40,505 nt of DNA, taken from contig MNDR01000042.1 of NCBI GenBank assembly GCA_001915025.1, positions 1-40,505 of the forward strand, read 5' to 3'. Position 1 is the stretch's first letter, and each line of letters begins with the position of its first letter. Origin of the DNA: Gemmatimonadetes bacterium 13_2_20CM_2_65_7 (GTDB lineage Bacteria; Gemmatimonadota; Gemmatimonadetes; Gemmatimonadales; GWC2-71-9). A program made the position numbers and the translations under genes. Of the stretch, positions 1 through 40,505 are shown in pieces. The notes under the pieces were generated by a model that was not told the origin of the DNA, did no database searches, and saw only the letters and a program-made list of their open reading frames with translations.

Positions 1-1374
1 CTCGTCTTCACGCGGCCTGAGATCGGCACGTTCATCCTGCTCTCGGGCGACTCCGATTTCTCTTCACTCGTGCTCAAGCTCAAGGAATACGGGAAGTACG
101 TGATCGGCGTGGGGATCCGGGAATCCTCGAGCGACCTGCTCATCCAGAACTGCGATGAGTACTACTCGTACAACGAGCTGGCCGGCTTCACGAAGACGAG
201 CGACGTCGAGTACGTGAAGCGCGACCCGTGGGAGCTGGTGGTCGAGGCCGTCAAGCAGATGACGGCGCACAACGATGTCATGCGCTCCGACCGCCTGAAG
301 CAGGTCATGCAGGAGATCGACCCGAACTTCGATGAGAAGGACGCCGGCTTCTCGCGCTTCAGCAAGTTCGTGATCGAGGCTGCGCGGCGGGGCCTCATCA
401 CGCTGACCCGGCTCGACAACGGGCAGTACGAAATCGCGCTCGGCCCGCAGGTCGAAGGCGCCGCGGCGCAGCCGACGCTCGCGACGCTCGCCGAGTCGAA
501 CGATCGCGCCCCGCGCGCCGAGCGTGAGGGGGGGGGCCGTGGGAGCGCGCGCCGTGGTGGACGCGGTCGCGGAGGACGTGGCCGCGGTGCAGATCGCGAG
601 GAGCAGCCGGCGCCCAGCTCGGAGCCCGCAGCGGCTCCCTCGGAGCAACCCGAAGCGCCTGCCGCGAAGTCCGGTTTCTCATTTGGCGACGCGTTCGGCT
701 TGTTGAAGCAGGCTGTGGGCCGGATCGGCATGGACGAGGACCAACCGTCACCTGCGGGCGGGGGCGACGAAGCACCGCGCCCGGTCCTCGAGGCACCGAT
801 GCGCGAAGTGCAGGAAGAGGAAGACGACATTCCGATGCCGACGTCATCGGCGCCGCCGCCGCCGTACAGCACGCCGTCGTCTTCTGCCCCAGGTATCCCA
901 ATGCGCAGCCCCCGCTTCCGGCGCGGCTCACGCGGCGGCGGCCATCGGCCCGGCGCCGGGGGAGGCATTCCCGAGATCCCCAAGATCGGCGTCGTCGAAG
1001 TGGATCCAAATTTCCGGCCGCGTGGTGATATGATGGTTCCCCCGGCCCCCCCAGTTCCTCCGGCGGCGCAGACGCCGCCGTCGAAGCCGCCAGTCGTTAG
1101 TGGTGGCGAACCGAGCGAGCGGGGTGGGCGCGGTCGTGGTCGCGGAGGCAGAGGCCGCGGTGAAGACGGCGAGCGCGGCGGTCGTGGTCGTCGCGGTGGT
1201 CGCGGCGGCCGTGGCCGTGGACCGCGACGCTACGAATCGGAAACACCCGACATCACGAATCAGTCTTCCGTAGAGTCGGCGTCGCCTCCAGAGCCCGCCC
1301 CCCCCCCCCCCCCCCCCCCCCCCAGGCGAGGTTCTACGCGCGACCCACGGCAGAGGTCGCGCGTGGCCTATTAG
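1..1374 (+). CDS. NYN-domain RNase-like protein with LOTUS/OST-HTH domain and RG-rich tail (5' partial)
   Basis: The reading frame is open from base 1, so the N-terminus lies outside the window. The first residues carry the NYN/PIN-like motif SGDSDFSSLV, followed by VIGVGIRESSSDLLI, typical of the LabA/DUF88 branch of NYN nucleases. About 40 residues later comes an OST-HTH (LOTUS) domain (LVVEAVKQM to GQYEIALGP), a small winged-helix RNA-binding fold that often accompanies NYN domains. The remaining half or more is low complexity: two RGG/RG-rich blocks (about residues 150-175 and 350-390 of the visible part) separated by Pro/Glu-rich linkers. A role in RNA binding or cleavage is inferred from the domains. 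The last 26 codons or so are doubtful: the frame runs through a 26-C homopolymer and then overlaps the next gene out of frame, so the true stop is probably near or inside that tract. Confidence 0.8.
   Translation, partial: LVFTRPEIGTFILLSGDSDFSSLVLKLKEYGKYVIGVGIRESSSDLLIQNCDEYYSYNELAGFTKTSDVEYVKRDPWELVVEAVKQMTAHNDVMRSDRLKQVMQEIDPNFDEKDAGFSRFSKFVIEAARRGLITLTRLDNGQYEIALGPQVEGAAAQPTLATLAESNDRAPRAEREGGGRGSARRGGRGRGGRGRGADREEQPAPSSEPAAAPSEQPEAPAAKSGFSFGDAFGLLKQAVGRIGMDEDQPSPAGGGDEAPRPVLEAPMREVQEEEDDIPMPTSSAPPPPYSTPSSSAPGIPMRSPRFRRGSRGGGHRPGAGGGIPEIPKIGVVEVDPNFRPRGDMMVPPAPPVPPAAQTPPSKPPVVSGGEPSERGGRGRGRGGRGRGEDGERGGRGRRGGRGGRGRGPRRYESETPDITNQSSVESASPPEPAPPPPPPPPRRGSTRDPRQRSRVAY
1298..1323. repeat. 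26-nt poly-C homopolymer at a gene junction
   Basis: An uninterrupted run of 26 C residues lies between the NYN gene and the mpg gene. Upstream coding is in frame 1 and downstream mpg coding is in frame 3, so a net gain of one C (or loss of two) would put them in the same frame. Such a long run is unusual in bacterial DNA and could be a slippage-prone tract or a sequencing/assembly artefact such as poly-G reads from two-colour chemistry. Confidence 0.95.
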
Positions 1375-1892
1375 GCCGCATCCTCGTCAGCGATATCGGC
1401 GGGCGCGGACGCCAGACAGCGGGCCGCATCGTCGAGGTCGAAGCCTACGTCGGTCCCCACGATCCCGCGTGTCACGCCTTCGGGCATCGGCGCACGGCGC
1501 GCACGGAACCGCTCTACGGCGCTCCGGGGACGGCATACATCTATTTCACCTACGGGATGCATTGGTGTCTGAACGCCGTCACCGAGCCGCAAGACTTCCC
1601 CGCAGCTGTCTTGATCCGCGCGCTCGAACCCATCGTCGGCCTGGAGACGATGCACCGCCGGCGCGGCGCGGAACCGTTATGCGGCGGGCCCGCTCGACTG
1701 TGTCAGGCGCTGGGTATCACGGGCGATCTGAACGGCGCTTCGCTGCAGGATGGTCCGCTCCGGATCGTGGAAGGATCGAAGCCAAAGCGGACCGCCATCG
1801 TCAGCGGTCCGCGTATTGGTATTTCCCAAGCGACCGACTGGCCGCTGCGCTTCTATATCAAGGATTCGCCCTGGGTCAGTGCTGCTCGGTAA
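1332..1892 (+). CDS. mpg: DNA-3-methyladenine glycosylase (AAG/MPG family), start codon missing
   Basis: This enzyme excises alkylated purines such as 3-methyladenine in base excision repair. Frame 3 reads FYARPTAEVARGLLGRIL at the very start, the usual N-terminal motif of the family. It continues with RIVEVEAYVGPHDPACHAF, which holds the catalytic Glu, then PGTAYIYFTYGMHWCLN and GGPARLCQALGI. About 186 residues are visible, close to the normal length, so only a few N-terminal residues are lacking. No ATG, GTG or TTG exists in this frame between the TGA at 1161 and position 1557, and the ORF track therefore lists only an internal fragment from 1557. The C26 tract directly upstream is the likely cause. 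The gene converges on, and overlaps by 17 nt, the beta-barrel gene on the minus strand. Confidence 0.88.
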   Translation, partial: FYARPTAEVARGLLGRILVSDIGGRGRQTAGRIVEVEAYVGPHDPACHAFGHRRTARTEPLYGAPGTAYIYFTYGMHWCLNAVTEPQDFPAAVLIRALEPIVGLETMHRRRGAEPLCGGPARLCQALGITGDLNGASLQDGPLRIVEGSKPKRTAIVSGPRIGISQATDWPLRFYIKDSPWVSAAR

Positions 1893-2946
1893 TGCCTTCC
1901 TTGGAGGTGCCGAGGCTTAAGCGGATCCCGCCTTGCAGCGTGTGCGTGTTGCTCTGGAGCAGGAAGTTGGCCGCGCTCGATGTCAAGAGATAGTGCGCAA
2001 AGACGTTGAGCTTGCTCGAGTAGTTGATCTGTAGACCGCCCATGACCCAGAAAAACGCCTTGCTCGCCGCAGTGTGTACGCGGTCGTCCGCCTCCACCGC
2101 TTGCGACATGTTGCAGCCGGTGCAATCGACGGTCGGATTCAAAACCTGCATCAGCGCGAACCCACCACCGGCGAACGGCTCGATGACCTTCTGCGCCGGG
2201 AACGCGAGGACGCCGAACATGAGGCGCCGCATATCGTGGAAAGTGACGTCGCGGAAATCGGGCCCCACCGAAGAGTTGGTGGAGTTGGGATCAAAGATCA
2301 CCGTCTGCGCCGCGGTGAGGAAAATCGCCTGCTCGTAGGCCACGTACAGTGCTGTCCGCCGCGACTTGATGAGCCAATGGCCACCGACGATCGGGTCGTA
2401 GACGTAGGGTGCCGGCGGAATGAAGAAGTAGGAGACGCCGGCGGAACCCTGAACTTCACCGGTGAACGCGTTACTGTAGAACGGGTTGTCGGGCCGGTAT
2501 TGGGCGCGCACGTCGCCGCGGAGCGCCACGTGATGTGACAGGAAGAGGCGGAAGCCCAGGCCGCCATAGACCAGGTGCTGCGTGAAATCGTACGGCGCTG
2601 CCTTGCCGAAGATCATGCGCGAGTAGCCGCCCGAGGCTAGGATCGACGACTGGTCGCCCACCGGCAAGTTCAGAACGAGGCCGGCACTGACGGTGGAGAC
2701 GGTGATGTCCTGCGTCGCGGCCAGGTTCGTGGTCGCAACGTAGTCGCCCGTCACCTCGAGGCCGACGCGGTCACTCAGGTTGTAGCCGATGCGCGCGCCA
2801 CCACCAAAACCATTCTTGACGAGGAACGAGCGGTCGAACCGCCACCACGACCCGAAGCCGCCGAACTCGATGTTCTGCGCGCGCTGCGCTGCGGCGGGAA
2901 CCGTTACCAAGGAAACGAATCCCACCAGGAGAATCAGCCGCTTCAT
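1876..2946 (-). CDS. Outer-membrane beta-barrel protein
   Basis: The 356-residue product starts with a clear signal peptide (MKRLILLVGFVSLVTVPAAAQ, cut after AAAQ). The rest is a series of alternating amphipathic strands with aromatic girdle residues (for example ARIGYNLSDRVGLEVTGDY and LGFRLFLSHHVALRGDVRA), ending in GGIRLSLG. This is the pattern of small OmpA/OmpW-like outer-membrane barrels. A GGAGGAG ribosome site precedes the ATG. It lies 23 nt after the M14 peptidase stop on the same strand, so it is probably the last gene of that operon. No specific substrate can be assigned. A CXXC pair in the middle (DCTGC) is unusual for a barrel and may sit in an extracellular loop. Confidence 0.75.
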   Translation of the reverse strand: MKRLILLVGFVSLVTVPAAAQRAQNIEFGGFGSWWRFDRSFLVKNGFGGGARIGYNLSDRVGLEVTGDYVATTNLAATQDITVSTVSAGLVLNLPVGDQSSILASGGYSRMIFGKAAPYDFTQHLVYGGLGFRLFLSHHVALRGDVRAQYRPDNPFYSNAFTGEVQGSAGVSYFFIPPAPYVYDPIVGGHWLIKSRRTALYVAYEQAIFLTAAQTVIFDPNSTNSSVGPDFRDVTFHDMRRLMFGVLAFPAQKVIEPFAGGGFALMQVLNPTVDCTGCNMSQAVEADDRVHTAASKAFFWVMGGLQINYSSKLNVFAHYLLTSSAANFLLQSNTHTLQGGIRLSLGTSKEGITEQH

Positions 2947-2969
2947 CGGGACTCCTCCCCACGGCTCCG

Positions 2970-5444
2970 CTACGGAGCCGCCAACAGGACCGCGTTGAAG
3001 AGCAGCTTGAAGGTGCCGTGGGTCTGACCCCGGAACTGGGGCCGGAACCCGAACAGGATCACCCGTCCGCTGCCGACCGGTGCCTCTACCAGGGCCGCCT
3101 TGCCCTCGAGCCGCTCCTGGTAGCGGGCATAGCCCGATCGCAGGGGCGCCACGGGATACGTCGCCAAGGCCCGTGCCGGGGCCGAAACGCTGAAGGCGGC
3201 GCTATTCTCGAAGTAGATGTCGAGGGAGTCGGGCACCCCTAGCGTAACCGGGCTCCCCTCCCTCTCCACCCCTCCCAAAAGCACACCGAAAATAGAGCCT
3301 GGGGCGTAAAATCGCAAAACCTGGGGACCCGATGCCTCACCACCTAGAACGTTAGCCACCGGGAGGTTAAGGCGTGTAATCGCGAAATTACTTGAACCGT
3401 CGAGACAAACCAGCGTGCCACCTCCCCGAACAAAGTCCGAAATGGCACTCGCGCCCGACTCGCCCATCCCGCCCGAGTACTGCAACGGAATGCGAGTCGA
3501 ATCGAGCCCCCGAGTTATCGAACCGGACTCGGCGTCGGGCAATACAATCACGTCGAAGCGCTGTCTGAGACCTCCTCTCCGCAGATCGCTGTCGTGAAGT
3601 GTCGTGTAGCTGATCCCATATTGCTCGAACAGCCACCTCGTCCACCCCTCGTCCACGTTGGCAACCCACGGCTGATACAATCCGATGCGCGGCAGCCGTT
3701 GGCGCGCGACGGATCTATCGACCGCCGCGGTCGCGCGTGTCGCTGTCACCGTGAATCCGTGTCGAGCTGCTTGCTCGCTGAGAATGGCGCGCGCCTTCGG
3801 GCCACGCACGATGAGGCTGTCGCCCGCCACCGTGACCAATTGGCCCGCTGACAACAGCTCCGCAATCGCGCGTGACTCGGCATTGGTGCGATTTCTCAAG
3901 ACAAAGACATCTCCGCTGCCGTCGATTCTGCCGGGTGGTGGTGTCACGCTGTCCACCTGCACGAGGTTCGCGGTGAACGGCGCACTCACGACGTCCGCGC
4001 GAACGTTCATTGTGAACGGCAGCGTCCATCCGGCGACGTCGTACGGCGGACGGTCGCCGACTGGCGTGTACTGCTGCGGCTCGAGGAGGGCTTTAGCGTG
4101 GGCCCGGAACGGCTGTCCCATCGGCACGACAAGCGAACCGGCAGAATAGCGGCGTCCATCCGCCGTGAATGCTTCGGTGGCGCGCCACACCTCGACGCCG
4201 GCCGCCGTGAGCACGTTGGCTAGTGTGGCCCACGCTTCGGGATCACGCTGCTCGGGCGGCGGCGGCAGCACATAGGCAAAGGGATTGCCCGCCCGTCCCG
4301 CATCGATCTCCCGGCGGCCGAGGTCCACAAAGCGATCGATGACCTGCAGGCGATCGTGCGCCGCCAGCCGCACCAGCGCTTTGGAGGCGAGCAGCTCGTA
4401 ACGCACAATGTCGCCCAGGCGCCACGTTCCGCCCGGCCAGGGCGCGGGATAATTCACGCCGCGCGCCGGTTGATGCACGGAGTCGAGCGGCAGCGTGATC
4501 GGCGATCCGAGTCGAGCGCTCGCCGCTTCCGAGAGAATGCCGACCATGTTGTGGCGAGTGGGAGTGGAGCGAAAGCCACCGTGCCACCACAAGTCGTACG
4601 TTTGTTGATGGGCGACGCCGGTCAGCCCCGCGTCGTAGATCGCCGCCGCCATCTCCGTCCCGGCCTGATTGATCGCGGCGACGAGCGCCGGCTCGAGATT
4701 GGGGTTGACGGGATCCTGGAATGGCGGCAGGAACAGGCGGACGCCGTTCGCGCCCATCTGATGAACGTCGTAGACGATTTCGGGAAACCACTCCTTGTAC
4801 AGCATGCGCGTGACGAGGCGCGTTTCCACCTGCGTCAACATGAACCAGTCGCGGTTGTTGTCGTGGCCGACGTACTTGTGGTAAAGCCACGGCAGCGGCC
4901 CACCCTCGTAGCGTGTGCCCTTGTAGCGCCGATACCAGCTGACCACGGTATCGAGACCATCGGGGTTCATCGACGGAATCAACAACACCACCACCGAATC
5001 GAGCAGCACGCGCAGATCCCGGTCGGTCACGAGCCGGTACGCGAGCGTCATGCCCATCTGACTCGATGCGACTTCGGTCGAGTGGATGTTGTTGCTGATC
5101 AGAATCACAGCCGGTTGTTTGCGCCTGAGATCTGCGAGAACGGTGTCGCTCAACCGGCGCGGATCGGCGAGCAGCGCCTGTGCGCGCTCGATCTCCGCGA
5201 GACGCGCCTGATTTCCGGGCGATGTAATCACCATCAACTGGAACGGCCGGCCTTCAGTCGTTCGTCCCAGCGTGTCGACGCGGACGAAACGGCTGCGCTG
5301 CGCGAGGAGATTCATGTACCCACTGACTTGCTTCCAGTCGGCGAGCAGGGAATCGGTGCCGGGTTCGAAACCAAGAACGGCGGCTGGGCGGATGGGCGGT
5401 TCGGCGGTTTGTAAGAGCGCGAGCAGGAGCAGGGGCGTCATCAA
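2970..5444 (-). CDS. Secreted M14-family zinc carboxypeptidase
   Basis: This 824-residue exported metallopeptidase removes or trims residues from peptides outside the cytoplasm. A short signal sequence (MMTPLLLLALLQTAEPP) opens the protein. The M14 zinc ligands are visible: His121 and Glu124 in NNIHSTEVASSQMG and His228 in VYDVHQMG; the family motif GHDNNRDWF sits at about 193-201, and a Glu in GILSEAASA is a likely general base. The C-terminal third (from about RIGLYQPWVANVDEGW) looks like the class-I glutamine-amidotransferase-like domain often attached to large M14 proteins of this type. Its start overlaps the kbl stop by 4 nt (ATGA), showing translational coupling. It may feed peptide-derived amino acids to the Tdh-Kbl pathway, which is inference from the operon. 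Confidence 0.88.
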   Translation of the reverse strand: MMTPLLLLALLQTAEPPIRPAAVLGFEPGTDSLLADWKQVSGYMNLLAQRSRFVRVDTLGRTTEGRPFQLMVITSPGNQARLAEIERAQALLADPRRLSDTVLADLRRKQPAVILISNNIHSTEVASSQMGMTLAYRLVTDRDLRVLLDSVVVLLIPSMNPDGLDTVVSWYRRYKGTRYEGGPLPWLYHKYVGHDNNRDWFMLTQVETRLVTRMLYKEWFPEIVYDVHQMGANGVRLFLPPFQDPVNPNLEPALVAAINQAGTEMAAAIYDAGLTGVAHQQTYDLWWHGGFRSTPTRHNMVGILSEAASARLGSPITLPLDSVHQPARGVNYPAPWPGGTWRLGDIVRYELLASKALVRLAAHDRLQVIDRFVDLGRREIDAGRAGNPFAYVLPPPPEQRDPEAWATLANVLTAAGVEVWRATEAFTADGRRYSAGSLVVPMGQPFRAHAKALLEPQQYTPVGDRPPYDVAGWTLPFTMNVRADVVSAPFTANLVQVDSVTPPPGRIDGSGDVFVLRNRTNAESRAIAELLSAGQLVTVAGDSLIVRGPKARAILSEQAARHGFTVTATRATAAVDRSVARQRLPRIGLYQPWVANVDEGWTRWLFEQYGISYTTLHDSDLRRGGLRQRFDVIVLPDAESGSITRGLDSTRIPLQYSGGMGESGASAISDFVRGGGTLVCLDGSSNFAITRLNLPVANVLGGEASGPQVLRFYAPGSIFGVLLGGVEREGSPVTLGVPDSLDIYFENSAAFSVSAPARALATYPVAPLRSGYARYQERLEGKAALVEAPVGSGRVILFGFRPQFRGQTHGTFKLLFNAVLLAAP

Positions 5445-6634
5445 ATGAGTCCCAATTTCGTGCCGACCTTCTTGAAGGCACGAAGCGCGAAATCGAGATC
5501 GTCGCGCGAGTGCGCCGCCGAGAGTTGGCAGCGGACGCGCGCATGTCCTTGGGGGACAACCGGATAGCCGAATCCGGTCACGAAGACTCCTTCGGCGAGC
5601 AGCAACTCGCTCATGCGAATCGCTTTGGCCGTTTCGCCCAGGATCACGGGCACGATCGGCGTCTCCCCCGCCAGCGGCTTGAAGCCGAGGGACAGTAGCT
5701 GCTCGCGGAAGTAGCGCGCGTTCGCGTGGAGCTTCGCGACCAGCTCGGGATGCGCTTCGACGTGGCGCACGGCGGCGAGCGCGCTCGCGGCCACGGTCGG
5801 TGGAAGGGCATTGCTGAAGAGCTGCGGCCGGGAGCGCTGCGTGAGATAGTCGGTAAGCGCCTGAGGACCGGCGGTGAATCCGCCCGCCGCCCCGCCGAGT
5901 GCTTTCCCGAGCGTCGAGGTGATGATGTCGATGTCGCCGAGCATGTCGTAGTACTCCGCGGTGCCGCGACCCTCCGTGCCGAGGACGCCGGTCGCGTGCG
6001 AGTCATCGACGGCGAGCACCGCGTCGTACTTGCGTGCGAGCGCCGCCAGATCGGGCAGCTTGGCGATGTCGCCTTCCATCGAGAAGATGCCGTCGGTGAA
6101 GATCAGTTTGCGGCGCGCCTTCTCTGCGCCGCGCAACTTCTCCTCCAGATCCTTCATGTCGGAGTGCTTGTAGACCGCGGTCTGACATTTCGTGATCGCC
6201 TTGGCGAGTCGGATGGAGTCGATGATCGACGCGTGATTCAGTTGATCGGAGATGACGAGGTCCGGTTCGCTCAACACGGTGGGGCAGAGGCCTTCGTTCG
6301 CGTTCCAGCAGCTCACGTACGTCAGCGCGGATTCGCATCCGACGAACTTCGCCAGCGCGGTTTCGAGCTCGCGGTGAATGGTGAACGTGCCGCAGATGAA
6401 TCGGACCGACGCGGTGCCGGCGCCCCAGCGCTCGAGCGCGTCCTTCCCCGCCTGGACGACCGCGGGGACGTCGCAGAGTCCCAGATAATTGTTCGACGAA
6501 AGAATGACGACCTCGCCGCGGCCTTCCATCTTCACGCGTGGGTCCTGGGGCGAGTCGAGATAATTGAGCCGCTTGTAGACGCCTTCCTTCTTGAATTCCG
6601 CGAGCTCGTTCTGCAGCTGCCCGATGAAGCTCAT
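5441..6634 (-). CDS. kbl: Glycine C-acetyltransferase (2-amino-3-ketobutyrate CoA ligase)
   Basis: Kbl is a PLP enzyme that splits 2-amino-3-ketobutyrate with CoA into glycine and acetyl-CoA, the second step of threonine degradation. At 397 residues it matches the family length. Visible motifs include SSNNYLGLC near the N-terminus, FICGTFTIHRELE, the PLP-pocket motif DDSHATGVLG, and the Schiff-base lysine in STLGKALGGAAGG. It overlaps tdh by 4 nt upstream and the M14 peptidase by 4 nt downstream, so all three are very likely co-translated. The related enzymes 8-amino-7-oxononanoate synthase and ALA synthase are less likely because of the tdh neighbour. Confidence 0.95.
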   Translation of the reverse strand: MSFIGQLQNELAEFKKEGVYKRLNYLDSPQDPRVKMEGRGEVVILSSNNYLGLCDVPAVVQAGKDALERWGAGTASVRFICGTFTIHRELETALAKFVGCESALTYVSCWNANEGLCPTVLSEPDLVISDQLNHASIIDSIRLAKAITKCQTAVYKHSDMKDLEEKLRGAEKARRKLIFTDGIFSMEGDIAKLPDLAALARKYDAVLAVDDSHATGVLGTEGRGTAEYYDMLGDIDIITSTLGKALGGAAGGFTAGPQALTDYLTQRSRPQLFSNALPPTVAASALAAVRHVEAHPELVAKLHANARYFREQLLSLGFKPLAGETPIVPVILGETAKAIRMSELLLAEGVFVTGFGYPVVPQGHARVRCQLSAAHSRDDLDFALRAFKKVGTKLGLI

Positions 6635-7659
6635 GCGATCTCCAGAATGACTTTACCGGCGTCGCCCGAGCGGATGGCGGCGAGCGCGTCGTCGATCTTG
6701 GTGAGCGGGAATTTGTGAGTGATGACGGGGCGCGGATCGAACTGCCCGCTCGTGAGAAAGCGGCGCATCAGGTGCCAGGTTTTGTACATCTTGCGGCCGA
6801 TCACCCCATAAATCGTGATCCCTTTGAAAATGATCTCGTTGGCGAAGTCGATCGGCACCTGTGCGGTAGGAATTCCCAGGAGTTGGACCCGTCCGCCGAG
6901 GCTTACGGACGCGAACGCCTGATGCAGCGCCGACGGCACCCCCGACATCTCGCACACCACGTCCGCGCCCTCGCCCGCGGTTTCGGCAAGCACGGTCTTC
7001 ACGACGTCGTCTTTCGCGGCATTGATTGTCACCTGGGCGCCCATCCGCGCCGCGAGCGCAAGTCGCTTGGGGTTGACGTCGGATGCGAGCACTCTGCTGG
7101 CGCCCGCCGCTCTGGCGATCCCGACGGCGAAGCAACCAATCGGGCCGCAGCCCACAACGAAAACGGTGCTGCCGGGAATCTCTGCCGTCAGCACCGCGTG
7201 AAACGCATTGCCCATCGGATCCATGATCGCGCCGATCTCGGTGGGGATGCCGTCGAGCGTCAGCACGTTGGTCGCCGGCATCACGATGTACTCGGCGAAG
7301 GCGCCGTCGCGATCGACGCCGATGATGCGCGTGTTCCTACAGATATGGCTGTTGCCGGTGCGGCACTGCAGGCAGTGGCCGCAGACGATGTGACCCTCGG
7401 CCGTGACCAGCTGACCCACTTTCAGCTCGGTAACGCCGTCGCCGATCGCCTGGATCTCCCCGGCGAACTCATGTCCCACGACGAGCGGCGGCTTGATCCG
7501 GCCTTGGGCCCACGCGTCCCAATCGGCGATATGGAGGTCGGTGCCGCAGACGCCGGCGTGCCGCACGGCGATCAGCACCTCGCCGGGTCCTGGGACCGGC
7601 TTGGGGACGGACTTCACGGTCAGGCCGGGCGCGCGTTTTTCCTTGACGATCGCTTGCAT
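6631..7659 (-). CDS. tdh: L-threonine 3-dehydrogenase
   Basis: Tdh is a zinc- and NAD-dependent medium-chain dehydrogenase that oxidises L-threonine to 2-amino-3-ketobutyrate, the substrate of the adjacent Kbl. The 342 residues equal the usual Tdh length. The catalytic zinc region appears as HAGVCGTDLHIADWDAW and VGHEFAGEI, the structural zinc cysteines as CGHCLQCRTGNSHIC, and the NAD fold as VVGCGPIGCFAVGIARAAGA. The downstream overlap with kbl is 4 nt. The gene begins 27 nt after the fdhF stop, so it is probably read from the same transcript. Confidence 0.95.
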   Translation of the reverse strand: MQAIVKEKRAPGLTVKSVPKPVPGPGEVLIAVRHAGVCGTDLHIADWDAWAQGRIKPPLVVGHEFAGEIQAIGDGVTELKVGQLVTAEGHIVCGHCLQCRTGNSHICRNTRIIGVDRDGAFAEYIVMPATNVLTLDGIPTEIGAIMDPMGNAFHAVLTAEIPGSTVFVVGCGPIGCFAVGIARAAGASRVLASDVNPKRLALAARMGAQVTINAAKDDVVKTVLAETAGEGADVVCEMSGVPSALHQAFASVSLGGRVQLLGIPTAQVPIDFANEIIFKGITIYGVIGRKMYKTWHLMRRFLTSGQFDPRPVITHKFPLTKIDDALAAIRSGDAGKVILEIA

Positions 7660-7686
7660 GGGCTCTCGGAATGGGAACGGCCCGAT

Positions 7687-10638
7687 TCAGGTTTTAGCCG
7701 GGCCCCGCTCGGGCTCGATCCGGACGGCGCAGATCTTCAGCTCCGCCATCTTCGCGTAGGGATCGAGCACCGGATTGGTGAGGAGGTTGGCCGCCGCTTC
7801 ACGGAAATGGAATGGAACGAATACCTGGCCGCGCGCGACGCGTTCCGTAATGCGCGCGGCGCTGACCATGGAGTTGCGGCGCGACGTGAGCCGCACCAGC
7901 TCGCCTTCACGGACGCCGATGTCCTTGGCATCCGCGGGATGAATCTCTACGATCGGCGTCGGCTCGCGAGCATCGAGCCCGCTCGCGCGGCGTGTCATCG
8001 TGCCGGTATGCCAGTGGTAGAGCTGGCGCCCCGTGTTCATGACGAAGGGATAATCGTCATCCGGCAGCTCCACCGGGTCGGTGTATTCCACGGGAACGAA
8101 CGTGGCGCGGCCGTCCGACGTGGGGAATGCGTGGTCGAACAAAAACGCCGTACCCGGATGATCAGTCGTGGGCACCGGGTACTGCAGCCCCGCGCCTTCC
8201 AACCGGTCGTACGTGACCCCCGCCCAGCTCGGCGTCAGCGCCGCGATCTCGCGCATGACGTCTTCCGCCGAACGGAACGTCGTCGGCAAGCTGAGGCGCT
8301 GCGATAAGTCGATCAGGATATCGAGGTCGGCCCGCGCGTCACCGGGGCAGTCGATGGCTTTGCGGCCGATCTGAATCCGCCGTTCCGTATTGACAAACGT
8401 GCCCGTTTTCTCGGCAAAGCTGGAGCCGGGCAAGACGACGTCGGCGTACCGCGCCGTCTCGGTCAGAAAGAGATCGTGCACTGCCAGGAACTCGAGCTCC
8501 TGGAACCAGTGCTCGGCGTGCGCGATGTCGGGGTCGGAGATGATGGGGTTCTCGCCCATGATGTACATGCCGCGCACCGCGCTCTCGGGACGGACCACCT
8601 CGGTCACCATCAGTCCTTTTTCGAGCGAGAGCGATTGCGCCGGCACGTTCCAGGCGCGCGCGAAGCGGTCGCGGACGGTACGATCGCCGACCGGCTGATA
8701 GTCGGTGTAGACGAACGGGATCGCGCCCACGTCCGATGCGCCCTGCACGTTGTTTTGTCCACGGATCGGGAGCATGGTGGCACCCCACCGTCCGATCATC
8801 CCGCAGGCGAACATCAAATTGAGCAGTGAGGTGACGATGTCGGTGCCGTTGGCGTGCTGCGTCAGCCCCATCGCCCACAGCGTGCTGGTGTTCGGCCCAC
8901 GCGCATAGATCTCGGCGGCGCGGCGAATCTGCTCGGCGGGGATGCCGGTGATCTTCGCGGCTTTGTCCGGCGTGTACGGCTTTACGGCCGCGCGGACCTT
9001 CTCGAAATCGTGCGTGCGCGTCGCGATGAAGTCCCGGTTTTCGAGGCCCAACGCGAGAATGTGATGCAGCATCGCCGAATAGAGGGCGACGTCGGTCCCT
9101 GGCTGCATCTGCAAGTGGATGTCGGCGCGGCCGGCGAGCTCGGTCCGGCGCGGATCGGCGACGATCAACGTGGCGCGCTTCTCGTGCGCGCGTTTCAGCG
9201 CGGCGCCGAACACGGGATGCGACTCCGTCGTGTTCGCACCGGCGATGAAGATCACGTCGCAGGCCGCTTCGATCTCGCGCATCGAGCCGGAGGCAGCCGC
9301 CGTATTGATCGCGCGCTGCATCGCCGCAACGGACGTCGAGTGACACAAGCGTGTGCAGTGATCGACGTTGTTCGTTCCCAACGCGCCGCGAAACATCCGC
9401 ATGATCAGGTAATTCTCTTCGTTGGAGCACTTCGCCGACGAAAAACAGGCGAGCGAATCCGCGCCACGCGCGCCTTTGATCCTGAGCAGCTCCTGCGCGG
9501 TGAGCTCGAGCGCTTCGTCCCACGTGGCTTCGCGGAATGGCGAGTACCATTCGTCCGGCGTCGCCACGCGGTCCCGAATGTCCATGTCGATCCGTTCCAG
9601 CAGCGGCAGCTCGCGCACGGTTTTGCCAGTGGCGCGGGGCGGGGTACCGGGTTTGGGGCGCTGGCCTTCTCCCTCGATCGTGCGCCACGGTCCGCCGCGC
9701 CGGTCGGCTCCCGTGGGTCCTTTCCATAACCAGCGGCCGTTTGCTTTGGTCCAGCCTGTTCGAATCAGCGGCCGTACCAGTCGGTCGCGGTGCTGAGGGA
9801 AGTCGTAGCCGAAGCGACCCTTCACGCAGGTCGATCCCTGGTTCGGGGTGTTCAGCTCGATGTCGGGCGACGTCACGCGAACGATTTTGTTGTCCGCGAC
9901 GTGAAGGTCGACCTGGCAGCCGACGCCGCAGTAGGGACACACGGAGCGAACGACTTTGTCGGGATGACGGATCTGCTGGGGAGCGAACCGTTGCCGCGGC
10001 ATCACCTCGAAAATCGCGCCCGTCGGGCAGACGCGAACGCATTCACCACACCACGTGCACCCCGCTTTATCCGGATCGCCATCCGCACCGACGATGATTT
10101 CGGCGTGCTCACCCCGCCACCCGACGTCGAGGACGCCGACGACCTGAATGTCCTCGCAGGCCCGCACGCAGCGGGTGCATAAGATGCAGGTCGACATGTC
10201 GTGGCGGATCATCGGATCGCCCGGCCGCTCGTCGCCCGAGCGCAACGGCAGATCCCGGTCCTCTATCGCCGTTGGAACGACGTCGTACTCGACCAGGTAG
10301 CGCTCGAACTCGTTGCGCGGCTGGGCTCGACCGCCGTTGCGGAGATGCTCAGCCGGGTACCGCTCGGCGAGCAGCTTCAAGACGCCGTGGCGATTCTCGA
10401 CGGCCGCGTGCGATCGCGTCGTCACGACCAGGCCGTCGGCGACCTTGGTGGCGCAGGCCGGAATCAGTTTGGGTTGGCCTTCGACTGAAACAAGGCAGAT
10501 CCGACAATTGCCGACGATCGACAGCGTGGGATACCAGCAGAGCGTCGGAATTTCGATGCCCGCTTGCCGGGCGGCATCGAGAATCGTGCGCCCTGCTTCG
10601 ATCGAGATCTTGTGTCCGTCGATCTGTAATGCGGGCAT
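7687..10638 (-). CDS. fdhF: Formate dehydrogenase, alpha subunit (molybdopterin, NAD-linked type)
   Basis: This 983-residue enzyme oxidises formate to CO2. In order it shows an N-terminal ferredoxin-like 2Fe-2S domain (IPTLCWYPTLSIVGNCRIC), a His/Cys-cluster segment like NuoG, two 4Fe-4S motifs (CILCTRCVRAC and CTWCGECVRVCPTGA), the molybdopterin-domain cluster CPYCGVGC, and an Mo-pterin dinucleotide C-terminal domain (MNTGRQLYHWHTGTMTRR). The metal-ligand position reads HCTRLCHS, so it uses Cys, not selenocysteine. An extra Gly/Pro/Arg-rich insert of about 50 residues follows PLIRTGW. No NuoE/NuoF-like partner or fdhD is in the window, so electron acceptor and assembly partners must lie elsewhere. 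It heads the tdh-kbl-M14 operon; the shared theme may be glycine and one-carbon disposal. Confidence 0.92.
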   Translation of the reverse strand: MPALQIDGHKISIEAGRTILDAARQAGIEIPTLCWYPTLSIVGNCRICLVSVEGQPKLIPACATKVADGLVVTTRSHAAVENRHGVLKLLAERYPAEHLRNGGRAQPRNEFERYLVEYDVVPTAIEDRDLPLRSGDERPGDPMIRHDMSTCILCTRCVRACEDIQVVGVLDVGWRGEHAEIIVGADGDPDKAGCTWCGECVRVCPTGAIFEVMPRQRFAPQQIRHPDKVVRSVCPYCGVGCQVDLHVADNKIVRVTSPDIELNTPNQGSTCVKGRFGYDFPQHRDRLVRPLIRTGWTKANGRWLWKGPTGADRRGGPWRTIEGEGQRPKPGTPPRATGKTVRELPLLERIDMDIRDRVATPDEWYSPFREATWDEALELTAQELLRIKGARGADSLACFSSAKCSNEENYLIMRMFRGALGTNNVDHCTRLCHSTSVAAMQRAINTAAASGSMREIEAACDVIFIAGANTTESHPVFGAALKRAHEKRATLIVADPRRTELAGRADIHLQMQPGTDVALYSAMLHHILALGLENRDFIATRTHDFEKVRAAVKPYTPDKAAKITGIPAEQIRRAAEIYARGPNTSTLWAMGLTQHANGTDIVTSLLNLMFACGMIGRWGATMLPIRGQNNVQGASDVGAIPFVYTDYQPVGDRTVRDRFARAWNVPAQSLSLEKGLMVTEVVRPESAVRGMYIMGENPIISDPDIAHAEHWFQELEFLAVHDLFLTETARYADVVLPGSSFAEKTGTFVNTERRIQIGRKAIDCPGDARADLDILIDLSQRLSLPTTFRSAEDVMREIAALTPSWAGVTYDRLEGAGLQYPVPTTDHPGTAFLFDHAFPTSDGRATFVPVEYTDPVELPDDDYPFVMNTGRQLYHWHTGTMTRRASGLDAREPTPIVEIHPADAKDIGVREGELVRLTSRRNSMVSAARITERVARGQVFVPFHFREAAANLLTNPVLDPYAKMAELKICAVRIEPERGPAKT

Positions 10639-10689
10639 GCCTCATATAGATACACGCCCCGCCTGCGGCGCAAGTCTTGATGCTGATCG

Positions 10690-10727
10690 AACCCGGCGCT
10701 GTGACATGCCCATCACAGCGCCGGGTT
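10690..10727. terminator. Perfect 15-bp inverted repeat upstream of fdhF
   Basis: AACCCGGCGCTGTGA (10690-10704) and its exact reverse complement (10713-10727) flank an 8-nt loop, CATGCCCA. The hairpin is very stable. On the plus strand it is followed by GAACCTCAATTTT, a weak T-run; on the minus strand no T-run follows. It lies between the end of the 55-aa gene and the fdhF start, so it could separate these transcription units, or be a regulator-binding site or mRNA leader element for fdhF. Its existence is certain; its function is not. Confidence 0.6.
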
Positions 10728-10752
10728 GAACCTCAATTTTCGACTGTAGGAA

Positions 10753-10920
10753 TCAGACTTTCGGGTCTATCGGTAGGTGGCGATGCGTGTGATCGCCATC
10801 TTCTCCCTCGTCGGTAAACCAGCAGTAGGCCCAGATCTTGGCGGGTCGCAGGACCAGTTGGCCGGCCCGCAGGATGATGCCCATCGGTTCATCGTCAAGG
10901 ACGAGCGGGAGAGTGGTCAT
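10753..10920 (-). CDS. 55-aa hypothetical protein (absent from ORF track)
   Basis: A minus-strand ORF runs from an ATG at 10920 to a TGA at 10753 and is just below the length cut-off of the ORF track. It encodes 55 residues with an acidic N-terminal patch (LVLDDEPMGIILRAG), a Leu/Arg segment (QLVLRPAKIWAYCWF) and an acidic/His-rich end (DEGEDGDHTHRHLP). Codon third positions are strongly GC-biased through most of the ORF, as in neighbouring genes, and an AGGCGAG stretch lies just upstream of the ATG. I do not recognise a family. The opposite-strand 62-aa ORF at 10777-10965 is then a shadow. It follows the 292-aa gene on the same strand after about 90 nt. Confidence 0.5.
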   Translation of the reverse strand: MTTLPLVLDDEPMGIILRAGQLVLRPAKIWAYCWFTDEGEDGDHTHRHLPIDPKV

Positions 10921-11011
10921 GTCGCTCGCCTAGGCAATCATCCTGCCACTGCATCGCAAAACTAAGTTGTTGAAATAACTGCCGATACATAGTGAGACGG
11001 CGCCCGAAATG

Positions 11012-11890
11012 TCAGTCCGACACGTTCAGCGCCGTGTCGAGCTGACGCGGGGGTTTGATCGCGGTAAAGCCGGATCGCTTCGACCGTCGCCCGCGCTGCA
11101 CCTGCCATCCGCGATAGAGGGTCTGGAGCGCCTCGGGAGCCAGCGGGATCACTTCACGGCTCGCGCTTCCTGCGGGGAGGACGACGTGGACGCCACCTGA
11201 GGGCGTCCGTACCTGCAAATCGGCAATGACTGAGGCGCGGTCTTTTGCCCGCAGCTGCGCGAGACTGCCCGGCGCAATCGCGACCAGCGTCGGCGAGAGA
11301 TCGGGGAACCAACTTCCAAAGTTGATGACGAGCGCCTGAAACGCGCCCGCGAGCTGCTCGCTGACGGCGCGTCCTTCGGCCGCTTCGACGGCGCCCAGAT
11401 CTTGGTCGAGTAAGAACACTTCGGCGTCATGGGCGGCCAGGAATAGGGCTTCCGCGAGTGCGGGCGCGCCGAGGGCGACGACGACGTCGCCGGGCTCGAG
11501 GCGCGCCGCCCACGGCACGATCGGATGCGCGCGATCGAATCCCCAATGCGTCGGCTCGCGCTGCGCTTCCCGAAGGGCGCGATGCTTTTGCCGCCAGCGT
11601 GGGAACGACGGCAGACGCAGCCGTTGCGCGATGATGCGGTCCACATGCTCGAGCAGGAGGACTTCGGTCAGCAGGTATTGGTCCTGCGTGCTGGCCTGCA
11701 GCTCGCGCACCGCCTCGTCGCCGATTTCGAGCAGTTCCGCTCGCGGGACCGTGTTCTTGTATTCCTCGAGCCGCTGCAAGAGGAACTCCTGATACTCCTG
11801 CTTCAGCGAGCGTAGCGCCCGGCGCACGGGCGGAATGCCCCCCCCGGTGCCGGTCCTGTTCGCGCGCTCGAAGGGAAGAGAGGTCAGCAT
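11012..11890 (-). CDS. Uncharacterised protein with a degenerate Rossmann-like domain
   Basis: The ORF track extends this frame to 12220, but that part is antisense or out of frame to the CDF transporter. The likely start is the ATG at 11890 (MLTSLPFERANRTGTGG), which overlaps the CDF stop codon and gives 292 residues. The first half is helical and charged (RRALRSLKQEYQEFLLQRLEE). The second half contains GDVVVALGAPALAEALFLAA then EVFLLDQDLGAVEAAEG, which resembles the first strands of an SAM-methyltransferase fold but lacks a proper GxGxG motif. It could be an inactive methyltransferase-like protein. Coupling to the transporter suggests co-expression, not a known shared function. Confidence 0.65.
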   Translation of the reverse strand: MLTSLPFERANRTGTGGGIPPVRRALRSLKQEYQEFLLQRLEEYKNTVPRAELLEIGDEAVRELQASTQDQYLLTEVLLLEHVDRIIAQRLRLPSFPRWRQKHRALREAQREPTHWGFDRAHPIVPWAARLEPGDVVVALGAPALAEALFLAAHDAEVFLLDQDLGAVEAAEGRAVSEQLAGAFQALVINFGSWFPDLSPTLVAIAPGSLAQLRAKDRASVIADLQVRTPSGGVHVVLPAGSASREVIPLAPEALQTLYRGWQVQRGRRSKRSGFTAIKPPRQLDTALNVSD

Positions 11891-12759
11891 GGCTCGACGT
11901 GCACGGTCACTTCCTGGAGCGCGAGGTCTTTCTTCAGTCGCTCTTCCACGGCGTCGGCGATGGCGTGCGCGTCCGCCACATTCGCCGCCGGATCGACGGC
12001 AATCGTCACCTCGGCGTAGCGCACGCCTGTCCCGGCTCCACCGCGAGAACGGATGCCGTACGCGCTTTTCACGCCTGCGACGGCCTGAGCCGATTGGCGG
12101 ATGGTGGGCTCCGGGATGGCGCGCTCGTCGACGAGCACCGGCACCGCGCGCAACAGGATCTGATAGGCAACGCGGACGATCAAGAGCGCGACCAATATCG
12201 CGACCACGGAGTCGACCCACGTGTATCCCTGCCGCGAGAACAGCACGCCGATCAGGACGCCGATCGTGATGAAGACGTCGGCACGCGTGTGTGCCGCGTC
12301 GGCGATCAACAAGTCGCTCGAAAGCTCGTGTCCACGCCGGTTTTCGTACCAGGCGACGAAGACGTTCGTGGCGAGGGTGACGAGGAGCAAAGCGAGCCCG
12401 GCATCGCTGACCTGGACGGCGCGCCCACCGGCGATGAGGCGCCCGATGGCACTGCGTACGAGCTCGAAGCAGGTCACGGAGAGGAACACGACGATGCTCA
12501 ATGCACCCAGCGTCTCGAACTTGCGGTGGCCATAGGGGTGGTCGTCGTCGGGCGCGCGGGCGGCTACTCGCACGACGATCAACCCGAGCACGTTGTAGAC
12601 GGCGTCGACTGAGGAATGGATGGCATCGCCAAGCACGGCCAGGGATCCCGCCACGGTGCCGACGGCGGCCTTGGCAATTACCACGGCAACGTTGGCGACC
12701 AGCAGACCGCGAAGTACGCTGCGGACCGCCGCCGACCGGTCTAGGGCCTTCCCGGGCAT
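11884..12759 (-). CDS. Cation diffusion facilitator (CDF) family metal transporter
   Basis: CDF proteins are inner-membrane antiporters that export divalent metals such as Zn2+, Co2+, Fe2+ or Mn2+. The 291-residue protein has about six membrane segments. Metal-site signatures are present in the second and fifth segments: LGDAIHSSVDAVYN (HxxxD) and LIADAAHTRADVF (HxxxD). DDDHPYGHRKFE between helices 2 and 3 is the family loop motif. The C-terminal cytoplasmic ferredoxin-like domain is complete (AEVTIAVDPAANVADAHAIADAVEERL) and ends HVEPC. The gene is divergent from the sdpR-like gene. Metal specificity cannot be read from the sequence. Confidence 0.9.
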   Translation of the reverse strand: MPGKALDRSAAVRSVLRGLLVANVAVVIAKAAVGTVAGSLAVLGDAIHSSVDAVYNVLGLIVVRVAARAPDDDHPYGHRKFETLGALSIVVFLSVTCFELVRSAIGRLIAGGRAVQVSDAGLALLLVTLATNVFVAWYENRRGHELSSDLLIADAAHTRADVFITIGVLIGVLFSRQGYTWVDSVVAILVALLIVRVAYQILLRAVPVLVDERAIPEPTIRQSAQAVAGVKSAYGIRSRGGAGTGVRYAEVTIAVDPAANVADAHAIADAVEERLKKDLALQEVTVHVEPC

Positions 12760-12800
12760 GGGTGCAAGCTTGTGATGGGGGCCGATTTAGTCAACTTTGC

Positions 12801-12832
12801 TTGACAACACTTAGACAATTGTATAAATGTCT
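12801..12832 (+). promoter_or_regulatory. Sigma70-type promoter with overlapping dyad for the ArsR-type gene
   Basis: TTGACA (12801-12806) and TATAAA (12822-12827) are separated by 15 nt. Initiation would be near 12834, only about 3 nt before the ATG at 12837, giving a leaderless or almost leaderless mRNA; no Shine-Dalgarno is seen there. An inverted repeat AGACA-N10-TGTCT (12813-12817 and 12828-12832) spans the -10 box and is a plausible operator for autoregulation by the encoded repressor. Confidence 0.6.
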
Positions 12833-12836
12833 GTCC

Positions 12837-13109
12837 ATGGAAGACTCCCTGTTTCGTGCCCTGGCCGATCCGACGCGGCGAAAAATCCTCGAGCTGCTAT
12901 CCGAAAAGGATCGCACTGCCGGTGAGATCGCCGAGCGATTCCCGATCGCGTTCGCGTCGGTCTCGCACCACCTCGGCGTTCTCAAAGGCGCCGATCTGGT
13001 TGCCACGGAGCGTGAGGGACAATTCATCCGCTATCGGCTCAATACCACGGTCTTCCAGGAACTGGTGCGGTACTTCATGACTCGCTTCTCGGAGAAGAAC
13101 AATGCGTAG
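12837..13109 (+). CDS. ArsR/SdpR-family winged-helix repressor
   Basis: The 90-residue protein is a typical ArsR-family dimeric winged-helix repressor: FRALADPTRRKILELLSE opens it, the recognition helix is in FASVSHHLGVLKGADLV, and the wing is REGQFIRYRLN. No metal-binding Cys motif (such as CVC) is present, which favours the SdpR-like branch. The ORF track runs the frame back to 12501, but the promoter at 12801-12827 and the start of homology fix the ATG at 12837. It overlaps the next gene by 8 nt. That gene encodes an SdpI-like membrane protein, so the pair resembles the Bacillus SdpR-SdpI module in which SdpI sequesters the repressor; here that role is inferred. Confidence 0.88.
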   Translation: MEDSLFRALADPTRRKILELLSEKDRTAGEIAERFPIAFASVSHHLGVLKGADLVATEREGQFIRYRLNTTVFQELVRYFMTRFSEKNNA

Positions 13110-13751
13110 CCGCTGGTTTGGTCTGGTGATCGCCGTGTTGGCCACGGTCATATCGGTGTGGGCTTATCCGCGTCTCCCGCCCACGGTCGCGACCCACTGG
13201 AATCTGAACGGCACGCCCAACGGCTTTTCGAGCCGGCTGGTCGCGGTCTCCATCATGCCGCTTGTCATTCTGGCGATGACGGGATTGTTCAACGTGCTGC
13301 CCAAACTGGATCCGCGGAAAGAGAACTACGCCAAGTTCATCCACGTGTACTGGTTGATCGCCAATGCGGTGATCGTCTTCATCGCGGTCGCGCACGTCCT
13401 GATCATTTCGTCGGCGCTCGGCTTCCCCGTGAAGATCGATCGGCTGATGCCGCTCGGCATCGGACTGCTGTTCATCTTCCTCGGCAACTACCTGACACGC
13501 GTCGAGCCGAACTGGTTCGTCGGCATTCGCACGCCGTGGACGCTCTCGAGCGACACCGTCTGGCGGAAAACGCATCGCACCGGTGGCTGGCTCATGGTGC
13601 TCGCGGCCTTGTGATCGGCCTCGGCGCGTTCATGCCGCACGCGGCCCTGCTGCCGTTGATGTTCGTGACGATTGTGTGTGTGGCGGCGATTCCGGTGGTG
13701 CAGTCGTACGTCTTATGGAAGCGAGAGCGCGGTAAGCAGGACGCCCTTTAG
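13102..13751 (+). pseudogene. SdpI-like multi-pass membrane protein, frameshifted near the C-terminus
   Basis: The first frame (13102-13614) gives 170 residues with the DUF1648/SdpI signature: an N-terminal helix, then LPPTVATHWNLNGTPNGF, VEPNWFVGIRTPWTLSS and KTHRTGGWLMVLAAL before a TGA. In another frame the following bases encode VIGLGAFMPHAALLPLMF and a last membrane segment ending SYVLWKRERGKQDAL (stop at 13751). Adding one C in the run around 13608 restores a single SdpI-length protein, so one base is probably missing, either as a mutation or a consensus error. SdpI proteins provide immunity to the SdpC toxin in Bacillus and signal to SdpR; no SdpC-like gene is seen here. The end overlaps the convergent rlmI-like gene by 39 nt. 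Confidence 0.82.
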
Positions 13752-14728
13752 GTAGCCGGTCTCGGGAACGTTGAGGAGCTCGGGGTGGTCGCCGGCCGCG
13801 CCGGTCGCTCCAAGGAACTGAATTCGGCGGCCGGAATCGCGCGCGGCATCAGCGAGCATTGCGTTGAACAGGTCGCGGCTCACGTGATAGGAACACGAGG
13901 ACGTGAACAGCACACCGCCAGGCGCCAGAATCTTCATCGCTCGCAAATTGATCTCCTTATATCCGGCTACGGCTCGGGCAAGATTGGCCTTGGTCTTGGC
14001 GAACGCGGGCGGATCGAGGACGATCGTATCGAACCGCTCGCCGCGCCGCTCCAGCTCCCGCAGCAGATCGAAAGCATTCGCCTCTCGCCACTCGATGTTG
14101 CCGATGCCGTTGAGCCGCGCGTTCACCGCGCCGCGCGCGAGCCCCTCAGTGCTCTGATCCACTGCGAGCACCTCTTGGCGAGATAGCGCACGCCATCCTC
14201 GGCGATCTCGATTGTCTGGGGCACCTGTCCCTCGGCTAACGTCACCTCGAGCGGCAATCCTTCGTGACGCCGCACGGCCGCGTCGTTGCGGAGCAGGATT
14301 CCTTCGGGCGTGAGGGCCTCTCGAATGCCGGCGAGGACATCGGCGCGAGCCGTCTCGAGTCCCGCGGAGAGCAATTGTGCGACGATCCACGAGTCGTACT
14401 TGTCCACGATCAACGAGGGCAGCCCGTCTCCCTCGCCATGCACGGCGCGCCACGCGGTCGCGTTGATGCCGTTCCGCCGGCGTACGGCGTCCCCGATCCG
14501 ATTCGCCCACCACCGCGCATCGATCGGCTCGTCGGCACGCGTGAGCAGTCGCAACCGGATTTCGGAACTGGGTGAGTAGAGCGCGCGGCCGAGGAATTTC
14601 CCCCTTCGATCCGTGACGGGGACGATGCCTGGTTTTTTCTCGGGCTCTTCGGCGACGTCACTGCGGTAGACCCACGGATGCCCTTGTTTCCATCGTTCCG
14701 CGCCGCGCGCTGTAATCTTGACCGTCAT
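13713..14728 (-). pseudogene. rlmI: RlmI-like 23S rRNA methyltransferase missing its SAM-binding core
   Basis: The N-terminal half (14728 to about 14180) is an intact PUA-like domain plus linker: RGAERWKQGHPWVYRSDV, GEGDGLPSLIVDKYDSW and RNDAAVRRHEGLP, as in RlmI, which makes m5C1962 in 23S rRNA. The C-terminal half, in another frame, holds motif IV VLDPPAFAKTKANL, SSCSYHVSRDLF and GDHPELLNVPETGYLKG. Between EDGVRYLA and EVLAVDQS, members of the family have close to 50 residues containing the GxKTGxxLDQR motif and SAM motif I (FSYTGGF). These are absent here and the frame changes (net loss of 1 mod 3). As assembled the gene cannot make a working enzyme. The junction is at about 14174-14184. 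It starts at an ATG overlapping the aroH stop by 4 nt. Confidence 0.88.
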
Positions 14729-15087
14729 CTATCCGGTCGCAGCTTCGCTGCGTCCCGCAGGTACATATGTTTCAGCGCGCGCTGTGACTTGGCTGTATAG
14801 AAGTGCAGCAGCACGCGAATGCAGCGCGGCAGGCCGGAACGCACGGCCACCTCGGCCGCGCCGAGGAGCGGGACTTCAGTCCACCCGAGTCGTCGCGCGG
14901 CGCGGGCGGGGTAGTCGGCGTCCAAGTCCGGGGACGTCGTGAAGATCGCGCTCTCCACGTCCTCGGGAGCGAAGCCGTTCGTGGTCTGCAGGGCGGCGAG
15001 CAGCTCTTGGGTCGCCTCGAGAATCGCGTCACTCGTGTTCGCGGTCGCGGTGGTCGCGCCCCGCAGGCCGCGCAGGATCTTGGTCAT
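14725..15087 (-). CDS. aroH: Monofunctional chorismate mutase, AroH class
   Basis: AroH rearranges chorismate to prephenate on the way to phenylalanine and tyrosine. The 120-residue length and sequence fit the trimeric Bacillus-type enzyme: RGLRGATTATANT near the N-terminus supplies the first active-site Arg, the middle has EDVESAIFTTSPDLDADYPA, GAAEVAVRSGLPRCIRVLLH supplies the Glu and second Arg, and the end is the family motif MYLRDAAKLRPD. The start codon lies in the CATG shared with thiE on the other strand. The stop overlaps the rlmI-like start by 4 nt. Confidence 0.93.
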   Translation of the reverse strand: MTKILRGLRGATTATANTSDAILEATQELLAALQTTNGFAPEDVESAIFTTSPDLDADYPARAARRLGWTEVPLLGAAEVAVRSGLPRCIRVLLHFYTAKSQRALKHMYLRDAAKLRPDR

Positions 15088-15715
15088 GGCGCTCGTCGAT
15101 CAGTTGCGTTTGATGGTGATCACGGACCCGGTCCTACTCAAGGGCCGCGATGCGGTCGCTGTGTGCCGCGCCGCGGTCACCGGCGGCGCGACGATGATTC
15201 AGGTCCGCTGGAAAGATGGCTCACCGGCCGACGTGCTGCAGATGACCCGATCCCTCGTGGCCGCCTTGCCCGTCCCCATCCTCGTCAACGATCGCGCGGA
15301 TATCGCCCTTGCCGCGGGGGCCGCCGGCGTCCACCTCGGTTGGGAAGATCCACCGCTCGATTCGCTGCGGCCCCACATGCCGGCCGATTTCCTTTTGGGC
15401 ATCTCAGTAGGAACACCGGATGAAGCGGCGCGGGCGAGCGCGTCATCCGCGGACTATTGGAGCATCGGTCCGTGCTTCGCCACACCGAACAAGTCCGATG
15501 CCGGTCCGCCGCTTGGACTAGAGGGCTTCGCGGCGCTCGCGCGCCTGGCGCCCGAGGGGGTCCCGGTGATCGGCATTGGTGGCATCACGGCGGCCAACGC
15601 GTCAGCGATCGTGGACGCCGGCGCCGCGGGCGTTGCTGTCATCGGGGCTGTGCTTAGCGCCGCGGACCCTGAGTCTGCGGCGCGGGGACTGCGTGGCGCT
15701 GTCTCACGCGTTTGA
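15086..15715 (+). CDS. thiE: Thiamine-phosphate synthase
   Basis: ThiE joins the pyrimidine and thiazole phosphates to make thiamine monophosphate. The TIM-barrel motifs are clear: LRLMVITDPV at strand 1, GGATMIQVRWKD, PVPILVNDRADIALAAGAAGVHLG, DYWSIGPCFATPNKSDAG and VPVIGIGGITAANASAIVDAGAAGVAVIGAV. I take the ATG at 15086 because an AGGA lies 8 nt upstream; the 209-residue result matches the family. The ORF track start at 14939 lies inside aroH on the other strand and is rejected. An ATG at 15113 is an alternative. The 3' end overlaps convergent mltG by 62 nt. No other thiamine gene is nearby. Confidence 0.92.
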   Translation: MALVDQLRLMVITDPVLLKGRDAVAVCRAAVTGGATMIQVRWKDGSPADVLQMTRSLVAALPVPILVNDRADIALAAGAAGVHLGWEDPPLDSLRPHMPADFLLGISVGTPDEAARASASSADYWSIGPCFATPNKSDAGPPLGLEGFAALARLAPEGVPVIGIGGITAANASAIVDAGAAGVAVIGAVLSAADPESAARGLRGAVSRV

Positions 15716-16664
15716 TAGCCGCCAGATGATCGGCATAGGACGCCGAGAAAATGTGCTTGCCGTCGGGCTGAGCCACGAAATAGAGATAGCCGATCGGTGC
15801 GGGATAGAGCGCCGCGATCAGACTCGAGTCGCTCGGCTGATTGATCGGTCCGGGCGGCAGTCCGGGATACAAATACGTGTTATAGGGCGATCGGATCTGG
15901 AGCTGTCTTTCCCAGATGCGGTGCAGACGGCGCCCGTAGGCGTAGATGATCGTCGGATCTGCCTGAAGCGCCATCCCGCGCTTCAGCCGGTTGGTGTAGA
16001 CGGCTGAGACGTAGGGGCGGTCCGGGCGGTAGCGCACTTCGGCTTCGACGATCGATGCGAGCGTCACGATCTGGTGCCGCGTCATCGCCAGCTCGCTGAC
16101 CCTGGCGTCCCATTCCGGTTGCCAACGGCTGATGAATTCCTGCGTCATCAGATGGACGAGCTCGCGGGCGCGAATGCCCTGCGGCACGATGTAGGTCGTT
16201 GGGTAGAGATAGCCTTCGACGCCCTTCGGATTGTGGCGGATGCCCAGCTCGCGCTCGAATGCCGTGTCTCTAACCGCCGCCATGAATGCTTCTTTGGGAA
16301 TGTGCAGCCGGTACAACGCGATCTCGGCGACTTCGGAGGCCATCAGTCCTTCGCGCACCGTGAACCGAACTTCGACCCCGCGGCCCCGCTTCAACGCGGT
16401 GACCACCTCGCTCCACGATTCGTTACGATGGAACGGATACAGGCCGCTCTTGAGCGACGAGCCCAAGCCGCGCGCGCGCGCATAGAGGCTGAACCAGTCG
16501 CGGTTGTCGATGACGCCGCTCGCGACCAGCGAGTCGACGGCCTGGTTGAATGTGGCGCCCCGAGGGATGGTCACGATGATGCTGTCGGCACGCGCTGCGG
16601 GTCCCGCGGCCGGTTGCTGCTGGCTGCACGCGGCAAGGGCCCAGACGAGCACCAGTCGCCTCAC
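15654..16664 (-). CDS. mltG: Endolytic transglycosylase MltG with a lipoprotein-type N-terminus
   Basis: MltG (YceG) cleaves nascent glycan strands at the inner membrane and sets glycan length. The 336-residue protein has the YceG domain: IPRGATFNQAVDSLVASGVI (LysM-like part), KSGLYPFHRNESWSEVVTAL, EGYLYPTTYIVPQGIRA, the catalytic Glu in LASIVEAEVRY, and the C-terminal motif SPYNTYLYPGLPPGPI followed by YLYFVAQPDGKHIFS. The N-terminus [18 protein letters not shown] looks like a lipobox (LAAC) and not the usual transmembrane anchor, so this version may be held by a lipid. It overlaps ruvX by 4 nt. Confidence 0.93.
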   Translation of the reverse strand: MRRLVLVWALAACSQQQPAAGPAARADSIIVTIPRGATFNQAVDSLVASGVIDNRDWFSLYARARGLGSSLKSGLYPFHRNESWSEVVTALKRGRGVEVRFTVREGLMASEVAEIALYRLHIPKEAFMAAVRDTAFERELGIRHNPKGVEGYLYPTTYIVPQGIRARELVHLMTQEFISRWQPEWDARVSELAMTRHQIVTLASIVEAEVRYRPDRPYVSAVYTNRLKRGMALQADPTIIYAYGRRLHRIWERQLQIRSPYNTYLYPGLPPGPINQPSDSSLIAALYPAPIGYLYFVAQPDGKHIFSASYADHLAAIKRVRQRHAVPAPQTQGPRR

Positions 16665-17101
16665 AGCGCCGTGCCCTTTCTGGTGTCCAGAAAGTGTTGA
16701 AGGAGCAGGGCGGCCGCCATCGCGTCGAGGTCTGCTTTGCGACCGCGCGTCGATCCGCCCATCTCACGGACGGCCGCCAGCACGCGCGCCGTCGTCATGC
16801 GCTCGTCCCACAGGATCACCTCGCGCGTCGGTCCCACGCGACGTTTGATATCATCGGCGAGGTCCCGCGCGGCGTGAGCCGCATCACCTTCGGCCCCATC
16901 CTCGTTCAGGGGGAGGCCGACGACGATGCCAACCACCTGGTGGCGATCGATTTGCGCGAGCAGCGGCGCCATTGGGAATCGTTTGCCGGCGCGGCGGGTG
17001 AGCGTGGCGAGGGGCTGCGCGAGCGTCTGCGTTTCGTCGGAGAGGGCGAGACCAATGCGGCGTTCGCCCCAATCGACTGCCAGCAGCCGGCCTCGCGTCA
17101 C
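16661..17101 (-). CDS. ruvX: Holliday junction resolvase-like / pre-16S rRNA nuclease YqgF
   Basis: YqgF/RuvX proteins have an RNase H fold and act in 16S rRNA 5' maturation; some resolve Holliday junctions. The 146 residues show the first catalytic Asp in [18 protein letters not shown], the [11 protein letters not shown] strand, a conserved Glu in [14 protein letters not shown], and the final acidic [17 protein letters not shown]. The length is standard. It overlaps rho upstream and mltG downstream by 4 nt each, so rho-ruvX-mltG is one operon. Confidence 0.94.
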
Positions 17102-18357
17102 CCTTGCGACATCGTCTGGAAGAACTCGGTGTTGGTCTTCGTGCGCTTCAGCCGCTCGAGCAGGAACTCGATCGCTTCGACGGGCGGCATGTCGGACAGG
17201 AAGTTGCGCAGCAAGTACACCTTGTTGAGCTCTTCCTTGGTGAGCAACAGCTCTTCCTTACGGGTGCTGGTGCGCTGGACGTCGATCGACGGGAACGTCC
17301 GTCGCTCGGCGATGCGCCGATCGAGAATCACTTCCGAGTTACCGGTGCCCTTGAACTCCTCGAAGATCACCTCGTCCATGCGCGAGCCGGTGTCGATCAG
17401 GGCCGTGGCGAGAATGGTCAGCGAGCCGCCGCCTTCGATGTTGCGCGCTGCGCCGAAGAAGCGTTTTGGCTTCTGTAGGGCATTCGCGTCGACACCGCCT
17501 GAGAGAATCTTGCCCGAATGCGGCACGACGACGTTGTGCGCGCGGCCCAGACGCGTGATCGAATCGAGGAGAATCACGACGTCCTTGCCGTGCTCGACCA
17601 GCCGCTTCGCTTTCTCGATCACCATGTCCGCCACCTGCACGTGCCGGTCGGCCGGTTCGTCGAAGGTCGAGGAGACCACTTCGACGTTCGGCCCCTTCAC
17701 GTTTTCTTCCATGTCGGTCACCTCTTCGGGCCGCTCGTCGATGAGCAGCACGATGAGGTAGACCTCGGGGTGATTCTCGATGATGGAGTTGGCGAGCTTC
17801 TGCATCAGGATGGTCTTACCGGCTTTCGGCGGCGACACGATCAACCCGCGCTGCCCTTTGCCGATCGGTGACAGAATGTCCATGACCCGCATCGACAGAT
17901 CGCCGTCCTTGCGCTCCAACTTGAGCTGCTGTTCGGGATAGCGAGGCCGGAGGTTGTCGAACGCGACGCGGTGTTTGGCCTTCTCTGGCTCCTCGCCGTT
18001 CACGACTTCGACTTTCAGCAGCGCGAGATAGCGCTCGCCTTCCTTCGGCGGCCGCACTTGCCCGGTGATCGTATCGCCGGTGCGCAGATCGAAACGTTTG
18101 ATCTGACTCGGCGAGACGTAGATGTCGTCGGGGCCGTACAGATAGTTCCAATCGGCACTGCGCAGGAAACCATAGCCTTCGGGGAGGATTTCGAGGACGC
18201 CCTCGCCGCGCAGCACGGTGTCGGAGTCGAGCAGCGACTGCTCGATGCGGAAAATGAGATCCTGCTTGCGGAGCCCGGAGTAGTTGGTGATGTTCAGGCT
18301 CTCGGCCATCGCGTGTAGTTCCGCGACGGACTTTCTCTTTAATTCGGCGATATCCAC
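17098..18357 (-). CDS. rho: Transcription termination factor Rho
   Basis: Rho is the hexameric RNA-dependent ATPase that terminates transcription. The 419-residue protein carries, in order, the N-terminal helix-extended-helix domain ([19 protein letters not shown]), the primary RNA-binding cold-shock fold ([31 protein letters not shown]), Walker A (SPPKAGKT), Walker B ([14 protein letters not shown]), the Q-loop region ([20 protein letters not shown]), and the R-loop ([18 protein letters not shown]). It has no long disordered insertion. It is the first gene of the operon with ruvX and mltG, and a good sigma70-type promoter lies about 100 nt upstream. Confidence 0.97.
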
Positions 18358-18461
18358 GTGTGCTTCAGCTCCGTTTGCGCTACGGCGGGGAAAACCCGGG
18401 ATTGGGGGAGTGTTCTCGTTGATAATGGAAACTTGGAGTTATGGCGGTATGGGAACGAGTG

Positions 18462-18490
18462 ATAGTAGGCCGTGCCGGGCGGCGCGTCAA
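18462..18490 (-). promoter_or_regulatory. rho: Predicted sigma70-type promoter for rho
   Basis: Read on the minus strand, TTGACG (18490-18485), a 17-nt spacer and TACTAT (18467-18462) form a good -35/-10 pair. Initiation near 18455 would give a leader of about 98 nt before the rho ATG, long enough for the attenuation by Rho itself that is known in other bacteria. The promoter overlaps the 5' end of the plus-strand M50 ORF as annotated from 18472, which argues for a later start of that gene. Confidence 0.5.
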
Positions 18491-19584
18491 GAGTGGCCGT
18501 GACCCTGACGCCATGCCTCCTCGCTTGGCGCACCACCCCCCTTCACGACCGTGAAGTTGTTGATGCGCTTGTAGATCCGGCGCACGCCGGCCCCTCCCCA
18601 GAGCTGGCTTCTGCCCTCCGACAATGGCCGGGGACTTACTACTGGTCCGATGAAGCGGACGGTCGTCACCTCGTCCTCACGCGCCGCACGTACAAGAGTC
18701 GCGAAGCATGGAGCATGCACGCCTTGCTGTTCGCGGCGGTGCTCGTCACGACGACGTTGACCGGCGCGATGCTCGGCGGCGGGATTTCGATGCATCCGAG
18801 CAGCTGGCATGGAGCAACATTCTTTCACGCCTTGTCCCGCGGTCTCCTGTTTTCCCTCCCGCTTCTGGCAATTCTGCTCACCCATGAGCTCGGCCACTAC
18901 ATCACGGCGCGGCGGTACCAGATCAACGTGTCACCGCCCTTTTTTTTGCCGAGTTTTCCCCCGCCGTTCGGCATCGGGACGTTGGGAGCCTTCATTCGGC
19001 TCCGCACGATCGTAAATGACCGGCGGCAGCTGCTGGACATCGGCGCCGCAGGTCCGATCGCCGGTTTCGTCGTCGCCCTCCCCATCCTGTGGATCGGTCT
19101 CTTGCATAGTCATCCGACCTTGGAGCGCGGGCTTCACGGGATGGTGGTGGCGCTAGGCGACGATACTGTGTTACCCGGTGACTCGGTCCTGACCCTGCTG
19201 TTGCGCCGTTTTCTGATTGGACAAGATCAGACCATCGTGCTGCACCCGACCGCGTTCGCCGGTTGGTTCGGGATGTTCGTGACGATGCTCAATCTCCTGC
19301 CGATGGCGCAGCTCGATGGCGGCCACATCATTTACTCGGCGACCACGCGCTGGCACCAGCCAGTTGCCCGCGCCTTCTGGGTCGTCGTGATGCTGCTGGG
19401 ATGGTTCTGGATTGGATGGTTGGTCTGGGGATTCGTCGTCCTGTTGCTGTCGCGCGGTCAGCTGCGACATCCGCCCGTGCTCGACGCCTACCGGCCGCTG
19501 CCTGCCTCGCGCAAATGGCTGCTCTTGGCCAGTCTGGTTCTCTTCATCCTGACCTTCGTGCCGGCACCATTCCGCGCGCCCTGA
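18472..19584 (+). CDS. M50-family (site-2 protease-like) membrane metallopeptidase
   Basis: Site-2 proteases cut substrates inside the membrane. The 370-residue ORF has about eight hydrophobic segments. The zinc motif is in ILLTHELGHYITARRY (HExxH), and the third ligand is in MLNLLPMAQLDGGHIIY (NxxPxxxLDGGH type). LRTIVNDRRQLLDIGAAGPIAGF is the conserved loop. A soluble N-terminal part of about 70 residues precedes the first helix. The start is uncertain: 18472 is a GTG inside the putative rho promoter, and GTGs at 18493 and 18499 are alternatives. The substrate is unknown; no anti-sigma factor is adjacent. Confidence 0.88.
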   Translation: MPGGASRVAVTLTPCLLAWRTTPLHDREVVDALVDPAHAGPSPELASALRQWPGTYYWSDEADGRHLVLTRRTYKSREAWSMHALLFAAVLVTTTLTGAMLGGGISMHPSSWHGATFFHALSRGLLFSLPLLAILLTHELGHYITARRYQINVSPPFFLPSFPPPFGIGTLGAFIRLRTIVNDRRQLLDIGAAGPIAGFVVALPILWIGLLHSHPTLERGLHGMVVALGDDTVLPGDSVLTLLLRRFLIGQDQTIVLHPTAFAGWFGMFVTMLNLLPMAQLDGGHIIYSATTRWHQPVARAFWVVVMLLGWFWIGWLVWGFVVLLLSRGQLRHPPVLDAYRPLPASRKWLLLASLVLFILTFVPAPFRAP

Positions 19585-19608
19585 GCTATTGCGTAACTCC
19601 AAGCCATT

Positions 19609-19614
19609 TATAAT
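19609..19614 (+). promoter_or_regulatory. Possible -10 element before the 96-aa gene
   Basis: A perfect TATAAT lies 27 nt before the ATG at 19642, in the 57-nt gap after the M50 gene. The matching -35 region (around CTATTG or TTGCGT) is poor, so the assignment rests mainly on the -10 box and on its position. Confidence 0.4.
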
Positions 19615-19641
19615 GTTCTTTAAAACCAGCCCTGGAACGGC

Positions 19642-19932
19642 ATGCCTGGCCAACCTGTCCGATATACGCCGCCCGCAGCTGCTGCGACCGATACGGTCGT
19701 CCACGACCTGCCCCCGATTCGCTTCGACGGACAACCCATAGACATCCGACTCTCCCTGCGCCGCTCCGATGATGGTATCTGGCGTGGCCGCATATTGTTC
19801 GGTGCTGAAGGCACGGAGGCGGAGCGCTCCAGCGCCGAGATCTTCTGCGCCGCGTCGGAGCAGGACTTGTGGCAGTCGGTGCGGGACCTGCGGGATCACC
19901 ACCTGCGTGACCTCTATCGTTCGTTGCTTTGA
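19642..19932 (+). CDS. 96-aa hypothetical protein
   Basis: I do not recognise a family. The protein starts with a Pro/Ala-rich leader (MPGQPVRYTPPAAAATDT). It then has a small alpha/beta-looking core with alternating strands (IRFDGQPIDIRLSLRRSDDG, IWRGRILFGAEGTEAERSS) and an amphipathic C-terminal helix (DLWQSVRDLRDHHLRDLYRSLL). There is no signal peptide or membrane segment, so it is probably cytoplasmic. Its TGA overlaps the ATG of the next small gene (TGATG), so the two products are likely made together and may interact with each other. Confidence 0.65.
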   Translation: MPGQPVRYTPPAAAATDTVVHDLPPIRFDGQPIDIRLSLRRSDDGIWRGRILFGAEGTEAERSSAEIFCAASEQDLWQSVRDLRDHHLRDLYRSLL

Positions 19933-20123
19933 TGGCTGATCCGAAGGGGGGAGGGCTGTCCAAGCTGCGGCACGACCTCTCCAATCCTCTGTCGGCTATT
20001 CTCGCCGAGACTCAGCTCCTGCTCCTCACGCCTGAGAAACACGATGAGGAGACGCTGGCCGGTCTCAAACAAATCGAGGACCTGGCGCGCACGATGCGTC
20101 AGATGCTACAAAGCCTCACGTGA
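19932..20123 (+). CDS. Stand-alone histidine-kinase dimerisation (HisKA-like) domain protein, 63 aa
   Basis: The protein consists almost only of a two-helix HisKA-type domain. The first helix contains an H-box-like motif LRHDLSNPLSAILAETQLLL with the candidate phospho-accepting His and the conserved N-P pair. The second helix is ETLAGLKQIEDLARTMRQMLQ. No HATPase domain or receiver follows. The ORF track uses a TTG at 19929, but the ATG at 19932 overlaps the preceding stop and is the better start. It might act as a phosphotransfer partner, a decoy or dimerisation subunit for a full kinase, or be the remnant of one. No intact kinase is within the window. Confidence 0.6.
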   Translation: MADPKGGGLSKLRHDLSNPLSAILAETQLLLLTPEKHDEETLAGLKQIEDLARTMRQMLQSLT

Positions 20124-20288
20124 GTCGGCGGCATCGCCCTCGGTATTGCCCTCCCACCGCATGGTGGCCTCCTCGCTTTATCAGTCGCTGGGCCAGACCC
20201 GTCGCTTTCCTTATTAAGCATTCGCCGCGGAAGTGGCGCAGGTGAGCCGTGTCATAGCGCCCCCGGTCAGACAACCGTAAGAATCAAT

Positions 20289-20320
20289 CCCCTTGCGCGA
20301 GGTTGACGCAGGGGCATTTT
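20289..20320 (+). terminator. Probable Rho-independent terminator after the small HisKA gene
   Basis: CCCCTTGCG pairs with CGCAGGGG (one bulged base) around a 9-nt loop, followed by CATTTT. The T-run is short. It would end the 19642-20123 transcript and separate it from the 20352 locus. The remaining sequence from 20124 to 20288 contains no gene I can support. Confidence 0.45.
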
Positions 20321-20351
20321 ACACCCCCTTCACTGGCGGGAGTCCCGGACG

Positions 20352-21662
20352 TTGGCTGGTCGCAGGCGCCTGCTCTTAACGATGAGCGGTCTGGTTGTGG
20401 CTTGCGCTGGCGGGCCACGAACCGGACCTGTCACCCCGGCAGAAATCCCCGCCCTCAAAGCCCAAGCAGCACAGCAACCCCGCAACGCTCAGATCCAATT
20501 CCGACTCGCCGCCGCCCTCATGGCCGTGGGGCGGTGCGATACGGCCGTGGTCGTCGCGAAAGCCGGTCAGATGTTGGCCCCCGGCGAGGCCCTCGGCGCC
20601 ATGGTGATCGGCGGCTGTCAGGAGAAAGACGAGGGGGGGCGTTACGACCTCGCCTACGCGACCTACACGGACTTCGCCAACCGCTATCCGCAAGCCCGTG
20701 GCGTAGCGGCGGTTCGGGCACTCGGACAGCTCGCTCTTCGGACCCAAGCCACCCAGACGGCAAAGCTCGCGCTCGCCCGCGAGTCGACGCTCACCCCACA
20801 GGCTCCTGAGCCGTCGACGCTGGCGATCCTGCCGGTGACGATCGCCGGGGATTCGAGCCTTCAGCCGCTGTCGCGGGGACTGGCTGAAATGCTGACATCG
20901 GATTTGGCGATGGTGCGCAGTCTCCGGTTGCTCGAACGCATGCAGATTGGAACGCTGCTCGACGAGCTGAAACTCGCCCAAAGTGCCCGATCCGATCCCG
21001 CAACAGCCGCACGCGTGGGGCGATTGCTGCGGGCCGAGCGGATGGTACAGGGCGTCGCGGCCATTACAGAGAACGGGCCAGTGCGGATGTCGGCGACGGT
21101 CGTACGCGGCGACGGCACCGTGCGGTCCGGCGCGCAAGCCAACGGCACGTTCAAGCAGCTGCTCGAGCTCGAGAAGCAGCTCGTCTTCGGCCTCGCGACG
21201 CAGCTCGGCATCCAACTGACCGATGCCGAGCGGCAGCGAATCTTGCGCCAAGGTCCGAAGAACCTCGCAGCGTTCCTCGCGTACAGCCGGGGACTCGAGG
21301 CGTTGGATCGCGGTGATTACCGCGCCGCGGCTGCCGCGTTCGGCGCCGCCGTGCGCGCCGATCCGTCATTCCAGGCGGCCCAGCAACAACAGCAGGCGGC
21401 CGCCGCCGCGCCCGCGGTGCAGGCGTCGCCGGGCGATGTCGTGACGGTCGTCGAAGCGGTGGCGCAGCTCACGACGCCGACCGAGCCGGCCTCGGTGGGT
21501 GTGTTGCAGCAGACCACTGTAGACGTGTCGCAGATCGGCGCGGACATCACTCCGCAGACCGGAGCTCAGAGCACCGTGAGTCACCCGACGCCCGAGAGTC
21601 AGGGCATTTCGAACATCGGACAAGTGACTGGCGTGTTACGGATCATCTTCAAGCGGCCATGA
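20352..21662 (+). CDS. CsgG/FlgO-like lipoprotein with TPR-like segments
   Basis: Starting at TTG 20352 (GGGAG upstream) the product is 436 residues and begins MAGRRRLLLTMSGLVVACAGG, a lipoprotein signal with the lipidated Cys at 18; the ATG at 20382 would lose the positive n-region. A helical repeat region (ALKAQAAQQPRNAQIQFRLAAAL and following) resembles TPRs. The central part (STLAILPVTIAGDSSLQPLSRGLAEMLTSDLAM, LLERMQIGTLLDELKLAQ, RVGRLLRAERMVQGV) follows the CsgG/FlgO-type periplasmic fold, and another TPR-like repeat follows (AFLAYSRGLEALDRGDYRAAAAAF). CsgG itself is the curli secretion pore; here a pore is not shown. It overlaps the following barrel gene by 4 nt and probably heads the surface-protein operon. 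Confidence 0.72.
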   Translation: MAGRRRLLLTMSGLVVACAGGPRTGPVTPAEIPALKAQAAQQPRNAQIQFRLAAALMAVGRCDTAVVVAKAGQMLAPGEALGAMVIGGCQEKDEGGRYDLAYATYTDFANRYPQARGVAAVRALGQLALRTQATQTAKLALARESTLTPQAPEPSTLAILPVTIAGDSSLQPLSRGLAEMLTSDLAMVRSLRLLERMQIGTLLDELKLAQSARSDPATAARVGRLLRAERMVQGVAAITENGPVRMSATVVRGDGTVRSGAQANGTFKQLLELEKQLVFGLATQLGIQLTDAERQRILRQGPKNLAAFLAYSRGLEALDRGDYRAAAAAFGAAVRADPSFQAAQQQQQAAAAAPAVQASPGDVVTVVEAVAQLTTPTEPASVGVLQQTTVDVSQIGADITPQTGAQSTVSHPTPESQGISNIGQVTGVLRIIFKRP

Positions 21663-22774
21663 TCACGGCGCGCTGGTGGCTGCTCCTCATCATTGCCAGC
21701 GCGCTCGTCCCCGCAGTTGGCGCTGCACAGGGCACGACTGCGACTGCGCGCAGCGGCGTGTACTTCGAGTCGTACAGGTTCGGGTCGGGACTCGCGTTCG
21801 ATCGGATCAGCGAGTTTACGATTCCCATCAGCGTCACACAGCGTCTCGGCGACCGGCTCGCTCTTGATATCGGCACGGCATTCGCTAGCGCTTCAGTGCG
21901 GCTGGCTGGCGGCGGCAGCATTGATCATTCGGGTCTTATCGACACCGACCTTCGAGCCACATTAGGCGTGATTCCTGGGAAGCTCGTCTTCAATCTCGTG
22001 GGCACGATTCCAACCGGTGCCACAGCGGTGCCAGACACCACGATCCCATTGTTCGGCGCGACCGCAACGGATGTCCTAGGCTTCACAACTCCGAGCTTTG
22101 GCACGGGCGGCGGCATCTCGGCGGGATTTGCGTCCGCGTTCAAGATGTCGTCGGATTGGGCGATCGGAACCGGCATGAGCTATCGCCACGGCGCGAGCTA
22201 CACACCGGTGACGGGCGGCGGTACGCTCACGCCGGGCGGCGAGGTGCGCGTCCGATTCGGCTTAGAGGGGCCGTTCGGAGGCGGGAAGTATTTTCGCGGC
22301 GCGCTCGTCTACACGACGACAGGCGCGAACGATATCGGCGGCGGGCGCCAGAGCTCGATCGGCGACCGTATCCTCGCGTACGGCGCGGTCAGCATACCCT
22401 TCGGCCGATCGCACCTGGCCCTGTACGGCTGGGAAATGCGGCGATTGCGCGCGCGGAACTTCGACGCACCCGCTACACTGGCCGTGCCGCGCGGCAATGT
22501 GCTCGCGCTCGGCGCGCGGCTCGAGCGGGCCCTGACACCGCGCGCGACGCTCGTGCCGACGTTGGAATTTCGGCACGAGCTCACTGGGCCCACTGCCCGG
22601 ATGGAGCTGCTTGGCTTTCTCGTGCGCACAGGCACGGATCTGCGATACCAGATCAGCAGCTCTGCCACAGGTGTGATTCAGGCATCGCTTGCCTTCGGCA
22701 CGCTGCAGGACCAAGGCACTAAGGTCTCCATCTTTGGTCGGCGTCTCGGTGCGCTGATCGAGTGGTCCCGGTGA
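21659..22774 (+). CDS. Predicted outer-membrane beta-barrel protein
   Basis: The 371-residue protein has a signal peptide (MITARWWLLLIIASALVPAVGAAQ). It then has many Gly- and aromatic-rich amphipathic strands (SGVYFESYRFGSGLAFDRIS, WAIGTGMSYRHGASYTPV, VRVRFGLEGPFGGGKYFRGALVY, HLALYGWEMRRLR) and ends with a strand-like RRLGALIEWSR. This is an outer-membrane barrel pattern of unknown family. It is coupled on both sides: 4-nt overlap with the CsgG-like lipoprotein and a GTGA overlap with the giant repeat lipoprotein. That suggests the three act together at the outer membrane, perhaps for display or export of the repeat protein. Confidence 0.72.
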   Translation: MITARWWLLLIIASALVPAVGAAQGTTATARSGVYFESYRFGSGLAFDRISEFTIPISVTQRLGDRLALDIGTAFASASVRLAGGGSIDHSGLIDTDLRATLGVIPGKLVFNLVGTIPTGATAVPDTTIPLFGATATDVLGFTTPSFGTGGGISAGFASAFKMSSDWAIGTGMSYRHGASYTPVTGGGTLTPGGEVRVRFGLEGPFGGGKYFRGALVYTTTGANDIGGGRQSSIGDRILAYGAVSIPFGRSHLALYGWEMRRLRARNFDAPATLAVPRGNVLALGARLERALTPRATLVPTLEFRHELTGPTARMELLGFLVRTGTDLRYQISSSATGVIQASLAFGTLQDQGTKVSIFGRRLGALIEWSR

Positions 22775-23961
22775 CTCGCTCAAGCGCCGCGCCCTGGCGT
22801 TGGCGCGCGTTGGCGGTGCTCGTCGGGGCGCTCGGACTCAACTGCACTGATGCGACGGGTCCCGGTCGCATCAATGGAAGGCTCGTCCTGATGCCCGCTT
22901 TCGAGAGTAAAGCGGCGAGCCAAATCGATTTCGACCGCATGCGCGTTACGATCGTCCACACCAATCGGGCTGCGGTGCTTGATACGGTCATCTCGATTCC
23001 CTCGACGGTCGACACCATCGACGTCTCGCTGCGGGTCCCCCTCGCCTCCTCCAGCGAGGATTTCCTGCTCTACCTCCGCCTCGTGAACGCGGCTGGTGAT
23101 ACAGTGCTGCGCAACGAGCCGTACCCGCAGCAGGTCACGGTCTCGTCAGGAGGAGGGACGGCCGGGACGCCGGTGGCTGTCCTGCTGCGTGCGACGATTG
23201 CATCGGTTGTCGTGACGCCTCCGGAGGTCTCGTTCTCTTCCTTTGGTGACACGCAACGGCTCAGTGCCGTTGCCCTCGACCAGAACGGCGTTCCACTCAC
23301 CATACAGCCAGCTGCTTTCGTGTGGTTGTCTTCGGCGCCGGCAATCGCGTCAGTGAACCCGACCACGGGACTTGTAACAGCGGTCACGAATGGCAGCGCA
23401 ACGATTAGCGCAACGGCATCGGGTGTTTCCGGAACACTGCTCGTTGCTGTGAGTCAGGTCGCGACGCAGCTCGCGTTTACGACGTCCCCATCAACGGCGG
23501 CTGCCGGCATAATCATCGCTCCGCCGATCACCGTGGCGGCGCAAGACGCGCGGGGCAATGCAGTAACCGCGTTCATTGATCTGGTAACGGTCACAATCGG
23601 CGCGAATCCGGGGAACAGCGTTCTGACGGGGACTACCGCGAAGGCGGCGGTGGCCGGCGTCGCACAATTTGCGGACCTGCGTCTCGATCAGCCCGGCACC
23701 CAGTACACGCTGGTGTTTACGACGCCGAATCTGCCGCCGATCACCAGCGTGCCATTCGACGTTCTCGCGGCGCCCGCGACCGTGTACTGGACCAATGCCG
23801 CCGGTGGGTCGTGGACCACCGCTCGGCGGCTCCAGCGGAACCCAGACGCTCACTGTGCCGAGCCATACGCTGACGTTGAATGGCGCCGGAACGGTCACCG
23901 CCAATGGCAAGCTCCAACTTGTGAACGGCACTGTCGCGGGGGTCGGGCAGCTCATCAATAA
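22771..23961 (+). CDS. Giant repeat lipoprotein, fragment 1: signal, Ig-like domains
   Basis: A GTG at 22771 overlaps the preceding stop and gives a lipoprotein signal ending LVGALGLNC. A beta-rich N-terminal domain follows. Next comes a BIG2-type Ig domain (ASVVVTPPEVSFSSFGDTQ to NGSATISATASGVSG) and a second Ig-like domain (TTSPSTAAAGIIIAPPITV to FTTPNLPPITSVPFDV). The frame then reads VYWTNAAGGSWTT, which commonly introduces repeat regions of this kind. After about 23820 it becomes Arg/His-rich nonsense and the homologous sequence continues in frame 2. A net loss of 2 mod 3 bases, possibly with some missing codons, explains this. The stop at 23961 is therefore not the natural end. Confidence 0.8.
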   Translation: MTRSSAAPWRWRALAVLVGALGLNCTDATGPGRINGRLVLMPAFESKAASQIDFDRMRVTIVHTNRAAVLDTVISIPSTVDTIDVSLRVPLASSSEDFLLYLRLVNAAGDTVLRNEPYPQQVTVSSGGGTAGTPVAVLLRATIASVVVTPPEVSFSSFGDTQRLSAVALDQNGVPLTIQPAAFVWLSSAPAIASVNPTTGLVTAVTNGSATISATASGVSGTLLVAVSQVATQLAFTTSPSTAAAGIIIAPPITVAAQDARGNAVTAFIDLVTVTIGANPGNSVLTGTTAKAAVAGVAQFADLRLDQPGTQYTLVFTTPNLPPITSVPFDVLAAPATVYWTNAAGGSWTTARRLQRNPDAHCAEPYADVEWRRNGHRQWQAPTCERHCRGGRAAHQ

Positions 23962-26900
23962 GGGGACGGTGGACCTCGCCGCAGGTACGCTGGAAGCGCC
24001 GCTCGCGTTCAGGAATGAGGGAGTGCTCGCGCTACATGGCTACACCTACCTGAATGGGTCGGTAACGACGGTCGCGGGATCGGTGATGCGTTTGGAAGCG
24101 GACTACAGCAGCTCCTATTACAGCTACGCGACGATCGCAAGCGGTTTCACCAACAACGCCACAATTGAGCTCAACACGATCAACGGGCCCGGCTCGGTCG
24201 GCTTAACGGTCACGACGGGGACCCTGGCGAACGCGCCAGGCGCGGCGATCAACATACTGGCGGGGACAGGTGGGTCACGCCAACTCGATGCGGCGCTCGA
24301 TAATCAGGGCACAGTGGCGGTGGGCACTGCGACCACGTGGCAGCATGGCGCGTCGGCGACAACGCACCGCAACAGCGGCATCATCAACGTCAACGCCAAC
24401 CTGACGCTGAACGCGTACAGCTATCCTGTCAGCACCACATTCACGAACACAGGGACGATCACGGTCGCCGCCGGCGATACGCTCAAGGTGTCGTACGGAG
24501 CAGTCCACTACGCCGCCGGAACGTTGAATGGAAACGGAACAGTCTATCTGAGCTCCGACACGCTCTATTTGGGCCAGGGACTCAGCAATTCCGTCCTCAC
24601 ACTGCTCCTCGAGACTGCCACGGTGGATGGCCCTGGCACGTTTACGAACGCGACCGGCAAGGCGCTGGCGGTGAACGCCAGCACGATCAACGCTCCGATC
24701 GATAATCAGGGCCAACTGACGCTGCGAGGCTACAGCTATTTGAACGGCTCGGTCTCGACTGCTGCGGGATCGGTGCTGCGGATGGTGGCAGACTACTCGA
24801 CCTACTACTACAGCTACGCAACGGTGGCCAATGGCTTCACCAACAACGGTCTGATCGAGCTGACGTCGGTGAACGGAGCAGGGCCCGCATCGCTCGCGGT
24901 GACGACCGGCAAGCTGGTGAACGCGCCGGGCTCGGTGCTCAACGTCATACCCGGGTCTGGAGGAACGCGGCAGCTCGATCTGGAGTTAGACAATCAAGGC
25001 TCAATGACCATTGACGCTGCGACCTCGCTACGACACAGCGCGTCCGGAGCAGCACATCGCAACAGCGGCACTCTCGACGTCGGCGCAAACCTCACGCTCG
25101 ATCTCTATTCGTCCCCGGCGACCGGCACCTTCATGAACACCGGGACGATCAGCATAGCTGCTGGGGACTCGCTCAAGGCGTCGTACGGGGCGATCCATTA
25201 CGATGGTGGGACGTTGTCCGGCGCAGGGACCGTCGCGCTGACGAGCGATACCCTCTATCTGGGTCAAAGCTTTAGCAATTCCGTCGTTTCGTTGGTCCTG
25301 AACAGCGCGACCGTGAATGGCCCTGGCACGATTACGAACGCGACGAGCAAGACGCTCGTGGCGTCCGGGAGTACGATCAACGCCCCCCTCGTCAATCAGG
25401 GCCTGCTGCTGCTCCACAACTATTACAACAATCTGAATGGTACAGTTACGACTGCCGCGGGTTCGACTATGCGAGTCGAGGGAGATTACAACGCAGGCCC
25501 CGCGTACGTGACATTGGCAACCGGCTTCACGAATGTTGGAACGCTAGAGCTCACGACGATCAACGGGCCTAGCTTCGCGAGCTTTGCTGACACCGGTGGG
25601 ACATTGGTGAACGCGGCCGGTGCTACAATCGACATACTCGGCGGCACTGGGGGCAACTGCGAATTCGATGTAGAGTTGGACAACAAAGGCACCCTAAGTA
25701 TTGCAGCTCCGACGACGATGAGTCGCAGTAAAGTGGCGAATCACGTGAACAGTGGCACGCTGGACGTGAGCGGAGATCTGACAGTCAATCAGTATGGCTA
25801 TCCGGTGTCGAGCAGCTTTACAAACACGGGGTCCGTCACGGTCGCTGCGTCGCACGTCTGGAAAATCTCGTACGGTTCGTTTACGCACAGCGCAGGGACG
25901 TTGAGCGGTGCAGGGGCGCTCGATCTGAGCAATGTGACCGCGGGGAACTTTAGCGTCGCATACGCTCTGGGCGACCTGAGGCTCAACAACACCACGGCAA
26001 GCTTCGCGACCGATCAGTCAACGGCCACCACGACGTACACGCTCAACGGCGCGACCGTCAACGGCCCCGGATCGTTGATCAACGTGAGCGGGAAGACACT
26101 GGTGATCGCCGCGAGCACTATCAACTCGCCGCTGAATAACCAGGGGACGCTGACGCTGCACGGCTACTACAACAACCTCAACGGCCCCGTGACAACGGCA
26201 AGCAGCTCGCTCATCCGGGTGGAAGGGGACTACAACAGTGGTCCCGCTTATGTCACCGTTGCAAATGGTTTCACGAATAATGGGGCTCTCGAGCTGACCA
26301 CGATTAATGGGCCGAGCTTAGCGAGTTTCGCCGATACCGGTGGGTCGTTGGTGAATGGGGCAGCGGGAACAATCAACGTCCTCGCTGGGGCCGGCGGGAG
26401 TCGACAGTTCGATGTCGAGCTGAACAATCAGGGAGCGGTGAGTATCGGCGCACCGACCACGATGAGTCGCAGTAAAGTTGCTAACCACGTCAACAGCGGG
26501 ACGTGGGACGTGAGCGCCGGGGATCTCACCATCAATCAGTACGGCTCTCCAATAGCGGGAAGCTTTACCAATACTGGGGCGATCACGGTGCGGGCGTCTC
26601 GAGTCTGGAAGATCGTGTACGGCTCCTTCACCCACGGCACGGCCGGGAGTCTAGGCGGCGCGGGCGGGCTCGATCTGAGCAACGTGACTGCCGGGAATTT
26701 CAACGCCGCACTTACGCTTGGCGAGCTCCGGCTCAACAACTCGACCGCCAACTTCGCAACCGATCAGTCCACAGCCACGACAGCGTACACGATTAACGGT
26801 TCCACCGTCAATGGTCCGGGGCGATTGATCAACGCCAATGGTAAGACCTTGGCGATAGCCGCCAGTACGATCAACGCTCCTCTCGATAACCAGGGGACGC

Positions 26901-28447
26901 TGACCCTGCATGGCTACTACAACAACTTAAATGGGGCGGTGACGACAGCCGCGAGCTCGCTGATGCGAGTCGAGGGCGACTACAACGTCACGGGTCCAGC
27001 CTATGTGACTGTCGCGAATGGTTTCACCAACAACGGCACGCTCGAGCTGACGACGATTAACGGGCCAAGCTTTGCGAGCTTTTCGGACACTGGCGGAACG
27101 CTGGTGAATTCGAGCACGGGTGCCGTTAACGTGCTCGGTGGAGCCGGTGGCAATCGAGACTTCGATGTAGAGTTGAACAATCAGGGCACTGTCAGTATCG
27201 GTGCACCGACGAACATGAGCCGCGCCAAAGTCACAAACCATATCAACACTGGAACGCTCGACGTCAGTGGGGGTGACCTGACACTCAGCCTGTACGCGAC
27301 ACCGCTCGGCAGCTTTACGAACAATGGGACCATCACCATTGGCGCCGGGCGCGTGTGGAAGATCAGCTACGGATTCTTCACACACAATTCGGGCGGCTTG
27401 GGCGGGGCGGGCGCATTAGATCTGAGCTCGGTGTCGGCCGGAAACTTCAACGTCGCTCACACGCTCGGTGAGCTCCGGCTCAACAGTTCCACTGCCAACT
27501 TCGCGACCGACCAATCCACGGCTGCTACGGCATTCACGTTGAACAACGCGATCGTGAACGGACCCGGCATCTTCACCAATGCTGCGAGTAAGACGCTTGT
27601 AGTGTCCGCGACCACGCTTAACGCGCCGCTAGATAACCAGGGTACGCTGGCCCTACACGGGTACTACAACAACCTCAATGGGCCCATCACAACGACCGCG
27701 GGCTCAATCATGCGCGCGGAGGGAGACTACAACGCGAGCCCCGCGTACGTCACGGTCGCCAGCGGGTTCACGAATAACGGGACGCTTGAGCTTACGACGA
27801 TCAACGGACCGAGTTACGTAATTTTCGCTGATACTGGCGGCACGTTGGTGAACTCCACGAGCGCAGTTATCAACGTCCTCGGTGGAAGCGGCGGGACTCG
27901 CGAGTTCGACGTCGAGCTGAACAATCAAGGCACGGTCAACGTCGTAGCGCCCACGACCATCAACCGCGGCAAGCTGACGAATCACCTGAACAGCGGCACG
28001 GTGAACATCAGCGGCGGCGATCTCACACTCAACCAGTATGCCTCGCCGACGGCTGGCAGCTTTACCAACAATGGCACGGTACAGATCGGGGCCGGTCAGC
28101 AGTTGTCAATCCACTGCTGGTACGCTTTTCACCTTCAATCAATCGACCGTGAATGGGACGGGGACACTGACGAACGCTTCGCTCAAGACGCTCAGCGCTT
28201 ACTACAGCACGATCAATCTGCCACTCGTCAATCAAGGCGACCTGACGTTGCTGGGTTCGAGCAACCTCTCCGGGCCGGTCACGACCACATCGGGATCGAC
28301 GCTGCGCGTGCAGGGGGACAACTACGGATCGTACGCGACCGTCGCGAATGGCTTCACGAACAATGGCACGCTCGAGCTGACTTCGATCAACGGGGGAGGC
28401 TCCGCAGGTCTTGCCGTCATCACGGGAACGTTGATAAACGCTCTTAA
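23822..28447 (+). CDS. Giant repeat lipoprotein, fragment 2: tandem beta-helix-type repeats
   Basis: From GTQTLTVPSHTLTLNG on, this frame encodes over 1,400 residues of Thr/Asn/Gly-rich sequence in long tandem units of about 230-250 residues. Each unit has the core HGYYNNLNGPVTT, GFTNNGTLELTTING, RxFDVELNNQGTVSI, a FTNTGTITV segment and TxxTLNGATVNGPG. Short strand-turn periods with Asn ladders suggest a right-handed beta-helix, like large adhesins. There is no start codon of its own with a ribosome site; it continues the upstream lipoprotein. After about 28100 (GQQLS) the frame becomes nonsense and the protein continues in frame 3, with roughly 50 residues of the unit missing. The function is probably surface attachment or matrix; this is inference. 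Confidence 0.82.
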   Translation, partial: LGGSSGTQTLTVPSHTLTLNGAGTVTANGKLQLVNGTVAGVGQLINKGTVDLAAGTLEAPLAFRNEGVLALHGYTYLNGSVTTVAGSVMRLEADYSSSYYSYATIASGFTNNATIELNTINGPGSVGLTVTTGTLANAPGAAINILAGTGGSRQLDAALDNQGTVAVGTATTWQHGASATTHRNSGIINVNANLTLNAYSYPVSTTFTNTGTITVAAGDTLKVSYGAVHYAAGTLNGNGTVYLSSDTLYLGQGLSNSVLTLLLETATVDGPGTFTNATGKALAVNASTINAPIDNQGQLTLRGYSYLNGSVSTAAGSVLRMVADYSTYYYSYATVANGFTNNGLIELTSVNGAGPASLAVTTGKLVNAPGSVLNVIPGSGGTRQLDLELDNQGSMTIDAATSLRHSASGAAHRNSGTLDVGANLTLDLYSSPATGTFMNTGTISIAAGDSLKASYGAIHYDGGTLSGAGTVALTSDTLYLGQSFSNSVVSLVLNSATVNGPGTITNATSKTLVASGSTINAPLVNQGLLLLHNYYNNLNGTVTTAAGSTMRVEGDYNAGPAYVTLATGFTNVGTLELTTINGPSFASFADTGGTLVNAAGATIDILGGTGGNCEFDVELDNKGTLSIAAPTTMSRSKVANHVNSGTLDVSGDLTVNQYGYPVSSSFTNTGSVTVAASHVWKISYGSFTHSAGTLSGAGALDLSNVTAGNFSVAYALGDLRLNNTTASFATDQSTATTTYTLNGATVNGPGSLINVSGKTLVIAASTINSPLNNQGTLTLHGYYNNLNGPVTTASSSLIRVEGDYNSGPAYVTVANGFTNNGALELTTINGPSLASFADTGGSLVNGAAGTINVLAGAGGSRQFDVELNNQGAVSIGAPTTMSRSKVANHVNSGTWDVSAGDLTINQYGSPIAGSFTNTGAITVRASRVWKIVYGSFTHGTAGSLGGAGGLDLSNVTAGNFNAALTLGELRLNNSTANFATDQSTATTAYTINGSTVNGPGRLINANGKTLAIAASTINAPLDNQGTLTLHGYYNNLNGAVTTAASSLMRVEGDYNVTGPAYVTVANGFTNNGTLELTTINGPSFASFSDTGGTLVNSSTGAVNVLGGAGGNRDFDVELNNQGTVSIGAPTNMSRAKVTNHINTGTLDVSGGDLTLSLYATPLGSFTNNGTITIGAGRVWKISYGFFTHNSGGLGGAGALDLSSVSAGNFNVAHTLGELRLNSSTANFATDQSTAATAFTLNNAIVNGPGIFTNAASKTLVVSATTLNAPLDNQGTLALHGYYNNLNGPITTTAGSIMRAEGDYNASPAYVTVASGFTNNGTLELTTINGPSYVIFADTGGTLVNSTSAVINVLGGSGGTREFDVELNNQGTVNVVAPTTINRGKLTNHLNSGTVNISGGDLTLNQYASPTAGSFTNNGTVQIGAGQQLSIHCWYAFHLQSIDREWDGDTDERFAQDAQRLLQHDQSATRQSRRPDVAGFEQPLRAGHDHIGIDAARAGGQLRIVRDRREWLHEQWHARADFDQRGRLRRSCRHHGNVDKRS
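24035..28250. repeat. Six consecutive long coding repeats (690-750 bp periods)
   Basis: Using the codon that begins the HGY(Y)xxLNG-type motif as a marker, units start at 24035, 24725, 25415, 26159, 26909 and 27656, with a seventh at 28251. Periods are 690, 690, 744, 750, 747 and 595. The first two units are one subtype (TLYLGQ block); the next four are a second subtype with an extra segment (LDLSNVTAGNFN, LGELRLNNSTANFATDQ). The short sixth period equals a 744-750 unit that has lost 149-155 nt. Neighbouring second-subtype units share long near-identical phrases, so the array probably grew by intragenic duplication. Confidence 0.9.
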
Positions 28448-29099
28448 TGCAGTGATCAACGTGTTGCCTGGAACGGGCGGCTCCAGGCAGCTGGATTTTG
28501 AGTTGAATAACATGGGGTCGGTGAATATCGCTGCAGCCACAACCACGACCCATAATCCTGTAGCCGCGCACAGCAACAGCGGCATAATCACGCTTGGCGG
28601 TGGCGACTGGACCATCAACCAAGTTGACAACGGCAACTTCACCAACCTTGCGGGCGGGCTGATTGATCTCGGGCCGAGCAACATCCTGCACGTCACGTTG
28701 GGGACCGTGTCCAACGCATTGAACGGCAAAATTGTTGGTTCGGGTACATTTGACGTTCGCGTGCCGGCGCGGTACACGAACGACGGCGATCTCTCGCCCG
28801 GGAAGTCGCCCGGAATTCTAACGGTCGCCGGGGATCCAACCTTGTCGCCGACGAGCACGCTCACAATCGAGCTTGGTCAGAAGCCAACGGATCCATCTGA
28901 CCGGCTTGACGTAACGGGAAACGCGACGCTCGATGGCACGCTCGGGGTGAGTTCGCTGGCTGGAAGTTCCGCCGGCACCTTTACGGTCATGACCTTCAAG
29001 ACCAGCACGGGACAATTCGCACGGGTGTCTCCATTGCCCGCGAATTGCAATAGTCAGCCGATTTACACCCCGACGTCTGTTCAGATCGTCTGTTCATAA
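28107..29099 (+). CDS. Giant repeat lipoprotein, fragment 3: last repeat and C-terminal cap
   Basis: In frame 3, homology resumes at QSTAGTLFTFNQSTVNG, matching the DQSTATTAYTLNGATVNG position of earlier units. A seventh, divergent repeat follows (LLGSSNLSGPVTTTSGSTL to LDFELNNMGSVNIA). The C-terminal cap has YTNDGDLSPGKSPGILTVAG, TSTLTIELGQKPTDPSDRL and ATLDGTLGVSSLAG, the usual end of large beta-helix proteins in many phyla; it lacks a recognisable barrel or PEP-CTERM anchor. The stop at 29099 is the natural end of the full gene. The repaired protein would be roughly 2,150 residues. The ORF-track start at 28038 lies in non-homologous sequence. Confidence 0.82.
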   Translation, partial: QSTAGTLFTFNQSTVNGTGTLTNASLKTLSAYYSTINLPLVNQGDLTLLGSSNLSGPVTTTSGSTLRVQGDNYGSYATVANGFTNNGTLELTSINGGGSAGLAVITGTLINALNAVINVLPGTGGSRQLDFELNNMGSVNIAAATTTTHNPVAAHSNSGIITLGGGDWTINQVDNGNFTNLAGGLIDLGPSNILHVTLGTVSNALNGKIVGSGTFDVRVPARYTNDGDLSPGKSPGILTVAGDPTLSPTSTLTIELGQKPTDPSDRLDVTGNATLDGTLGVSSLAGSSAGTFTVMTFKTSTGQFARVSPLPANCNSQPIYTPTSVQIVCS

Positions 29100-29117
29100 G
29101 CATTCCAGGGGGGTGTC

Positions 29118-30629
29118 ATGAAGCGTTTTAGTTTGCTGCTGGTCGGCGCAGGAGTGCTGGTGGGATGTGGCGGCGGTGACGGAGGAGGTGGTGGTCCGCC
29201 CACGATTACGTCGGTCGTCGTTAGCGGCGATTCGACCGTCTTCTTGAACGGCACCCGCCAGCTGACCGCTACCGCGAAATCGGGGACCACGACCGTGACT
29301 AACGGCGTCACGTTCGAGTGGGTGTCCGCCGACACCACTCGCGCGGTCGTGTCGGCCAGCGGCCTCGTATCCGGTGTCCGGTTAGGCGCGACGGACATCA
29401 CGGCGCGCGCGGTGGTGAACGGGACACCGACATCCGTCACCAGCTCCGCGCACCCGGTCCGCGTACGCATCGCCGCTATCGTCGTGACGCCAGTGAGTCC
29501 TGCGGCGCTCAATTTCGTGGGTGACACGCAGCGCTTTGCCGGCGAGCCGCGCGACGCCCAGGGCGTGGCCGTTCCCGGACTCACGATCACCTGGTCCTCG
29601 ACGGACACGGCATTGGCGATTGCCGCAAGCGGCCTCGCGACGGCAGTGCGCCGTACGAACGCGGGTGGACGCAACGTGCGTGTACGCGCGACGACGGACG
29701 GCGTCACCGACTCGAGCGTCCAGATCCTCGTGCGCCAGATCCCCGTTGCCGTGCATCTGAACCCGAGCACCTTCCCGACACTCGCGTCGCTTGGTCAAAG
29801 CGTGAACGCGGCATGCGTGGTGCTCGACTCCGCGAACGACACCATCCCCAATCATTCGTGCGGCTGGTCCATCACCGGGACCGACAGCGGCGTCGTCACC
29901 TTCAGCACGAACAACGCCCCCGCGACGCGCATCACCGGGCGCAAGAATGGCGACGCCAACATCCAGGCCACGGCGTTTGCCAGCATTTTCGCGCCGAATT
30001 TCATTCAGGTCAGGCAGGCGGCCGCGCGCGTGGTGCTTCACCCCACGACGCTCGATACGTCACAAATCGTTGTGAACGACTCGATGCGGTTCATCGATTC
30101 AGTGTTCGATGCGAATGACTCGCTGCTGAGCGCGCCACCGGCGGCCATCGTCTGGTCGTCCACCACGTCTTCCGCCACCGTGGATGCCAACGGCCACGTG
30201 ACGGCCGGCTCCGGCGCGGGCGCGACTTTCATCGTGGCAACGAGCGGCACGTCGAAGGACAGCGCGCTGGTGGTCATCGTTCCGGCCGCCAACGCGAGGA
30301 CGTTGAGCGGAGACGTACAGCCGATTTTTAGCCTGAACTGCGCCAGTTGTCACGACGGCGTCGGCACGTCGTTACCAGGCGTGCAGGACTTAACGGCGGG
30401 TCACTCGTTCGCGAGCATCGTGAACCATGCTGCGATTCAATCTGCCCTCAAGCGAGTACTTCCTTCGGTTCCCGATTCGTCCTACCTGGTGCACAAGATC
30501 CAGGGAACGAATCTCTTACCGCCCGCGAGGGGTTCCGGAGCGCGCATGCCGCTGAACGGAAATCCACTGAGCCGCGGCCAGATCAACACGATCCGTAACT
30601 GGATTCTGCAGGGTGCGAAAAACAACTAA
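29118..30629 (+). CDS. Ig-like domain lipoprotein with C-terminal CXXCH haem-binding module
   Basis: The 503-residue product follows a strong GGGGGG ribosome site 18 nt after the repeat gene. It has a lipoprotein signal (MKRFSLLLVGAGVLVGC, then a Gly-rich spacer). At least three BIG2/Ig-like domains follow (SVVVSGDSTVFLNGTRQLTA; IVVTPVSPAALNFVGDTQRF; VVLHPTTLDTSQIVVNDSMRF). The last 110 residues contain LSGDVQPIFSLNCASCHDG, a single c-type haem motif, with later GSGARMPLNGNPLSRGQ where Met could be the axial ligand; this resembles the c-type domain of planctomycete-type surface cytochromes. An electron-transfer role at the cell surface is possible but inferred. It is most likely in the operon of the giant repeat protein. 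Confidence 0.82.
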   Translation: MKRFSLLLVGAGVLVGCGGGDGGGGGPPTITSVVVSGDSTVFLNGTRQLTATAKSGTTTVTNGVTFEWVSADTTRAVVSASGLVSGVRLGATDITARAVVNGTPTSVTSSAHPVRVRIAAIVVTPVSPAALNFVGDTQRFAGEPRDAQGVAVPGLTITWSSTDTALAIAASGLATAVRRTNAGGRNVRVRATTDGVTDSSVQILVRQIPVAVHLNPSTFPTLASLGQSVNAACVVLDSANDTIPNHSCGWSITGTDSGVVTFSTNNAPATRITGRKNGDANIQATAFASIFAPNFIQVRQAAARVVLHPTTLDTSQIVVNDSMRFIDSVFDANDSLLSAPPAAIVWSSTTSSATVDANGHVTAGSGAGATFIVATSGTSKDSALVVIVPAANARTLSGDVQPIFSLNCASCHDGVGTSLPGVQDLTAGHSFASIVNHAAIQSALKRVLPSVPDSSYLVHKIQGTNLLPPARGSGARMPLNGNPLSRGQINTIRNWILQGAKNN

Positions 30630-31612
30630 GCGCGCTTGAGGTAGCGCCGGCCGCGGAGGAGATAGAGGAAAAGGAAAACCACCGTGAGGGCGCTGACGCC
30701 GTATTTCCACACCGCACTGGCGTCAGACGTCGACAATAAGCCCTCGATCGTGCCGGCGATCGCGAGCAATGTCACGACCGCGCCGAGCATGCGCGCGGCG
30801 ATCCGCCCCTCGAGGACGAGCGCGTCTTTGCGCGTGCGATCGCCGGGCGCAATCAGCGCCTTTGCCAAACGGAATCCCGCTCCAGCCGAAATAAATATCG
30901 CCGTCAGCTCGAGCACTCCGTGGCCAACGACGAATGTGACGAGATAGCTCAGCGCGTTGTAGTTCTTGAATAGCCCCAGGCCGAGCCCGAGCATCATCCC
31001 GTTGGCGAAGAGCAGCCAGGCTGTGAGCAGCCCACCCGTCATCCCACCGACGAACACGCCGAACGAGACTTGGATGTTGTTGGTGATGATGGCGGCCGCG
31101 ATAACAGGTCGCTCTTCCCCCGGTGCTTCGGCATAGCCGCGTCCCTCCGCCGTTCGCTCCGCAGCCTGTTCGGCACGCCTGACCATGACGGGCGGCACGA
31201 TTTCTTCGGCGAGCGACGGCCGCTCCCGAATCATGACGTAGCCCACAGTGGCGGGAATCGTGAACAGCAGAAACGCGAGCAAGACGTATTGCCACGACGC
31301 GACGACGGCCGCCGGGAAGTCGTACAGGATGTAGTGTAGCAACGGGGTGTGCTCTCTGCCGCGCGCGCGATACAGCGCGTTGTGTCCCGCGCTGACCACG
31401 CGCTCGAGATAATCGATGACGCGCGGATCGACCTGATAGGTCCGAGCACGGGCCAGATCCGCTGCCACTTCGCGGTATTGCGCCGCGAACGCGGGAATCT
31501 CGCCGGCGGACAATGCGCCGACCCCGGAGCGCTCCATGCGGAGCGCGGTTTCACGGAACGACTCCCAGCCGCTTCGTTTCTTCTCGACGAATCGCTCCGC
31601 GGGCACACTCAT
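30626..31612 (-). CDS. SpoIIM-family (DUF95) integral membrane protein
   Basis: SpoIIM/DUF95 proteins are multi-pass membrane proteins; the founding member acts in Bacillus engulfment, while homologues in non-sporulating bacteria sit beside RDD and MoxR genes and have no settled role. Starting at the ATG at 31612 the protein is 328 residues and opens with the family motif MSVPAERFVEKKRSGWESF and YREVAADLARARTY. Several membrane segments follow, including IQVSFGVFVGGMTGGLLTAWLLFANGMMLG and FVVGHGVLELTAIFISAGAGF, the latter being the most conserved DUF95 block. The ORF track extends the frame upstream to 31918, but that part belongs to the RDD protein tail. The 3' end overlaps the convergent Ig/haem lipoprotein gene by 4 nt. 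Confidence 0.85.
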   Translation of the reverse strand: MSVPAERFVEKKRSGWESFRETALRMERSGVGALSAGEIPAFAAQYREVAADLARARTYQVDPRVIDYLERVVSAGHNALYRARGREHTPLLHYILYDFPAAVVASWQYVLLAFLLFTIPATVGYVMIRERPSLAEEIVPPVMVRRAEQAAERTAEGRGYAEAPGEERPVIAAAIITNNIQVSFGVFVGGMTGGLLTAWLLFANGMMLGLGLGLFKNYNALSYLVTFVVGHGVLELTAIFISAGAGFRLAKALIAPGDRTRKDALVLEGRIAARMLGAVVTLLAIAGTIEGLLSTSDASAVWKYGVSALTVVFLFLYLLRGRRYLKRA

Positions 31613-32342
31613 GCGACCGGCGGCACCGGCCTGTGGTCGGGCCGCAAAACGGCTCCGCCGCTTACGCTGCTCCTCCGCGAACACCGTGACGAGATACGCC
31701 TCCGGGTCCGCGTTGCGGCGCGGAATCCGGCCCTCGAATCGCCGCACGAAATCAGCGGTAATGCGAACCTGCACTTCGGGCGCCAGCTCGTTCAGCCGTC
31801 CCAGGAACCGGTCCAGCAGTCTGAACTCCTGCTCCGAGAGCTGGGGCGGCCCTGTCTCGAGTGGCTCGTCAGCCGGTTGCGTCGCTGCTCCAGTCTGCAG
31901 AGCCGCCCCCCCCCCCAACGTCCAATCCGTTGGCCGATCACGAACGACGATCGTCCCCGCCGCTATGTCGCCCGGCCGCTTGTTGCTTCGGTGGAGGAAG
32001 ATCGTCAGCAGCGCAGGAAGGAGCGGCGGCCAACGCCTGCTTGCCGGGGGTGCGGCCGCCGTTCAGCGCCTCGAACAGCGTGAAGTAGCCCCACACCAGG
32101 AAGAAGACCAGCAGCAGCATGAGCGCGGCCAGCCAGCCGCGCGCCGTTTTTCCTGTCTGCCCGACGACTGCGTCAAAAACCAACGCGAGCATGAGCAAGG
32201 CGAGCAACATGAAGAGAAGATCGAGCAACGCCGCCGCTAGGCGGGAGCCGATGCCGGCCAATTCAAAGTGGACGTCGACGTGCTCCGGCGTTTCGACGCC
32301 GTGGCGTTGCCGGAGATCGAGGTCTCGCGCGGAAGGCTGCAC
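31613..32342 (-). pseudogene. RDD-family membrane protein, internally deleted and frame-disrupted
   Basis: A GTG at 32342 (GAGG upstream) opens a frame with VETPEHVDVHFELAGIGSRLAAALLD and two membrane segments up to LFEALNGGRTPGKQAL, the standard RDD start. In another frame, LPALLTIFLHRSNKRPGD and AAGTIVVRDRPTDWTL supply the end of the RDD domain. The central RDD block that normally lies between GKQAL and the last helix (about 30-37 residues) is missing, with a net frame change of 2 mod 3; the junction is near 32020-32032. The tail then passes through an 11-G run and a conserved-looking helical extension (LSEQEFRLLDRFLGRLNELA to AEEQRKRRSRFAARPQ) and runs in frame, with no stop, into the SpoIIM start. 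Confidence 0.75.
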
Positions 32343-32423
32343 GTCCTCATCTTACCCTGCGACCGTCACTCGCGCAGGGAGCCGACTATTCCGGAGAATC
32401 TGAGCACCTCGAATCTGAGACCG

Positions 32424-33284
32424 ATGCAGCTCGGCGAGATCCTCGACGGCAGCTTCAACATCTTTCGCCGCCACTTCGGCCTCTTCATGCGCCTCAGCAT
32501 CCTGCTCGTCTGGTTGCCGACCGCGCTGGGGATTTACATCCAGCTCCGTTTCAGCGGCAACCCGCAGGCGATGCTCGCCTTTTTCGAGGAGCACGCGGCG
32601 AGCGTGGTGTTATGGGGACTCGTGATGCTGGTGGTGTTTACGACGGCCGGCCTGCTACTCCGGACCGGGACGATTCGCATCATCTCCGACTCGTATCTCG
32701 GACAAGAGCCGACGTTGGGATCGGCGCTCCGCTTGGGCGCTTCGAAGATCATCCCGCTCCTGCTCGTGACGCTCAGCAAGAGCCTGCTGCTCGTGTTGCT
32801 TATGTTCTTCGGAGTGTTGGTCGTTCTCTTGCTCGGCGTCTCCTCCAAGATCATCGGAGGCGTTGGCGCGCTATTCGCGTTCGCCGCCGGTTGTGCGCTC
32901 TTCTGGTTCGTCCCCTATGTCGCCACCGCGTACGGCGTGACGACTCCGGTGGTCGTGCTGGAAGACCTGTCCAGCTCGTTCGACGCGTTCGGCCGCTCGT
33001 GGGACCTGACTCGCGGCGCGCGCGGCAAGCTCTTCGCAACCGTCGCGGTCACGTTGCTCATCTCCCAATTTCTGCCGGGAATCGTGGTGAGCGGCATGAG
33101 CACCGCGGTGGGTCTGACCGCCGGCTCGAACTGGCAGCCGTTCTTTGCCGTGCTCGGCTCGCTTCTGGGAATCGTGCTCGCGCCGATTCTGCCCTGCGCG
33201 CTCACGCTCGCGTACTATGACCTGCGCGTGCGGCGAGAAGCCTTCGACATCCAGATTCTGAGCGAGCAGCTGGGCGCACGCTGA
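32424..33284 (+). CDS. Multi-pass membrane protein (GDPD membrane-domain-like)
   Basis: The predicted 286-residue protein starts MQLGEILDGSFNIFRRHFGLF. This N-terminal motif is common to a family of six-helix proteins related to the membrane domain of glycerophosphodiester phosphodiesterases. Hydrophobic segments follow throughout (for example LSILLVWLPTALGIYIQL, LLLVLLMFFGVLVVLLLG). A conserved loop TTPVVVLEDLSSSFDAFGRSWDLTRG precedes the last helices, and the end is ALTLAYYDLRVRREAFDIQ. The ORF track runs back to 32268, across the divergent RDD start. The ATG at 32424 is chosen, though the family motif LRPM begins three codons earlier, so a non-ATG start slightly upstream is possible. It is probably co-transcribed with DUF4129. 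Confidence 0.75.
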   Translation: MQLGEILDGSFNIFRRHFGLFMRLSILLVWLPTALGIYIQLRFSGNPQAMLAFFEEHAASVVLWGLVMLVVFTTAGLLLRTGTIRIISDSYLGQEPTLGSALRLGASKIIPLLLVTLSKSLLLVLLMFFGVLVVLLLGVSSKIIGGVGALFAFAAGCALFWFVPYVATAYGVTTPVVVLEDLSSSFDAFGRSWDLTRGARGKLFATVAVTLLISQFLPGIVVSGMSTAVGLTAGSNWQPFFAVLGSLLGIVLAPILPCALTLAYYDLRVRREAFDIQILSEQLGAR

Positions 33285-33331
33285 TTTTCCAAACTCCTCT
33301 GCCTGCAGTTCCGCCAGCGCCTCCCCCAGCA

Positions 33332-33937
33332 GTGGATTCGCTGCGACGCGTGGTGGGCCAGGTGTTCTCGCGTCCCGAATTCCAGTGGGTGGAACGTCAT
33401 CGCGTGCTCAGCTGGCTGCTCCAGCAGTGGGACAAGTTTCGAGACTGGCTCAACCGCCTCGCGGAGCAGCATCCCACCGGTTACAACATCGGCCTCGGCC
33501 TCCTGGTGATCGTGCTCGTCGTGCTCGTAGTGCACATCGGATACGTCGTCTGGCGGATCGTTCGGCCTGGCGCGCGCACTGGAGCACGGGCGACCACGGC
33601 GCGGCCGGGAATCATCGTCAATGCCGCCTGGCACGTCGCGCGCGCGGAGGAGCTGGCGCGGGCCGGACATTATGCCGAAGCACTCGCGCACCGGTTCCTC
33701 GCGGCCGTCCTCGAGCTGGACCGCATCGGGGCACTCCGCTTCCACGCCTCCAAGACTCCAGCTGAATACGTCGGCGAAGCGAGGCTCGACGAATTGGGTC
33801 GCGCTTCGCTCGCACGCCTGGTCACGCAGCTCTACCGTCATCTCTTCGGCGCGGTGCCGTGCGACGAGCGAGAGTATCAATCCTTCGGCATCGCCGCCCA
33901 GGAGCTGGCGACACGGCAGCATGTCCTACCGGCTTGA
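33332..33937 (+). CDS. DUF4129 domain membrane protein
   Basis: The 201 residues begin MDSLRRVVGQVFSRPEFQW, then an amphipathic helix (LLQQWDKFRDWLNRLAEQ) and one membrane segment (YNIGLGLLVIVLVVLVVHIGYVVW). The cytoplasmic DUF4129 domain follows (HVARAEELARAGHYAEALAHRFLAAVLELDRIG to LYRHLFGAVPCDEREYQSF). DUF4129 proteins regularly occur in MoxR/DUF58 loci. The GTG start at 33332 is uncertain because the frame is open further upstream with a Pro-rich stretch. It overlaps the next gene by 17 nt. The membrane-anchoring role in the complex is inferred. Confidence 0.78.
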   Translation: MDSLRRVVGQVFSRPEFQWVERHRVLSWLLQQWDKFRDWLNRLAEQHPTGYNIGLGLLVIVLVVLVVHIGYVVWRIVRPGARTGARATTARPGIIVNAAWHVARAEELARAGHYAEALAHRFLAAVLELDRIGALRFHASKTPAEYVGEARLDELGRASLARLVTQLYRHLFGAVPCDEREYQSFGIAAQELATRQHVLPA

Positions 33938-35201
33938 AGTCGGGCTGACGCTGCTCCTGGCCAGCGCCATCGGAGTCGCGATTTGGGCCGCGAACCGCGC
34001 ACCCCGGACACCGCAGTTCGACCTGCGCCCCTCGACCTACCTCAGTGGGCCCGACGGCAGCAAAGGTCTGTATGAAGTGCTCCGCAGTCTCGGTCGGGTG
34101 ACGGAGCGTCGCCGGACGCCGCTCTTCACCTTGGCCGAGGAGCGCGCCCCCCCCCATCGTCCCGCGATCCTCGTGCTCCTGAACCCCGCCATCGGATTGC
34201 AGGACGCGGAGCTGCAGCAGGTCGTGCGATTCGTGCGCGGCGGCGGCGCGGTGTTGGCGACAGGATGGGGCGGCGGTGTCACACGCTGTGCCGGTTGGCG
34301 TACGCAGCACGCGTTGCCCTCCCCTCGCGAGGACAGCATCGCGGTTCGGTTACCGAAGTCCGGGGAGCGCTTATGGCTGCCGCGGGCAGAGCGGGTGCTG
34401 ACACGGATCATTGCCGAGGACACGGCGGCGACCGCGCTTCAGGGACTGGTAAAAGGTGAAGCGGGATCGGAAACCGGGATCTGTGGAGCGCTGGTCCCGT
34501 TCCAGCAGGACACCGTCATCGCCGCCGTGAATCACCGGCCTGTGATCTTGCGGCTGTCCTACCGCGGCGGTGGGACCATCACACTCGTCGCGGATCCAGG
34601 ATGGTTCACGAATCGCGTCTGGCGGAGCACCGACGTACCCATTGTTGCCTTGCCGTTGCTAACGCCGCGTCCGGAGAGACCGGGCAGAGTTGCCTGGGAC
34701 GAATATCATCAGGGGTTCAGTGATAAGAGCGCGACGTCGCTGGCGGCTCACACGTGGAGTTGGTTACGCAGCTCGCCCACCGGATGGGCGGTCCTGCAGC
34801 TCGTCGCGGTGGGATTGATCTGGTTGGCGCTCGCCGCGGTACGGTTTGGTCCGGCCCGTTCCGTGATCGAGCGGCGCCGTCGCTCGCCGCTCGAGCATCT
34901 CGAAGCGCTGGGCGCCGGTCTCGAGAGCGCGGACGATGCGGACACAGCGGTCCGGCGCCTCGCGCTCGGACTGCGGCGCCGCTTGGGACGCGGCGTCCAG
35001 TCGAACGACGAGAACGTGGTGCCGTGGCTCGAAAGTCTGGAGCTCGCGACGCGAGGCCCCAAAGGACGGGCGGCGGTTCGCCGGCTTCGCAATTTCTTGA
35101 CGGTACGGGATCGCGACCCCGCTCGCGTCCTGCATGCTGCCCAAGCCGTGGAGGACGTGTGGGAGGAGCTGCGCCCGCGCACGACGCGCAACGCATCGTA
35201 G
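33921..35201 (+). CDS. DUF4350 domain membrane-anchored protein
   Basis: From the ATG at 33921 the protein is 426 residues. An N-terminal membrane helix (LEVGLTLLLASAIGVAIWAA) is followed by the DUF4350 domain, which has a glutamine-amidotransferase-like fold without an obvious catalytic Cys: STYLSGPDGSKGLYEVLRSLG, then QQVVRFVRGGGAVLATG. A second helix (GWAVLQLVAVGLIWLALAAVRFG) precedes a C-terminal helical domain with RSPLEHLEALGAGLESADDADTAVRRL. The frame in the ORF track begins at 33621 inside DUF4129 and is not real there. The end overlaps MoxR by 43 nt. Confidence 0.8.
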   Translation: MSYRLEVGLTLLLASAIGVAIWAANRAPRTPQFDLRPSTYLSGPDGSKGLYEVLRSLGRVTERRRTPLFTLAEERAPPHRPAILVLLNPAIGLQDAELQQVVRFVRGGGAVLATGWGGGVTRCAGWRTQHALPSPREDSIAVRLPKSGERLWLPRAERVLTRIIAEDTAATALQGLVKGEAGSETGICGALVPFQQDTVIAAVNHRPVILRLSYRGGGTITLVADPGWFTNRVWRSTDVPIVALPLLTPRPERPGRVAWDEYHQGFSDKSATSLAAHTWSWLRSSPTGWAVLQLVAVGLIWLALAAVRFGPARSVIERRRRSPLEHLEALGAGLESADDADTAVRRLALGLRRRLGRGVQSNDENVVPWLESLELATRGPKGRAAVRRLRNFLTVRDRDPARVLHAAQAVEDVWEELRPRTTRNAS

Positions 35202-36115
35202 CAGCCCTGCGCCAGGTGGTGCTGGGACAAGAGGCCGCAACCCGCGAAGTGCTGGTCTGCCTGCTGGCACGCGGGCACATCCTGCTCGAAGGCGTGCCGG
35301 GCACCGCGAAGACGCTGCTCGTGCGCACGCTCGCGCTCGCGCTCGACGTGCGGTTCGTGCGCATCCAGTTCACGCCGGATCTGATGCCCGCCGACATCAC
35401 GGGCATCACGCTGCTAACCGGCACGCACGAATTCTCGTTCCGGCCGGGACCGGTCTTCGCCGACCTGATCCTCGCCGACGAGATCAACCGGGCGCCCGCG
35501 AAAACCCAGGCAGCGCTGCTCGAGGCGATGCAGGAGCGCACGGTGACGGTGGACGGCCAAAGTCACCCGCTCTCCACCACGTTCACGGTGTTCGCCACGC
35601 AAAATCCCATCGAGTTCGAGGGCACCTATCCGTTGCCCGAAGCCGAGCTAGACCGTTTCATGGCGAAGGTGCTCATCGGTTATCCTGCCGCTGCGGTAGA
35701 GCAGGGAATCCTCACTCGCTATGTCGAGGGCTTCGAGGCCGATCGCACGGACACGTACGGCGTCGCTCCGGTCGTCAGCGCCGATGGGCTGGAGCGGTTG
35801 CGCCAGGCCGTGGATACCGTGCGCGTAGAGCCGCTGATCACGGCCTACATCACCGCCATCGTTCGCGCGACGCGCGAAGCCGCGTCGCTCACACTCGGCG
35901 CGAGCCCGCGGGCCGGCGTGGCGCTGTTTAAGGCGGCGCGCGCCGCGGCACTGCTCGAGGGCCGGGACTTCGTCATTCCCGATGACGTGAAGCTGCTCGC
36001 CCCATCCGTGCTGCGACACCGCGTCAACGTCGCGCCGGAGCTCGAGCTCGAGGGCGTGACCGCGGATCAGGCGCTCAAGGCCATTCTCGATCGCATTGAG
36101 GCTCCCACCGCTTGA
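35159..36115 (+). CDS. MoxR-family AAA+ ATPase
   Basis: MoxR ATPases act as chaperones that mature or activate partner complexes, usually with VWA-domain proteins. The GTG at 35159 with GGAGG just upstream gives 318 residues. Motifs include IVAALRQVVLGQEAATREVL, Walker A in LLEGVPGTAKT, FTPDLMPADITGI, Walker B in LILADEINRAPAKTQAALLE, sensor 1 in FATQNPIEFEGTYPLPEAELDRF, and sensor 2/lid GASPRAGVALFKAARAAAL. The ORF track start at 34754 lies within DUF4350 and is rejected. It overlaps the DUF58 gene by 4 nt. Confidence 0.94.
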   Translation: MGGAAPAHDAQRIVAALRQVVLGQEAATREVLVCLLARGHILLEGVPGTAKTLLVRTLALALDVRFVRIQFTPDLMPADITGITLLTGTHEFSFRPGPVFADLILADEINRAPAKTQAALLEAMQERTVTVDGQSHPLSTTFTVFATQNPIEFEGTYPLPEAELDRFMAKVLIGYPAAAVEQGILTRYVEGFEADRTDTYGVAPVVSADGLERLRQAVDTVRVEPLITAYITAIVRATREAASLTLGASPRAGVALFKAARAAALLEGRDFVIPDDVKLLAPSVLRHRVNVAPELELEGVTADQALKAILDRIEAPTA

Positions 36116-37503
36116 GTTTCGTCACGCTGGTAGCCGTCAGCGCGGTCATCGCCGGCTTTGTTGCACTCTGGTATCTGCTGGGCAGCCGCGCCGGCATTCT
36201 GTGGACGTCGCGGGCGCTCCTCGTCGGCGCGGTGCTCTCGCTGCTGGGCGTGCTCGGGCACTGGTTCCCGTCGGCGCTCGACATCATGCTCCTTGCCGAT
36301 CTCGCGCTTGTCATCTTGATGTGGATCGACGCCGGGCTGGCGCGTCCGGTGACCGTCGCACGCGAACCGCTGCCGGCGCTGTCCGTGGGTCACACCGGCG
36401 CAGTCACCTATCGCTGGACGAACGACTCGCGCCGGCCGGTGCGACTGCGAGTCAGGGAAGTGCGTCCCACGATTCTCGGTGGCATTCAAGCTTCCCGCGC
36501 GGTGACCGTCGCCGCTCGATCTACCAGACGCGAAGACGTGCCTGTCGTACCAGTGCGCCGCGGACGGGAAAGCAGCGGAGAAGGCGGATTCGTGATCGAC
36601 AGCGCGGGTCCGCTAGGACTCGGCCGCCGTCGAGTGAGAATCGCACTGCCGTGGGAGGTCGTGGTGTATCCGCCGCTCGTTTCCATGCGTCTGCGAGCTT
36701 CCGTAGCTGAGGCGCTGCGCCGCGAGGCGGGAATGCGGCCGATTCGTCAGCTCGGCGAGGGACGCTTGTTCGAGTCGCTGCGCGAGTGGGTGCCGGGCGA
36801 TGATCTGCGGCACATCGATTGGAAGGCGACGGCCCGACGCAATAAGGTCATCACGCGTCAGTACGAGGCCGAACGTCGCCAGCAGGTGTTGTTGATGCTG
36901 GATACGGGCCGGCTGATGACGGCGCAGATCGCGTCAGGTGTTTCGCGGCTCGACTTGGCGGTGCAGGCAGCGCTGGAGCTCGCGTACGCGGCGGCCCAGC
37001 ACGACGACAACGTCGGCATCATGGCGTTCGCCGACGGCGTGCAGCATTTCGTCGCGCCGCAGCGCGGCCGCACCGGCGTGCGCCGCGTGCTCGACGTGCT
37101 CGCGGTGCTGGAGCCGAAGTTGGTCGAGCCCGATTATCCCGGTGCCTTTCGGTATCTCGCGGCGCGGAACCGCAAGCGCGCGCTGACGGTGCTGTTCACC
37201 GACGTGATCGACCGCTTCGCATCGGATGCGCTGGTTGCGAACGTCGCGACGTTACGGCCGCGCCATCTGCCGCTGGCGGTGACGCTGCGCAATGCTGAGC
37301 TGGACGCCGTGGCGATGCTGCGACCCGAGACGACGCGCGATGCATTTCGCAAGGCGGCCGCGGAGGAGCTGCTGCACGCGCGCGAGGAGGCGCTCGGCCA
37401 CATGCGCCGGGCGAGGGTGCTGGTGATCGATGTCACACCGGAGCGCGCCGCCCAAGCCGTGGTCGCGAAGTATCTCGATCTGAAGCGGCGCGGCACGCTC
37501 TGA
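36112..37503 (+). CDS. DUF58 domain (VWA-like) protein
   Basis: DUF58 proteins are the usual partners of MoxR ATPases; they carry a VWA-like fold with a MIDAS-type site. The 463 residues start from a TTG overlapping the MoxR stop. Two or three membrane helices lie near the N-terminus. A beta-sandwich-like region follows, and then the DUF58 signature: SLREWVPGDDLRHIDWKATARRNKVITRQY, a VWA-like strand QQVLLMLDTGRLM, and VGIMAFADGVQHF. The end is a helical Arg/Ala-rich segment. It completes the plus-strand MoxR operon. Confidence 0.9.
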   Translation: MSFVTLVAVSAVIAGFVALWYLLGSRAGILWTSRALLVGAVLSLLGVLGHWFPSALDIMLLADLALVILMWIDAGLARPVTVAREPLPALSVGHTGAVTYRWTNDSRRPVRLRVREVRPTILGGIQASRAVTVAARSTRREDVPVVPVRRGRESSGEGGFVIDSAGPLGLGRRRVRIALPWEVVVYPPLVSMRLRASVAEALRREAGMRPIRQLGEGRLFESLREWVPGDDLRHIDWKATARRNKVITRQYEAERRQQVLLMLDTGRLMTAQIASGVSRLDLAVQAALELAYAAAQHDDNVGIMAFADGVQHFVAPQRGRTGVRRVLDVLAVLEPKLVEPDYPGAFRYLAARNRKRALTVLFTDVIDRFASDALVANVATLRPRHLPLAVTLRNAELDAVAMLRPETTRDAFRKAAAEELLHAREEALGHMRRARVLVIDVTPERAAQAVVAKYLDLKRRGTL

Positions 37504-37530
37504 ATCACTGTCTGGCCGCGGCACCCGCCG

Positions 37531-37536
37531 TATAGT
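37531..37536 (+). promoter_or_regulatory. Possible -10 element before the PPC-domain lipoprotein gene
   Basis: TATAGT ends immediately before the ATG at 37537 used by the ORF track; initiation would fall near 37543, so the next in-frame ATG at 37570 is the likely start. The -35 position (CTGTCT) is weak. Confidence 0.4.
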
Positions 37537-37569
37537 ATGTTCGGACCCCAAGCTCACGGATTGGACTGG

Positions 37570-39297
37570 ATGCGCGGTCTCAATCGAGCCATACCCATCG
37601 TCTCGCTGACGGCGGCGCTCGCCGGCGTCTCCTGCTCCTTCCCGACCGACAAAAGCGACAAAGTGTTCGTGACGCTCGATGCGCCCGCCCGCGTGGTGTT
37701 GCGCGGTCAGGACATGTCGATCTACGCGCAGGCGTGGCATGTGGTCGGCATCGACACGCAACGGATCGGCAACGTCGACTTCGCGTTCAGCACGGGCAGC
37801 AGCACGATCGCGCGGGTCGAGAAAAACACCGGCGGGTATGCCACCGTTACAGGCGTGAACAGCGGCACCGTGGACATCGGCGCGCGCGCGATCGCATTCG
37901 ATAAAGCGCAGGAGGCGGACCTCGTCGTGCGGGTATCGAATCCCCTCGAGATCGACAGTGTCCGCCCCAAGATCGCGAACTACGGCCAGGTGGTGACCGT
38001 TTACGGCGTCGGTGTCGATTCGATGTTCCTCGCGAGTCTCGGCGGCGTGGCTCTGATCGAATATCCGTTCTCGCGCCTGCGGGACAGCGCGGCTGGGCTG
38101 GGACGCATCTCGTTCTGGGTGCCGCCGCCGGCGCGCTCGGATTCGCTGTTCTTCCTCGGGGCAGGGGTGTTCGGCAAGGATACGGCGATTACCCGCGTCC
38201 TGAGGGACGACATCTTTGAGCCCAACGATACCTTCCCCGCGAACATCAATCTCGACCTGGGTGGGCCGTGGCCGGGCACCATTCTCGCGCCGATTCTCTT
38301 CACGAATCCGGCCCTGGCTTTCGAGCCGGTCGATCGCGCGATCGGGCTGGGGGAGGACTGGTTCCGATTCAGCGTCAGCGATAGCACGCAGCCGTTGACG
38401 TTCTTCATCACCTATCCGTCGATTTTCGGCGACACCGCCGGCACGAGGACGTTCCTGCTCGATTCATTGGCGTACGCGACGGGAGCGCCGGGTGACCCAG
38501 TGCAAAAGTTCTATGGACGCCCGGGAGCCGACTACGTGGGCTCGGATTTTTATCTGTGCAAAGGATATCAGTTCCAGCCCGCGCAGGTGTCGCGCGAGTC
38601 GACCGTCGTGGCATTGAAGACGTTACCGAGCCACGCCATTCACATCATCACGTTCTTTTCGCGGCCCCAACGGTACGGGTTGACCGTGGCACGGGGCTAT
38701 TTCACGGCGGACAAGCGCATCAGGCCGGACGCCTACGAAGAGAATGACTTTTGTCACTACGCGGACAGCGTGCCTGGCCAGCCAAGCCCCAAGCCCCGCA
38801 TCCACGTGACGACCGCGGGATTCAGCGACACGATGAACATCGACAATCCCTTCGAGATCGACTGGTATCGGCTCGAGGTGCCCTCGCACAACTTGGGAGA
38901 CTCAGTCCTCATTCGTCTTCAGGGGCGGCCCTTCGTTGCCGGGCAGGACTCCTCCGATATCGATCTGTATGTGTTGACGGTGCCCGATTCCGCGAGCGGT
39001 ACGACGCTTACCGAGGTCGGATCGTCGGTCAACGCCGGGTCCACCGAAGATTTGATGGTCGATCTCGCGGCGGGATCGTATTACCTGGCCGTCATCGATT
39101 ATGCCGGTGTGGCGGAGCGCTACTCCTTGTGCATTCGCGGTATCCCGTTCCTGTCCACGCCGCGGTCATGCAACCTGATTCTGCCCGGACCCCCAGCCCC
39201 TGGGCCCACGCGCAGCAAGTTGCGGCCGCAAGCGTCGCCGATGGTTGGCGCGCCCGGCGGGCGTCGCCCGTTCTTTCCACCGCGCCGGCGCCCATGA
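37570..39297 (+). CDS. Secreted lipoprotein with Ig-like, IPT-like and PPC-type domains
   Basis: From the ATG at 37570 (the ORF track uses 37537) the product has 575 residues with a lipoprotein signal MRGLNRAIPIVSLTAALAGVSC. A BIG2-like domain (VFVTLDAPARVVLRGQDMSIYA to GTVDIGARAIAF) is followed by an IPT/TIG-like segment (IDSVRPKIANYGQVVTVYGVGVDSM). Two bacterial pre-peptidase C-terminal (PPC)-type domains follow, marked by DDIFEPNDTFPANINLDLGG and PDAYEENDFCHYADSV, each with a later DWFRF or DWYRLEV strand and the second with GSYYLAVIDYAG. No enzymatic domain is present. The Pro/Arg-rich tail is odd. The TGA overlaps an ATG of the downstream kinase frame. Confidence 0.82.
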   Translation: MRGLNRAIPIVSLTAALAGVSCSFPTDKSDKVFVTLDAPARVVLRGQDMSIYAQAWHVVGIDTQRIGNVDFAFSTGSSTIARVEKNTGGYATVTGVNSGTVDIGARAIAFDKAQEADLVVRVSNPLEIDSVRPKIANYGQVVTVYGVGVDSMFLASLGGVALIEYPFSRLRDSAAGLGRISFWVPPPARSDSLFFLGAGVFGKDTAITRVLRDDIFEPNDTFPANINLDLGGPWPGTILAPILFTNPALAFEPVDRAIGLGEDWFRFSVSDSTQPLTFFITYPSIFGDTAGTRTFLLDSLAYATGAPGDPVQKFYGRPGADYVGSDFYLCKGYQFQPAQVSRESTVVALKTLPSHAIHIITFFSRPQRYGLTVARGYFTADKRIRPDAYEENDFCHYADSVPGQPSPKPRIHVTTAGFSDTMNIDNPFEIDWYRLEVPSHNLGDSVLIRLQGRPFVAGQDSSDIDLYVLTVPDSASGTTLTEVGSSVNAGSTEDLMVDLAAGSYYLAVIDYAGVAERYSLCIRGIPFLSTPRSCNLILPGPPAPGPTRSKLRPQASPMVGAPGGRRPFFPPRRRP

Positions 39298-39317
39298 CCG
39301 GTGCGGCAGGATCCATG

Positions 39318-40505
39318 ATGGAGTGCCTTAAGTGCCACACTCCGCTCCCGGACGGCAGCAAGTTCTGCTACGCCTGCGGCGCGGATGTGACCGGTGGCGG
39401 CACGATGGGCGCGAGTAGCGGCGTCGAAGGATTGATGCAGCGCCTGCAACGGCTCGTCGAAGGGAAGTACCGAGTCGAGCGGATGGTCGGCAAAGGCGGG
39501 ATGGGCGCCGTGTTTCTCGCCCATGACCTGACGCTCGAGCGCGAAGTGGCGATCAAGGTGCTGCCGCCCGACATCTCGATGGACGAGCACATCGTCAAGC
39601 GCTTCCAGCAGGAAGCGAAGACGGCCGCCAAGCTCGATCACACCAACATCATTCCGATCTACCGCGTCGAGAGCGAAGGCGGGCTCAACTATTTCATCAT
39701 GAAGTACATCGCGGGCACGTCACTCGAGGACGTGCTCGATCAGAAGCAGCCGCTCAATAACGACTACCTCCAGCGGGTGCTCTGGGAAGCAGCGTGCGCG
39801 CTGGGCCACGCGCATCAGCGCGGCGTGGTCCACCGCGACGTGAAGCCGGCCAACATCATGTTCGACCACGACGGCCGCGTGATGCTGACCGATTTCGGCA
39901 TCTCCAAGGCGTTGCAGGCCGCCAGCGGGTTCACTGGCACCGGCATGATCATCGGCACGCCGCACTACATGGCGCCCGAACAGGCGAAGGGCGCCACGGT
40001 CGACGGCCGGGCGGATCAATATTCGCTCGGCGTCGTCGGCTACCGGATGATCATGGGTGAGCTGCCGTACACTGGCGATTCCGTTCACACAATCCTCTAT
40101 AAGCACATCTTCGAAGAGGTCCCGCGGGCTGCCTCCAAGCGCGGCGACACGCCGGCATTTCTGACTACTGCGATTTCGCGAGCCTTGTCGAAGGAGCCCG
40201 ACCAGCGCTTTCCAACCATGGAAGATTTCGCGACCGCCGTTTGGCCGGAGCAGCCGGTCGCTTCACCGAAAACCGGCACGGCGCACAAGGGCCGGCGTCC
40301 ACCACCGCCGCGCGCGCGCACCGCGACCGCCGACGCTCCCACGGAAGTGACGACCGCGCCGACGACGCCGATTCCGCGCGCCGGAATCAAGATTCCGGCG
40401 GCGAAGAAGAAGCGCTCTGGGGTGGGCATGCTCGTCGGCGCGATCGTTGTCGTGGCCGCCGGCGTCGGCGGTTACCTCGCCATCGGCAGGAAGTCTGCGG
40501 CTGGT
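39318..40505 (+). CDS. Ser/Thr protein kinase with N-terminal zinc ribbon (3' partial)
   Basis: The frame is open to the window end, so the C-terminus is missing. A double-CxxC zinc ribbon (MECLKCHTPLPDGSKFCYACG) comes first. A complete Hanks-type kinase domain follows: YRVERMVGKGGMGAVFLAHD (P-loop), VAIKVLPPD (Lys), VVHRDVKPANIMF (catalytic loop), LTDFGISKA (DFG), GTPHYMAPEQ (APE) and GVVGYRMIMGELPY. A Pro/Thr-rich linker and one membrane helix (VGMLVGAIVVVAAGVGGYLAI) close the visible part, so an extracytoplasmic sensor domain may follow. ATG 39318 has an AGGA at a good distance; ATGs at 39294 (overlapping the previous stop) and 39315 are alternatives. Confidence 0.92.
   Translation, partial: MECLKCHTPLPDGSKFCYACGADVTGGGTMGASSGVEGLMQRLQRLVEGKYRVERMVGKGGMGAVFLAHDLTLEREVAIKVLPPDISMDEHIVKRFQQEAKTAAKLDHTNIIPIYRVESEGGLNYFIMKYIAGTSLEDVLDQKQPLNNDYLQRVLWEAACALGHAHQRGVVHRDVKPANIMFDHDGRVMLTDFGISKALQAASGFTGTGMIIGTPHYMAPEQAKGATVDGRADQYSLGVVGYRMIMGELPYTGDSVHTILYKHIFEEVPRAASKRGDTPAFLTTAISRALSKEPDQRFPTMEDFATAVWPEQPVASPKTGTAHKGRRPPPPRARTATADAPTEVTTAPTTPIPRAGIKIPAAKKKRSGVGMLVGAIVVVAAGVGGYLAIGRKSAAG

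Follow-up and report, generated by a model that had tools for sequence, protein, structure and literature searches.

A putative stand-alone DHp protein encoded with a small candidate accessory protein at a conserved site in Gemmatimonadota

Spo0B, a DHp-type His carrier, keeps a degenerate ATPase-like domain. The same is true of ChpT (PMC3433190) and PhyT (PMC5898713), both of which are DHp-type His carriers that do not autophosphorylate. A review that covers clostridial phosphotransfer proteins describes them as kinase-like and as acting as Spo0A phosphatases, and entries in its table carry a HATPase domain (PMC11210211). HPt proteins (PF01627) are His phosphotransfer proteins, small and all-helical, without an ATPase domain. 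Kinase activity of HisKA proteins, but not phosphatase activity, depends on the acid that follows the His; for the T/N at H+4 the reverse holds, and the NtrB or EnvZ DHp by itself leads to a phosphatase phenotype (PMC3510030). Artificial isolated DHp domains show phosphatase activity (PMC3510030), and isolated DHp domains have been studied as laboratory constructs; among the open-access papers searched, none describes a naturally stand-alone DHp family.

The locus described here lies in a window of 40,505 nt, the whole stretch of DNA that was analysed, from Gemmatimonadetes bacterium 13_2_20CM_2_65_7 (contig MNDR01000042.1). Its relevant features are as follows.

17098-18357, minus strand: rho, divergent conserved neighbour and marker of the syntenic site
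18472-19584, plus strand: M50 metalloprotease gene, upstream conserved neighbour (Pfam M50, E=9e-23)
19589-19614, plus strand: promoter of the pair, TTGCGTAA at 19589-19596 and TATAAT at 19609-19614 (phylogenetic footprint)
19642-19932, plus strand: ORF1, 96 aa, a family of unknown fold
19932-20123, plus strand: ORF2, 63 aa, a stand-alone HisKA/DHp domain (Pfam, AlphaFold, alignment of 42)
20287-20318 (about), plus strand: possible terminator hairpin, weak, then CATTTT

ORF1 and ORF2 overlap by one base in the sequence TGATG, the ORF1 stop TGA occupying 19930-19932 and the ORF2 start ATG 19932-19934. The first-pass annotation had described an orphan HisKA domain coupled in this way to a small partner, and both Pfam and the ORF coordinates agree with it. 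Residues 9-62 of ORF2 match Pfam HisKA (PF00512) with E=7e-7 and 29.6 bits, against a curated cut-off of 26.9, and the stop codon follows 1-2 residues past the domain; as that annotation also held, no ATPase domain is present, since the Pfam scan of ORF2 gives HisKA only and no HATPase. The AlphaFold monomer model (pLDDT 90) places helices at residues 8-31 and 39-61 as a two-helix hairpin. The motif HDLSNPL supplies the phospho-acceptor His14, Asp15, Asn18, and Pro19, that is, the phospho-His followed by an acid, with T/N-P at +4/+5, by which HisKA/DHp domains are recognised. In a PDB fold search, the DHp domains of kinases, RetS-GacS and ERS1 among them, rank first for this model; no E-value is <0.001, as is expected for 60 residues, and a search of the ORF2 profile against PDB sequences gave no match at E 0.01. 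Among the 26 HisKA matches in its own genome, ORF2 is the sole one in an open frame <395 aa.

These properties set ORF2 beside, and apart from, the described systems. It shares with the isolated DHp of EnvZ and NtrB the two-helix hairpin, the H-D-x-x-N-P box, and a similar length (about that of the EnvZ DHp), but in ORF2 the domain makes up the entire natural protein, and many species encode it with no ATPase domain. Lacking a HATPase (CA) domain after the DHp, ORF2 is no histidine kinase. It resembles ChpT, Spo0B, and PhyT as DHp-type His carriers that do not autophosphorylate, yet it lacks their second domain and so is not of that type; the HATPase domain of the tabulated clostridial Spo0A phosphatases is likewise absent from ORF2. 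Unlike the HPt proteins, ORF2 matches HisKA and not Hpt: it has no match to PF01627 in a Pfam scan at E up to 1 and is not among the Hpt matches of its own genome, in which no stand-alone HPt exceeds the cut-off. Because ORF2 is predicted to be a hairpin, a helical bundle would require a dimer. With somewhat better than even confidence, we propose that ORF2, a DHp occurring naturally on its own, takes phosphate off the receivers of response regulators or exchanges it with them, and that ORF1 is its accessory; the activity and the target are drawn from the comparisons below.

The pair is conserved well beyond this genome. Matches to ORF1 were found by tblastn in 34 of 61 related genomes, and ORF2 lies directly after ORF1 in most of the 30 loci fetched from this set. 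A scan of one genome per species in GTDB r220 gave 53 ORF1 loci, the titles of which are nearly all Gemmatimonadota, Gemmatimonadetes, or Gemmatimonadales, with no other phylum named. The first-pass annotation had proposed looking for the same pair in related genomes, and ORF2 follows ORF1 as a free-standing frame of 60-67 aa in 51 of the 53 loci, its start -8 to +8 nt from the ORF1 stop; the two exceptions, L079 and L096, have no ORF2 frame after ORF1. The site is syntenic, with YqgF and rho on one strand and the M50 protease, ORF1, and ORF2 on the other. The M50 protease is missing in some relatives, and the genes 3′ of ORF2 differ between relatives. Either a CsgG-like/TPR gene or a SpoIIM-like gene lies downstream of ORF2 among them; in the window, the former is downstream (20352-21662) and the latter is found 10 kb from the ORF2 site (30626-31918).

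Codon comparison gives dN/dS of 0.05-0.13 for ORF1 and 0.07-0.27 for ORF2, and purifying selection acts on both genes. We looked for homologues confined to longer kinases, the outcome that would have indicated truncation here, and found free-standing ones. That the locus is a decaying remnant of a truncated kinase accompanied by a chance ORF would account for a DHp domain being the sole part left, but the domain is free-standing in dozens of species, dN/dS spans only 0.05-0.27, and the start overlap, the synteny, and the promoter are all conserved. The conservation data refute this reading, which we regard as scarcely credible, and the earlier judgement that the pair is not debris holds, the pair, its synteny, its promoter, and its short length being conserved in dozens of genomes.

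The element TTGCGTAA-N-TATA precedes ORF1 in 42 of the 53 loci versus 1 of 2034 control windows, and its distance to ORF1 is 51-56 nt in nearly all of the 42. The -10 part in relatives reads TATATTTG or TATCTTTG, which we take to resemble the TAnnTTTG element of Bacteroidota promoters. A longer form of the promoter pattern has a single occurrence in the own genome, and a generic sigma-70 scan called no promoter upstream of ORF1. The conserved footprint upholds the promoter-like -10 that had been suggested for the pair; the terminator suggested along with it is uncertain, as the hairpin at about 20287-20318, 165 nt after ORF2, is weak (-14 kcal/mol, z -1.95) and a terminator scan found none there. 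We note that the bases CAAACCAGC downstream of the promoter are also conserved, both in the window and upstream of ORF1 in L051-L103. At one locus, L060, a fragment of ORF2-like sequence about 30-100 nt upstream of ORF1 replaces the -35 part of the promoter; it may be a duplication remnant or an assembly fault.

ORF1 is modelled as four strands followed by two helices (AlphaFold, pLDDT 83), and its conserved residues are W47 R48, E73, W77, L83 R84, H86 H87, and R89-S94. Its sequence has no match in Pfam (above cut-off), NCBIfam, PHROG, or PDB, and comparison of its fold with the PDB returned nothing better than E 0.2, in keeping with the initial description of a 96-residue partner of unknown fold. 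No match to an ATPase-like fold of the ChpT/PhyT type was detectable in ORF1. A PAS identity was considered and set aside, the weak match (E=0.08) not being counted as evidence. Remote relatives of ORF1 occur in the f5 and f9 groups, away from the DHp genes and none with a Pfam family; in L114-L123, remote ORF1-like domains stand singly or end longer frames, often two per locus, again with no Pfam family.

The two genes are separable. In about 20 genomes of the same family, ORF2 is found without ORF1 and is therefore independent of it; several of these genomes have the ORF2 gene about 10-60 nt after the M50 gene. Conversely, ORF1 occurs without detectable ORF2 at three loci (L079, L096, and L107). 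ORF1 is probably a dispensable accessory protein, and the earlier term "module" fails if it is taken to mean an obligate two-protein unit. Two small overlapping genes under one promoter might recall a toxin-antitoxin-like or other unit whose two proteins, ORF1 and ORF2, function only jointly, but this pair is single copy, strictly syntenic, and apparently vertical, and genes that such a unit would keep always together are here separated in both directions. On conservation and separability we reject this reading, which is very improbable.

To place ORF2 in a wider family, relatives were gathered by an ORF2 profile search of 346 Gemmatimonadota genomes, which returned them in other families of the class as well. 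The fetched relatives have no ATPase domain, except for a few ordinary kinases among the weakest matches, and the ATPase-less ones consist of DHp alone or of DHp joined to a receiver-like domain (pseudoREC) or to a membrane region. The last arrangement is seen in L174 (3960-4634), L175 (4409-5122), and L176 (4034-4771), which encode membrane proteins of about 225-245 aa with a C-terminal DHp and no ATPase; the gene in L174 is near a REC-only gene.

The 126 unique ATPase-less homologues have short tails; 125 of them retain the phospho-His and 123 the H+4 Asn, but only 100 the H+1 acid, which the other 26 have lost. Among full kinases from four f1 genomes, 27 of 27 retain this acid. The residue pattern fits a putative phosphatase or phosphate carrier that has given up autophosphorylation. 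Asp15 is present in the window protein and retained in most of its closest orthologues, so the argument from loss of the acid rests on the wider family. The retained acid would also suit a split kinase, in which the ATPase domain of another kinase phosphorylates His14 of ORF2 in trans and ORF2, as a phospho-His carrier standing free, then donates to a regulator, and HATPase domains are plentiful in these genomes (33 matches in the own genome). Of those 33, a single one occupies a short open frame, which lies at a contig end, and none stood out as a clear and complete ATPase domain standing alone; nor is a dedicated HATPase-only partner adjacent to the pair. As the autokinase acid, and not the H+4 Asn, is what 26 of the 126 family members have lost, we consider a split kinase quite unlikely.

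In a tree built on about 57 columns, one side comprises 31 of the 32 kinase-labelled rows (some duplicated) and the other the ATPase-less proteins with L111, a clustering that is partly expected because the relatives were picked by ORF2 similarity (about 55 columns). The ATPase-less part roughly tracks taxonomy. L111 (5006-5947, minus strand) is a REC-DHp-REC protein without an ATPase domain, and is the one long-tailed row inside the ATPase-less group.

Reading ORF2 as a phosphatase or phosphate-transfer protein is favoured by the ATPase-less relatives that lie in operons with response regulators. In f5, the receiver-like-DHp gene is the first of an operon that also encodes a PilS-like kinase and a regulator of the PilR/NtrC type (L132, L194, and L196); seven further loci (L191, L193, L195, L199, L200, L203, and L204) have a REC in the same orientation at the same distance, 1.7-1.9 kb. 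In f9, the receiver-like-DHp gene directly precedes the gene for a REC-HD-GYP protein (L130, L131, and L202); the names PilS, PilR, and HD-GYP were assigned from sequence inspection and not from a family search. Most f2 loci encode a REC-only protein 1.2-2.7 kb upstream, in the same orientation. None of the ORF1-ORF2 loci has a receiver gene within 4 kb (0 of 59, several of the loci being short), and the site itself therefore points to no partner. Descent of ORF2 from the DHp gene of the PilS-PilR operon, which would involve relocation, was also considered and not adopted; in f1 genomes, PilS-PilR is present at the pil locus and the DHp gene is not.

The first-pass annotation had offered phosphotransfer or kinase interference as the role of the protein. 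The former gains from the near-invariant His and H+4 Asn and from the regulator operons of the distant relatives. Under interference, full kinases would be blocked by pairing with ORF2 in mixed dimers, and ORF2 would have no chemistry of its own; a bare DHp keeps the dimer interface, and the closest fold match of ORF2 is the RetS-GacS DHp complex. Nevertheless, the conservation of His (125/126) and Asn (123/126) would not be needed for this, and the closest relatives of the domain are mostly ATPase-less proteins rather than kinases. We regard interference as unlikely, and less favoured than phosphotransfer because pure heterodimer interference would not need the His. One point against the phosphatase or transfer reading is that a pure phosphatase has no obvious need of an invariant His.

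As we picture the phosphatase or transfer reading, ORF2 would dimerise into a four-helix bundle, with receiver domains docking on helix 1. The dimer could then remove the receiver phosphate, Asn18 positioning a water, and/or His14 could take up phosphate and hand it on. Self-phosphorylation would be impossible because there is no ATPase domain. ORF1, made from the same message, may modulate or target ORF2.

More tentatively, and with confidence that falls somewhat short of even, we suggest that Gemmatimonadota possess a class-wide, mostly vertical family of ATPase-less DHp proteins (DHp alone, pseudoREC-DHp, membrane-DHp, and REC-DHp-REC) that may constitute a third component of two-component systems, with the window ORF2 among its smallest natural members, a free response-regulator phosphatase/phosphotransferase tuned by the new ORF1 family. 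A natural, selected, free-standing DHp would demonstrate that evolution can divide the kinase core and leave a phosphatase or phosphate carrier without the kinase. Genes of 63 aa such as ORF2 are easily missed or labelled as kinase fragments. The relatives in operons, with their PilS-PilR-like and REC-HD-GYP neighbours, provide directly testable targets and suggest an extra layer of control on two-component signalling in an under-studied phylum.

Two further observations concern the neighbours of the DHp genes. In f2, a second rho paralogue with 47-51% identity to the rho of the window lies near the DHp gene (L109, L110, L133, L135-L139, and L143), and each of four f2 genomes examined has its main rho at a different site, while the DHp gene of f1 and f3 sits beside the main rho. 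In f4 (L140 and L141), a stand-alone DHp gene adjoins a gene for glycine cleavage H protein, named by eye.
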